DNA of 34,979 bases, taken from positions 1 to 34,979 of IMG/VR virus record IMGVR_UViG_3300005542_000016; one strand, 5' to 3'. This DNA is from a virus. A program made the position numbers and the translations under genes. Positions 1 to 34,979 of the stretch are shown piece by piece; position 1 is the first letter of the stretch, and each line of letters opens with the position of its first letter. The notes beneath the pieces were generated by a model. The model made no database searches and was not told the origin of the DNA. It saw only the letters and a list, made by a program, of their open reading frames with translations.

Positions 1-44
1 CCGGCGATCAGGCCGCGGCGGGAGATCGATTGGCGCGGCAGCAT
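1..44 (-). CDS. 5' end of a gene with a twin-arginine-like N-terminus (cut by window edge)
   Basis: Only the first 14 codons are in the window. The ATG at 44 overlaps the TGA stop of the upstream fibre gene (TGATG), the coupling used throughout this operon. The visible N-terminus begins MLPRQSISRRGLIAG, which has the SRRG-L-I arrangement of a Tat signal peptide just before an expected hydrophobic segment. Downstream of tail fibres, such N-termini often belong to exported hydrolases or fibre-like proteins in alphaproteobacterial prophages, but nothing beyond the start can be judged here. The product is unknown. Confidence 0.5.
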   Translation of the reverse strand, partial: MLPRQSISRRGLIA

Positions 45-1411
45 CAGAACACCCCCAACAATGCACAGACGCCGCTAAATGTTCCCGCACTAGGGATCAC
101 CTGTATGCCGTCGATCGCTCCAGTCCCGCCCTTCCATATCGATGATCCGCGCAGATCGACCGCCTTGCCCCCAAGACTTTCCGAAACACTCCATCGGGTC
201 GGCTTATACGAAGCCGTATCAGACACATTATCTATCGACATTTTTAGTGTAGCCATTACTGTCGTGTCCGGTGTGGGAGCATCGAACAAAATAGAGCTTG
301 AAGCGTTGGAATAAGTGAATGAGTCAGGGGCGGCTCCCGAATCGTCTACATAAAGCGCTGCACGATCATAACTTGCCGTCTGATACGAACCGCCGGAATG
401 CAATCTAATATAGATGTCCGATCCGCCGGTGCCGACTATAAGTCCGGTACAGCGCAGTTCCATTTGATGGTATGCGGACGACCAGTTGGTTGTGATGAAG
501 TCCAATTCAGACGACGCGGCAGCGGTCAGCACCGCAATCGGTGTTCCGGCAGTACCACTGTAATTATTGGTTACTGTAACGGTCGTTGTCCCGTTGTATT
601 GAGCGCATGCGTAATAATTTGTGGCATTATTATCGGGGTTGCTGATGATGTGAATCCATCCGTTGCCGGGCGCGGTAATCGTCGTGCCGCCGCCGAGCGG
701 ACAGCCGAGAAAATCCGCCGTACCGCCTGCAGTTGCGACAATGAATGTGTCGCTGGGGTTGCCGTCGCCCACGATGTCGAAATAGACGCCCTGGTTGCCC
801 GCTGTTCCGGTCGGGTTGACTGCGGTATAGGTGCAGCCATTGCAGTTCATCTTGACGACAAAGCCGCTATCGGCGGGTGTGCCTGCCGTGCCTGCCGTGA
901 CCGTCCGCATGCACTGCTGCTGATTGATCTGCCCTGCCCCCGTGATGTGCTGGATCGAGGTGTTGCATGTCCCGATCGCGGTCGAGAGGCCGGGAGTAAG
1001 CTGAATATCTTGCTTCGACGTAAGGACGCCGCCGGAGATCTGCATGTTGGCGCCCATCGTGACTTCCGAGGGCGAGGCGCCGAAGTGGGTGCCCAGGAGA
1101 CCGTCCGCGCCACCGTTCTGGATCTTCGGATACGTAACCGCTCCTGCCGCGATATCCGCGGTTCCGACCAGACTATACACGGTCGAGTTGAAGCCGAAGG
1201 CCGCTGCCCACGCCGCGGTGTTTGCCGGGCAGAGCTTCGAGTTCCCGTATGTCGAGCCGCCCAGGAACTCGTCCACAAACATGCAGCTGGTCGACGGGAT
1301 CGGGATCGTCGTCGCGTTCATCTCGTTGTGCGGGATGACCGCAGTTATGGTCTGGGCCTGCGCCGAGCCAGTCAATGCGAGGACGAGCAGAAGCCACCTA
1401 ATTGCGCCCAA
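44..1411 (-). CDS. Exported tail fibre / receptor-binding-like protein (455 aa)
   Basis: This is a Gly/Thr/Ser-rich beta protein. I start it at the TTG at 1411 because a GGAGG lies five bases upstream and the product then opens with MGAIRWLLLVLALTGSAQA, a clean Sec signal peptide with an AQA cleavage site. An earlier in-frame GTG at 1459 would put a polar stretch in front. The C-terminal ~150 residues follow the pattern of a common phage fibre tip domain: a YHQMEL-type strand, 'IRLHSGGSYQTASY', and a final 'GIQVIPSAGTFSGVCALLGV' resembling the usual 'I-x-sG-t-f-sG-x-x-L-y-G-v' ending. Many Cys residues occur in pairs, which fits an exported, oxidised protein. It is the last complete gene of the fibre cluster and probably forms an adhesin. 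The role is inferred; the family of the C-terminal domain is recognised by pattern only. Confidence 0.65.
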   Translation of the reverse strand: MGAIRWLLLVLALTGSAQAQTITAVIPHNEMNATTIPIPSTSCMFVDEFLGGSTYGNSKLCPANTAAWAAAFGFNSTVYSLVGTADIAAGAVTYPKIQNGGADGLLGTHFGASPSEVTMGANMQISGGVLTSKQDIQLTPGLSTAIGTCNTSIQHITGAGQINQQQCMRTVTAGTAGTPADSGFVVKMNCNGCTYTAVNPTGTAGNQGVYFDIVGDGNPSDTFIVATAGGTADFLGCPLGGGTTITAPGNGWIHIISNPDNNATNYYACAQYNGTTTVTVTNNYSGTAGTPIAVLTAAASSELDFITTNWSSAYHQMELRCTGLIVGTGGSDIYIRLHSGGSYQTASYDRAALYVDDSGAAPDSFTYSNASSSILFDAPTPDTTVMATLKMSIDNVSDTASYKPTRWSVSESLGGKAVDLRGSSIWKGGTGAIDGIQVIPSAGTFSGVCALLGVF

Positions 1412-1565
1412 CCGCCCCTCCACCGTTGCGGCCGACGACGCTGAGCCCGCCGCCTTCACGTCCTACCGCGTTCAGCGAAAATGCGTTGTTGACGCCCACA
1501 CCGGCGCGGAAGCCCGCAAAACCACAGAGGACCAGGATCAGCAAAACGACTACTATCGTCTTCAT
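1398..1565 (-). CDS. Small single-pass membrane or exported Gly-rich peptide (55 aa)
   Basis: The gene starts at the ATG overlapping the stop of the 745-aa gene (ATGA) and ends inside the start region of the 455-aa gene. The product is a hydrophobic helix (residues 2-22, KTIVVVLLILVLCGFAGF) followed by a Gly/Asn/Arg tail with an internal repeat (V-G-R-E/N-GGG occurs twice and VGRN closes the protein). It could be a membrane-anchored peptide or a secreted glycine-rich peptide; no family is recognised. The position between two exported adhesin-like genes suggests a shared role in presenting or assembling fibres, but that is inference. Confidence 0.55.
   Translation of the reverse strand: MKTIVVVLLILVLCGFAGFRAGVGVNNAFSLNAVGREGGGLSVVGRNGGGAVGRN
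1415..1421 (-). promoter_or_regulatory. Ribosome binding site deciding a TTG start
   Basis: GGAGGGG on the minus strand lies inside the end of the upstream 55-aa gene. Its GGAGG core is five bases from the TTG at 1411. This is the reason for choosing that start for the 455-aa fibre protein. Confidence 0.6.
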
Positions 1566-3799
1566 ATAGGCTGCTGCCAAACGCGAGCGTAGCGAAACGT
1601 CGTCGTGCCGAGCGAGCTATTACTCATCAAAAGACACGGGTGCGACAGGACTGCGATAGCAACGCTGGGGGCGTCGTTTCCAGTCACTTCAGCCACACCG
1701 TTGCGGTAAAAGGTGATCGCATTGAGACCGCTTGGTCCGATCATCGAAGACATGAACGCCATCCCAACAGCATCGCCCGATACTGGAGGCGTATGGCCAG
1801 AATTTTGACCGTCAAATGAATTTGCGTCGGCCGCGTTTGGCGATATTACCCACGCAATCACATCTTCGGTACTGAATCCCATGTCAGGATTATCGATCTC
1901 GGGAAACCATGCGCTTGGCGTGAAGGTGGGAGAAGTGGAAAAATTTAAAAATTCTTGGGAAGTCGCCCAAAATACGAATTGCCCACTTCCTGTCCAAGAC
2001 GGCTGGTCTTCGAGATACCATCCCTTACCGCCAGCAAGAGGGGCATTATAAGTTATATATGGTGGAACTGTCGGTGCTGTGAGTGGTGTTCCACAACTGC
2101 TCAAAATCGCAAGATTTCCCAGTGTGGGAGTACATGTGGGAGCAAGGGTGATGCCCCCAGCACCTTGGGTCACCCAGCTCGATGGTATCGGAGGAAAAGC
2201 GATGCTGTCACAGGTCCAGTCTCCACGCCATCCTCTCTGACCTGCACGCGGCCACGCGTCGCTCAAATACCAATTGAAGCCAGGGTTTCCCGTATTCGAC
2301 ATATCGACGGTCGAAATCGAGGTGCCCTCGTCGTCGAACGCGAGACAGGTCGCCACCCCCTGAAGGTTTGATATGACATAAGATGGCAGCGGGCGCCCAT
2401 TAGCCACGTCAAGGCATTTCGGGATCTGGCCCTGAAACGCCAGCACCATCTGGGCATGGCCGGCCGCGTTCGGGATGAGCCCGACCATGTTCGCGACGCT
2501 GACATAGCTGCGCACCGGGACAAACAGCACATCAAGGAGATCGTCTGCCAGCAGTGCCGCTACATCGGCGGCGTCCTTGTCGTAGGCTGCAGTCGCGGCC
2601 GAATTTGCGTCGCCCTGCTCCTTCAGCACGCCCGCGATCAATATCCGGCTCGCGTAGGTCTTTGGCGCGGTCGCCACCCCGCCAAAAGACAGCGCCTGCC
2701 CGGTATTGCTCCCGACCGTCAGAACAATCGTGTGGGCCGTATTGCTGAGGTTCTGAATGCGCTGCGCCCCAACCCCACGCACCGCACCGGCATCGCTATA
2801 GGGCGTCACAGTGACCGGGGATCCTCCATCGACGGTGTAGGTGAAGCTCCCGGTATTGCCGCCGGAAAAGTTCTTGTACAAGATCCAGACAACGCCGGTG
2901 CAGAGGTTGACGCCGACCGGGCTCGTGCCGCAAGAGTTTGAATTCCAGACATTTGGCACCGCCGCAGATGGCGTAACCGTGAAGGTGAGGGTGGCTCCAG
3001 CACTCGCCGAAGCGACAAACGTACCGGACGGGCCACCGCTGTCCGAGCCCCATCCTGAGCCGCCCTGGGTCCCGGTCGAGCCGAGCTGCTTGCTGGGAGT
3101 GCCAAGCCACACGGCCATTGCGGTAAGGCAAGCCTTGAAGGGCGCTTCATAGGCACCCACACCCATCGTGCTGGCCTCGACGCCACCAAATTCTAGGATG
3201 GCAAGGGGATTAGACGATGTCGCAACGGTGGGCGTGCTGGCGTTGATTACCTGCGCCAGCGTAGCGTCGCAGGCTCTTGAGGAAGCGACGGCGCGATTGG
3301 TCAGGGCCTTGCCGTTTTCAGATCCAACGAGTCCAGGATAGATCGGATATGTCTGCCCGCTCTGAAGCGCCACGTCATCGCCATAGATCTGAGTTCCCAC
3401 CGTCTGTGGGCTTGTCCCGATCTGGACCGTCATGCGCTGCACAAAGGTTGCGGCACCCGACTGCGCGCTCTGCACGCACGGGTAATAAGTGCCCAGCGCG
3501 TTTCCGCCGGTAGCTTCGTGCAAAGATGCCCCGGTTATCTGCAGAGTAGTCGCGTCGCACGCCATCCCAGCATAGTCGGTGCCGGTCACGAGCGTGTACG
3601 TCGAACTGCCGCAAGAGGCGCTGCATGTCGTGGATAGGTTTCCGATGGTGGCGTTTGGCGCCGGTGCTGCAGAATAGCTGTCCGATTGCACCGACAGCAC
3701 AACCGACCCTCCCGTTGCGCCGCCACCGCCGCCAAGATGGATCGTTCCAAAACCAGATATCGCCAAAAAGGCAACTATAAGTAAAATCTTCCCGTTCAT
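1562..3799 (-). CDS. Exported adhesin with a degenerate SGNH domain and a GH16-like domain (745 aa)
   Basis: Residues 1-20 form a signal-peptide-like helix, followed by a polyglycine hinge (23-27). Residues ~135-455 follow the block layout of SGNH/GDSL esterases, but the catalytic positions are changed. The GDS block reads Y-G-D-D (139-142), the G-x-N-D block reads G-G-V-E (205-208), and the D-x-x-H-P-N block reads V439-G-L-I442-P-N, with the usual AAGH following. A beta-rich insert (~260-375) sits inside this domain. Residues ~510-745 look like a concanavalin-fold GH16 domain: WFPEID at 631-636 with D639 in place of the second Glu of the E-x-D-x-x-E site, an I-x-F-Y-x-x-G strand (695-701), and a closing F-R-Y-A-R-V-W-Q resembling the family's D-Y-V-R-V-Y. 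The gene starts directly after the TAG of its neighbour. DNA around 1780-2120 is AT-richer than its surroundings, hinting at domain exchange. Binding rather than hydrolysis by the SGNH part is inferred. Confidence 0.65.
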   Translation of the reverse strand: MNGKILLIVAFLAISGFGTIHLGGGGGATGGSVVLSVQSDSYSAAPAPNATIGNLSTTCSASCGSSTYTLVTGTDYAGMACDATTLQITGASLHEATGGNALGTYYPCVQSAQSGAATFVQRMTVQIGTSPQTVGTQIYGDDVALQSGQTYPIYPGLVGSENGKALTNRAVASSRACDATLAQVINASTPTVATSSNPLAILEFGGVEASTMGVGAYEAPFKACLTAMAVWLGTPSKQLGSTGTQGGSGWGSDSGGPSGTFVASASAGATLTFTVTPSAAVPNVWNSNSCGTSPVGVNLCTGVVWILYKNFSGGNTGSFTYTVDGGSPVTVTPYSDAGAVRGVGAQRIQNLSNTAHTIVLTVGSNTGQALSFGGVATAPKTYASRILIAGVLKEQGDANSAATAAYDKDAADVAALLADDLLDVLFVPVRSYVSVANMVGLIPNAAGHAQMVLAFQGQIPKCLDVANGRPLPSYVISNLQGVATCLAFDDEGTSISTVDMSNTGNPGFNWYLSDAWPRAGQRGWRGDWTCDSIAFPPIPSSWVTQGAGGITLAPTCTPTLGNLAILSSCGTPLTAPTVPPYITYNAPLAGGKGWYLEDQPSWTGSGQFVFWATSQEFLNFSTSPTFTPSAWFPEIDNPDMGFSTEDVIAWVISPNAADANSFDGQNSGHTPPVSGDAVGMAFMSSMIGPSGLNAITFYRNGVAEVTGNDAPSVAIAVLSHPCLLMSNSSLGTTTFRYARVWQQPI

Positions 3800-4609
3800 C
3801 TAATTATGCGCAAATGCCGCAACCGAAATGACCGTGCTGGTCTGGGTTCCAGAAAAGGTGCATGTGGCAGTCACTGGATTAACCGAAAGTGTGGTCCCGT
3901 TATATTGCGCGCCTCTTTGGTTGCTGGTAGCTACGTCAAGGCTGGTATTGTTAAACGTAAGCGATGAGGATGCGTCTAGGCCCAGACATGCACTGACGAC
4001 AAACTGATTGTCCTGTGTTGTATTTCCGTTAGTCGTCACCGACGCCGTGGTGACGCTGGTCTGCTCAAGGACGTTTCCAATTCCGACATCGAGACCTGTG
4101 GTGGGAACACCGCTTAGGTCTTGAGCAAAGACGTTAGGATAGGAAACCGCAGGTGAGAAATTGACCGTGAAGACAACCGATCCGCTGGCCGCCATGTTGT
4201 CACAATGCCAGATCTCGGCCTGCAATGTCCTGTTGGGGGGCGGTACGTTTGTAAATGCCGTCCCGGTGGCGACAGAGCAGGAGCCACCAGGATAGGTAAT
4301 AGTTGAAGCATGTCCCGTATTGGATCCCGGCGAGCAGAGAATGCCCCCACCAGAGCAATCGGTTATTTCGAGAATGACCAGATCGCCCGTGGCGTGCACG
4401 GTGAACGCTGAGGTGGTTGTAGTCGTAACCCCCTGGTCGGCACCGGAACCAAGGTAGATGATGGCGTGGTTTTGCAGGGTAAAATTGCCGCCTCCGCCGC
4501 CACCGACCTTGGCTACGGTCCCGATGCTGACGTTGGTGCCGATCTGTGCCAGAGCCCCCGCGGCGCATACAAGCCAGATGAGCGCCGCGGCGGCAAAACT
4601 GCGCATCAT
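3800..4609 (-). CDS. Exported beta-sandwich (Ig-like) adhesin protein (269 aa)
   Basis: The start is an ATG overlapping the stop of the preceding gene; GTG at 4612 and ATG at 4606 are alternatives. The N-terminus is a strong Sec signal (AAAALIWLVCAAGALAQ), followed by a polyglycine run (VGGGGGGN). The rest has the pattern of a widespread bacterial beta-sandwich domain: a 'GDLVILEI' strand, a central 'YPNVFAQDLSGV' segment followed by 'LDVGIGN', and a closing 'VISVAAFAHN' strand where relatives end in an 'A-x-V-A-F' motif. Several Cys residues could form disulfides outside the cytoplasm. It lies between two other exported fibre-type genes. It is probably an accessory fibre or decoration lectin; no enzymatic motif is visible. 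Confidence 0.6.
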   Translation of the reverse strand: MMRSFAAAALIWLVCAAGALAQIGTNVSIGTVAKVGGGGGGNFTLQNHAIIYLGSGADQGVTTTTTSAFTVHATGDLVILEITDCSGGGILCSPGSNTGHASTITYPGGSCSVATGTAFTNVPPPNRTLQAEIWHCDNMAASGSVVFTVNFSPAVSYPNVFAQDLSGVPTTGLDVGIGNVLEQTSVTTASVTTNGNTTQDNQFVVSACLGLDASSSLTFNNTSLDVATSNQRGAQYNGTTLSVNPVTATCTFSGTQTSTVISVAAFAHN

Positions 4610-6258
4610 CACGACCCCGTACCGAACAGATAGGCGGTCGCGACCGAGTTCACGGTGCTCAACTTGAGGGTGATCCCACTACCCGCAAGATTACGGGTGC
4701 CGGTGTATGAGTCAGCAGAGACCAATGTCGCGGCGGAAACCGCCGTGCCGTTGACCGATACCTTGTTTGCGGTATTTGCGATGATGTCGATATTACAGGT
4801 GACATTATTAGCGGGGACGATTGCTGCCGGGATCGTGACCGTCGTGGCGCCAGCATTGTTGTAGAACACCGAGCCGCCGCAATCGGTTGAAAGCAGGGTA
4901 TCGGTGCTGCCGCTGACCGTGCGCGCCTTGCCGTTCACAAACCCCGTCCCGGTGAACGCCAGCGACGCTCCGCTGCCAATCGTCATTGCCGCTGTCGTGT
5001 TGGACCCGGTGGTAATTCCAGAAAAAGCAACGCTCCCGGCCGCAGCAACCGCGTGCCCGATGTTGGTCACATAGTTCACACCGTCGCTCTGCGGGCATGC
5101 CCAATCGCCCGGAGCCAAGGTCAGGCTCGAAGAGTTCGTTCCGTTGCCGTTGAAGGTCGAAGTCGTCGCATTGACCGTGGCGTTGCCGGAAGTTCCGGTG
5201 TTGGTGAGGCAGATCCCCCATCCCGCGCCAAACCCGGTCGTGCCGGCCTGCGCCAGCGTGTAGGTGTGCGCCCCAACCTCGACATTTGCCCCCGTATACC
5301 CGGTGACGAGCGCCAATCCGCCGGTGCATGCCCCGGTTACCGTGCCGGCGGTGCAATCGATCGTGGTCTGGGTTGTCCCGACCGTAAAAGTCCCGGTGCC
5401 GGGCGTGGGGTTGATGACAACCGTATTCGGGGTCGCCGATGTGACCGAGACGCTGCTGCCGGGAGTCGCTGCCCAAGTGCCATCGCCGCGCCAGAAAGTC
5501 GAGGAACTGGCCCCCGTGCCAGAATTAAGATTTCCTACCGGCAGGTTGCCGGTGACGCCCGTCGAAAGTGGCAACCCGGTGGCGTTTGTCAGCACCGCGG
5601 CGGACGGCGTGCCAAGCGCCGGCGTAACAAGGGTAGGCGAGGTCGCGAGGACCACATTGCCGGAGCCGGTCGTCGCCAACTCGCCGAGAACGCCGGAAGT
5701 GTCGTAGAGGATGCGGCCGTTGGTGCCGCCGGTGATTCCGGTCGTGCCGATTGTCAGTCCGCCGCCACCGCTGCACGATCCGCTGGTGTTGGCGGTCACC
5801 AGCCCCTTGCCGTTGGTGGTGATGTTCGAGCAGGTGGTCGATCCGGGAGAGCCGTTGACGGTCGCGAGGGTTGCCGCCACCGAGCCCGTCCCAGAAGCCG
5901 TCACATCACCGGTCAGCGCTGTGATGCCGCCGCCCCCGCCGCCGCCGATGACCGAACATTGCCCGGCTGCACAAGAAAGGGTAGTGCCATCCCCACGCAT
6001 TACCCCGTAGATGGTGTTGGTTGCGAACGGGATGCGCGCGTTAAGATATGTCGCCCATTGCGAGGCCTGGGCGCGGCCGTAGGGAACGCCGGGGTTACCG
6101 CAGTTGGCGGAAACCGATTGACACAGCGCCATCGTATCGGAATCGCTGATCCCGCCCGCGGCAGGCAGGACGTTGATCCCCTGAACCTGCTGAGCCGTGG
6201 CCCCGAATGCGACAAGAGGAAAGAGGACGGCGGCAAGAACGAGGGCGCGGAGGTTCAC
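4609..6258 (-). CDS. Tail fibre protein with signal peptide (549 aa)
   Basis: The gene starts at GTG (6258) with GAGGA about nine bases upstream and opens with a Sec-like signal peptide ([21 protein letters not shown]). A heptaglycine run follows at roughly residue 105. The middle carries the phage fibre repeat style '[20 protein letters not shown]', '[20 protein letters not shown]' and 'DGTWA', seen in many phage tail fibres. The C-terminal half is Thr/Gly/Ser-rich beta repeat, ending in a strand-rich tip. It is the first gene of the fibre cluster after the ejection proteins, separated by 124 bases, so it is the best candidate for the main side fibre. The signal peptide is unusual for a virion component assembled in the cytoplasm. 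Confidence 0.75.
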
Positions 6259-6382
6259 GATCTGTAGTCCTCGCGGGTGAGGTCACCGCGCGGCTATCAC
6301 ATGAATGCGAGCCTGCGTCATGGCACAGGTGCGATTTGCGTACCGCCGAGTGGCGCGTGCTTCGCCGCCGTACAAGCAATGG

Positions 6383-9300
6383 CTAAGGCTTCGGTGGCTC
6401 TCCAAGACTCTGGTTGATTTGCGTCATCGCTGCCTTCCCCGCCTGCCCCAGTTCGATCATCCGAAAATAAAGAGTATCGATCAGCTGCCGCTTGTCCGAT
6501 GGGGAAGATGTCGGGTCGCGGTAAATGTCCTGGATAAGCTTGTTGTGTTCGGTCAGCGCCTTTTTGATTCCATCGAGGCGTACAAACATTTGCGGGCCAC
6601 CCATCGCTGAAATACGGGCCGCCGCATCGGCATCCCCTTCTTTCGCCTTTGCCTGCCATGTCTGATAAAACACGTCGTTACGCGCGTAAGTGTCCTCGAA
6701 ATCCTGGATCGACTGAGTGGTTGCCGATGGATAGCGAACGATAAAAGCGCGCACCACCGGAATGTCGGCGAGCGCCGCCGTCGGCTTGGGCGGGTCCGGC
6801 AACACGCCGGACTTGCGTAGCGCCGCATCCGCCGTCGCCAGCGCGTACATGCCGAGATTGCCGCTCCACCCGCGAATGTAATTTTCCAGGAGGATAGGAC
6901 TCGTCAGCGCCCGCGCAACGCCTCCCGCAACCGGGCTATCGGGCGAAATGCTGGCTCCACGCACACCGGGGAACGCACCAATGATCTTGCCAAGCGCCTT
7001 GGTCGTCTCTGTCGTGTAGGGCGTGTACTGATATTCCGGTAACCACTTTTCCATCCGGTCGGGAACAAGTGTCCGATTGGTAAAAGTATCGCGATTGGTC
7101 CACTGGTTAAGGATTGGGGCTCCTGCCGTTGGAACGAATTGCGGCACGACGACACCGAATATCGACTGCGACCAATGCTGGAAAGCCTCGGGATTATGCG
7201 CGGCAAAGGCTTCCAACGCCCGCTCTGTACCGGAGCCGAAGACGACGCCCATGCCCCAGGGCTTTGGTATCCTGAAAATGGCGCCGTTGTTTATTTGCAG
7301 GCGATCGCCAACGACACGATAAGCTGATCCCGGAGCCGGCGGCCCAAATTGATTGGCGGGCCCGGCATCGTCCCATTTGTTGGTCAGCACGATCCAGGCA
7401 AGATCGCGCTGCCATTGCGGGATCTCGTGATAGCGCGGATCGTCATGCTGCGCCCACCACAGAAGAGCCGAGGGCAAGACAATCCCGCCGCCAACCGCAA
7501 TCGATGTACGCGCCGGATTGTTGTAAAACGCCCGCGCGACCCGATCGGTATCCTGCAGGGTGATGTTGGCAAAGGCCGTAATCATGTTGTAGGCGCGCGT
7601 CTTGGCCCCGATCCGCGCCGCGTCCACCGCCACATCGCGCGAGGCGAAAGCCGCTTCCTGGATCTCCGGCTTGCCGATCTCCAGGCCCGCCTCCTCCATC
7701 CCGCGCTCGGCCTTGATGTAAGCCCCGAGATGCGAAGCATTCTCCGCCAGCTCGGTCAGCACCTGCAAAGGGTGCAGCACATATTTACCGACTACCTTGA
7801 ACGGCAACCCGACAACAGCGCCTCCCTTCGTCAACCATCCCGCATTCGGATCGGCAACCGTGTTCATCATCCGGGTGACGAGCCCGGTCTGCTGCGTCAA
7901 ACGGGCAATGTCTTCCTGCAGATATCGCCGATCGACCGTCACCATCGAGATGTTGGCCCCGCCTCCCTGCACCCACCGCCAGTATGGCTCATCCTTCGAG
8001 ATCAGCCCCATGAACCCGCGCGCCATATCGGCCGGCGAGAAGAGGCCGGGAGACGTGACGGCGGCATAGAGATAGTCGCGGATCGTGTGCCGCATCGCGA
8101 AATCGGGCGTCAGTACGGCGCCGGCGCGCAAGGTCCGCGCAAAAGGCCGCATCAACTGCTCAAAGGCTCCGGCTGTCTGCGCATCGAGCCCCTTCCATGC
8201 CCGCGCCAATTCGGGATCGACCTGATAAGTATGCCGGGTGCCGTCGCGAAAGATCGAGATCGTGCCGCGGTTTTCCGGTTGCGAGGCCGCAGAATGCAGG
8301 AAATCCAGCAGCCCTTCCGACCGATCGATGCCGTTACGCGAGAGAAAATCCCGCAGCGCAGCATCGAGTGCCGGATCTGGCGGCAACTCCAGCGCCTTGA
8401 TCGGCTGCCGTTCGCCAAATCCGATATCGCCTGCCGCCGTCAGCATATCGATCAATTTGGTACCGGCGGCGTTGCGCTCGGCCATTGTGATCATCGAGGC
8501 GGTATTGCGGATGATCGATTCGATTGGGTCGACAATCTCACGTTCCGATCCGGCTATCCGCTTGATCGGATTACTCGCTTGTAGGGTCTGGCCGGCACCG
8601 TGGAACCCGTCGCCGTCGCCCATGACCCGCTGGAACGGCACATAGAGACGGTTCGCCTCGGTCATTACGTCATAGCCGTCGCGCGACAGCACGCCAGAAT
8701 CGCGCAGGTATGCCGCCACCCGGTTCTGATATTCGACGAGACCGGTCAACACCGGCTCGTATTTATTCAGTCCCTCGCGCACGACGCGCCGCATTGCCGC
8801 TGAGTCGAGCCCGGTCGTGATATCGCGCGCCTCCAATTCAAGGCCGCGCGCGGCGGCGCCAAAGGCACGGAAGCCGTCAAGATCGTCCTTCACCGGATCG
8901 AGGACATCCTGCAGGCTGGCGCCGTTGATCTTGTAGGTGTTGAAGTCGTAAGTGCCGCGCACCAGAAAGTGATCGATCTTGCCAGCCAGACCGGCAAGGA
9001 GCCGCGTCAGCCGGTAGGGATTGCGGAACGTCGGCGTCCCGGGCGGCGTCACCTCGCTGATCGGATAGAGCTTCTCGAAAATGTTGGTGTACATCCGTGA
9101 GAGCGTCATCGGCCGCCGCGGCCCAGGCTCTCCGATGCTGAGCTTCGAGAGAATGCTGTCCTGCGCCTCCTCGAATGACCCCGGTGCCGGCGGAGGTTTT
9201 TTCCCCCACGAGATCGCCCCCGTCTCGGGTCCGAACTCCAACTCGTTCTGCGGCGTTTCCGGGCGCTGAAAAATGCCGCCCGGCTCCAATTGCGGCACCG

Positions 9301-11062
9301 CAGCGCGGATCATGCCGCCACCCTCGGCCTCTCGCGCCCGCATCGCCTGGACTGCCGAGCGTTCCATGCCCGGCATCACCATCTGCTCGCCCTGCTCGGT
9401 CAGCTCGGTAGCGGGCTCCCCGGCTCCTGCGGCAACTGGCCGAGGCGCTCCTGCGCCTGTTGCAGGCTCAGTGCCGACTCCCCCTGATCCAGCGCCTGCT
9501 TCCACATGCTCCTGATCTCGTCCGGCAATTCCGGGTTCTTCAACGCCGCCCTCGCCTTCGCCACCGATCTGAGCAAGGTAGTGTTGCCACCGCGCTTCCC
9601 CCTCGAACTGGTCTGCACGCTCCAGATCCTCCTCTGTTGCCGGTACTCCGCGATAGAATTCGTCCGGCTCCCATGCATCGCCGCGCGCTTCGAACCACGC
9701 TCGCGTGCGCGCCTCGGCCTCGGCAAACGCCTGTTCATGCGCCTGCCCCATTGACGCAATTTCGCGATCCCGCTCATCTTCCGACATGCGGTCGGCGATC
9801 GTGTCCCAGAACTGATCGCGAGACATTCCCGCCGGGTCGATCCCATGTTCCTGCGCCAGCCGATCCACCTCGGCGTTGCGCGCCATAGCGCCCTGAAAAG
9901 CCGCCACTCCCTGCGCATCAACCCCGGAATAACGAGGCCGCAAGTTGTGATCCTCAGCGACGGCATCGAGAAAGTCGTTGACCGAAGGGCGCTCGTCAGT
10001 CGGGAAATATCCGTCCTCCCATGCCTTCAAGGCAGCGTCATCGAGATTCATTCCGCTGCGATTGTTGATCAGCCCAGGCCTACCGCGCGGGCCGCCGATA
10101 GTCGTCCTGATGTCGCCGCCCGGATCTTTGACGCCGCCGTTGCGCACAATCCACGAATTCAGCCGCTGCGGCTCGGGCGGAACGCGCTCGGCAACCTGAT
10201 TTGGGCCGGTATAGCGGTCGGGCAGATCGGTGCCGCGCGAGACAATCGATTGCGCGACACCGGGATCGCTTGCCGCATCATGCGCCACCTCGGAAGGATG
10301 GACGCCATTCTGTGAATAAAGCTCCAGAAGCTTGCGTTGCACGCTCGGCGCCGCATCCTCGCCGGCAATCGCCTTTGCGGTGCTGCCGAAATCTTCAGCC
10401 TCAGGCAGCGTGCCGATCGGTACGTCTATCGCATGCCCGGCGGCGTCGACCTCGGAACGCGCCAGGATCGACGCAATCGTCGGTCGCGCCAGATCGAGCA
10501 AGCCGCCGGCCAGGGCGCCGGGAGGACCAAGCCCGGTCAATGTCGCAGCCAACCCCGGATCGGTCGCAACCTGCAATCCGGTCTCTATCGCCTCTCCGGT
10601 CTTTGGGCCAATCTTGCGGGCGGCGCCGACAATGCCGCCCAAAGCGGCGCCCAGAAGCCGACGCAAGGCGTCAGCCGCAATCGCTACCGGCTTGTTGATT
10701 GCGTCGGTCAGAAGCCGGATCGGCCCTGGCATCCCTTGATCGGGATCGCTGATCATCCCGACACTGCGCATCCAGGACAGCTCATCCGAACCCAAGGGCT
10801 CGGAACCAAATCCCGCCTTCGCCCCCTCGCCAAACCCTTTGGCAAGATTGTCCAACACCGGCAGGTGTGTCGCAGAGTTCAGCCGCGCAAGAAAATTCGG
10901 GGGCGGAGTGGCCGGCGGCTGAACATTGCCGTCAAGATAGCGACTGATCTCGTCATCGTTAAAGCCGGCAGTATTCATCCGCTGGCGAAATCCGGTCGAC
11001 CAGTTGCCGATCTCCTCGTCGGAAAACCCCGCGGCCTTGAACCGCGAAATCAGGTCAGGCAT
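6383..11062 (-). CDS. Large internal virion / DNA ejection protein with LPD38-type domain (1559 aa)
   Basis: This is the longest gene of the window and occupies the place of the T7 gp16-type ejection protein, directly downstream of the transglycosylase-containing internal protein (the stop and start share position 11062). Residues 1-50 contain two similar 'AGF-[S/N]-D-[E/D]-E-I' short repeats, at about residues 11-17 and 32-38, a motif often found at the N-terminus of such proteins. A Gly/Glu-rich linker region lies near residues 480-600. Around residues 1050-1230 are helical segments containing 'ASRDVAVDAARIGA' and 'LQDTDRVARAFYNNPARTS', which match the large polyvalent protein associated domain (LPD38) of phage ejection proteins. 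No protease or glycosidase motif is evident. It probably enters the host envelope with the DNA. Confidence 0.8.
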   Translation of the reverse strand: MPDLISRFKAAGFSDEEIGNWSTGFRQRMNTAGFNDDEISRYLDGNVQPPATPPPNFLARLNSATHLPVLDNLAKGFGEGAKAGFGSEPLGSDELSWMRSVGMISDPDQGMPGPIRLLTDAINKPVAIAADALRRLLGAALGGIVGAARKIGPKTGEAIETGLQVATDPGLAATLTGLGPPGALAGGLLDLARPTIASILARSEVDAAGHAIDVPIGTLPEAEDFGSTAKAIAGEDAAPSVQRKLLELYSQNGVHPSEVAHDAASDPGVAQSIVSRGTDLPDRYTGPNQVAERVPPEPQRLNSWIVRNGGVKDPGGDIRTTIGGPRGRPGLINNRSGMNLDDAALKAWEDGYFPTDERPSVNDFLDAVAEDHNLRPRYSGVDAQGVAAFQGAMARNAEVDRLAQEHGIDPAGMSRDQFWDTIADRMSEDERDREIASMGQAHEQAFAEAEARTRAWFEARGDAWEPDEFYRGVPATEEDLERADQFEGEARWQHYLAQIGGEGEGGVEEPGIAGRDQEHVEAGAGSGGVGTEPATGAGAPRPVAAGAGEPATELTEQGEQMVMPGMERSAVQAMRAREAEGGGMIRAAVPQLEPGGIFQRPETPQNELEFGPETGAISWGKKPPPAPGSFEEAQDSILSKLSIGEPGPRRPMTLSRMYTNIFEKLYPISEVTPPGTPTFRNPYRLTRLLAGLAGKIDHFLVRGTYDFNTYKINGASLQDVLDPVKDDLDGFRAFGAAARGLELEARDITTGLDSAAMRRVVREGLNKYEPVLTGLVEYQNRVAAYLRDSGVLSRDGYDVMTEANRLYVPFQRVMGDGDGFHGAGQTLQASNPIKRIAGSEREIVDPIESIIRNTASMITMAERNAAGTKLIDMLTAAGDIGFGERQPIKALELPPDPALDAALRDFLSRNGIDRSEGLLDFLHSAASQPENRGTISIFRDGTRHTYQVDPELARAWKGLDAQTAGAFEQLMRPFARTLRAGAVLTPDFAMRHTIRDYLYAAVTSPGLFSPADMARGFMGLISKDEPYWRWVQGGGANISMVTVDRRYLQEDIARLTQQTGLVTRMMNTVADPNAGWLTKGGAVVGLPFKVVGKYVLHPLQVLTELAENASHLGAYIKAERGMEEAGLEIGKPEIQEAAFASRDVAVDAARIGAKTRAYNMITAFANITLQDTDRVARAFYNNPARTSIAVGGGIVLPSALLWWAQHDDPRYHEIPQWQRDLAWIVLTNKWDDAGPANQFGPPAPGSAYRVVGDRLQINNGAIFRIPKPWGMGVVFGSGTERALEAFAAHNPEAFQHWSQSIFGVVVPQFVPTAGAPILNQWTNRDTFTNRTLVPDRMEKWLPEYQYTPYTTETTKALGKIIGAFPGVRGASISPDSPVAGGVARALTSPILLENYIRGWSGNLGMYALATADAALRKSGVLPDPPKPTAALADIPVVRAFIVRYPSATTQSIQDFEDTYARNDVFYQTWQAKAKEGDADAAARISAMGGPQMFVRLDGIKKALTEHNKLIQDIYRDPTSSPSDKRQLIDTLYFRMIELGQAGKAAMTQINQSLGEPPKP

Positions 11063-13224
11063 CAGCGCGCCGGAGCCGGCGCCAGCAGTGCCGGCGGTAA
11101 TGCTCCGACACGCCGCACATAATCATCAATCGTCTCGCCCGGCTGCCGCGGCGCTATTGCGGGCGTGGGCGCCGGTGCCGCCGTCGCCGGAGCCGGCACA
11201 TTGCCGCCACCAAGCCTGTTGGCGATGTTGCGCGTCGACTGCTGTAACGGCACCTGATATTGCTTGATTACCTCGGGCGATCCAAGATAATCAGGCTTCG
11301 ATGGGTTAAAAAGATCAAACGGATTCTTTCCCTCTTTCTTTTCATCTTTCTTGTACTGGTTTATCTTCTGATTGATATCCCACTGGAATCTATAAAACTG
11401 CGGGTCGCCGCTTGGATCCAACTGTCCGAGAAGCGGATTTGATTTTGTGATCGACGATTTGAGGCCAGCGAGGAAATCCTTCTGCACCTCCGCCAGTTTT
11501 TCGCCGTCCGGCGAGCGCACATTAGTTATCTGGTCGCGCAGGAATCCGAAGTCGGCCTTTGAAAGCTGCCCTTTCGAAAAGGCATCATAGATCGGGTTCA
11601 TATCGCTGATGCGCTGCGGATCACCAACCGGCCTGCGAATATCATCGAGGAGCCGCACCGTCGTTTCCTGCGACACCTTGGCAAGCGGGTCAGGCTTATC
11701 GACGCGGTCGAGATAGGAGATCATCCGCAGCTTGGCTTCCGGCGTCAGCCCCTTGTTTTGGCTGATATCCCGTGCCGTAATCGTCGGATTGGGGCTCTCC
11801 GCATCCGCAATGATCTTGTCCTCCTCCGCCTCGCTCGCGAGCTTTTGCTGGCGCTGCTGCAACTCATAAGAGCGCTGCCGATCGGTCCACTCGGCGCTGT
11901 ACTGCTCACGCGCATAGGACAGAGCATCCTTCAGTTCCTGCGGATCATGGATCGTCGCCGCCAGGCGCCGCTCGGTCTCGGCAAGTCCCGGCGGTTGCGA
12001 TTGAGTCACGTCGGTCAGAGGAGCAACAATGTTCGTGCCGCCCGCAAGACCTTGACGTTCGCCGATGCCCGAACGTGCCGCACCATGAAACGGCGACCAG
12101 CCACCCTCGGCCGCCCGCTTCAGAGCATAATCGATTGTCGCCGCCTCGTTCTTCGGGTCGCTCGGATCAAGCCCGGTATCGCGCTGGAAGTCTGCTCCCA
12201 TCGCTCCCGGCGCCACATGCAACTGAAACGCACCAAAAGATGTCGGCTTACCGTTGACAAGATCGCCCCCGAAGGTTCCGAGTCCCTCGGACTGAGCGAC
12301 CCGCACGGCCACATCGGGATCGATGCCATATTTCTGCGCCGTCCGCCGGATCAGCGGCACAACCCCACGCGGATCGGACGGAGGACCGGCAGCCGCACCG
12401 CCTGCCGGACCTGTTCCCCACACATCATTGACCGCCCGCGCACCGATTACGCGCTCGCGCAAATGCGCCTTCAGAACCGGATATCCGGCCCCCAACTCTT
12501 CACGATGTTGCTCGGCAAGCGCGTCCGCAGCCGATGGATCATGCACACCCATCGCGGTAATCTGCGAGGTCAACGCCTTCACGCGAGCATCGTCGGCCGC
12601 CGCTCTCAAAATATCAGGCGAAGCATCGGTGCCATAAAGCGTTTGCGCTCGCCGCACCGCAGCCCGCACTGCCTTGTCGGTCAGATCGGCGACAGCCGCT
12701 GGATTGTTGTAATTCGCAGCAATCCCTTGCATCGCGACCGTCTCGCCTGCGGCCTGCGTCTCGATGCTGTAGCGCTGGAATTCCTGATCGTAATGGTTAT
12801 CGAGGGCGGCAAGATTGAAGGAATGCAACCGCCGCGTCTGCGCGTCGAACTCGATCCGCGCCCGATCATTGGGCAGTTGCGCGCGGGTCTGGTCGTAAAG
12901 ATCCTGCAGATTTTCCTTTGCCGGATCGATCGCATCGAGCGCGTCCTGCCCGTGCTTCATCCGCACGCCGTTGACGATTTTCTGGCTCTGATCGAGCATC
13001 CCATAGGACGCCTGATCGGCCGCCACCTGATTGTAAAGCAGCTGCCGCTGGATCGCGGCACCCGCCAATTCGTTCCCGGCCTGTTCGAGCTGCGCTCCGC
13101 CGCGCTGCTCGGCCGCCCCGACAAGGCCGCCGAACATCGCCGGCGTCGCCTCGATGCGCTGCAATACCTCGGGCGGCTGCTGGGGTGCGGTCGTCGGATA
13201 GGGGCGATACGGGATAACGGCCAT
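11062..13224 (-). CDS. Internal virion protein with lytic transglycosylase-like domain (720 aa)
   Basis: The position matches the T7 gp15-type internal protein. Residues ~288-395 look like an SLT-type peptidoglycan hydrolase domain: 'KYGIDPDVAVRVAQSEG' supplies the catalytic-Glu region, 'TSFGAFQLHV' the G-x-x-Q-[L/V] motif, and 'GWSPFHGA' the later aromatic motif. The first ~280 residues are helical and Gln/Ala-rich, typical for internal core proteins, and contain 'YNQVAADQASYGMLDQSQ'. The C-terminus is a Pro/Ala-rich tail. The start overlaps the stop of the gp14-like gene and the end abuts the ejection protein. It probably cuts a hole in the peptidoglycan during DNA entry. The stretch 11260-11460 is AT-richer than its surroundings. 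Confidence 0.8.
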   Translation of the reverse strand: MAVIPYRPYPTTAPQQPPEVLQRIEATPAMFGGLVGAAEQRGGAQLEQAGNELAGAAIQRQLLYNQVAADQASYGMLDQSQKIVNGVRMKHGQDALDAIDPAKENLQDLYDQTRAQLPNDRARIEFDAQTRRLHSFNLAALDNHYDQEFQRYSIETQAAGETVAMQGIAANYNNPAAVADLTDKAVRAAVRRAQTLYGTDASPDILRAAADDARVKALTSQITAMGVHDPSAADALAEQHREELGAGYPVLKAHLRERVIGARAVNDVWGTGPAGGAAAGPPSDPRGVVPLIRRTAQKYGIDPDVAVRVAQSEGLGTFGGDLVNGKPTSFGAFQLHVAPGAMGADFQRDTGLDPSDPKNEAATIDYALKRAAEGGWSPFHGAARSGIGERQGLAGGTNIVAPLTDVTQSQPPGLAETERRLAATIHDPQELKDALSYAREQYSAEWTDRQRSYELQQRQQKLASEAEEDKIIADAESPNPTITARDISQNKGLTPEAKLRMISYLDRVDKPDPLAKVSQETTVRLLDDIRRPVGDPQRISDMNPIYDAFSKGQLSKADFGFLRDQITNVRSPDGEKLAEVQKDFLAGLKSSITKSNPLLGQLDPSGDPQFYRFQWDINQKINQYKKDEKKEGKNPFDLFNPSKPDYLGSPEVIKQYQVPLQQSTRNIANRLGGGNVPAPATAAPAPTPAIAPRQPGETIDDYVRRVGALPPALLAPAPAR

Positions 13225-13817
13225 CAGGTGCCCAGATTGGCGGGATTGCCATAAAGTTGGTTAGGGCCGGCCGAGCCGCCGAAGATCCCGGAATTCTGAA
13301 ACTGGATGAACTTCGACCCCAAGTTTGAGGCACCAGAGACCAGCGAAGTTGCTACTCCGATCGTCCCTGCCTGCCGCGCCTGCTGCGCCTCAAGCGAGAG
13401 AAGGCCCGCCTGCGCCGCTTGGCTTGTCGCCTGCGTCTGGTATCCATAAGCCTGCAAAGCCGCGTTGTGCTCGATCGTCGTCTGTTCGAGCTGCCCGATC
13501 TCACGCGCACTCGACCGCACCTCGGGCGCACTCCCGGTCGTGACATCGAGACCACTTGCCGATTGTGCCGCAAGAATGCCGCCAAGCTGCGCCCGGTTGC
13601 GCAATCCCTGCTCGGTCGCCTGCTCCTGCCCGGTCTGCACCGCAGCTTCGGCCTGCTGCTGAGCGATGATCTGATTGTTGCGCGCGACCTGCGCCTGATA
13701 ATTGGCGGTCTGCGCCTGAGCCTGCGCCTGAGTTTGTGCGCCCGCGGCACCCATGATGCCGCCGATCGCGGTAGTAGCAAGGCTGATGCCCGCCGCGATC
13801 AAAGGAAGGGCGGGCAT
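13224..13817 (-). CDS. Internal virion protein, gp14-like (197 aa)
   Basis: The chosen ATG at 13817 overlaps the TAA stop of the upstream gene (TAATG); a start at 13838 is possible but would overlap more. The N-terminus has a hydrophobic Gly/Ala helix (LPLIAAGISLATTAIGGIMG), followed by a long Gln/Ala-rich coiled-coil-like region with 'AQAQAQTANYQAQVARNNQI'. That is the usual make-up of the small T7 gp14-type internal protein that forms a channel in the outer membrane. A Gly-rich end follows. It sits between the GNAT-like gene and the transglycosylase protein, the same order as in T7-like phages. The assignment rests on composition and synteny. Confidence 0.75.
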   Translation of the reverse strand: MPALPLIAAGISLATTAIGGIMGAAGAQTQAQAQAQTANYQAQVARNNQIIAQQQAEAAVQTGQEQATEQGLRNRAQLGGILAAQSASGLDVTTGSAPEVRSSAREIGQLEQTTIEHNAALQAYGYQTQATSQAAQAGLLSLEAQQARQAGTIGVATSLVSGASNLGSKFIQFQNSGIFGGSAGPNQLYGNPANLGT

Positions 13818-14275
13818 TAGATTGCCTCCAATTTGCAAAGATAGAACGACCCAAGATCGCCAACCTCGATCCGATCCGGGCCAATCTTGAACCCGAGCGC
13901 CCTTACAAATTTCAGCAATCGAGGATCATCGATGGGCGCCATATCAACGATTTCGGGATAGATCGAAGCAATCTCCCGCAACTCGGATCGTGCCAGCCTG
14001 ACCAGACTCACCGGCACCTTCTCGGCATGCCGCGTGATTACCAGCCAAGCCGCAGCCGTTCCGCCGATCAGGCTCTCCGCCTTCACTCCCCAAAGTGCCG
14101 CCGGCTGGCCGTCGACGCTCGCAAAGCGGCGGCGCGACGACTTGCGCCAACACCGCATCAGCGAGGCCATCGGCGAAAGCCCGGCGATATCCATGCAACG
14201 TTTGCGGTCGCTCTCGCGCATCGCGCCCGCGACCGCGCGAAGATCGGCAAGCGTCGCCTCGCGGATCCCGATCAT
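13817..14275 (-). CDS. GNAT-like phage protein, gp13-type (152 aa)
   Basis: The short alpha/beta protein starts 'MIGIREATLADLRAVAGAMR' and contains 'GLSPMASLMRCWRKS' and 'ALWGV' in the pattern of the DUF2833/gp13-like family of T7-like phages, which have an acetyltransferase-type fold. The late strand 'LLKFVRALGFKI' fits the last helix-strand of a GNAT fold. It begins with an ATGA overlap with tail tubular protein B and ends in a TAATG overlap with the gp14-like gene. In T7 the protein at this position helps virion assembly. Whether it has acetyltransferase activity cannot be seen; the acetyl-CoA loop is not obvious. Confidence 0.7.
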   Translation of the reverse strand: MIGIREATLADLRAVAGAMRESDRKRCMDIAGLSPMASLMRCWRKSSRRRFASVDGQPAALWGVKAESLIGGTAAAWLVITRHAEKVPVSLVRLARSELREIASIYPEIVDMAPIDDPRLLKFVRALGFKIGPDRIEVGDLGSFYLCKLEAI

Positions 14276-17217
14276 CCCGGATCGTCTCCGATATCGACTT
14301 CGCTGATCTCAGCCAGCACCGTACACGGCAGCGGATAATCCTGCTGAAAGGCGCGCTGCCCCGGCTTCACCCACTCGGCAATTATCGGCGCACGCAGATC
14401 GCCGGTAAAGAGCGGCAACGAAGTGCCGGCCATCGGATCATTCGCCGGGTCCTTGACCAGCTGCATCTCCGACCATCGCGCCGCGATCAACGGCGGTGTC
14501 GTCGAGGCGTCGAGCTGGTTCGAACCGACCTTCACTCCCCTCGCCTCGGTCACGCGCGTCGTCACCGCAAAGACATTCTTGCGGCGCCCTTGTCCGGTAA
14601 CCCCGCCCGGCACTTCGAGGTACATCGTCTGAAGCTGACACTGGAACGGCAAACCCACCGTCACCAATGTCGCCGGGTGCGGCAATGTCACCATGCCGTC
14701 AATCACCTGCTGATTGGGCAGAGCCACGCCGTCGGCAAGGATCGCAACCGTCATCCCTTCAAGATAATCCAATCCACCAATCACCGTTACCGGTGCTGCA
14801 ATCGTCCACGCACCGGAAGGCTGCGGGATCGGCGTATTGGTCGGATCGTTGGGCATGACCTGCAAGATAGGGGCGCTGATATCGACGGTAAAATGCCGAG
14901 AGTCGGAAACGCTCGTCACCGTCATCTTCCCGCCGCCGCTGCGGATCACCTTGCCGATATCGCCCGAGCCGAACACCGGCTGCGAAGCAAAAACCGGCAC
15001 CGCCATTCCCGACGCATTCTGCACTTCGAGGGTCGCGTTCGGCGTCTCGGGCGGCAGTTGCGCGCCGCAATCGACGCACCACGCATCCTCGACCCCGACC
15101 CAACTGCGATCGTCCATCCGCTCGATAAACCACTGCCGCCCCTTGCCGGGAATCGTCCTGCCGACGACAAAATAAACCGCATCGACCGGCGGCTCGGTGA
15201 CGGAGCACACCGAGGCAAAGAGCCCGTTGGTGTCGTGCCGCGCCCACGCTTGAACCTCCTGCTCCTTCAAATAAGTGAGCGATAACAACGTGCCATTTTC
15301 GAGCACTACCCAGACAATCTTGAACGGTTCCTCGGCCCAAGCCCACTCGCGGATTACTCCGTCCACCGCCTCGCCGGAAACCAGCGAGATACCGTTTTCC
15401 TGCGTCTTGAAAAGATGATTGGCAAAGATGGTAATGTCTGTTCCTGTATAGATATTGACAAAGAAATTATATTGCAAATCGCGAACAATAGACCCTTTGG
15501 CCTGCACATAGAGGATATCGTAGTTGATCTTCTGCGCTGGAATATGGTCGTGACATCCATTAAAGGCCTGTGCCTGGGCCTGAGTGTTTGAAGGCGTGAT
15601 CGGCTGCGGATTGATGGCGCCACTACTGCCGATCCCCGCGACCTGCCATGCTGCCGATCCCGTCAGAACGACAAGACCCCCCGGCATCGGCACAAGCTGC
15701 TGAATCCCGTTGACCTGTTCGCTCCACGGTGTCGCGGTAATCGCATCGCTGTCGATCGTGGGGTTCGATACGTCCATGTTTTCAAAGGCGCCGGGCTGGC
15801 TCGCATAGAGCGTATCGGGATTGTTGAGCGTGTTCCCGTAGACGCGGCGCTCCTGATAGTAAGCGACAACACTTGGGTTGTTCCCGGAAGTCGGCCCGAT
15901 CACAAGGTTGGCTGCGGCTCCCGAGCCGCCGCCGCCGGTAAAAGCGATTGTATCCCCCGGCTGAAACCCATGGCCGTGATCCTCGATCAAGATGCCGCCG
16001 ACGGTATTGCCAACAAGGAAGACGGAGCCTGAAAACCCGGTTCCAGCAGCCGTCGTGATCGCGTAGCCCGGCGTACTCGTATAGCTCCCGCCGCCGGCGG
16101 TCATCTGCACTTCGAGCACCTGACCGGAATCAAACGGGTTCTGATGCAACGGCGGCGTCTTGGTAAAGTCCGGGGTGCTGTTCGTGTCGGTAAACTGCAG
16201 ACCGAACACCGTTGCGATCAGCCCCCAGGGCGTGCCGATTGCAACCGCCCCATTATAGGCCGGCGGCGAACGATAGATATTGTAGCTGCCGGCCCCATCG
16301 ACCGGCAGCCACGTCAGGGTGATCGAGCCCTGCGTTGCCGCCAGATCGACCGAATTGACCACGCTTGCGATGTTGGAACGCTGGCTTTCCTCTCCCGTCT
16401 CGATCCCGACCGCAGTCACGACATATTGGTAAGCCGTGGGGTTGGTCGTCGCCACGACATTCGCTACCGCCGTCAGACCGGTCGGCGATGACCCGACCGA
16501 GGTGCCGATCACTGCCGGCGTCAGCGTCCAGTTGTCGGACGCGAACCGCCGCAATTCTTGGATCGGGTAATTCGGATGCGTCAGGGTCATCACGTCTGCC
16601 GACTGCGCAAACTTCAGCATCGGCACATCGTTGATGCCGTAAGGCGTCGCGATCTCGTAAACCCGCGTCGCCGTGCCGCCTCCCGCATAAGGGGAATACC
16701 CGGTCGCGTTGACCGCCAAATCGTAAAGGTCGTAAAGATCGAATGTGTTGGGAGCAGCATTCCCCACCAGGAACATCCGATTGTTCACCTGCGTCATGCC
16801 GGAGACGCCGGTTACAAACACCTGATCGCCGTTCGAGAAAATGTTGAGCGGATAGGACAGGTGAGGAGGTGCCGTCTGCGTCAGACCGGTGATCGACACC
16901 CGGGAAGAGGACTGCAGGACATAGGCGCCGCGATACAGAAACCGCAGATAATGATCGCCGAATTCCAGTACATACGCCTGATTGATGTTGAACTGGAACC
17001 TGATAATCCGCGGCGGCGGCCCGAGGCCGTTCTGCTTCAGCCGGCCACCCGAAGCGAGTGCTGTTCCCGGCCGAGAAACGGCGCCCCCGCGATAGGAGAC
17101 AAAAAAATTACGGCAGGTGCTGGCCCCCACCTTGTACTTTGCGTGATCGAAACGCCCAAAAAAATCAGGCGACAATTCCCCCGCAGCAAAGCTCGGCTGT
17201 GGAATCGGAACCGTCAT
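14272..17217 (-). CDS. Tail tubular protein B / tail nozzle (981 aa)
   Basis: The protein opens with 'PQPSFAAGELSPDFFGRFDH', then 'YKVGASTCRNFFVSYRGGAV' and 'RPGTALA'. These are the hallmark N-terminal motifs of the gp12-type tail nozzle family of podoviruses ('F-x-x-G-E-[L/I]-S-P' and 'N-x-x-x-x-x-x-G-G-x-x-x-R-P-G'). The long beta-rich body contains fibronectin-like repeats near residues 240-330 and the family's 'RRVYGNTLNNPDTLYASQPG' segment near 460. It is translationally coupled to the genes on both sides through ATGA overlaps. It forms the distal tail tube below tail tubular protein A. Confidence 0.88.
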   Translation of the reverse strand: MTVPIPQPSFAAGELSPDFFGRFDHAKYKVGASTCRNFFVSYRGGAVSRPGTALASGGRLKQNGLGPPPRIIRFQFNINQAYVLEFGDHYLRFLYRGAYVLQSSSRVSITGLTQTAPPHLSYPLNIFSNGDQVFVTGVSGMTQVNNRMFLVGNAAPNTFDLYDLYDLAVNATGYSPYAGGGTATRVYEIATPYGINDVPMLKFAQSADVMTLTHPNYPIQELRRFASDNWTLTPAVIGTSVGSSPTGLTAVANVVATTNPTAYQYVVTAVGIETGEESQRSNIASVVNSVDLAATQGSITLTWLPVDGAGSYNIYRSPPAYNGAVAIGTPWGLIATVFGLQFTDTNSTPDFTKTPPLHQNPFDSGQVLEVQMTAGGGSYTSTPGYAITTAAGTGFSGSVFLVGNTVGGILIEDHGHGFQPGDTIAFTGGGGSGAAANLVIGPTSGNNPSVVAYYQERRVYGNTLNNPDTLYASQPGAFENMDVSNPTIDSDAITATPWSEQVNGIQQLVPMPGGLVVLTGSAAWQVAGIGSSGAINPQPITPSNTQAQAQAFNGCHDHIPAQKINYDILYVQAKGSIVRDLQYNFFVNIYTGTDITIFANHLFKTQENGISLVSGEAVDGVIREWAWAEEPFKIVWVVLENGTLLSLTYLKEQEVQAWARHDTNGLFASVCSVTEPPVDAVYFVVGRTIPGKGRQWFIERMDDRSWVGVEDAWCVDCGAQLPPETPNATLEVQNASGMAVPVFASQPVFGSGDIGKVIRSGGGKMTVTSVSDSRHFTVDISAPILQVMPNDPTNTPIPQPSGAWTIAAPVTVIGGLDYLEGMTVAILADGVALPNQQVIDGMVTLPHPATLVTVGLPFQCQLQTMYLEVPGGVTGQGRRKNVFAVTTRVTEARGVKVGSNQLDASTTPPLIAARWSEMQLVKDPANDPMAGTSLPLFTGDLRAPIIAEWVKPGQRAFQQDYPLPCTVLAEISEVDIGDDPG

Positions 17218-17660
17218 GCCGAAAGATCGTCAGGATGGTGGGCGCGAACCGCCCGGATGATTTCGTGCAATTCCTCCTCTTCATGATCGGTGAGTGCCGC
17301 AATGTGACGCACAAGCGCCGCAACCGTTTCGTGCAATTGGCGATTGCGCTTCTCGACCCGGTTAGCCGCCGCGGCAATCAAGAAGCCGATAAAAAGCTCA
17401 GCTAATGTAGTGATAGTGTTTAATGGAAAGTTGAATTCATTGCTTGTAAACCACGACGGCATAAAACTCTTGTTTTGCATGTCCGGGTTGAAGGCAAACA
17501 AGGCAAACCACGCGATCGTCGCCAACATCCATAGACAGATATTGATAGGCGTACCCATACCTGTACTGACGGCATCGGCAAATCTGACAAAGATGCCGTT
17601 TTCCTTGGAGGCCCCGCGCGTTGGCCTGAAAACTTCCCGCAAGAAAGTGAAGCTGATCAA
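17214..17660 (-). CDS. Low-affinity iron permease-like membrane protein (148 aa)
   Basis: Two membrane segments are visible, 'INICLWMLATIAWFALFAF' and 'TTLAELFIGFLIAAAANR'. The order 'F-x-x-F-A-D-A-V-x-x-G-M-G-x-P', helix 1, 'F-P-L-N-T-I-T-T', helix 2 and then a basic 'NRVEKRNRQLHETVAALVRH' tail follows the low-affinity iron permease family (PF04120). It is wedged between tail tubular proteins A and B with ATGA overlaps at both ends, a strange place for a membrane protein. The DNA (about 17380-17560) is clearly AT-richer than its neighbours, suggesting late arrival. It could instead act as a holin or superinfection-exclusion protein. Membership is by eye; iron transport is not proven even for the family in phages. 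Confidence 0.55.
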   Translation of the reverse strand: MISFTFLREVFRPTRGASKENGIFVRFADAVSTGMGTPINICLWMLATIAWFALFAFNPDMQNKSFMPSWFTSNEFNFPLNTITTLAELFIGFLIAAAANRVEKRNRQLHETVAALVRHIAALTDHEEEELHEIIRAVRAHHPDDLSA

Positions 17661-18544
17661 ATCAGATAACCGCCGGGGAAAACCAGACCATCATACCCAA
17701 GATAGCCCCATCCCGGCCCTCCGTCATAAAAGCCGTGTCCCATGGCGCCCCGGATCGAGATCCAGTCCGGTTGATGATCCTGATTGTGGATTCCCTCATC
17801 CCCGTCGGTCAGCCTCGCCGAGTTGATGATGTCCGAGGCGATCTTGATATTGTCCTGCAAAAGCGCCCGGTTGCGGTTGAGTGGATTGACCAGGAACGCT
17901 CCCAGAACGTGCGAGAAGGCGTCGAGAAAAAGCTGATCCCAGAAGGTCGGATCGGTGATCCGTATCGTATAGACAAGCTGCGCCTGGCTGAGATTGGTCA
18001 GGATCACGCGCAGCGGCCCGGACTGCATGCCCGTGCCAAGAACGCCGCCGCCCGTACCCGAGCCGAAACCACCACCGCTAGAGCCTGTACCAAAGACGCC
18101 CGCAAAGTTTACCGATGGATCATAGGCCACAACAAATTTGATCCCGACCGGCCCGACCGGAATGTAAGCCGGCGGCCCGTTGAGATTGGTCATGACCGGC
18201 GGGTTGACCGGAGCGCCCGGAATCAGCGGAACAAGGTATCGAGCGCGCACACAATCCGGCGGATAGAGATACTCGTAAGACCATGCCGCAAACGGCGTCT
18301 GGAGTTGTCCGTTCGCGTTCTCCGGCGTATTCGGCGCCGCCTTGAGCAGGGTCAGCGGCACTTGCATACGGGCAAAATTCCAAGGGGCTGCCCGCAACGT
18401 CGCGTCGCGCTTTTCTGCATAGAGAAGATTGAGCGCCTGACTCGCCGGCGAAAGATCCGGCGGCCCGATCGCAGTTATCTGATCCTGGCCGCCAATGTGC
18501 AAAAGGGCGAGATTGCAGACATCAATCTCGGTCGAGATTTGCAT
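17657..18544 (-). CDS. Tail tubular protein A / head-tail gatekeeper (295 aa)
   Basis: The start 'EIDVCNLALLHIGG' followed by 'SPASQALNLLYAEKRDATLR' and 'PWNFARMQVPL' is the classic N-terminus of the T7 gp11-type gatekeeper family. The ring-forming helices continue with 'YEYLYPPDCVRARYL' and, near the C-terminus, 'FWDQLFLDAFSHVLGAFLV'. Residues ~150-175 form a Gly-rich insertion (GVFGTGSSGGGFGSGTGGGV) that closely resembles a stretch in the 202-aa spike-base gene at 31258. It is coupled by overlap to the membrane protein downstream and overlaps the end of a 63-aa gene upstream. It connects portal and tail nozzle. Confidence 0.87.
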   Translation of the reverse strand: MQISTEIDVCNLALLHIGGQDQITAIGPPDLSPASQALNLLYAEKRDATLRAAPWNFARMQVPLTLLKAAPNTPENANGQLQTPFAAWSYEYLYPPDCVRARYLVPLIPGAPVNPPVMTNLNGPPAYIPVGPVGIKFVVAYDPSVNFAGVFGTGSSGGGFGSGTGGGVLGTGMQSGPLRVILTNLSQAQLVYTIRITDPTFWDQLFLDAFSHVLGAFLVNPLNRNRALLQDNIKIASDIINSARLTDGDEGIHNQDHQPDWISIRGAMGHGFYDGGPGWGYLGYDGLVFPGGYLI

Positions 18545-18713
18545 CGACTACCTCGCCGAGCCACATCACACCATGAGGTGCCGACCACGAAACCGGCGTT
18601 GGCCGCACTCGAGGGTCGCGTCTGTCGAAGGGCGAGCGACCGTAATGACGCAGCGGCCGCCCCTCGCCGTTCAGCCGCTCGATGTGCGTCGCCTGCGGAT
18701 CGTCGGCACCCAT
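18522..18713 (-). CDS. Small protein of unknown function (63 aa)
   Basis: It starts three bases after the stop of the 80-aa gene, with a GAG just upstream of the ATG, and its end overlaps the start of tail tubular protein A by 23 bases. The product has a polar first half with 'HIERLNGEGRPLRHYGR' and a second half with 'PTPVSWSAPHGVMWLGEVV', which looks like a small folded beta unit. It has no family that I recognise. Its place directly before the gatekeeper suggests a structural or assembly role. Confidence 0.5.
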   Translation of the reverse strand: MGADDPQATHIERLNGEGRPLRHYGRSPFDRRDPRVRPTPVSWSAPHGVMWLGEVVDANLDRD

Positions 18714-18716
18714 CTC

Positions 18717-18959
18717 TCAATCCTGACTTGGCGGCATTGCGACCTCGCGCAGACGCCTCAGGTTGCGGTGTGATTCCATCAGGGCGTCAGGGTTTCCGCC
18801 CAGGCTCCTCAACTCGTCCTGTTCCTCCTGCACCAGAAATTCGATTTCCTGGGCCACCTGATGCAGGTGGGAGATCATGCTCATCCGGTTTTCCAGCTCG
18901 TGCCGGCGCCGGCGTTGAGCTTGGGTCAAGCCGTCCAGATGCAGGTCGAACATTGTCAT
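18717..18959 (-). CDS. Small coiled-coil structural protein (80 aa)
   Basis: The Leu/Glu/Arg-rich protein contains 'LTQAQRRRRHELENRMSMI' and 'HQVAQEIEFLVQEEQDELR', predicting two long helices or a coiled coil. Third codon positions are GC-rich in this frame, as expected for a real gene in this genome, whereas the overlapping longer frame of the upstream gene is not. The ATG lies inside the upstream 117-aa gene, which then overlaps this gene by 173 bases. It is probably a small assembly or neck protein; no family is recognised. Confidence 0.6.
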   Translation of the reverse strand: MTMFDLHLDGLTQAQRRRRHELENRMSMISHLHQVAQEIEFLVQEEQDELRSLGGNPDALMESHRNLRRLREVAMPPSQD

Positions 18960-19140
18960 CCTTCATCGGCTGCAATATCGCGGGTTTGGAAGCCTCGGCT
19001 TTGACCGGCAGCCCCTTGTCGTCCAACTCCTCGGCATGTTTGGTCGCCGGATGATCTTCGTCGAGCAGATGGACCGAACCCGGCTTCGCCACCGTGCCTC
19101 CGATCTCATGCGCTTCGGTCAGTCGATAATGCTTCTTCAT
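18787..19140 (-). CDS. Small protein with overrunning C-terminus (117 aa)
   Basis: The ATG overlaps the TGA of the upstream gene (ATGA). The first ~60 residues, starting 'MKKHYRLTEAHEIGGTVAKP', look like a genuine small folded phage protein. The last ~57 residues are Pro/Gly/Arg-rich, and in that part the third codon positions become AT-rich while the overlapping 80-aa gene keeps coding statistics. The reading frame therefore seems to have lost its original stop near 18960 and run on into the next gene. The function is unknown. The N-terminal half resembles small proteins placed near head-completion genes. Confidence 0.5.
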   Translation of the reverse strand: MKKHYRLTEAHEIGGTVAKPGSVHLLDEDHPATKHAEELDDKGLPVKAEASKPAILQPMKDDNVRPASGRLDPSSTPAPARAGKPDEHDLPPASGGPGNRISGAGGTGRVEEPGRKP

Positions 19141-19490
19141 CCTGTCCTCTCGCGCATCTCCTCGCCGTAAGATTCATCTTCCATCTCGGTCGCCTCGTTC
19201 TCGACGGCAAGATTGGTGATAACCAGCTCGATCCGGCAAGTGCGACCATTCTCGCCGGCATTGATCGAAACGCTGGTCACCCTCGCAAACGCGCGCAGGT
19301 CGATCATGTCGCCGACTTCGCAATCGTCGTCGAGTTCCAGCTTTTCAAGGATCTCCTGATCGAAACACAGGCACAGCCCGGAGGGATAGTCGCCGACGCA
19401 ATCGATCGGATCAAAGCCCTCTGGCGGGGCAATGATTTCCTCTTTTTCCTCGCGAGTGCGCCGCATATCGACCATCGAAGACCACGCCAT
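19137..19490 (-). CDS. Conserved head-associated protein, capsid-staple-like (117 aa)
   Basis: The ATG at 19490 overlaps the preceding TGA (TGATG). The protein reads 'MVDMRRTREEKEE', then 'YPSGLCLCFDQEILEKLEL' and 'VGDMIDLRAFARVTSVSIN'. I recognise this combination as a small protein found beside structural genes in many podo- and siphoviruses and sometimes named capsid staple. The C-terminal beta strand 'CRIELVITNLAVE' completes it. It probably binds the capsid surface. The name is from memory of the family; the structural role here is inferred. Confidence 0.55.
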   Translation of the reverse strand: MAWSSMVDMRRTREEKEEIIAPPEGFDPIDCVGDYPSGLCLCFDQEILEKLELDDDCEVGDMIDLRAFARVTSVSINAGENGRTCRIELVITNLAVENEATEMEDESYGEEMRERTG

Positions 19491-20077
19491 CAAGCCGCCT
19501 CCCGCTCCGTACGGCCGCCTTCGCGCACATCCTCGCTCTCGCCGCGGCTCATCTCGCCCTCACCGGGCGTCTCGTGGCCCTCGTGCCTGGCGTGCATCTG
19601 CATGCGCTCGTGCTCGTGCCTGACTCGCATCTGATGATGATCGGTGTGGTGGCGATCGTGCATCTGGTGCGTCTCGTGCTCCTGGCGCCGATGCAGATGC
19701 ACCAAATCCCCTTCAGCGGCCGCCTGATGCTCGCGTTCGTGGCGGTCTTCCATCTGCCGGTGCTCTTTGCGATGCCCCATATGCTGCTCGCGCCGCTCGT
19801 TCTCATGCCGGGCCGACATTTCCATACGCTCGCGCGCCTTCTCGTCACCGCCCTCATGCTCTTCGGCGCGTTCCTCGCTGGGATTGTCGTTCTTTTCGGT
19901 ACGTTCCTCGCGTGCCTCGCTCCCGGGATTGCCGCGCTCGCGCGCCTCACGGCGGGGCGACTCGCCCTCGCTGCGGTCGCGCCGCGAAGTCGGCCCGCTG
20001 TCGCTGCGCTCGGGCTCGGAAGATCCGGGATTATCGCCGTATCGGGTACGGGCACGGTCGCGGGAACTCTCGGCCAT
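19490..20077 (-). CDS. Disordered His/Glu/Arg-rich protein (195 aa)
   Basis: The gene begins immediately after the TAG of its upstream neighbour and overlaps the next gene as TGATG, so its frame fits the operon. The sequence is almost entirely charged. The N-terminal part is Ser/Arg/Glu-rich with a 'RTRYGDNPGSS' segment, and residues ~90-170 are packed with His, Met, Glu and Arg, for example 'HETHQMHDRHHTDHHQMRV'. No hydrophobic core is visible. Such His-rich tracts can bind transition metals, and the charge mix could bind DNA or coat a capsid. A long plus-strand frame lies opposite but is a complement artefact. No family is recognised. Confidence 0.6.
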   Translation of the reverse strand: MAESSRDRARTRYGDNPGSSEPERSDSGPTSRRDRSEGESPRREARERGNPGSEAREERTEKNDNPSEERAEEHEGGDEKARERMEMSARHENERREQHMGHRKEHRQMEDRHEREHQAAAEGDLVHLHRRQEHETHQMHDRHHTDHHQMRVRHEHERMQMHARHEGHETPGEGEMSRGESEDVREGGRTEREAA

Positions 20078-20308
20078 CTATCGACCTTTCGGCTTACGAG
20101 GATTGGAATAGCGCTTCTCGGCGCGCGAGCCGCCGTGATGCATGCCTTGCAAGGTCAACGCCAGCCGCGCGCGCTTGCCGGTCGTACCGCTATCGTGCTG
20201 ATGCTCGCGGGCAAATTCCATCGGGCTCTCGCCGGCACGCTTCGCCTGCGCGGTGAGACTTCCGGGATTCTTGATCGCCCCCTTGATCCATTTCTTCTTG
20301 CCCGCCAT
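20078..20308 (-). CDS. Small basic phage protein of the 'WIKGAIKNPGSL' type (76 aa)
   Basis: The start at 20308 is supported by GAGGAG a few bases upstream. A second in-frame ATG at 20329, formed from the RYG codons of the upstream gene, is possible. The motif 'KKWIKGAIKNPGSLTAQAKR' followed by 'EFAREHQHDSGTTGKRARLA' and 'LTLQGM' belongs to a small protein type seen in many phage structural regions, with no known function. The C-terminus 'SRAEKRYSNPRKPKGR' shares the seven-residue SRAEKRY with the HiPIP-like protein two genes upstream, encoded by different codons. Confidence 0.65.
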   Translation of the reverse strand: MAGKKKWIKGAIKNPGSLTAQAKRAGESPMEFAREHQHDSGTTGKRARLALTLQGMHHGGSRAEKRYSNPRKPKGR

Positions 20309-20312
20309 CCCA

Positions 20313-20546
20313 TTACTCCTCGTCGCCATATCGATCAGGGACAGGGTCGCCATATCGCACCAGCCTCTTCAGTCGCGCAGCATGTTCGCGTTCGTCGGCG
20401 CGATTGTGCTCGAACGCCTCCTTGGCCGCAGGTGACTTTGCCGCCGCAGCCCGCTTGCCGTAGTCGCGTACCGCCTTGCGCTCCTCAGCGAGCGACTTCC
20501 TGATCATCGCCTGCGTGCCGCCGTAGCGGCGGTCAGCCGCTGCCAT
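20313..20546 (-). CDS. Encapsulated-ferritin-like (EncFtn-type) mini protein (77 aa)
   Basis: The product is a two-helix, half-ferritin-sized protein. Helix 1 carries 'LAEERKAVRDYGKR' (19-32) and helix 2 'HNRADEREHAARL' (47-59). As I recall the Rhodospirillum EncFtn protein, these align without gaps: E22, E52 and H55 fall on the ferroxidase ligands Glu32, Glu62 and His65, and Y29 on Tyr39. The entry-site Glu34 is Lys24 and Trp38 is Asp28, so these differ. The protein is shorter than EncFtn and lacks its C-terminal encapsulin-targeting tail. It has instead RYG motifs at both ends (residues 7-9 and 72-74). The start overlaps the end of the HiPIP-like gene. Iron oxidation or storage inside the phage head is an inference; other ferritin-like or rubrerythrin-like families are possible. 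Confidence 0.6.
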   Translation of the reverse strand: MAAADRRYGGTQAMIRKSLAEERKAVRDYGKRAAAAKSPAAKEAFEHNRADEREHAARLKRLVRYGDPVPDRYGDEE

Positions 20547-20721
20547 AGCGTTTCTCCGCCCGGCTCATCGCCCGAAACCTGTTGCACCAATCCTCCGGCT
20601 CGATCCTGCCGGCGACAACCTCGCAATCGTGCGGCCGCTCGAAATGGCGGCAAATGCCACAATGGTTGGGTCCAGAGGCGGGATGCTCATAATCGACCGA
20701 GGCCTTAGTCGCCTTCGCCAT
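20533..20721 (-). CDS. HiPIP-like four-cysteine protein (62 aa)
   Basis: The ATG at 20721 lies within the upstream gene's last codons. Four Cys residues occur at 21, 24, 33 and 46 in 'HCGICRHF', 'HDCEVVAGRI' and 'EDWCNRF'. The pattern C-x2-C ... C-x3-A/P-G-x-I ... W-C resembles the iron-sulfur cluster site of high-potential iron-sulfur proteins (PF01355) in shortened form. It may hold a 4Fe-4S cluster or a zinc ion. The C-terminus 'SRAEKRYGSG' contains the recurrent RYG peptide. It is flanked by other very small genes of the late operon and directly followed by the EncFtn-like gene. Cluster type is unproven. Confidence 0.55.
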   Translation of the reverse strand: MAKATKASVDYEHPASGPNHCGICRHFERPHDCEVVAGRIEPEDWCNRFRAMSRAEKRYGSG

Positions 20722-20893
20722 ACCGCCGCGCCGATCGAGATTTGTTGGCATGCTTGTTCGCCGTGGCGATAGCTTCGCCCTCGGGAACCCGGGCGTTGAT
20801 CATCGCCGTCGCCTGCTTTGCCGCCTTCCCGGCCTCGGCAGTCGAGAGCTTCTTATCATGGCGTTCTTTGTACTGGCGGGCCGTCCACGGCAT
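20705..20893 (-). CDS. Small Lys/Ala-rich helical protein (62 aa)
   Basis: The ATG forms TGATG with one of the two candidate stops of the O-antigen-ligase gene. The protein 'YKERHDKKLSTAEAGKAAKQ' plus 'ARVPEGEAIATANKHANK' belongs to a type of small helical protein common in bacterial and phage genomes, without known role. It ends 'SRSARRYGEGD', another copy of the RYG-type end found in its neighbours. The last codons overlap the start of the HiPIP-like gene by 17 bases. Confidence 0.6.
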   Translation of the reverse strand: MPWTARQYKERHDKKLSTAEAGKAAKQATAMINARVPEGEAIATANKHANKSRSARRYGEGD

Positions 20894-21098
20894 CAGGCTT
20901 CTCCAGATCCGCCAATTCCCGCTTCAACAATGCCACATAGCGGCGCAGATGCGGGTCGAACGGGTAAACCGAAACCGCCCGATCGGCTATCTTCTCGATC
21001 TCTCCTTGTGAAAACGGCCGGCCAAAAATCCCATCGATCCGCCACTCGGCGAGGCTCGAGCTTGCCGCGAAGACGCAGCCCATTACGAGCCAGCCGGC
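20856..21098 (-). CDS. Probable C-terminal part of the O-antigen-ligase-like protein in the +1 frame
   Basis: From about 21098 this frame reads 'RAGWLVMGCVFAASSSLAEW', a last membrane helix, followed by 'EIEKIADRAVSVYPFDPHLR' and 'RYVALLKRELADLEK', a soluble helical end. Third codon positions are GC-rich here and not in the frame that continues the ligase. It has no convincing independent start; the ATG at 21083 lacks a Shine-Dalgarno sequence and would lie about 190 bases inside the ligase gene. I read it as the true end of the ligase, joined by a +1 shift within GCGAGCCGGCTGG. A separate nested gene is the alternative. Confidence 0.5.
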   Translation of the reverse strand, partial: AGWLVMGCVFAASSSLAEWRIDGIFGRPFSQGEIEKIADRAVSVYPFDPHLRRYVALLKRELADLEKPDAVDGPPVQRTP

Positions 21099-22062
21099 TC
21101 GCCAGCACCGCAAACACAAACCCCGATGCAGGGAGTTCGAGCGGAAACGAGAAGACGGCGCAGACGAGTGCTGCGGCAAGCGCACCATTTGTTGCCCCAT
21201 CCGAGGCTGGCGTCACGCGTACCCATCGCCGCCATAGCATCGCGCAAATGCCGGCCGCCAGCAGCAACGGAACGGCGCCGATTTCGACCGCCGCCTGCAA
21301 AAGATCGCTGTGCGCGTATTCCCAACGCGGATAGGTCGCGCCAAACCACCCCAAGCCATGCCCGAAAGGTGCGATCGAGAGTGCGGCAGCCTGCCAGATT
21401 TCGATGCGGTCGAGGGCGGTAGTGAACTTTTCCGGGCCGAACAGCAGGATGCTCGCCGTCGCAAAGATCCCGGCCAGCACCGCACCTAAAAACTTTGTCA
21501 TCGGCGGTGCGCGCCACACCACCAGAAGACCGACCAGAACGGCGAAAAGGGCGACGCGCGACTGGCACAACAACAGGGGGACAGACAGGACCGGAGCCAA
21601 GAACCAGTCACGGCGCGCCGCCGCCCATAGAAACACCGGGGCGGCGGTTTCGGCCAGCACGTCGCGATTGAAAAACAATCCGGCCGGCACCGAGAATTGC
21701 GGAATTGCCCCCCAGCCCAGCATCTGCGGCACTACCAGAGCCGCCGAAACGGCAAGACCGGCGGCAATCCAGGTCATAACCACATCAATCGAGGCAAGCT
21801 GCGCTGCCGCAAGAACAGCGAGCGCCAGGATGACGAGGTGAAAGAGCTGGTTGGCGCCCCCGAGCGGGTCGGAAGACCAAACGAGAGTTAGGCCGGCATA
21901 TCCGAGAAGAGCGATCGAAGAGCAGAAAAGCGGGATGCCGACCGCGCGCGGATCAAGCCGCGACACAAGCGGGATGCCGAGCGCGAGCAAAGCCCAGCGC
22001 GGCATCTCCGCATTGATCGTCGGCCAGAAGGCGAGCATTACGAGACATCCGAGAGCAGGCAA
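20893..22062 (-). CDS. O-antigen ligase/polymerase-like membrane protein (Wzy_C family), frame interrupted near its end
   Basis: The polytopic protein has about nine or ten hydrophobic segments. The family signature is present: 'LDRIEIWQAAALSI' , 'PFGHGLGWFGATYP' and then 'YAHSDLLQAAVEIG', which match the R-x-x-x-W, P-x-G-x-G and H-x-x-L-x-x-x-x-E-x-G elements of PF04932. The start may be TTG at 22062 or ATG at 22038. After 'GFVFAVLASRLA' (about 21095) this frame turns Arg-rich with poor codon statistics, while coding quality continues in the +1 frame to 20856. A frameshift is therefore likely. Phages use such enzymes to change host surface polysaccharide. Finding one between capsid and tail genes is unusual. 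Confidence 0.65.
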   Translation of the reverse strand: MPALGCLVMLAFWPTINAEMPRWALLALGIPLVSRLDPRAVGIPLFCSSIALLGYAGLTLVWSSDPLGGANQLFHLVILALAVLAAAQLASIDVVMTWIAAGLAVSAALVVPQMLGWGAIPQFSVPAGLFFNRDVLAETAAPVFLWAAARRDWFLAPVLSVPLLLCQSRVALFAVLVGLLVVWRAPPMTKFLGAVLAGIFATASILLFGPEKFTTALDRIEIWQAAALSIAPFGHGLGWFGATYPRWEYAHSDLLQAAVEIGAVPLLLAAGICAMLWRRWVRVTPASDGATNGALAAALVCAVFSFPLELPASGFVFAVLASRLARNGLRLRGKLEPRRVADRWDFWPAVFTRRDREDSRSGGFGLPVRPASAPLCGIVEAGIGGSGEA

Positions 22063-22063
22063 C

Positions 22064-22477
22064 TCAGTGCGAGCGCCACACGCCGCCGGGCGAAACCTTG
22101 GTACAAAGATACTCGGTCACCGCCTGCGCCGCTTGCGAAACACCCGTAGACCCCGCCGTCGTGTCGATCGTGTCGGTGCCTTGTGCATAGACCTGCACCG
22201 CGTTCGCGGCCGACGTGTCGACAACGGTAATACGGCGCGGCGCCCTCGTGCAAAGCGGCAGCGATACCGCATCCGCCGCATTCGCCGGGCTCACCGGGTT
22301 GATCGTTCCCTGCAGGATCGTAGCCGCGGCTTGGGTATGTGTCGTCGATGGCGTTGCCGGGATCTGCGTATCCAGCTGATCCGGTACCGGGCCGCCCGAA
22401 AGTGGGGGCACCTGAGCAAAGGCAGCGCCCGACAGCAGCAGGACCGAGATGGTGCCGGCAATTACTGATTTACGCAC
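22064..22477 (-). CDS. Exported small protein of unknown function (137 aa)
   Basis: The GTG at 22477 has GGAGG six bases upstream and gives a clean signal peptide 'MRKSVIAGTISVLLLSGAAF' with an A-F-A-Q cleavage site. The mature protein begins 'QVPPLSGGPVPDQ', is Thr/Ala-rich, and has two Cys residues, one in each half, in 'PLCTRAPRR' and 'EYLCTKVSPGG', which could form a disulfide. The 'QVPPLSG' motif recurs in the exported 95-aa protein at 28375. It lies between another exported protein and the O-antigen-ligase-like gene, so this block looks concerned with the cell envelope. Confidence 0.6.
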   Translation of the reverse strand: MRKSVIAGTISVLLLSGAAFAQVPPLSGGPVPDQLDTQIPATPSTTHTQAAATILQGTINPVSPANAADAVSLPLCTRAPRRITVVDTSAANAVQVYAQGTDTIDTTAGSTGVSQAAQAVTEYLCTKVSPGGVWRSH

Positions 22478-22689
22478 AAGGCACCTCCGGTCGTCATCGT
22501 CAACGGCGCCTGGCCGCCCGCTGAATAGCTCCACCCCGTACCGGAACCAACCGTAGGCGGCGTGCCGCAGCTCGTCACCACCCAAGCAGTCGTAAAGGGC
22601 GTCGTCGTTTTCTGCGACCAGCCCTCGCGCGCCAGGATCGCCAAGGCCAGCATGGCGGCCGCAATTACGACGGCGCGCGGCATCGTCAT
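22462..22689 (-). CDS. Exported small protein (75 aa)
   Basis: The start overlaps the upstream stop (TGATG). The N-terminus 'MPRAVVIAAAMLALAILARE' is a signal peptide or membrane anchor with a possible cleavage after W-S-Q. The remaining ~50 residues are Thr/Gly/Ser-rich, with two Cys residues ('TSCGTPP' and 'GALCVNQ') well placed for one disulfide. No family is recognised. It is coupled to the following exported 137-aa protein by a 16-base overlap. Confidence 0.6.
   Translation of the reverse strand: MTMPRAVVIAAAMLALAILAREGWSQKTTTPFTTAWVVTSCGTPPTVGSGTGWSYSAGGQAPLTMTTGGALCVNQ
22484..22488 (-). promoter_or_regulatory. Ribosome binding site deciding a GTG start
   Basis: GGAGG on the minus strand, six bases before the GTG at 22477, lies inside the end of the 75-aa gene. 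It supports the signal-peptide start over longer in-frame options. Confidence 0.65.
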
Positions 22690-23531
22690 CAGAACTGCCC
22701 CGGCGTCTCGGGCTGTACCGTGCCCATGATCCGGTTCGGCCCGACATACCGGCCAGCCGGGCGCTCGACCACTTCAACCGACGCGTTGCGCAATGTGCGC
22801 GGCGTCCCCATGATCGGCGCCTCGACTGGCCGCCCCTGAATCTCGGCGTGTCGCGGGCGGTTCAGATAAGCCTCGTAGCTCTGCGTCGCGAGGTCAGGCG
22901 TGCCGCCGCCAATCGACTCGAGAAAGAGATCCATCGCCGCTTGAGCAGTCCGATTCAAGGGGCGCATCCCCTCGTTCGGCACACCGCGATAGGTGATCAC
23001 TTCGCCGGTCGGGATCAGCACGTCGTCGATGAAAAAGCCGCCAGGTGCGGGCGTGATAATCTCGTATTGCGGCCGCTCGCCATTCTGCTCGTACTGATCG
23101 AGCAGTTCAAAAAGGTCGTTGCGCGCCTTGTTGCGCTTGGCTGCCAGCGCCGGAGGGATCGGCTTTGGACCAAACTGCGTCGGAGCCGGCATCGCATTGC
23201 TGATCCCGGCGGCAAGTGCCGAGCCCAGGATGCGCGCAAATTCGGTGTTAGCGGAAAGCCCGCCGAGCGCCGCATCATAATCGACGCCGGGATCGGCCGG
23301 CTTGGAATAGCCGTAAGGGTTTGGCGGCAGACCGCCGTCCTGTTGTGGCGCCGCCTCGGCTTCCTGGCGCGCCGCCACCCTCTCCTTCAGACGCGCCCGC
23401 TGCTCACCAAACTTCGCGCGCCGCTCCGCCTGCCGCGCCTCGCGGCCGGCGCGCAACTTCTCCAGATGCTCCGGCGAAAGTTTCTTGCGCCTCAGCATCG
23501 GGCGCGCGGGAACCTCATGCTCTTCACTCAT
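22689..23531 (-). CDS. Structural-region protein of unknown function (280 aa)
   Basis: The first ~60 residues form a highly charged helix ('LSPEHLEKLRAGREARQAER' and more Arg/Glu repeats). A central helical part contains 'NTEFARILGSALAAGISNAM'. The rest is mixed, with 'EIITPAPGGFFIDDVLIPTG' and 'TYRGVPNEGMRPLNRTAQAA', which look like a folded beta unit. It starts six bases after the cement protein and is coupled to the exported 75-aa gene. I know similar proteins only as hypothetical genes downstream of capsid genes. A capsid-interior or head-completion role is plausible but unproven. Confidence 0.6.
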   Translation of the reverse strand: MSEEHEVPARPMLRRKKLSPEHLEKLRAGREARQAERRAKFGEQRARLKERVAARQEAEAAPQQDGGLPPNPYGYSKPADPGVDYDAALGGLSANTEFARILGSALAAGISNAMPAPTQFGPKPIPPALAAKRNKARNDLFELLDQYEQNGERPQYEIITPAPGGFFIDDVLIPTGEVITYRGVPNEGMRPLNRTAQAAMDLFLESIGGGTPDLATQSYEAYLNRPRHAEIQGRPVEAPIMGTPRTLRNASVEVVERPAGRYVGPNRIMGTVQPETPGQF

Positions 23532-23537
23532 GATGTC

Positions 23538-24095
23538 TCACGCGACGATGTAATTCGCGGCATAAGCGGCTGCCGCCCAGTCGTCGCGAGCCAAGACGAT
23601 CGCCGCCGCCACCGCACCTGCCGAGAAGGTGCTGGTGCCGACGACATAATTGAGCCGGATAAAGCGCGGCATTGCCGCAAGAATGGCGCGATGCGGCCAC
23701 GCAAACCCGATTTTGCCGTATTCCGGCGCTGTCGTCGTCAAGGTCAATTGCGCCACCGTCAGCGCGTCGGTCTCGATATAGGTCGTATAGCCGGCCGCCG
23801 TGTTGCTGCCGCTATCGATCGAGCCCTGGAACTGCACCTGCATCGTGGCCCCACCCGCCGACACGAAGGATGAGGTGATCCACACGCCGACGCGGGGGAT
23901 GTTGACGCCGTCGCCAATACCGAGATCCTCGCCAAAGACGCTGGCGTTCCCGATTCGGTTCAGCGGCGCACTGCCAACGCCGGCCCCCGTCAAATCGATG
24001 ACGTTGGTCGATGCGGCAGTCGAGGTGATCGCCTGCCCGGTTGCCGGCGATGCGCCGGGATTCCCCGAGAAAACGAGGTTTTGGTCCATAATCAT
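23538..24095 (-). CDS. Capsid cement/decoration protein, Bbp16-like (185 aa)
   Basis: The gene lies directly downstream of the major capsid gene. The pattern 'STNVIDLTGAG', 'GEDLGIGDGVNIPRVGVWI', 'GGATMQVQFQGSIDSG' and 'MPRFIRLNYVVGTSTFSAG' is the jelly-roll-like cement family represented by Bordetella phage BPP-1 Bbp16. The C-terminus ends 'ARDDWAAAAYAANYIVA'. Start at the first ATG with AGAGG nine bases upstream; a second ATG follows two codons later. It probably binds the outside of the capsid and stabilises it. Confidence 0.78.
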   Translation of the reverse strand: MIMDQNLVFSGNPGASPATGQAITSTAASTNVIDLTGAGVGSAPLNRIGNASVFGEDLGIGDGVNIPRVGVWITSSFVSAGGATMQVQFQGSIDSGSNTAAGYTTYIETDALTVAQLTLTTTAPEYGKIGFAWPHRAILAAMPRFIRLNYVVGTSTFSAGAVAAAIVLARDDWAAAAYAANYIVA

Positions 24096-24108
24096 CGGAG
24101 ATCGCCTC

Positions 24109-25158
24109 TCAGGTCACGCGGGTCTCGGTATTGAGCAAAACATCGCAAACGCGGATCGGAATGCCGCGGAAGCTGGTCACCGGCTCGCCCGCGTAGTCGC
24201 GCGGCCCGAGCAGCACGTTGCGATCACGGATGGCCTGAATGTCCATGTATTCGCGCCCGGTACGGTTGACGTAAATCGCCGGACGGATACCGGGTGCGGG
24301 CTCATCCGGGGCATCGGTCTTGACGATGCCGGATTGGTTGCGCGCCATTTTCGGCAGGCGGACCACCGCCTTCGAGAGCAGCGCAAAGAGGTCGGGCGCA
24401 TTCGAGCCGCCAAGGCCGGCAGAGGTCGTGTCGAGGTTGGCAATCCGCACGACATAACGCCAGTCGCGCACGCATAGCCCGGCCTCGTGCCGGAACCATG
24501 ACGTGTAGGCTTCGAAGCGGTTGCCGCTCGAATCGTAGCCGGGAACGATATCGCCCTTGTCCTCAAAGACTATGCCGGCCTTGGACCCCTTCGGAAACAA
24601 CCCGAAACAGGTTTCCTCGCCCCAGCCGATAAGCCAAAGCGAGGTATTGGAACTGCCGGTCCCGCCGCCGTCGAGGACGTTCTGCGCGTTCTGGGCGTTC
24701 GAGGATGTGACCGTATTGAAAAGCGGGGCAAAACCGGTAAATTGCGACGGACTGACGGTCGAATTCCCGTAGAAAATCGTCGTCGCCATCTGCTGCGAGA
24801 GGCCTTCCAAAAAGGCGTTGTCCTCGCTGTAGCGGAATTTCGCGACGTTGCCCGACATCTCGGCAAGCTTGCGATCAATCTGGCTGTAAGCTTCGAGCAT
24901 GCCGGTGCCGACGGTAACCTGCGCAGTCGTCGATTTGCCGTAGGGGACGCCCTGATAGAGCAATCGCCAGGTGCCGGAAGGGAGCGAGGTGCGCAGGGTC
25001 GTCTTGTGACCCGTCGGCAGGATGCCCTCGATCCAGATCATGTCGTCGTAAATTTCGTTCGCCTGAGAGAGCATCTCGGCGATGTCGTCGATCTGGCCCT
25101 GCGGGTCCATGCGCCGCGCCCAGTCGGCAAGCGTCAGGTACTGTGCGTTAGTGGGCAT
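24109..25158 (-). CDS. Major capsid protein, HK97 fold, GP7/BPP-1 type (349 aa)
   Basis: The sequence begins 'YLTLADWARRMDPQGQIDDI' and continues 'WIEGILPTGHKTTLRTSLP'. Later it has 'SYLG'-type regions such as 'FLEGLSQQMATTIFYGN', and ends 'GIPIRVCDVLLNTETRV'. This is the GP7-type major capsid protein typical of BPP-1-like podoviruses; its length of about 350 residues is normal. It follows the scaffold gene with an 11-base overlap and precedes the cement gene, the expected head order. The 'SFRGIPIRVCDVLL' end is a hallmark strand of the family. Confidence 0.9.
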   Translation of the reverse strand: MPTNAQYLTLADWARRMDPQGQIDDIAEMLSQANEIYDDMIWIEGILPTGHKTTLRTSLPSGTWRLLYQGVPYGKSTTAQVTVGTGMLEAYSQIDRKLAEMSGNVAKFRYSEDNAFLEGLSQQMATTIFYGNSTVSPSQFTGFAPLFNTVTSSNAQNAQNVLDGGGTGSSNTSLWLIGWGEETCFGLFPKGSKAGIVFEDKGDIVPGYDSSGNRFEAYTSWFRHEAGLCVRDWRYVVRIANLDTTSAGLGGSNAPDLFALLSKAVVRLPKMARNQSGIVKTDAPDEPAPGIRPAIYVNRTGREYMDIQAIRDRNVLLGPRDYAGEPVTSFRGIPIRVCDVLLNTETRVT

Positions 25159-25981
25159 TGCCGTTCATTCCTTGGGTGTTGATGTAGCGGCGCTCGATAC
25201 GCGAGCCGGACTGAGCGCCCGAAATCTGAGGCTGTACACCGTTGACGGGCGGCTGGACGGGGCGCGGCCTGCCTTCCGACAACGCCGCACCGATATTCGA
25301 CAGAAAGCGAATGAAGGCAGGATGATCGCCCATCCCGGTATAGTTCAGGGCATCAAGCAGTTCCTGGCGCTGCTGTTGCGCGCGGGCAGGCGGCACGCCT
25401 GGAATACTGGCAAAACGATCGCGTACCGCAGCGCACAACCGCAAGGTCGTGTCGCGCCGGTTGCCGCCGATGTCGGGATCACTCTCGAAATTCTCGCGCC
25501 AGTTCTCGCGAGTGCGATCGAACGCCTGCTGCTGATGCTGCGTCATGCGCTCGCGCAGCTCGGTCAGGTTGGCGATGTAAAGATCGAGCAGCGCCTGGCC
25601 GCGCTCCTGCGGCGTCATCTCGGGATTGCCGAGAATGCCGGTAAAGGATTCCATCCCGGCGGCGTCAATTTCGACACCATTGGGTAGAGTAAACGGCTCA
25701 AATGCGATCGGAGCAGGAGCTGGGGCCTCTCCCGCGTCGCCGCTTTCAGGCGCTGCCTCACTGACCAGCGATGGCTTTGGCCCCTCGACTGCGGGCGCCT
25801 CGGTAGCCGCCGCTTCTACCGGGGCCTCGGCCGCAACAGGCGCCGCCGGTTCGGCTGGCGTCGGCTCAACCACCGCTACAGGAGGTGGAGCTGCAGGAGC
25901 CGGCGCCGTCACCTCCGCCGGAGCCGACGCAGGCGGAGGAGCCTCGGCGGCAACCGTTACCGGGGCCGTTTCTTCAGCCAT
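25148..25981 (-). CDS. Capsid scaffold protein (277 aa)
   Basis: The protein is acidic and has a long Ala/Pro/Glu-rich disordered first half (for example 'VEPTPAEPAAPVAAEAPVE'). A helical second half contains 'TPQERGQALLDLYIANLTEL' and 'HQQQAFDRTRENWRENFESD', and the C-terminus is basic with 'RIERRYINTQGMNGNAH'. This layout, and the place just before the major capsid gene, are typical of podovirus scaffolding proteins. The start ATG lies within the last codons of the Bbp19-like gene. A protease function is not visible. Confidence 0.8.
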   Translation of the reverse strand: MAEETAPVTVAAEAPPPASAPAEVTAPAPAAPPPVAVVEPTPAEPAAPVAAEAPVEAAATEAPAVEGPKPSLVSEAAPESGDAGEAPAPAPIAFEPFTLPNGVEIDAAGMESFTGILGNPEMTPQERGQALLDLYIANLTELRERMTQHQQQAFDRTRENWRENFESDPDIGGNRRDTTLRLCAAVRDRFASIPGVPPARAQQQRQELLDALNYTGMGDHPAFIRFLSNIGAALSEGRPRPVQPPVNGVQPQISGAQSGSRIERRYINTQGMNGNAH

Positions 25982-26270
25982 TCAATTCTCTCAGGATAAG
26001 CGCCAGCCCCTCGGGCGACGCTTGCGCCAAGGTGCCCATAAGGCGGATGCCGATATCGCGCTGGCCGTCGTAAAAGTCTGATTCCCGGTCGATCCCGAAG
26101 CGTTTGACAAAGACGCCGCAATCGGCAAGGAAGCCGGCAAACCACATGCGCCCCCCTTCGGAGCGCATCGCGCCGATCAGAAAATCGTCTTTTTGCGATT
26201 GGCGCAGCGCCGCATCGCGCTGGGCGCGTTCTACATCGGCAGGATCTGAAGCATCATATCGCTCAACCAC
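25974..26270 (-). CDS. Bbp19-like phage protein (98 aa)
   Basis: The 'GGRMWFAGFLADCGVFVKRF' motif followed by 'FYDGQRDIGIRLMGTLAQAS' matches the Bbp19-like family from BPP-1-type phages, small head proteins encoded next to the scaffold. The GTG at 26270 is the start; the codons upstream form the intergenic region holding the promoter of the oppositely oriented regulator gene. It is coupled to the scaffold gene by an 8-base overlap. The precise role is unknown. Confidence 0.7.
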   Translation of the reverse strand: MVERYDASDPADVERAQRDAALRQSQKDDFLIGAMRSEGGRMWFAGFLADCGVFVKRFGIDRESDFYDGQRDIGIRLMGTLAQASPEGLALILRELNG

Positions 26271-26308
26271 GCGCTCGCGATGCGACGCTCACAGAAGAAA
26301 GGCAATGC

Positions 26309-26338
26309 TTTACATATCTCTAGTCAGCGCGCTATATC
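26309..26338 (+). promoter_or_regulatory. Sigma-70-like promoter for the RHH gene
   Basis: TTTACA (26309-26314) and TATATC (26333-26338) are separated by 18 bases, and the ATG of the plus-strand regulator lies 39 bases downstream. The match is fair, not perfect. It is the only plus-strand promoter candidate that I support in the window. Confidence 0.45.
26326..26333. promoter_or_regulatory. Candidate operator palindrome in the RHH promoter
   Basis: AGCGCGCT is a perfect 8-base palindrome lying in the spacer and touching the -10 element. Ribbon-helix-helix proteins bind short palindromes and often repress their own promoter, so this could be the binding site. An 8-base GC-rich palindrome can also occur by chance here. 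Confidence 0.25.
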
Positions 26339-26376
26339 CGCCGCATGCTTGTCGCTACGCCGTGGGGTCATCTCTG

Positions 26377-26589
26377 ATGTCAGAACGACAGTACACTAAT
26401 GTCAGGGGCGAATACGCCTACACACCGGGGCCGCGCGCGCGGCTCATCCTGTCCGTCACACCAAAGCAAGCCATTTTTGTAAAGACCGCCGCCCAGAAAC
26501 GCGACGTTACGATCTCGGAATATATGCGCTCGGCAATCGACGCGCTGGAGCGGATGGAGATGAGAAAAACCAAGAATACAATGGATTAA
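26377..26589 (+). CDS. Ribbon-helix-helix (Arc-type) regulator (70 aa)
   Basis: This is the only convincing plus-strand gene. After a disordered N-terminus, 'ARLILSVTPKQAIFVKTAAQ' forms the beta strand and first helix, and 'KRDVTISEYMRSAIDALERM' the turn and second helix of an RHH domain; the SEYMR pattern is typical. The ATG at 26377 is preceded by GTGGGGT and a sigma-70-like promoter. It runs opposite to the late operon, is divergent from the Bbp19-like gene and meets the HTH fragment tail to tail with two bases between. The DNA is AT-richer than the structural genes. It probably represses its own promoter or a prophage function; its target is unknown. Confidence 0.6.
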   Translation: MSERQYTNVRGEYAYTPGPRARLILSVTPKQAIFVKTAAQKRDVTISEYMRSAIDALERMEMRKTKNTMD

Positions 26590-26591
26590 AC

Positions 26592-26774
26592 CTATGGACA
26601 CCCAGACTTTAACCAGCAGCTGATCGCAGCAACCACCGGCCCTGGGATCGGCAGTTGCCCCCTGACATAACGATAAACAGTCGTGCGCTCGATCCCCAAA
26701 TGAAAAGCGAGACTGGATACCCAGCCTCGCTCGCCAAACAATAGAATGGCCGCACTCTTGAATTCGTCAGCGGC
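26592..26774 (-). pseudogene. Helix-turn-helix protein lacking a normal start
   Basis: The frame reads 'ADEFKSAAILLFGERGWVSS', 'LAFHLGIERTTVYRYVRGQL' and 'PIPGPVVAAISCWL'. This is a common small HTH protein type whose full form begins with Met a few residues before ADEF. Here no ATG, GTG or TTG occurs in that position. The first usable start, TTG at 26741, would remove the first helix. The beginning overlaps the TGA stop of the TROVE fragment (TGAC). Either it is a headless remnant, or it is made by coupling or a +1 shift from the TROVE frame. The recognition helix itself looks intact. Confidence 0.5.
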
Positions 26775-27184
26775 GCGCCGGAATCTCCGCGATTGCTTCG
26801 ACCAGCGCCTGATCAATTGCCGGCTCGAACTGGGGTGCCGCCCGTGCCGCAGCAATGTAGCGGAACGGCAATACCCGGCGCGCGCCCTTGCGGGAAACAA
26901 TCGCTTCAGAGACCAACCCTGGATCAACACCGGCCTGCACCATGTTGCGCAGGTTGCGCAGGAGAGCCAGATAGCCAAGCTGCCTCTCGCGGATCAGCCG
27001 CTCGAAAGTCTCCTTCTTGTCGGCGCCACCCGAGAGCGCGACTTCCCATGTATCGGGCGTCGCCAACGCGCGATCCTTGACGCGCCGCCACAATACCGAT
27101 TGCGCCTCGTCCCGCGGTTTCGGCCGCACCATGCGCAGCACGTCACGCAGCTTGACCGCTTTTTCACGGTCGTACTTCGCCAGA
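26767..27184 (-). pseudogene. Internal fragment of a Ro60/TROVE RNA-binding protein
   Basis: The frame contains 'AKYDREKAVKLRDVLRMVRP', 'TPDTWEVALSGG', 'LGYLALLRNLRNMVQAGV' and 'RVLPFRYIAAARAAPQFEPA'. These are consecutive, well conserved pieces of the central TROVE domain (PF05731) of bacterial Ro60/Rsr proteins. The N-terminal HEAT-like part and the C-terminal vWA domain are missing: about 140 residues remain of a usual ~500. The first possible start is GTG at 27141, but homology runs on upstream to about 27184, where the frame has no start and a different gene fragment joins. This marks a recombination junction. Bacterial and phage Ro proteins bind Y-RNA; no Y-RNA-like gene is visible here. 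The fragment is probably not functional as a Ro ring. Confidence 0.7.
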
Positions 27185-27241
27185 TTGAGCGATGAACTCC
27201 GATAATCTCCCCGTGCGGATCGCCTCCGCCAGAGTAAGCAT
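27164..27241 (-). pseudogene. Truncated 25-aa peptide ('AEAIRTGRLSEFIAQ' type)
   Basis: The ATG overlaps the stop of the 257-aa gene (TGATG). The peptide 'MLTLAEAIRTGRLSEFIAQ' matches the start of a small bacterial/phage protein type that normally continues with an acidic, Arg-containing tail. Here it ends after six further residues, because the DNA changes to TROVE sequence in another frame near 27184. It is a remnant created by the recombination that brought in the TROVE fragment, though the peptide could still be translated. Confidence 0.45.
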
Positions 27242-28014
27242 CACGCCGCCTCTAAAAGCTGAATGAAGGTCCGATCTGGCGCGGTCATCGGCACAAGCTT
27301 AGTGGCGGAACTGGAAACTAGACTATAGAAATCTCCCAAATCCTCACGAGACTTGATGACACCAAATCTATCGGGAGGCGACTCCACCATTGCAAAATCG
27401 CTAAACTTTGCGTAGGCGCCAACTGCGCTGATGTAGACACCTGAAATCGGCTCGAAGAATGCAGGCCGATGCACTTTGTCAAGCACCGCAACGGAAACAC
27501 GCCATTTGTGGCGCGCCCCCGAAAACTCGGGGTCTTTCTGGACGTCTCGCGTCTTATACAGAGCCGATAACCGCTGATATAGGTCGTCCCTTGCGTCCCG
27601 ATCGGACCGTTCGGCCAAGCGCAACGCGGCAGCATGGGTTGCTCTGGCTGAGCAATTGGCTACGGTCACCATCGCGCCTCGGACGCGCTCTATCGGCACT
27701 TCGGCGATAAATATGTCGCGGCCATCAAACCGGATGGCCGCGAGTTCAGCAATCCGCTGGGCCTCCGCTCGGTAATAGCGAAGCGCTCCGAACAGCTCCG
27801 CTTCTTGATACCCGCCCCCGCGGTCGGAGACGAAACAGCGCGCCCTTCGCGCCACCACTTCTAGCACGACGCTCGCGCCGCTCGGGTAAATCACTGGCAG
27901 CCTGACAATCGATCCGGCCTGAAAATGATCAACCTGCGTCATTCGACGCACGGCGTCATCTAGGCTGCGCCGCAGCGCTTCGCTGGGTGGTGCCTGGCTT
28001 AGGAGGCTAAGCAT
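27241..28014 (-). CDS. Protein of unknown function, DUF1828-like N-terminal part (257 aa)
   Basis: An N-terminal alpha/beta part reads 'GSIVRLPVIYPSGASVVLEV' and 'RCFVSDRGGGYQEAELFGA', then 'RFDGRDIFIAEVPIERVRGA' and 'VANCSARATHAA'. The '[F/V]-S-D-x-G-x-x-x-x-E-A-E' layout resembles DUF1828-type domains. The C-terminal half is another folded unit ending 'FYSLVSSSATKLVPM'. It follows a probable 48-aa gene with an overlapping ATG and is followed by remnants. Proteins of this kind are usually accessory genes of bacteria and phages with suspected roles in defence or toxin control, but no activity can be read from the sequence. The DNA is somewhat AT-richer than the virion genes. Confidence 0.5.
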   Translation of the reverse strand: MLSLLSQAPPSEALRRSLDDAVRRMTQVDHFQAGSIVRLPVIYPSGASVVLEVVARRARCFVSDRGGGYQEAELFGALRYYRAEAQRIAELAAIRFDGRDIFIAEVPIERVRGAMVTVANCSARATHAAALRLAERSDRDARDDLYQRLSALYKTRDVQKDPEFSGARHKWRVSVAVLDKVHRPAFFEPISGVYISAVGAYAKFSDFAMVESPPDRFGVIKSREDLGDFYSLVSSSATKLVPMTAPDRTFIQLLEAA

Positions 28015-28153
28015 TAGCTGTCCAAAACAAATCAGGCGTTACGGCCGGCAGGCGAATACGATTTATGTCGTTGATTCTAAACCTCCGACCACACAACGCA
28101 AGGAAATCGGAAAGCGTCGCTGGCTCGGGCTCCAACGGACACGCCGCAGGCAA
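28007..28153 (-). CDS. Possible small gene (48 aa) coupled to the 257-aa gene
   Basis: This frame starts at TTG 28153 behind GAGGAAA and ends with a TAG that spans the ATG of the 257-aa gene, an overlap typical of this operon. The peptide 'ATLSDFLALCGRRFRINDIN' followed by 'RIRLPAVTPDLFW' has a natural amino-acid make-up. It fills the otherwise empty 150 bases between the 68-aa and 257-aa genes. A second TTG at 28135 is possible. No family is recognised, and the start codon is not certain. It may act together with the 257-aa protein. Confidence 0.42.
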   Translation of the reverse strand: MPAACPLEPEPATLSDFLALCGRRFRINDINRIRLPAVTPDLFWTANA

Positions 28154-28164
28154 ATTTCCTCAAT

Positions 28165-28371
28165 TTAGTGACTGACAATCCGAAACTGCGGACGAGACAG
28201 ACCGCCCGGCTGCTGCGCCAGAACCAGGATTTTTTTCTGCTGGTCGGCATAGACCGCCGCCACCCGCAGCCATTTAGGGTCGCCGCGCCAGTGAGCCATC
28301 TGGCGGCAACAGCCCTCGGCCTCTTTCAAGCACTCCTGCAACTTCTGCATGATCTCGAATTCGGTCAGCAT
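28165..28371 (-). CDS. Conserved small phage protein (68 aa)
   Basis: The gene starts three bases after the stop of the exported coiled-coil gene. The sequence 'MLTEFEIMQKLQECLKEAEG' leads into 'CCRQMAHWRGDPKWLRVAAV', a motif I know from small uncharacterised proteins next to tail genes of alphaproteobacterial phages. The second half is helical ('YADQQKKILVLAQQ'). Four aromatic/Trp residues and a CC pair stand out. No function can be given. Confidence 0.6.
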   Translation of the reverse strand: MLTEFEIMQKLQECLKEAEGCCRQMAHWRGDPKWLRVAAVYADQQKKILVLAQQPGGLSRPQFRIVSH

Positions 28372-28374
28372 CTC

Positions 28375-28662
28375 CTACCTGACCCTCTTCTTGATACCCT
28401 GAATCTCGTCCTCATGCGCATGCTGCGCCGAGCGCAGCTCGGTAATCGCCTTCTCGTGCGCCGCCTGCTGCACCCTCATATCGTCTAGCTCTGCCTGTAG
28501 CCGGGCATTCATAGTCTGCAATTCCATGACCGCCCCCGAGAGCGGTGGCACCTGAGACATCTGCGGGCCGCTGGCGCCCGAGCTCTGCGCCCACGCTCCG
28601 AAAGGCAATAAAGTCGCCAAGCCAAAAGTCGCCAAAGTGCACAAAGTCGCTGCGCCTTTCAT
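28375..28662 (-). CDS. Exported coiled-coil protein (95 aa)
   Basis: GGAGGG five bases before the ATG at 28662 supports this start over a much longer open frame that would overlap the spike gene. Residues 1-25 are a signal peptide with cleavage after A-W-A ('LATFGLATLLPFGAWA'). The mature protein has 'QVPPLSGAVMELQ' and then a long coiled coil with heptads ('RLQAELDDMRVQQAAHEKAI'), ending basic. It lacks a lipobox, so it is not a typical outer spanin. It may be a periplasmic assembly factor or part of the lysis or spike system. It follows the signal-peptide-bearing spike directly. Confidence 0.6.
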   Translation of the reverse strand: MKGAATLCTLATFGLATLLPFGAWAQSSGASGPQMSQVPPLSGAVMELQTMNARLQAELDDMRVQQAAHEKAITELRSAQHAHEDEIQGIKKRVR

Positions 28663-28667
28663 CCTAT

Positions 28668-28673
28668 CCCTCC
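28668..28673 (-). promoter_or_regulatory. Ribosome binding site deciding the start of the 95-aa gene
   Basis: GGAGGG on the minus strand in the 55-base gap after the spike gene, five bases before the ATG at 28662. It is the strongest Shine-Dalgarno sequence near this gene and fixes the start. Confidence 0.65.
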
Positions 28674-28717
28674 AAAAGCCAACAAAATCAATATGGCAAA
28701 AGTGAATTTCGTGCCCC

Positions 28718-31261
28718 TCACTTCGCCGCAGAAACCTTATAGGCAACCGAGTTTGGTGCGGCTCCGGAAAGTGCGCAAGCCTGCACCGTCGCAATTCCAG
28801 CACCCGGCGACGACATGAACGCTGCGGGCGCCATGACGCCCGTTCCGGGGTTGGCAAGCGGCACGGCCGTCGCATTGGTCAGATTGCTCGCACCGGGGAT
28901 CGTCACCGTCGTCGTGGCGCACGATCCGGCAGTCGGAGCTATCGCCGGGGAGACGGCCGAAAGCGGCCAGGTGACGGTAATCCCCGGATCGTTGCCGACC
29001 AGCAGCGGCGTCGTGTACCCGCCGACACTATTGGTGCCGATCGTCATCGTCGGCGCATCGGCACCCGATCCAAACGAATCATAGCCAATTGCCGCCAGAG
29101 TGCCGATCGGTGCGGCGGCGTTCACGTAATTGCCCGAGATAAGCCCGCCGCCAACCCCGGTCGTCGATACGTTGTGGGAAAGCCCGTAATTCGCCGAGCC
29201 CGCCGGCTGCATGCAGCGGTCGCCGATCTCCACCAGATTGATGATGTTCAGCGTGGAAACGCAGGCGCTCGCGGTGGTGCCAGCCCCGGAAATCTGATTG
29301 GAAACCAAGGTCAATCCGTTGACCGACGGGCTCGCCTCGATGCCGTTGAACTGTCCGGGCTTGAGATTGTAGCCGTCGATAACGCAGCCCTGCACCGTGA
29401 CGTTGCTGCCCCCGCCGCCGATATTGACCCCGTAGCCCTGGGCGTTCTTGATGTCGCAGGCCGAGATGACCCCGGTCGTTATCGGCGAAAGAACGCTGAT
29501 CGCGCCATCGGCCCCGGTTCCGGCCCCCCTCACCGTGGCGTTTCCGATCGTCAAATCTGCTACCGCGTCCTGAATGATTATCCCCGCATAGGCGCCAGCC
29601 GTGCCGTATCCGTCGCAATTGAAGCCCAGAATCTTCAGCGACGCCATACCACCGGTAACACCGCCGCCAAGGCTCATACAGTTGTTGGCAACATCGACAA
29701 CATTGTTGCCGGACATCACCGTATCTACAAAATCGCCTCCCGTAATACCATTACCGCTGGTGAATTGTCCGTTCAAATTGTTATTGCTGATGGTGGCATT
29801 TCTTATAAGCGGACTGAATCTCATCGCATCGTAGAGCGAGCCCCACAAAGTAATATTGTTTCCGCTCGCAGAAAACTGGCCCGGAACCACAGCTGTTGTC
29901 GAAGTAAAGAGGATACCGTTCTGCCCGCAGTTCTTCAGGCGATTGCCGTCAAGAACGAGACTGGTATAGCCTCCCGTACCACCAACAACCGGACCCTGTA
30001 CAACAATACAATGCTGACCGGTTCCGGTCGCATCTGAGTTGACAACCTTGAAATACCCAGACAGAGGAGACGGCCACGTTACCTCGTCCGCATAACAGAT
30101 TTGCGCATACCAGCAATGACTGTTGATGATCTCAATATCAAAGATCGCGGCCCCGATACAATGGTTGACACCTCCGCCGGACACCTGGAACACACAAGTT
30201 ATATTGTTAAAAACGATATCCTGGCCCTGATAATGCGTGCCCCAACCGCCGCGATTGATCCCGGTCGGATTGTAAGACGCGCCATCGACAAACTTGATGT
30301 GCCGAGTAGTGCCTGGATTGATATCGGAATCTTCGAGCGTCCCGCACGGGCCGCTCTGCCAGCATTGATTGCCGGTCACCAACCCGAATTCCGAGGCGTC
30401 CTGAACGGTCACACAGTAGCCGTCGGCCAGCGCCGCCTCGGTCACGCCGACACAGGAAATGTGGCTCGTCTCGAAATGGATGTCGTCGTTGATGATCAGG
30501 TTGCCTTCGCCGTTGAACCCGGAGAAGACAGTGTTGGCAAAGGTGCAGCGGTAACAGCCCTGCACCTCCAGAGCCATGTTCACATTATCGACCGCCGGCC
30601 CGACAAACTGGCCGCCGCGGATGGTCAAATCCGACAGTAGTGCGGTCGGCGTTGCAATGGCGCTGTCGCTGACCAGATAGCCGTCCTCGAGCGGCTCGAA
30701 CAGGGTAAGGGTATTACCTGAAATCGAGCGGATCAGGTGGATCTCGCCGGCATGGTGATCGAGCCCGGAGCCGGGCGGCGAGGTGGTAAAGTTGGACGAC
30801 ACCTTGACTGCACAGGCCGGGTTCGGAATGCCGGTGTTGCTGGCGCAAAACCCCGCCGTACTCGCGACCTGGAGGCTCATCTGGTTGAAGGTGCCGTCCG
30901 CGGTCAGCGCCGAAGACGCGCCAAGGGTATCCGACATCGTCATCAACGGCACGGCCGCATCAGGCCCGCGCGCGTCGACGAATTGCGCGTTTGAAGCCAT
31001 ATCCAGCGAGACGGCGCATTTCGGGTCCGCGGGGGCCGTCACAAACTTGTAGACCCCAGCCGGCACGGTGGCCGTCTTGCCGCACAGCGCCGGCATGAAA
31101 CGGGTAAAGATCGGACCGTTGTCGACCGTCCCGGTGCCGTCGGCGCCGTAATCGAGGACATTGGGATTGACGGGCGCCACACTCGTCGCCGCCACAAACA
31201 TCAGGGCGCAGGCAGCCAACGTCACACCGGCGCAGCGTACCAGCCGCCGGCCAAAACTCAT
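28718..31261 (-). CDS. Right-handed beta-helix tailspike with signal peptide (847 aa)
   Basis: The ATG at 31261 overlaps the stop of the 202-aa gene (ATGA); a TTG four codons upstream is less likely. Residues 1-30 form a signal peptide or anchor ('RRLVRCAGVTLAACALMFVA'). Then 'VNPNVLDYGADGTGTVDNGP' and 'TATVPAGVYKF' match the first coil of pectate-lyase-like phage tailspikes. The body has the Asn/Gly-rich coils expected of a beta helix, such as 'ISNNNLNGQFTSGNGITGGD' and 'TIGNATVRGAGTGADGAISV'. Many Cys residues occur. Active-site residues cannot be assigned by eye. The DNA near 29640-30120 is AT-richer. It probably binds or degrades host polysaccharide. The export signal is unexpected. Confidence 0.8.
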   Translation of the reverse strand: MSFGRRLVRCAGVTLAACALMFVAATSVAPVNPNVLDYGADGTGTVDNGPIFTRFMPALCGKTATVPAGVYKFVTAPADPKCAVSLDMASNAQFVDARGPDAAVPLMTMSDTLGASSALTADGTFNQMSLQVASTAGFCASNTGIPNPACAVKVSSNFTTSPPGSGLDHHAGEIHLIRSISGNTLTLFEPLEDGYLVSDSAIATPTALLSDLTIRGGQFVGPAVDNVNMALEVQGCYRCTFANTVFSGFNGEGNLIINDDIHFETSHISCVGVTEAALADGYCVTVQDASEFGLVTGNQCWQSGPCGTLEDSDINPGTTRHIKFVDGASYNPTGINRGGWGTHYQGQDIVFNNITCVFQVSGGGVNHCIGAAIFDIEIINSHCWYAQICYADEVTWPSPLSGYFKVVNSDATGTGQHCIVVQGPVVGGTGGYTSLVLDGNRLKNCGQNGILFTSTTAVVPGQFSASGNNITLWGSLYDAMRFSPLIRNATISNNNLNGQFTSGNGITGGDFVDTVMSGNNVVDVANNCMSLGGGVTGGMASLKILGFNCDGYGTAGAYAGIIIQDAVADLTIGNATVRGAGTGADGAISVLSPITTGVISACDIKNAQGYGVNIGGGGSNVTVQGCVIDGYNLKPGQFNGIEASPSVNGLTLVSNQISGAGTTASACVSTLNIINLVEIGDRCMQPAGSANYGLSHNVSTTGVGGGLISGNYVNAAAPIGTLAAIGYDSFGSGADAPTMTIGTNSVGGYTTPLLVGNDPGITVTWPLSAVSPAIAPTAGSCATTTVTIPGASNLTNATAVPLANPGTGVMAPAAFMSSPGAGIATVQACALSGAAPNSVAYKVSAAK

Positions 31262-31866
31262 GGGAGAATCCAACGTCCCAGCCCCAGATAGCCGTTCGGA
31301 ATGATCACCCCGCCGCCATCGTCCGGGCGTGCGTCGGTGGTACTCCAGACATAAGTGACAGGCGGCTTGTCCCCCGGCTCATAGTACCCCAGCACCATCA
31401 CCGGCATCGGCCCCGGAGGAGCCGGCAATGCCCGCAAAGTCGCAATATTCGGCACCCAGCCGAGATTGACCAGCCCGAGCAGCCCGAAGCCCTGCAGTTT
31501 GTAGCGGTGGCCAAGGAGGTCGACGACGCAGGTCAGGCCATTATCGGGCGATGTCGTATCGGTCGGATCCCACTCCCAGAACCCGGCCCCCACCCCGATC
31601 GGCGTACCCCCGACCCCGGTGCCGAACACACCGCCGGTACCGGTGCCGAATACCCCGCCTTCGCCGCTGCCGAACACGCCAGAAGGCGCTATCGAGGGAT
31701 CGAATTGCGGGTCGTAGTAGGCCTCGACGTAGAACACCCGCGTTACGGTCTTGCTGTAATAATACTGGAAAAAGGTCTGGTTGGTGCGCAGCGCATCGAG
31801 CGAGGGCAGAATCGGGATGATCAGCTCGTCCTGCAGCGAGCCGTTGAGGTTGCGCAGGCCGCTCAT
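31258..31866 (-). CDS. Spike-base / tail adaptor protein (202 aa)
   Basis: The gene is coupled to the portal by ATGA. The N-terminal half ('LQDELIIPILPSLDALRTNQ') leads into 'YYDPQFDPSIAPSGVFGSG' and a repeated G-V-F-G-T-G-x-G-G tract nearly identical in style to the insertion in tail tubular protein A. The C-terminal part 'VLGYYEPGDKPPVTYVW', 'DDGGGVIIP' and 'GRWIL' is the small domain that in many phages directly precedes the beta helix of a tailspike in the same chain. The protein therefore looks like the virion-attached base of the spike, with the helix encoded separately downstream. Confidence 0.65.
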   Translation of the reverse strand: MSGLRNLNGSLQDELIIPILPSLDALRTNQTFFQYYYSKTVTRVFYVEAYYDPQFDPSIAPSGVFGSGEGGVFGTGTGGVFGTGVGGTPIGVGAGFWEWDPTDTTSPDNGLTCVVDLLGHRYKLQGFGLLGLVNLGWVPNIATLRALPAPPGPMPVMVLGYYEPGDKPPVTYVWSTTDARPDDGGGVIIPNGYLGLGRWILP

Positions 31867-33728
31867 CGCGGCGCTCCGGGCGCCGGCCCGGGAGCTGCCG
31901 GGCCGGCGCCGCCGCCACCGGTGCCCAGCACCTGGTCGAGTGCGGTGTTGCCGCCGCCGACCGGCGTCTGGCTCAAGGTCTGGGCGCCCTGGATCGCCGC
32001 ACCCGCGGCTGCCGTCAACGCCTGCTGCTGCTGCGCCTGCGCCCGGTTGGCGCGCAACTTCCGCACCTCTTCAGGTGAATTGAGAATGTCCACCGGCACG
32101 TTGAGCAGGCTCGCATAGTGCCGCCCGGTTCGGTCGGGGTTGATCAGATCACGCGCTTCCGGGTAGACCGCCCCGAGATTGCCGCCGATCGTCGCCACAA
32201 ACCGCTCGATCGAACCCGTCGCAGCCGCCCGCTGCGCCATCGCCATCTCGGAAATGTAATCGATCTGCAGCGGCAGCCGCGCCAAACTCTCCGGCATCGG
32301 CGGAAACATCCCGCGGCGCCGCATGATCTCGAAAATCCGCACTACCGCAGGCGAGCCGCCCTCGCTCTGAAACGCCTCGATGACCGGCCCCAGCACCTGA
32401 ATCTTCTCGCCCTTGCGCTCGTAAATCTCCAACTCGTTGCGCGGCTGAATCCCTTCCATCTGACTGATCATCAGAAAGATGTCGGTGAAAAAGGCGCGAT
32501 TGATCCGGTCCTGGCACTCCTTGATGTCGGCCAGCATCCCGGCCAGATCAGGCGCCACCTCGTAGATCGGCCGCATCCCTTTCCCGGCATCGACCTGGCT
32601 CACATAGGTAATATGCCCCGGCAGGATCGAAGACGGCTGGTTCTTCAACTCGGCATGCGCCAGGAGCGGCGGGCGCACCTGCTTCTCGATCGCCTCGGCC
32701 TTGCGCTTCTGCTCGGTCTGCAACTGCATGATGTCGGGCAGCGCGTCCATCCCCGGCGAACGCCCATAAGCGTCGTTCGAAACCGTCTGCCAGCGCGCCG
32801 CGATAAACGGCCTCTCATAAAACCCGCGCTTCGACAGGGGCCGCTCGTTCTGCTGCCCCCAAACCCAGTACACCTCGCGCCAGGTGTATTCCTCTCCCAC
32901 CAGACGCACGCTCGATCCCGGATAGCGCCCGCGGATCGCAAAATTGGGCTCGATCGCGTGCGCAATCACCCGCTCGGTTTCGAGTGCGGCACCCTTCGTC
33001 GCCCACAGCTGCTGAATGTCGGCCGGGCAATTCTCGACCCCGAACATGTCGATAATCTGGGCCACCGTGAGAGTGAATTGCCGGTAAAGCGTATTATCTT
33101 CAAATTGCGACGAAGCGCCCAAATAATACTCGCCGGCGCACGGATTATACCCGCGCACTACATTTTCTTCGTCCTCGTAAAAGATGATGACGCCAGTGCC
33201 GAAGACAGTCATGTCCTCGAACATCTGACCCATGCACTTATAAAAATTCGACTCTGCCATCACCGCATACATGCGGTTTTCAACTTCCTCCAGCCACGCC
33301 GCAGCCTCGGCGTCGATCTCCAGGTTGCGGTCGATCCCGGCCTTCAGCTTGAACCAGGGATGTGTGGCGCTGCACAACCCCGAGGTCATCCCCGAAGCGC
33401 AGGTGCGCATCGCCAAGGTGCCGGTCGAGTCCACGATCTCCTGGTTGATCGGAAACCCGCGCACCATCGTATTCGCGGTGATCAGCCAATGGTAACGCCG
33501 CGGCAGGATGAACCTTGCCAGAAGCGACCAATGCTCCCACCACGACAAACGCCAGTTGCGCAGCATCGCCAACCGCGCTTCGAGATGCGTCCAGAGATCT
33601 CCCCAATCGGGATCGTAGAAATGCTCAATGTCGGGAGGACTTGCCGGCTGTGCGGCAAGCAGCGTCGGCGACGACCGCTCGTAATGCGGCGCCTCCTCGA
33701 CCAGCGCCAGCGCCGTCGAGCGCGCCAC
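31863..33728 (-). CDS. Portal protein, head-to-tail connector (621 aa)
   Basis: This is the Head-tail_con family (PF12236) of podoviruses. 'WWEHWSLLARFILPRRYHWL', 'CASGMTSGLCSATHPWFKLK' and 'VFGTGVIIFYEDEENVVRGY' are family hallmarks, as is 'SNDAYGRSPGMDALPDIMQL' near residue 330. The C-terminus is Gln/Ala then Gly/Pro-rich, as usual. The start is GTG 33728, with a weak GGGG upstream; there is no earlier start in frame. It forms the dodecameric ring through which DNA passes. A 111-base gap upstream separates it from the GapR-like gene; I see no confident promoter or terminator in that gap. Confidence 0.9.
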   Translation of the reverse strand: MARSTALALVEEAPHYERSSPTLLAAQPASPPDIEHFYDPDWGDLWTHLEARLAMLRNWRLSWWEHWSLLARFILPRRYHWLITANTMVRGFPINQEIVDSTGTLAMRTCASGMTSGLCSATHPWFKLKAGIDRNLEIDAEAAAWLEEVENRMYAVMAESNFYKCMGQMFEDMTVFGTGVIIFYEDEENVVRGYNPCAGEYYLGASSQFEDNTLYRQFTLTVAQIIDMFGVENCPADIQQLWATKGAALETERVIAHAIEPNFAIRGRYPGSSVRLVGEEYTWREVYWVWGQQNERPLSKRGFYERPFIAARWQTVSNDAYGRSPGMDALPDIMQLQTEQKRKAEAIEKQVRPPLLAHAELKNQPSSILPGHITYVSQVDAGKGMRPIYEVAPDLAGMLADIKECQDRINRAFFTDIFLMISQMEGIQPRNELEIYERKGEKIQVLGPVIEAFQSEGGSPAVVRIFEIMRRRGMFPPMPESLARLPLQIDYISEMAMAQRAAATGSIERFVATIGGNLGAVYPEARDLINPDRTGRHYASLLNVPVDILNSPEEVRKLRANRAQAQQQQALTAAAGAAIQGAQTLSQTPVGGGNTALDQVLGTGGGGAGPAAPGPAPGAPR

Positions 33729-33839
33729 TTATCGCCCCACGCCAATCATTACGACCGACGTGTATGCCTATTTTACAAGAAGATTGAACGTCCTATCGCC
33801 GCCGAGAGAGCAGCACTACAGCAGCAGTCACCTATCGCG

Positions 33840-34298
33840 TCAGGCCTGCGCCGTCGCAACATCCTCTTTCGGGCTGCGCCCGGCACGCTCGTTCCAGCCC
33901 GCCATCCAGCCCTGCTGCCACTCCTCACGCTCCACAGTCGTTGGCACATAGGGGTTGCTCGACGCCGGATCGCCATTCATCGCCGCTCGATGCCCGGCAT
34001 CATATTCCAGGCGGGCGGACGGCTTGCGCTTCTTCGGAAGCTTCATCCGCAGCATCGCCGCCTCACCCAAGGGCGTGTCGGCCAGCATCCCAAGCTCTCG
34101 CCGGTAGCCGTCCATGGCCGCCTCTTCTGCAGCCACCGTGTCCACATCCCGCTTGCGCTCGCGGATCAGCCGGCGCAGCAGCTTCGGGTCGAAGCCGTAG
34201 GCCTTCGCCTCGATGTAAACTTCCTTGATGTCTTCGACGATCCCGGCCCGATCGCCCTCCAACAGCTCGATGCGATCGACGATCGCTTTCAGATCCAT
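33840..34298 (-). CDS. GapR-like (DUF2312) DNA-binding protein with an RMF-like C-terminus (152 aa)
   Basis: Residues ~4-75 ('IVDRIELLEGDRAGIVEDIK', 'EVYIEAKAYGFDPKLLRRLI', 'RERKRDVDTVAAEEAAMDGY') match the GapR/DUF2312 family of alphaproteobacteria, which binds overtwisted DNA as a coiled-coil clamp. After a Lys/Arg linker ('LPKKRKPSARLEYD') comes 'GHRAAMNGDPASSNPYV' and 'EEWQQGWMAGWNE', the layout of ribosome modulation factor-like domains (G-x-x-A-x-x-G, NPY/CPY, W-x-x-G-W). The ATG overlaps the upstream stop (TGATG); a GTG just before it is possible. A role in host chromosome or translation takeover is plausible. The GapR part is recognised firmly, the RMF part less so. Confidence 0.72.
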   Translation of the reverse strand: MDLKAIVDRIELLEGDRAGIVEDIKEVYIEAKAYGFDPKLLRRLIRERKRDVDTVAAEEAAMDGYRRELGMLADTPLGEAAMLRMKLPKKRKPSARLEYDAGHRAAMNGDPASSNPYVPTTVEREEWQQGWMAGWNERAGRSPKEDVATAQA

Positions 34299-34573
34299 CA
34301 CCGCCCCCTAAACTCTTCGGCATGAGCCGAACAATAGGGACGGCTGCCGATGAATACGGTCGGCCGTTCCTGACAATCCCCACGCGCACAAATAAGCTGC
34401 ATCGACGATGGTGTGTACCTGAAGCCACCTATAACACCTTTGGACGGCCTATCTTTACTTATCGCATCTACAGACAGTGGCGGACGCGCCATCTTCGCCA
34501 GATATTCGCCTATTTTACTCAACTTCTCGTCAATTCCGCGCAAAACCATCAGGATTTCGTCGGTTTTGTCCAT
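34298..34573 (-). CDS. Small protein with Cys/His metal-binding motif (91 aa)
   Basis: The ATG at 34573 follows the upstream stop by one base and has GGGAGGA upstream. An N-terminal helix 'TDEILMVLRGIDEKLSKIGE' looks like a short coiled coil. The C-terminal part has 'LICARGDCQERPTVFIGSRP' and 'YCSAHAEEF', giving C-x4-C and C-x2-H pairs suited to one zinc ion, in the style of a treble-clef or zinc ribbon. No family is recognised. It is coupled to the GapR-like gene downstream by TGATG. Confidence 0.6.
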   Translation of the reverse strand: MDKTDEILMVLRGIDEKLSKIGEYLAKMARPPLSVDAISKDRPSKGVIGGFRYTPSSMQLICARGDCQERPTVFIGSRPYCSAHAEEFRGR

Positions 34574-34574
34574 T

Positions 34575-34979
34575 TCAGTGAAGTTCCTCCCAATACCGAG
34601 AGCTTCTCTGCATGTCAGAAGTTTGCTGGGCCGCTTCCGAAGCTTGGCGCAGCCCGGACAGATAGGCGTTGCCCTCTGCCTCTTCGGCCGCCAAATCGCG
34701 CGCCTCCTGCCGATCCAGCGCCGACTGACAGCCCGGATCAGCCGCGTAATCGCAAGCCTGCGTCGGCGCCGCAAGCAAAACGGCAAAACACAGAACCGCC
34801 GCTCCCAGTAGCGTCTTCGCCGCCGTCGCCGGCGCCCCCGTTCCCTGCGGCGACGATTCGACCGTCCCGGCAAAGCCCGAGGCCGCAGCCCCCGCAACCG
34901 CCGCCCGCTGGGCCGCGGCCGAGGCAGAACCGGCCAGCTGCACGCTCGGCGTCGAGATCGAAGGCGGCGGCGGGGGCGG
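34575..34979 (-). CDS. Pro-rich phage small structural protein apparently fused to an exported C-terminus (partial, 134 aa visible)
   Basis: The frame is open to the right window edge, so the start is outside. The visible part begins with six Pro residues and has 'GFAGTVESSPQGTG' and 'AAKTLLG'. This is the signature of a small phage protein that usually stops right after K-T-L-L-G. Here the frame continues into a hydrophobic helix ('AAVLCFAVLLAAPTQA') that looks like a signal peptide with A-x-A site, followed by 'CDYAADPGCQSALDRQEARD' and a polar helical end. A stop may have been lost, fusing two genes, or the second part may be a membrane-bound extension. No internal ATG, GTG or TTG is in a good place for a separate signal-peptide gene. 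Confidence 0.55.
   Translation of the reverse strand, partial: PPPPPPSISTPSVQLAGSASAAAQRAAVAGAAASGFAGTVESSPQGTGAPATAAKTLLGAAVLCFAVLLAAPTQACDYAADPGCQSALDRQEARDLAAEEAEGNAYLSGLRQASEAAQQTSDMQRSSRYWEELH

Follow-up and report, generated by a model that had tools for sequence, protein, structure and literature searches.

A two-helix EncFtn-family protein with a scaffold-type terminal tag in the head operon of an epsilon15/BPP-1-type phage

Results

The window analyzed here, an IMG/VR record of 34979 bases taken as a whole, carries a minus-strand head operon in which the gene types run portal, candidate scaffold, capsid, Bbp16-type cement, small ORFs, Gp10-like protein and tail proteins. The portal or head-tail connector (31863-33728, minus) was identified by PF12236 (426 bits); just upstream of its gene, positions 33840-34301 encode a fusion of a GapR-like DNA-binding domain and a ribosome modulation factor domain (PF10073, PF04957). 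The candidate scaffold (25148-25981, minus), a member of the phrog_458 or epsilon15 gp6 family, is encoded directly upstream of the capsid gene and ends in the C-terminal tail SRIERRYINTQGMNGNAH (SRIERRY). We infer the scaffold role of this family from its composition and its position just before the capsid gene; databases label the family a protease, and the candidate scaffold lacks a Pfam protease domain. The major capsid protein (24109-25158, minus) has the HK97 fold and is of the epsilon15 gp7 or BPP-1 Bbp17 type (PF20911, 396 bits; NF045672), and it is followed by a Bbp16-type cement protein (23538-24095, minus; PF21190, 43 bits). Between the cement gene and the small ORFs lies a 389-aa membrane protein (20893-22062) that resembles O-antigen ligases (Wzy_C, 24.5 bits, below the cut-off). 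A search of GTDB contigs with the capsid protein yielded no prophage relatives.

Within the small-ORF group, 3.6 kb downstream of the capsid gene and in the same operon, much as the original prediction had placed it (about 4 kb), an ORF at 20313-20546 (minus) encodes a 77-aa protein that we call mini-EncFtn. Its ATG at 20546 is preceded by a GGAG Shine-Dalgarno sequence about 7 nt 5′, read by eye, and its codon-position GC matches that of the adjoining genes. The ORF belongs to the EncFtn family. Pfam PF22277 scored 35.2 bits against a curated cut-off of 27, which places the protein among the EncFtn-like proteins rather than in an unrelated helical family, while the full-length cut-offs of the NCBIfam models for encapsulin-cargo EncFtns were not reached (TIGR04535, 47.7 versus 125 bits; NF058679, 48.1 versus 90 bits). 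Sequence matches in the PDB were 3k6c (NE0167, E 2e-6), the EncB entries 7s5k and 7s5c, 5n5f and 5da5. The gap-free alignment to the EncFtn core claimed earlier was recovered, with residues 18-67 falling on residues 28-77 of Rru_A0973. Because this alignment is ungapped, the proposed ferroxidase ligands E22, E52 and H55 correspond to Rru E32, E62 and H65, and Y29 to Y39; all four are invariant in the EncFtn family alignment that includes mini-EncFtn. The entry-site E34 of EncFtn is replaced by K24, and overall identity to EncFtns is about 30-44%.

AlphaFold models mini-EncFtn as a helical hairpin with a core pLDDT of about 95 and disordered ends. When this model was compared with the PDB using Foldseek, the best 50 matches were all EncFtn, EncB or EncC (E 0.02-0.2, probability 1.00); the E-values are weak because the hairpin is small, and the argument lies in all 50 of the best matches being EncFtn relatives. 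The two-helix core spans approximately residues 12-65, and the protein stops where helix 2 ends, about 10 residues past the core, without helix 3. No encapsulin-type targeting tail could be read at its C-terminus, which agrees with the original prediction. Since EncB 7s5k comprises 68 residues and ten chains in its PDB entry, helix 3 seems dispensable for core assembly. Close homologues of the 77-aa protein were absent from annotated phages, IMG/VR and GTDB contigs, and the other related phage records searched contained no EncFtn, with or without a scaffold tag. Tagged mini-EncFtn is confined to the window phage and, on the data at hand, is a single acquisition. A literature search on phage ferritins in heads returned nothing relevant.

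The N-terminus of mini-EncFtn, MAAADRRYGG (20517-20546, minus), resembles the tail of the candidate scaffold and lies outside the EncFtn-homologous region, as alignments to EncFtns in the PDB start at residue 13 or later. Scored against SRIERRY it reaches 30, a value attained by 1 other non-scaffold 18-mer among the 1240 in the window and by 4 of 5000 shuffles; the tag itself (DRRYG) is short and N-terminal. Its Tyr codon is TAC and therefore involves no start-codon overlap. A possible second tag near the C-terminus (DRYGDEE, 20316-20336, minus), weak and found by direct reading, was rejected, as its score against the scaffold tail did not exceed background.

Mini-EncFtn is flanked by two tagged genes, and two more lie close by. 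Its 5′ neighbor (20533-20721, minus) encodes a 62-aa PioC-like HiPIP with a Cx2Cx8Cx12C motif and the C-terminal tag SRAEKRYG. NF041615 gave 51 bits, under its cut-off of 100, and the AlphaFold model was uninformative (pLDDT 44); the family profile nonetheless matched PioC of Rhodopseudomonas palustris (6xyv) with an E-value of 1.2e-15, and the cysteines of the four-Cys HiPIP pattern are invariant in the family alignment. The family occupies six loci and is tagged in five; the orthologues at L021, L028, L055 and L058 bear WY-type tags, as do their own scaffolds. Further upstream, an MPW-type small basic ORF (20705-20893, minus) ends in SRSARRYGEGD and belongs to a family of 11 loci in which the tag covaries with the genome's own scaffold. 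On the other side of mini-EncFtn, a KKKWIKGA-type small basic ORF (phrog_20603; 20078-20308, minus) ends in SRAEKRYS, and a His/Glu/Met heptad-repeat protein (19490-20077, minus) begins with RDRARTRYG, found by direct reading. The latter repeats RHExxHxxM heptads and, being rich in His, Glu and Met, is possibly metal-binding; its family occurs in about 28 related loci, mostly tagged at the N-terminus, and these tags vary in step with the scaffold. The Gp10-like protein (19137-19493, minus; PF21628, 40.3 bits), a relative of epsilon15 gp10, has no clear tag in the window phage. At 20546 and 20721, mini-EncFtn and the HiPIP start at an ATG contained in the TATGGC that codes for YG in the tag of the preceding gene, such that tag and translational coupling share bases.

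Across about 80 related phages, the tags of small proteins covary with each genome's scaffold tail (RYG, WYD/WYG, LYG/LYP or MYD). Nearly all candidate scaffolds at the capsid-related loci end in a Tyr-containing tail, and six unrelated small protein families bear their own genome's version of it, at the C-terminus or just past the start Met. At L056, where the scaffold ends in GSRMYDHPSS, two proteins carry KSRMYDHPSS and a third SRMYDHASS; at L064, KTQKLYGK is accompanied by KQEKLYGK and RKKKLYGK, and at L016, TMYGG by SKMYSS. Isolated phages show the same pairing, with ARRLYAAS on the scaffold and AQRLYGAS on a small protein of BPP-1, SAAEVLYG and SAAETLYG in phiV10, and SAFYPKK in epsilon15, whose gp10 ends in DAFYPDGEDD. 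A clear terminal tag is missing from about one-fifth of family members, including the Gp10-like protein of the window phage. At L079:5087-5547, two more small ORFs bear the tag of their own scaffold (KSAAETIYPKQ and SPAHKLYPNQ); they lie some 2.7 kb upstream of the capsid gene, and tagged cargo is therefore not limited to one place in the operon.

When each family contributed a single member per 65%-identity capsid cluster, tag and scaffold tail agreed in the class of the residue preceding Tyr in 31 of 34 cases, compared with 12.8 ± 4.0 by permutation (p < 1e-4). The C-terminal 18-mers of 82 family members reached a score of 22.4 when compared with the scaffold tail of the same genome, and 15.85 ± 0.63 after permutation of the genomes (0/10000). 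Such permutations leave some shared ancestry in the tag statistics. Scores of at least 20 were obtained for 55% of C-termini and 3% of interior segments. Searching with each genome's own tail core retrieved 45 ORFs, 26 of them in the six families; reversed cores retrieved 6 (1 in the families), shuffled cores 9-17 (0-4), interior cores 8 (0) and another genome's tail core 10-19 (1-6). Synonymous codons differ between tag copies, as in the SRAEKRY of the KKKW-type ORF and of the HiPIP, and likewise among the three proteins with SRMYDHPSS at L056, which indicates selection at the peptide level. Recent DNA-level copying of gene ends was rejected on the strength of these differences.

A link to the virion comes from epsilon15, in which gp10 was detected by proteomics of infectious virions, and re-modelled surface density was fitted better by a 130-aa protein than by gp10 (PMC9207676). 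The length and Bbp16 match of this 130-aa protein are those of gp8. With the density assigned to the 130-aa protein, gp10 is left as a virion component to which no location is assigned, and it is tagged like its scaffold. A 2025 paper still takes gp10 as a staple (PMC12391199), and the head proteins identified in a 3.5 Å study of the BPP-1 head are Bbp17 and Bbp16 alone, which are also the two proteins most abundant in the virion (PMC3863775). Both epsilon15 gp10 (L042, 7705-8040) and BPP-1 Bbp20 (L040, 5752-6081) end in their own scaffold's tail. Their tails suggest that Gp10-like proteins may be internal, tag-loaded virion proteins rather than capsid staples.

Discussion

Given that scaffold and cargo lack homology, the tail that they share calls for an explanation in its own right, and its covariation with the scaffold is most readily accounted for by a single docking site in the procapsid that they have in common. 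Most likely, the tag mimics the scaffold to bring about encapsidation, and a set of iron-redox cargo proteins is loaded into the procapsid through it; we infer the loading and the ferroxidase activity. Judged from its sequence and setting, mini-EncFtn is probably a two-helix EncFtn-type ferroxidase that enters the head during procapsid assembly. The original prediction had proposed such loading, and it gains from the candidate scaffold's tag on mini-EncFtn and its neighbors, although the signal appears to be a scaffold-mimicking N-terminal tag and not an encapsulin-type tail. What is added is a possible route into the head, suggested by this tag.

The docking site of the scaffold tail would be either the inner face of the capsid shell or the core of the scaffold, and a protein bearing a copy of the tail would therefore be co-assembled as cargo. 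Mini-EncFtn would then assemble into a ring, its Fe site lying at the interface of a dimer. It would oxidize Fe(II) within the particle or right after ejection, and the PioC-like HiPIP that shares the tag could be its electron partner. Less Fenton damage to phage DNA could be the outcome, or iron taken from the host; a packaged ferroxidase and Fe-S carrier would keep Fe(II) off the DNA or handle iron on entry.

Several other explanations were weighed. The tagged proteins might enter the procapsid as co-scaffolds or assembly factors and exit before or during DNA packaging, in which case mini-EncFtn would act in assembly only. The tag is, after all, a scaffold tail, and the scaffolds of many tailed phages exit before DNA fills the head. 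The naming of just Bbp17 and Bbp16 as head proteins in BPP-1 (PMC3863775) also fits, but epsilon15 gp10 is reported from infectious virions (PMC9207676), and we consider this explanation unlikely, if the strongest of the competitors.

Auxiliary genes occur inside the structural operons of phages, and mini-EncFtn might likewise be an auxiliary metabolic protein of ferritin-like type, unpackaged and acting on iron in the cytoplasm during infection, its RRYG being coincidental. Such a coincidence is easier to accept for a short N-terminal tag, and a second phage EncFtn, from a T4-like contig (L123), has no such tag. Against it stand the rarity of the N-terminal score in the window (1 other non-scaffold 18-mer among 1240), the position of the gene between two tagged genes with two more beside them, and the N-terminal tags usual in the nearby His/Glu family, which together leave this account quite improbable.

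Less credible again is an EncFtn fold retained merely as a structural hairpin without ferroxidase function. The loss of helix 3 and the replacement of entry-site E34 by Lys would suit it, but, with overall identity at about 30-44%, Y29 and all three ferroxidase ligands have been conserved, and the co-tagged neighbor is a PioC-like Fe-S protein. Finally, that RYG is an overlapping start codon and ribosome-binding site (CGC TAT GGC) read in another frame, as the next gene's ATG within TATGGC at 20546 and 20721 might imply, has virtually no standing, being refuted by the shift of the motif to WY, LY and MY in step with the scaffold, by the many copies that use TAC, by N-terminal copies and by the KKKW-type copy, which no following start overlaps.

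The scaffold-mimicking tag can be set beside known loading systems. Encapsulin-EncFtn (EncB/EncC) systems likewise combine an EncFtn-type ferroxidase core and an HK97-fold shell gene in one operon. Encapsulin cargo carries a short terminal localization sequence (PMC8791618), and the window phage also uses a short terminal peptide, with a putative cargo role. In contrast to an encapsulin, the shell here is a true phage capsid with a portal and a cement protein, the address peptide copies the candidate scaffold's tail and is N-terminal on mini-EncFtn, and mini-EncFtn is without helix 3 and the encapsulin tail.

Among known principles, the capsid targeting sequence of T4 and the DarB signal of P1 come closest. 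In T4, the targeting sequence is N-terminal. Diverse internal proteins of T4 are packed by means of this short terminal sequence (PMC3012670), and the packaging signal of DarB is N-terminal as well (PMC9024508). As in T4, several head-operon proteins here have a short terminal sequence in common, a sharing read from their sequences. Unlike in T4 and P1, the tag is usually C-terminal, it copies and covaries with the candidate scaffold's tail, and the capsid lineage is that of epsilon15 and BPP-1. The co-tagged HiPIP has the Cx2Cx8Cx12C core of PioC and Iro but differs in being encoded in phage head operons, with no export signal seen and with a scaffold-type tag. Epsilon15 gp10 and BPP-1 Bbp20 (PF21628) are tagged proteins of the same operon type from isolated phages, with gp10 present in virions; the mini-EncFtn fold is unrelated to theirs, and the window phage's own Gp10-like copy has no clear tag.

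A broader reading is plausible, if tentative: epsilon15/BPP-1-type phages may possess a general cargo code, in which varied small proteins receive copies of a genome-specific scaffold-tail address. Some of these phages may fill the head with mini-EncFtn and a PioC-like HiPIP, and their virions would then function as the viral equivalent of an iron encapsulin. The covarying tag would provide a simple rule to predict which uncharacterized phage proteins are packaged, testable at once in BPP-1 and epsilon15, and it suggests why gp10 belongs to the virion yet is absent from the shell. Encapsulins are thought to descend from phage capsids, and an EncFtn that bears the address tag of a phage scaffold would be the sort of intermediate expected on this view, or a convergent case.

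The EncFtn of the T4-like contig (L123:5698-6066), which also encodes a baseplate hub and a DnaB helicase, is a second, independent phage EncFtn. It is 123 aa long (100 bits), lacks a scaffold-type tag and has an HNRDEEIEHAA core, and its gene follows those of two long, similar-looking proteins.
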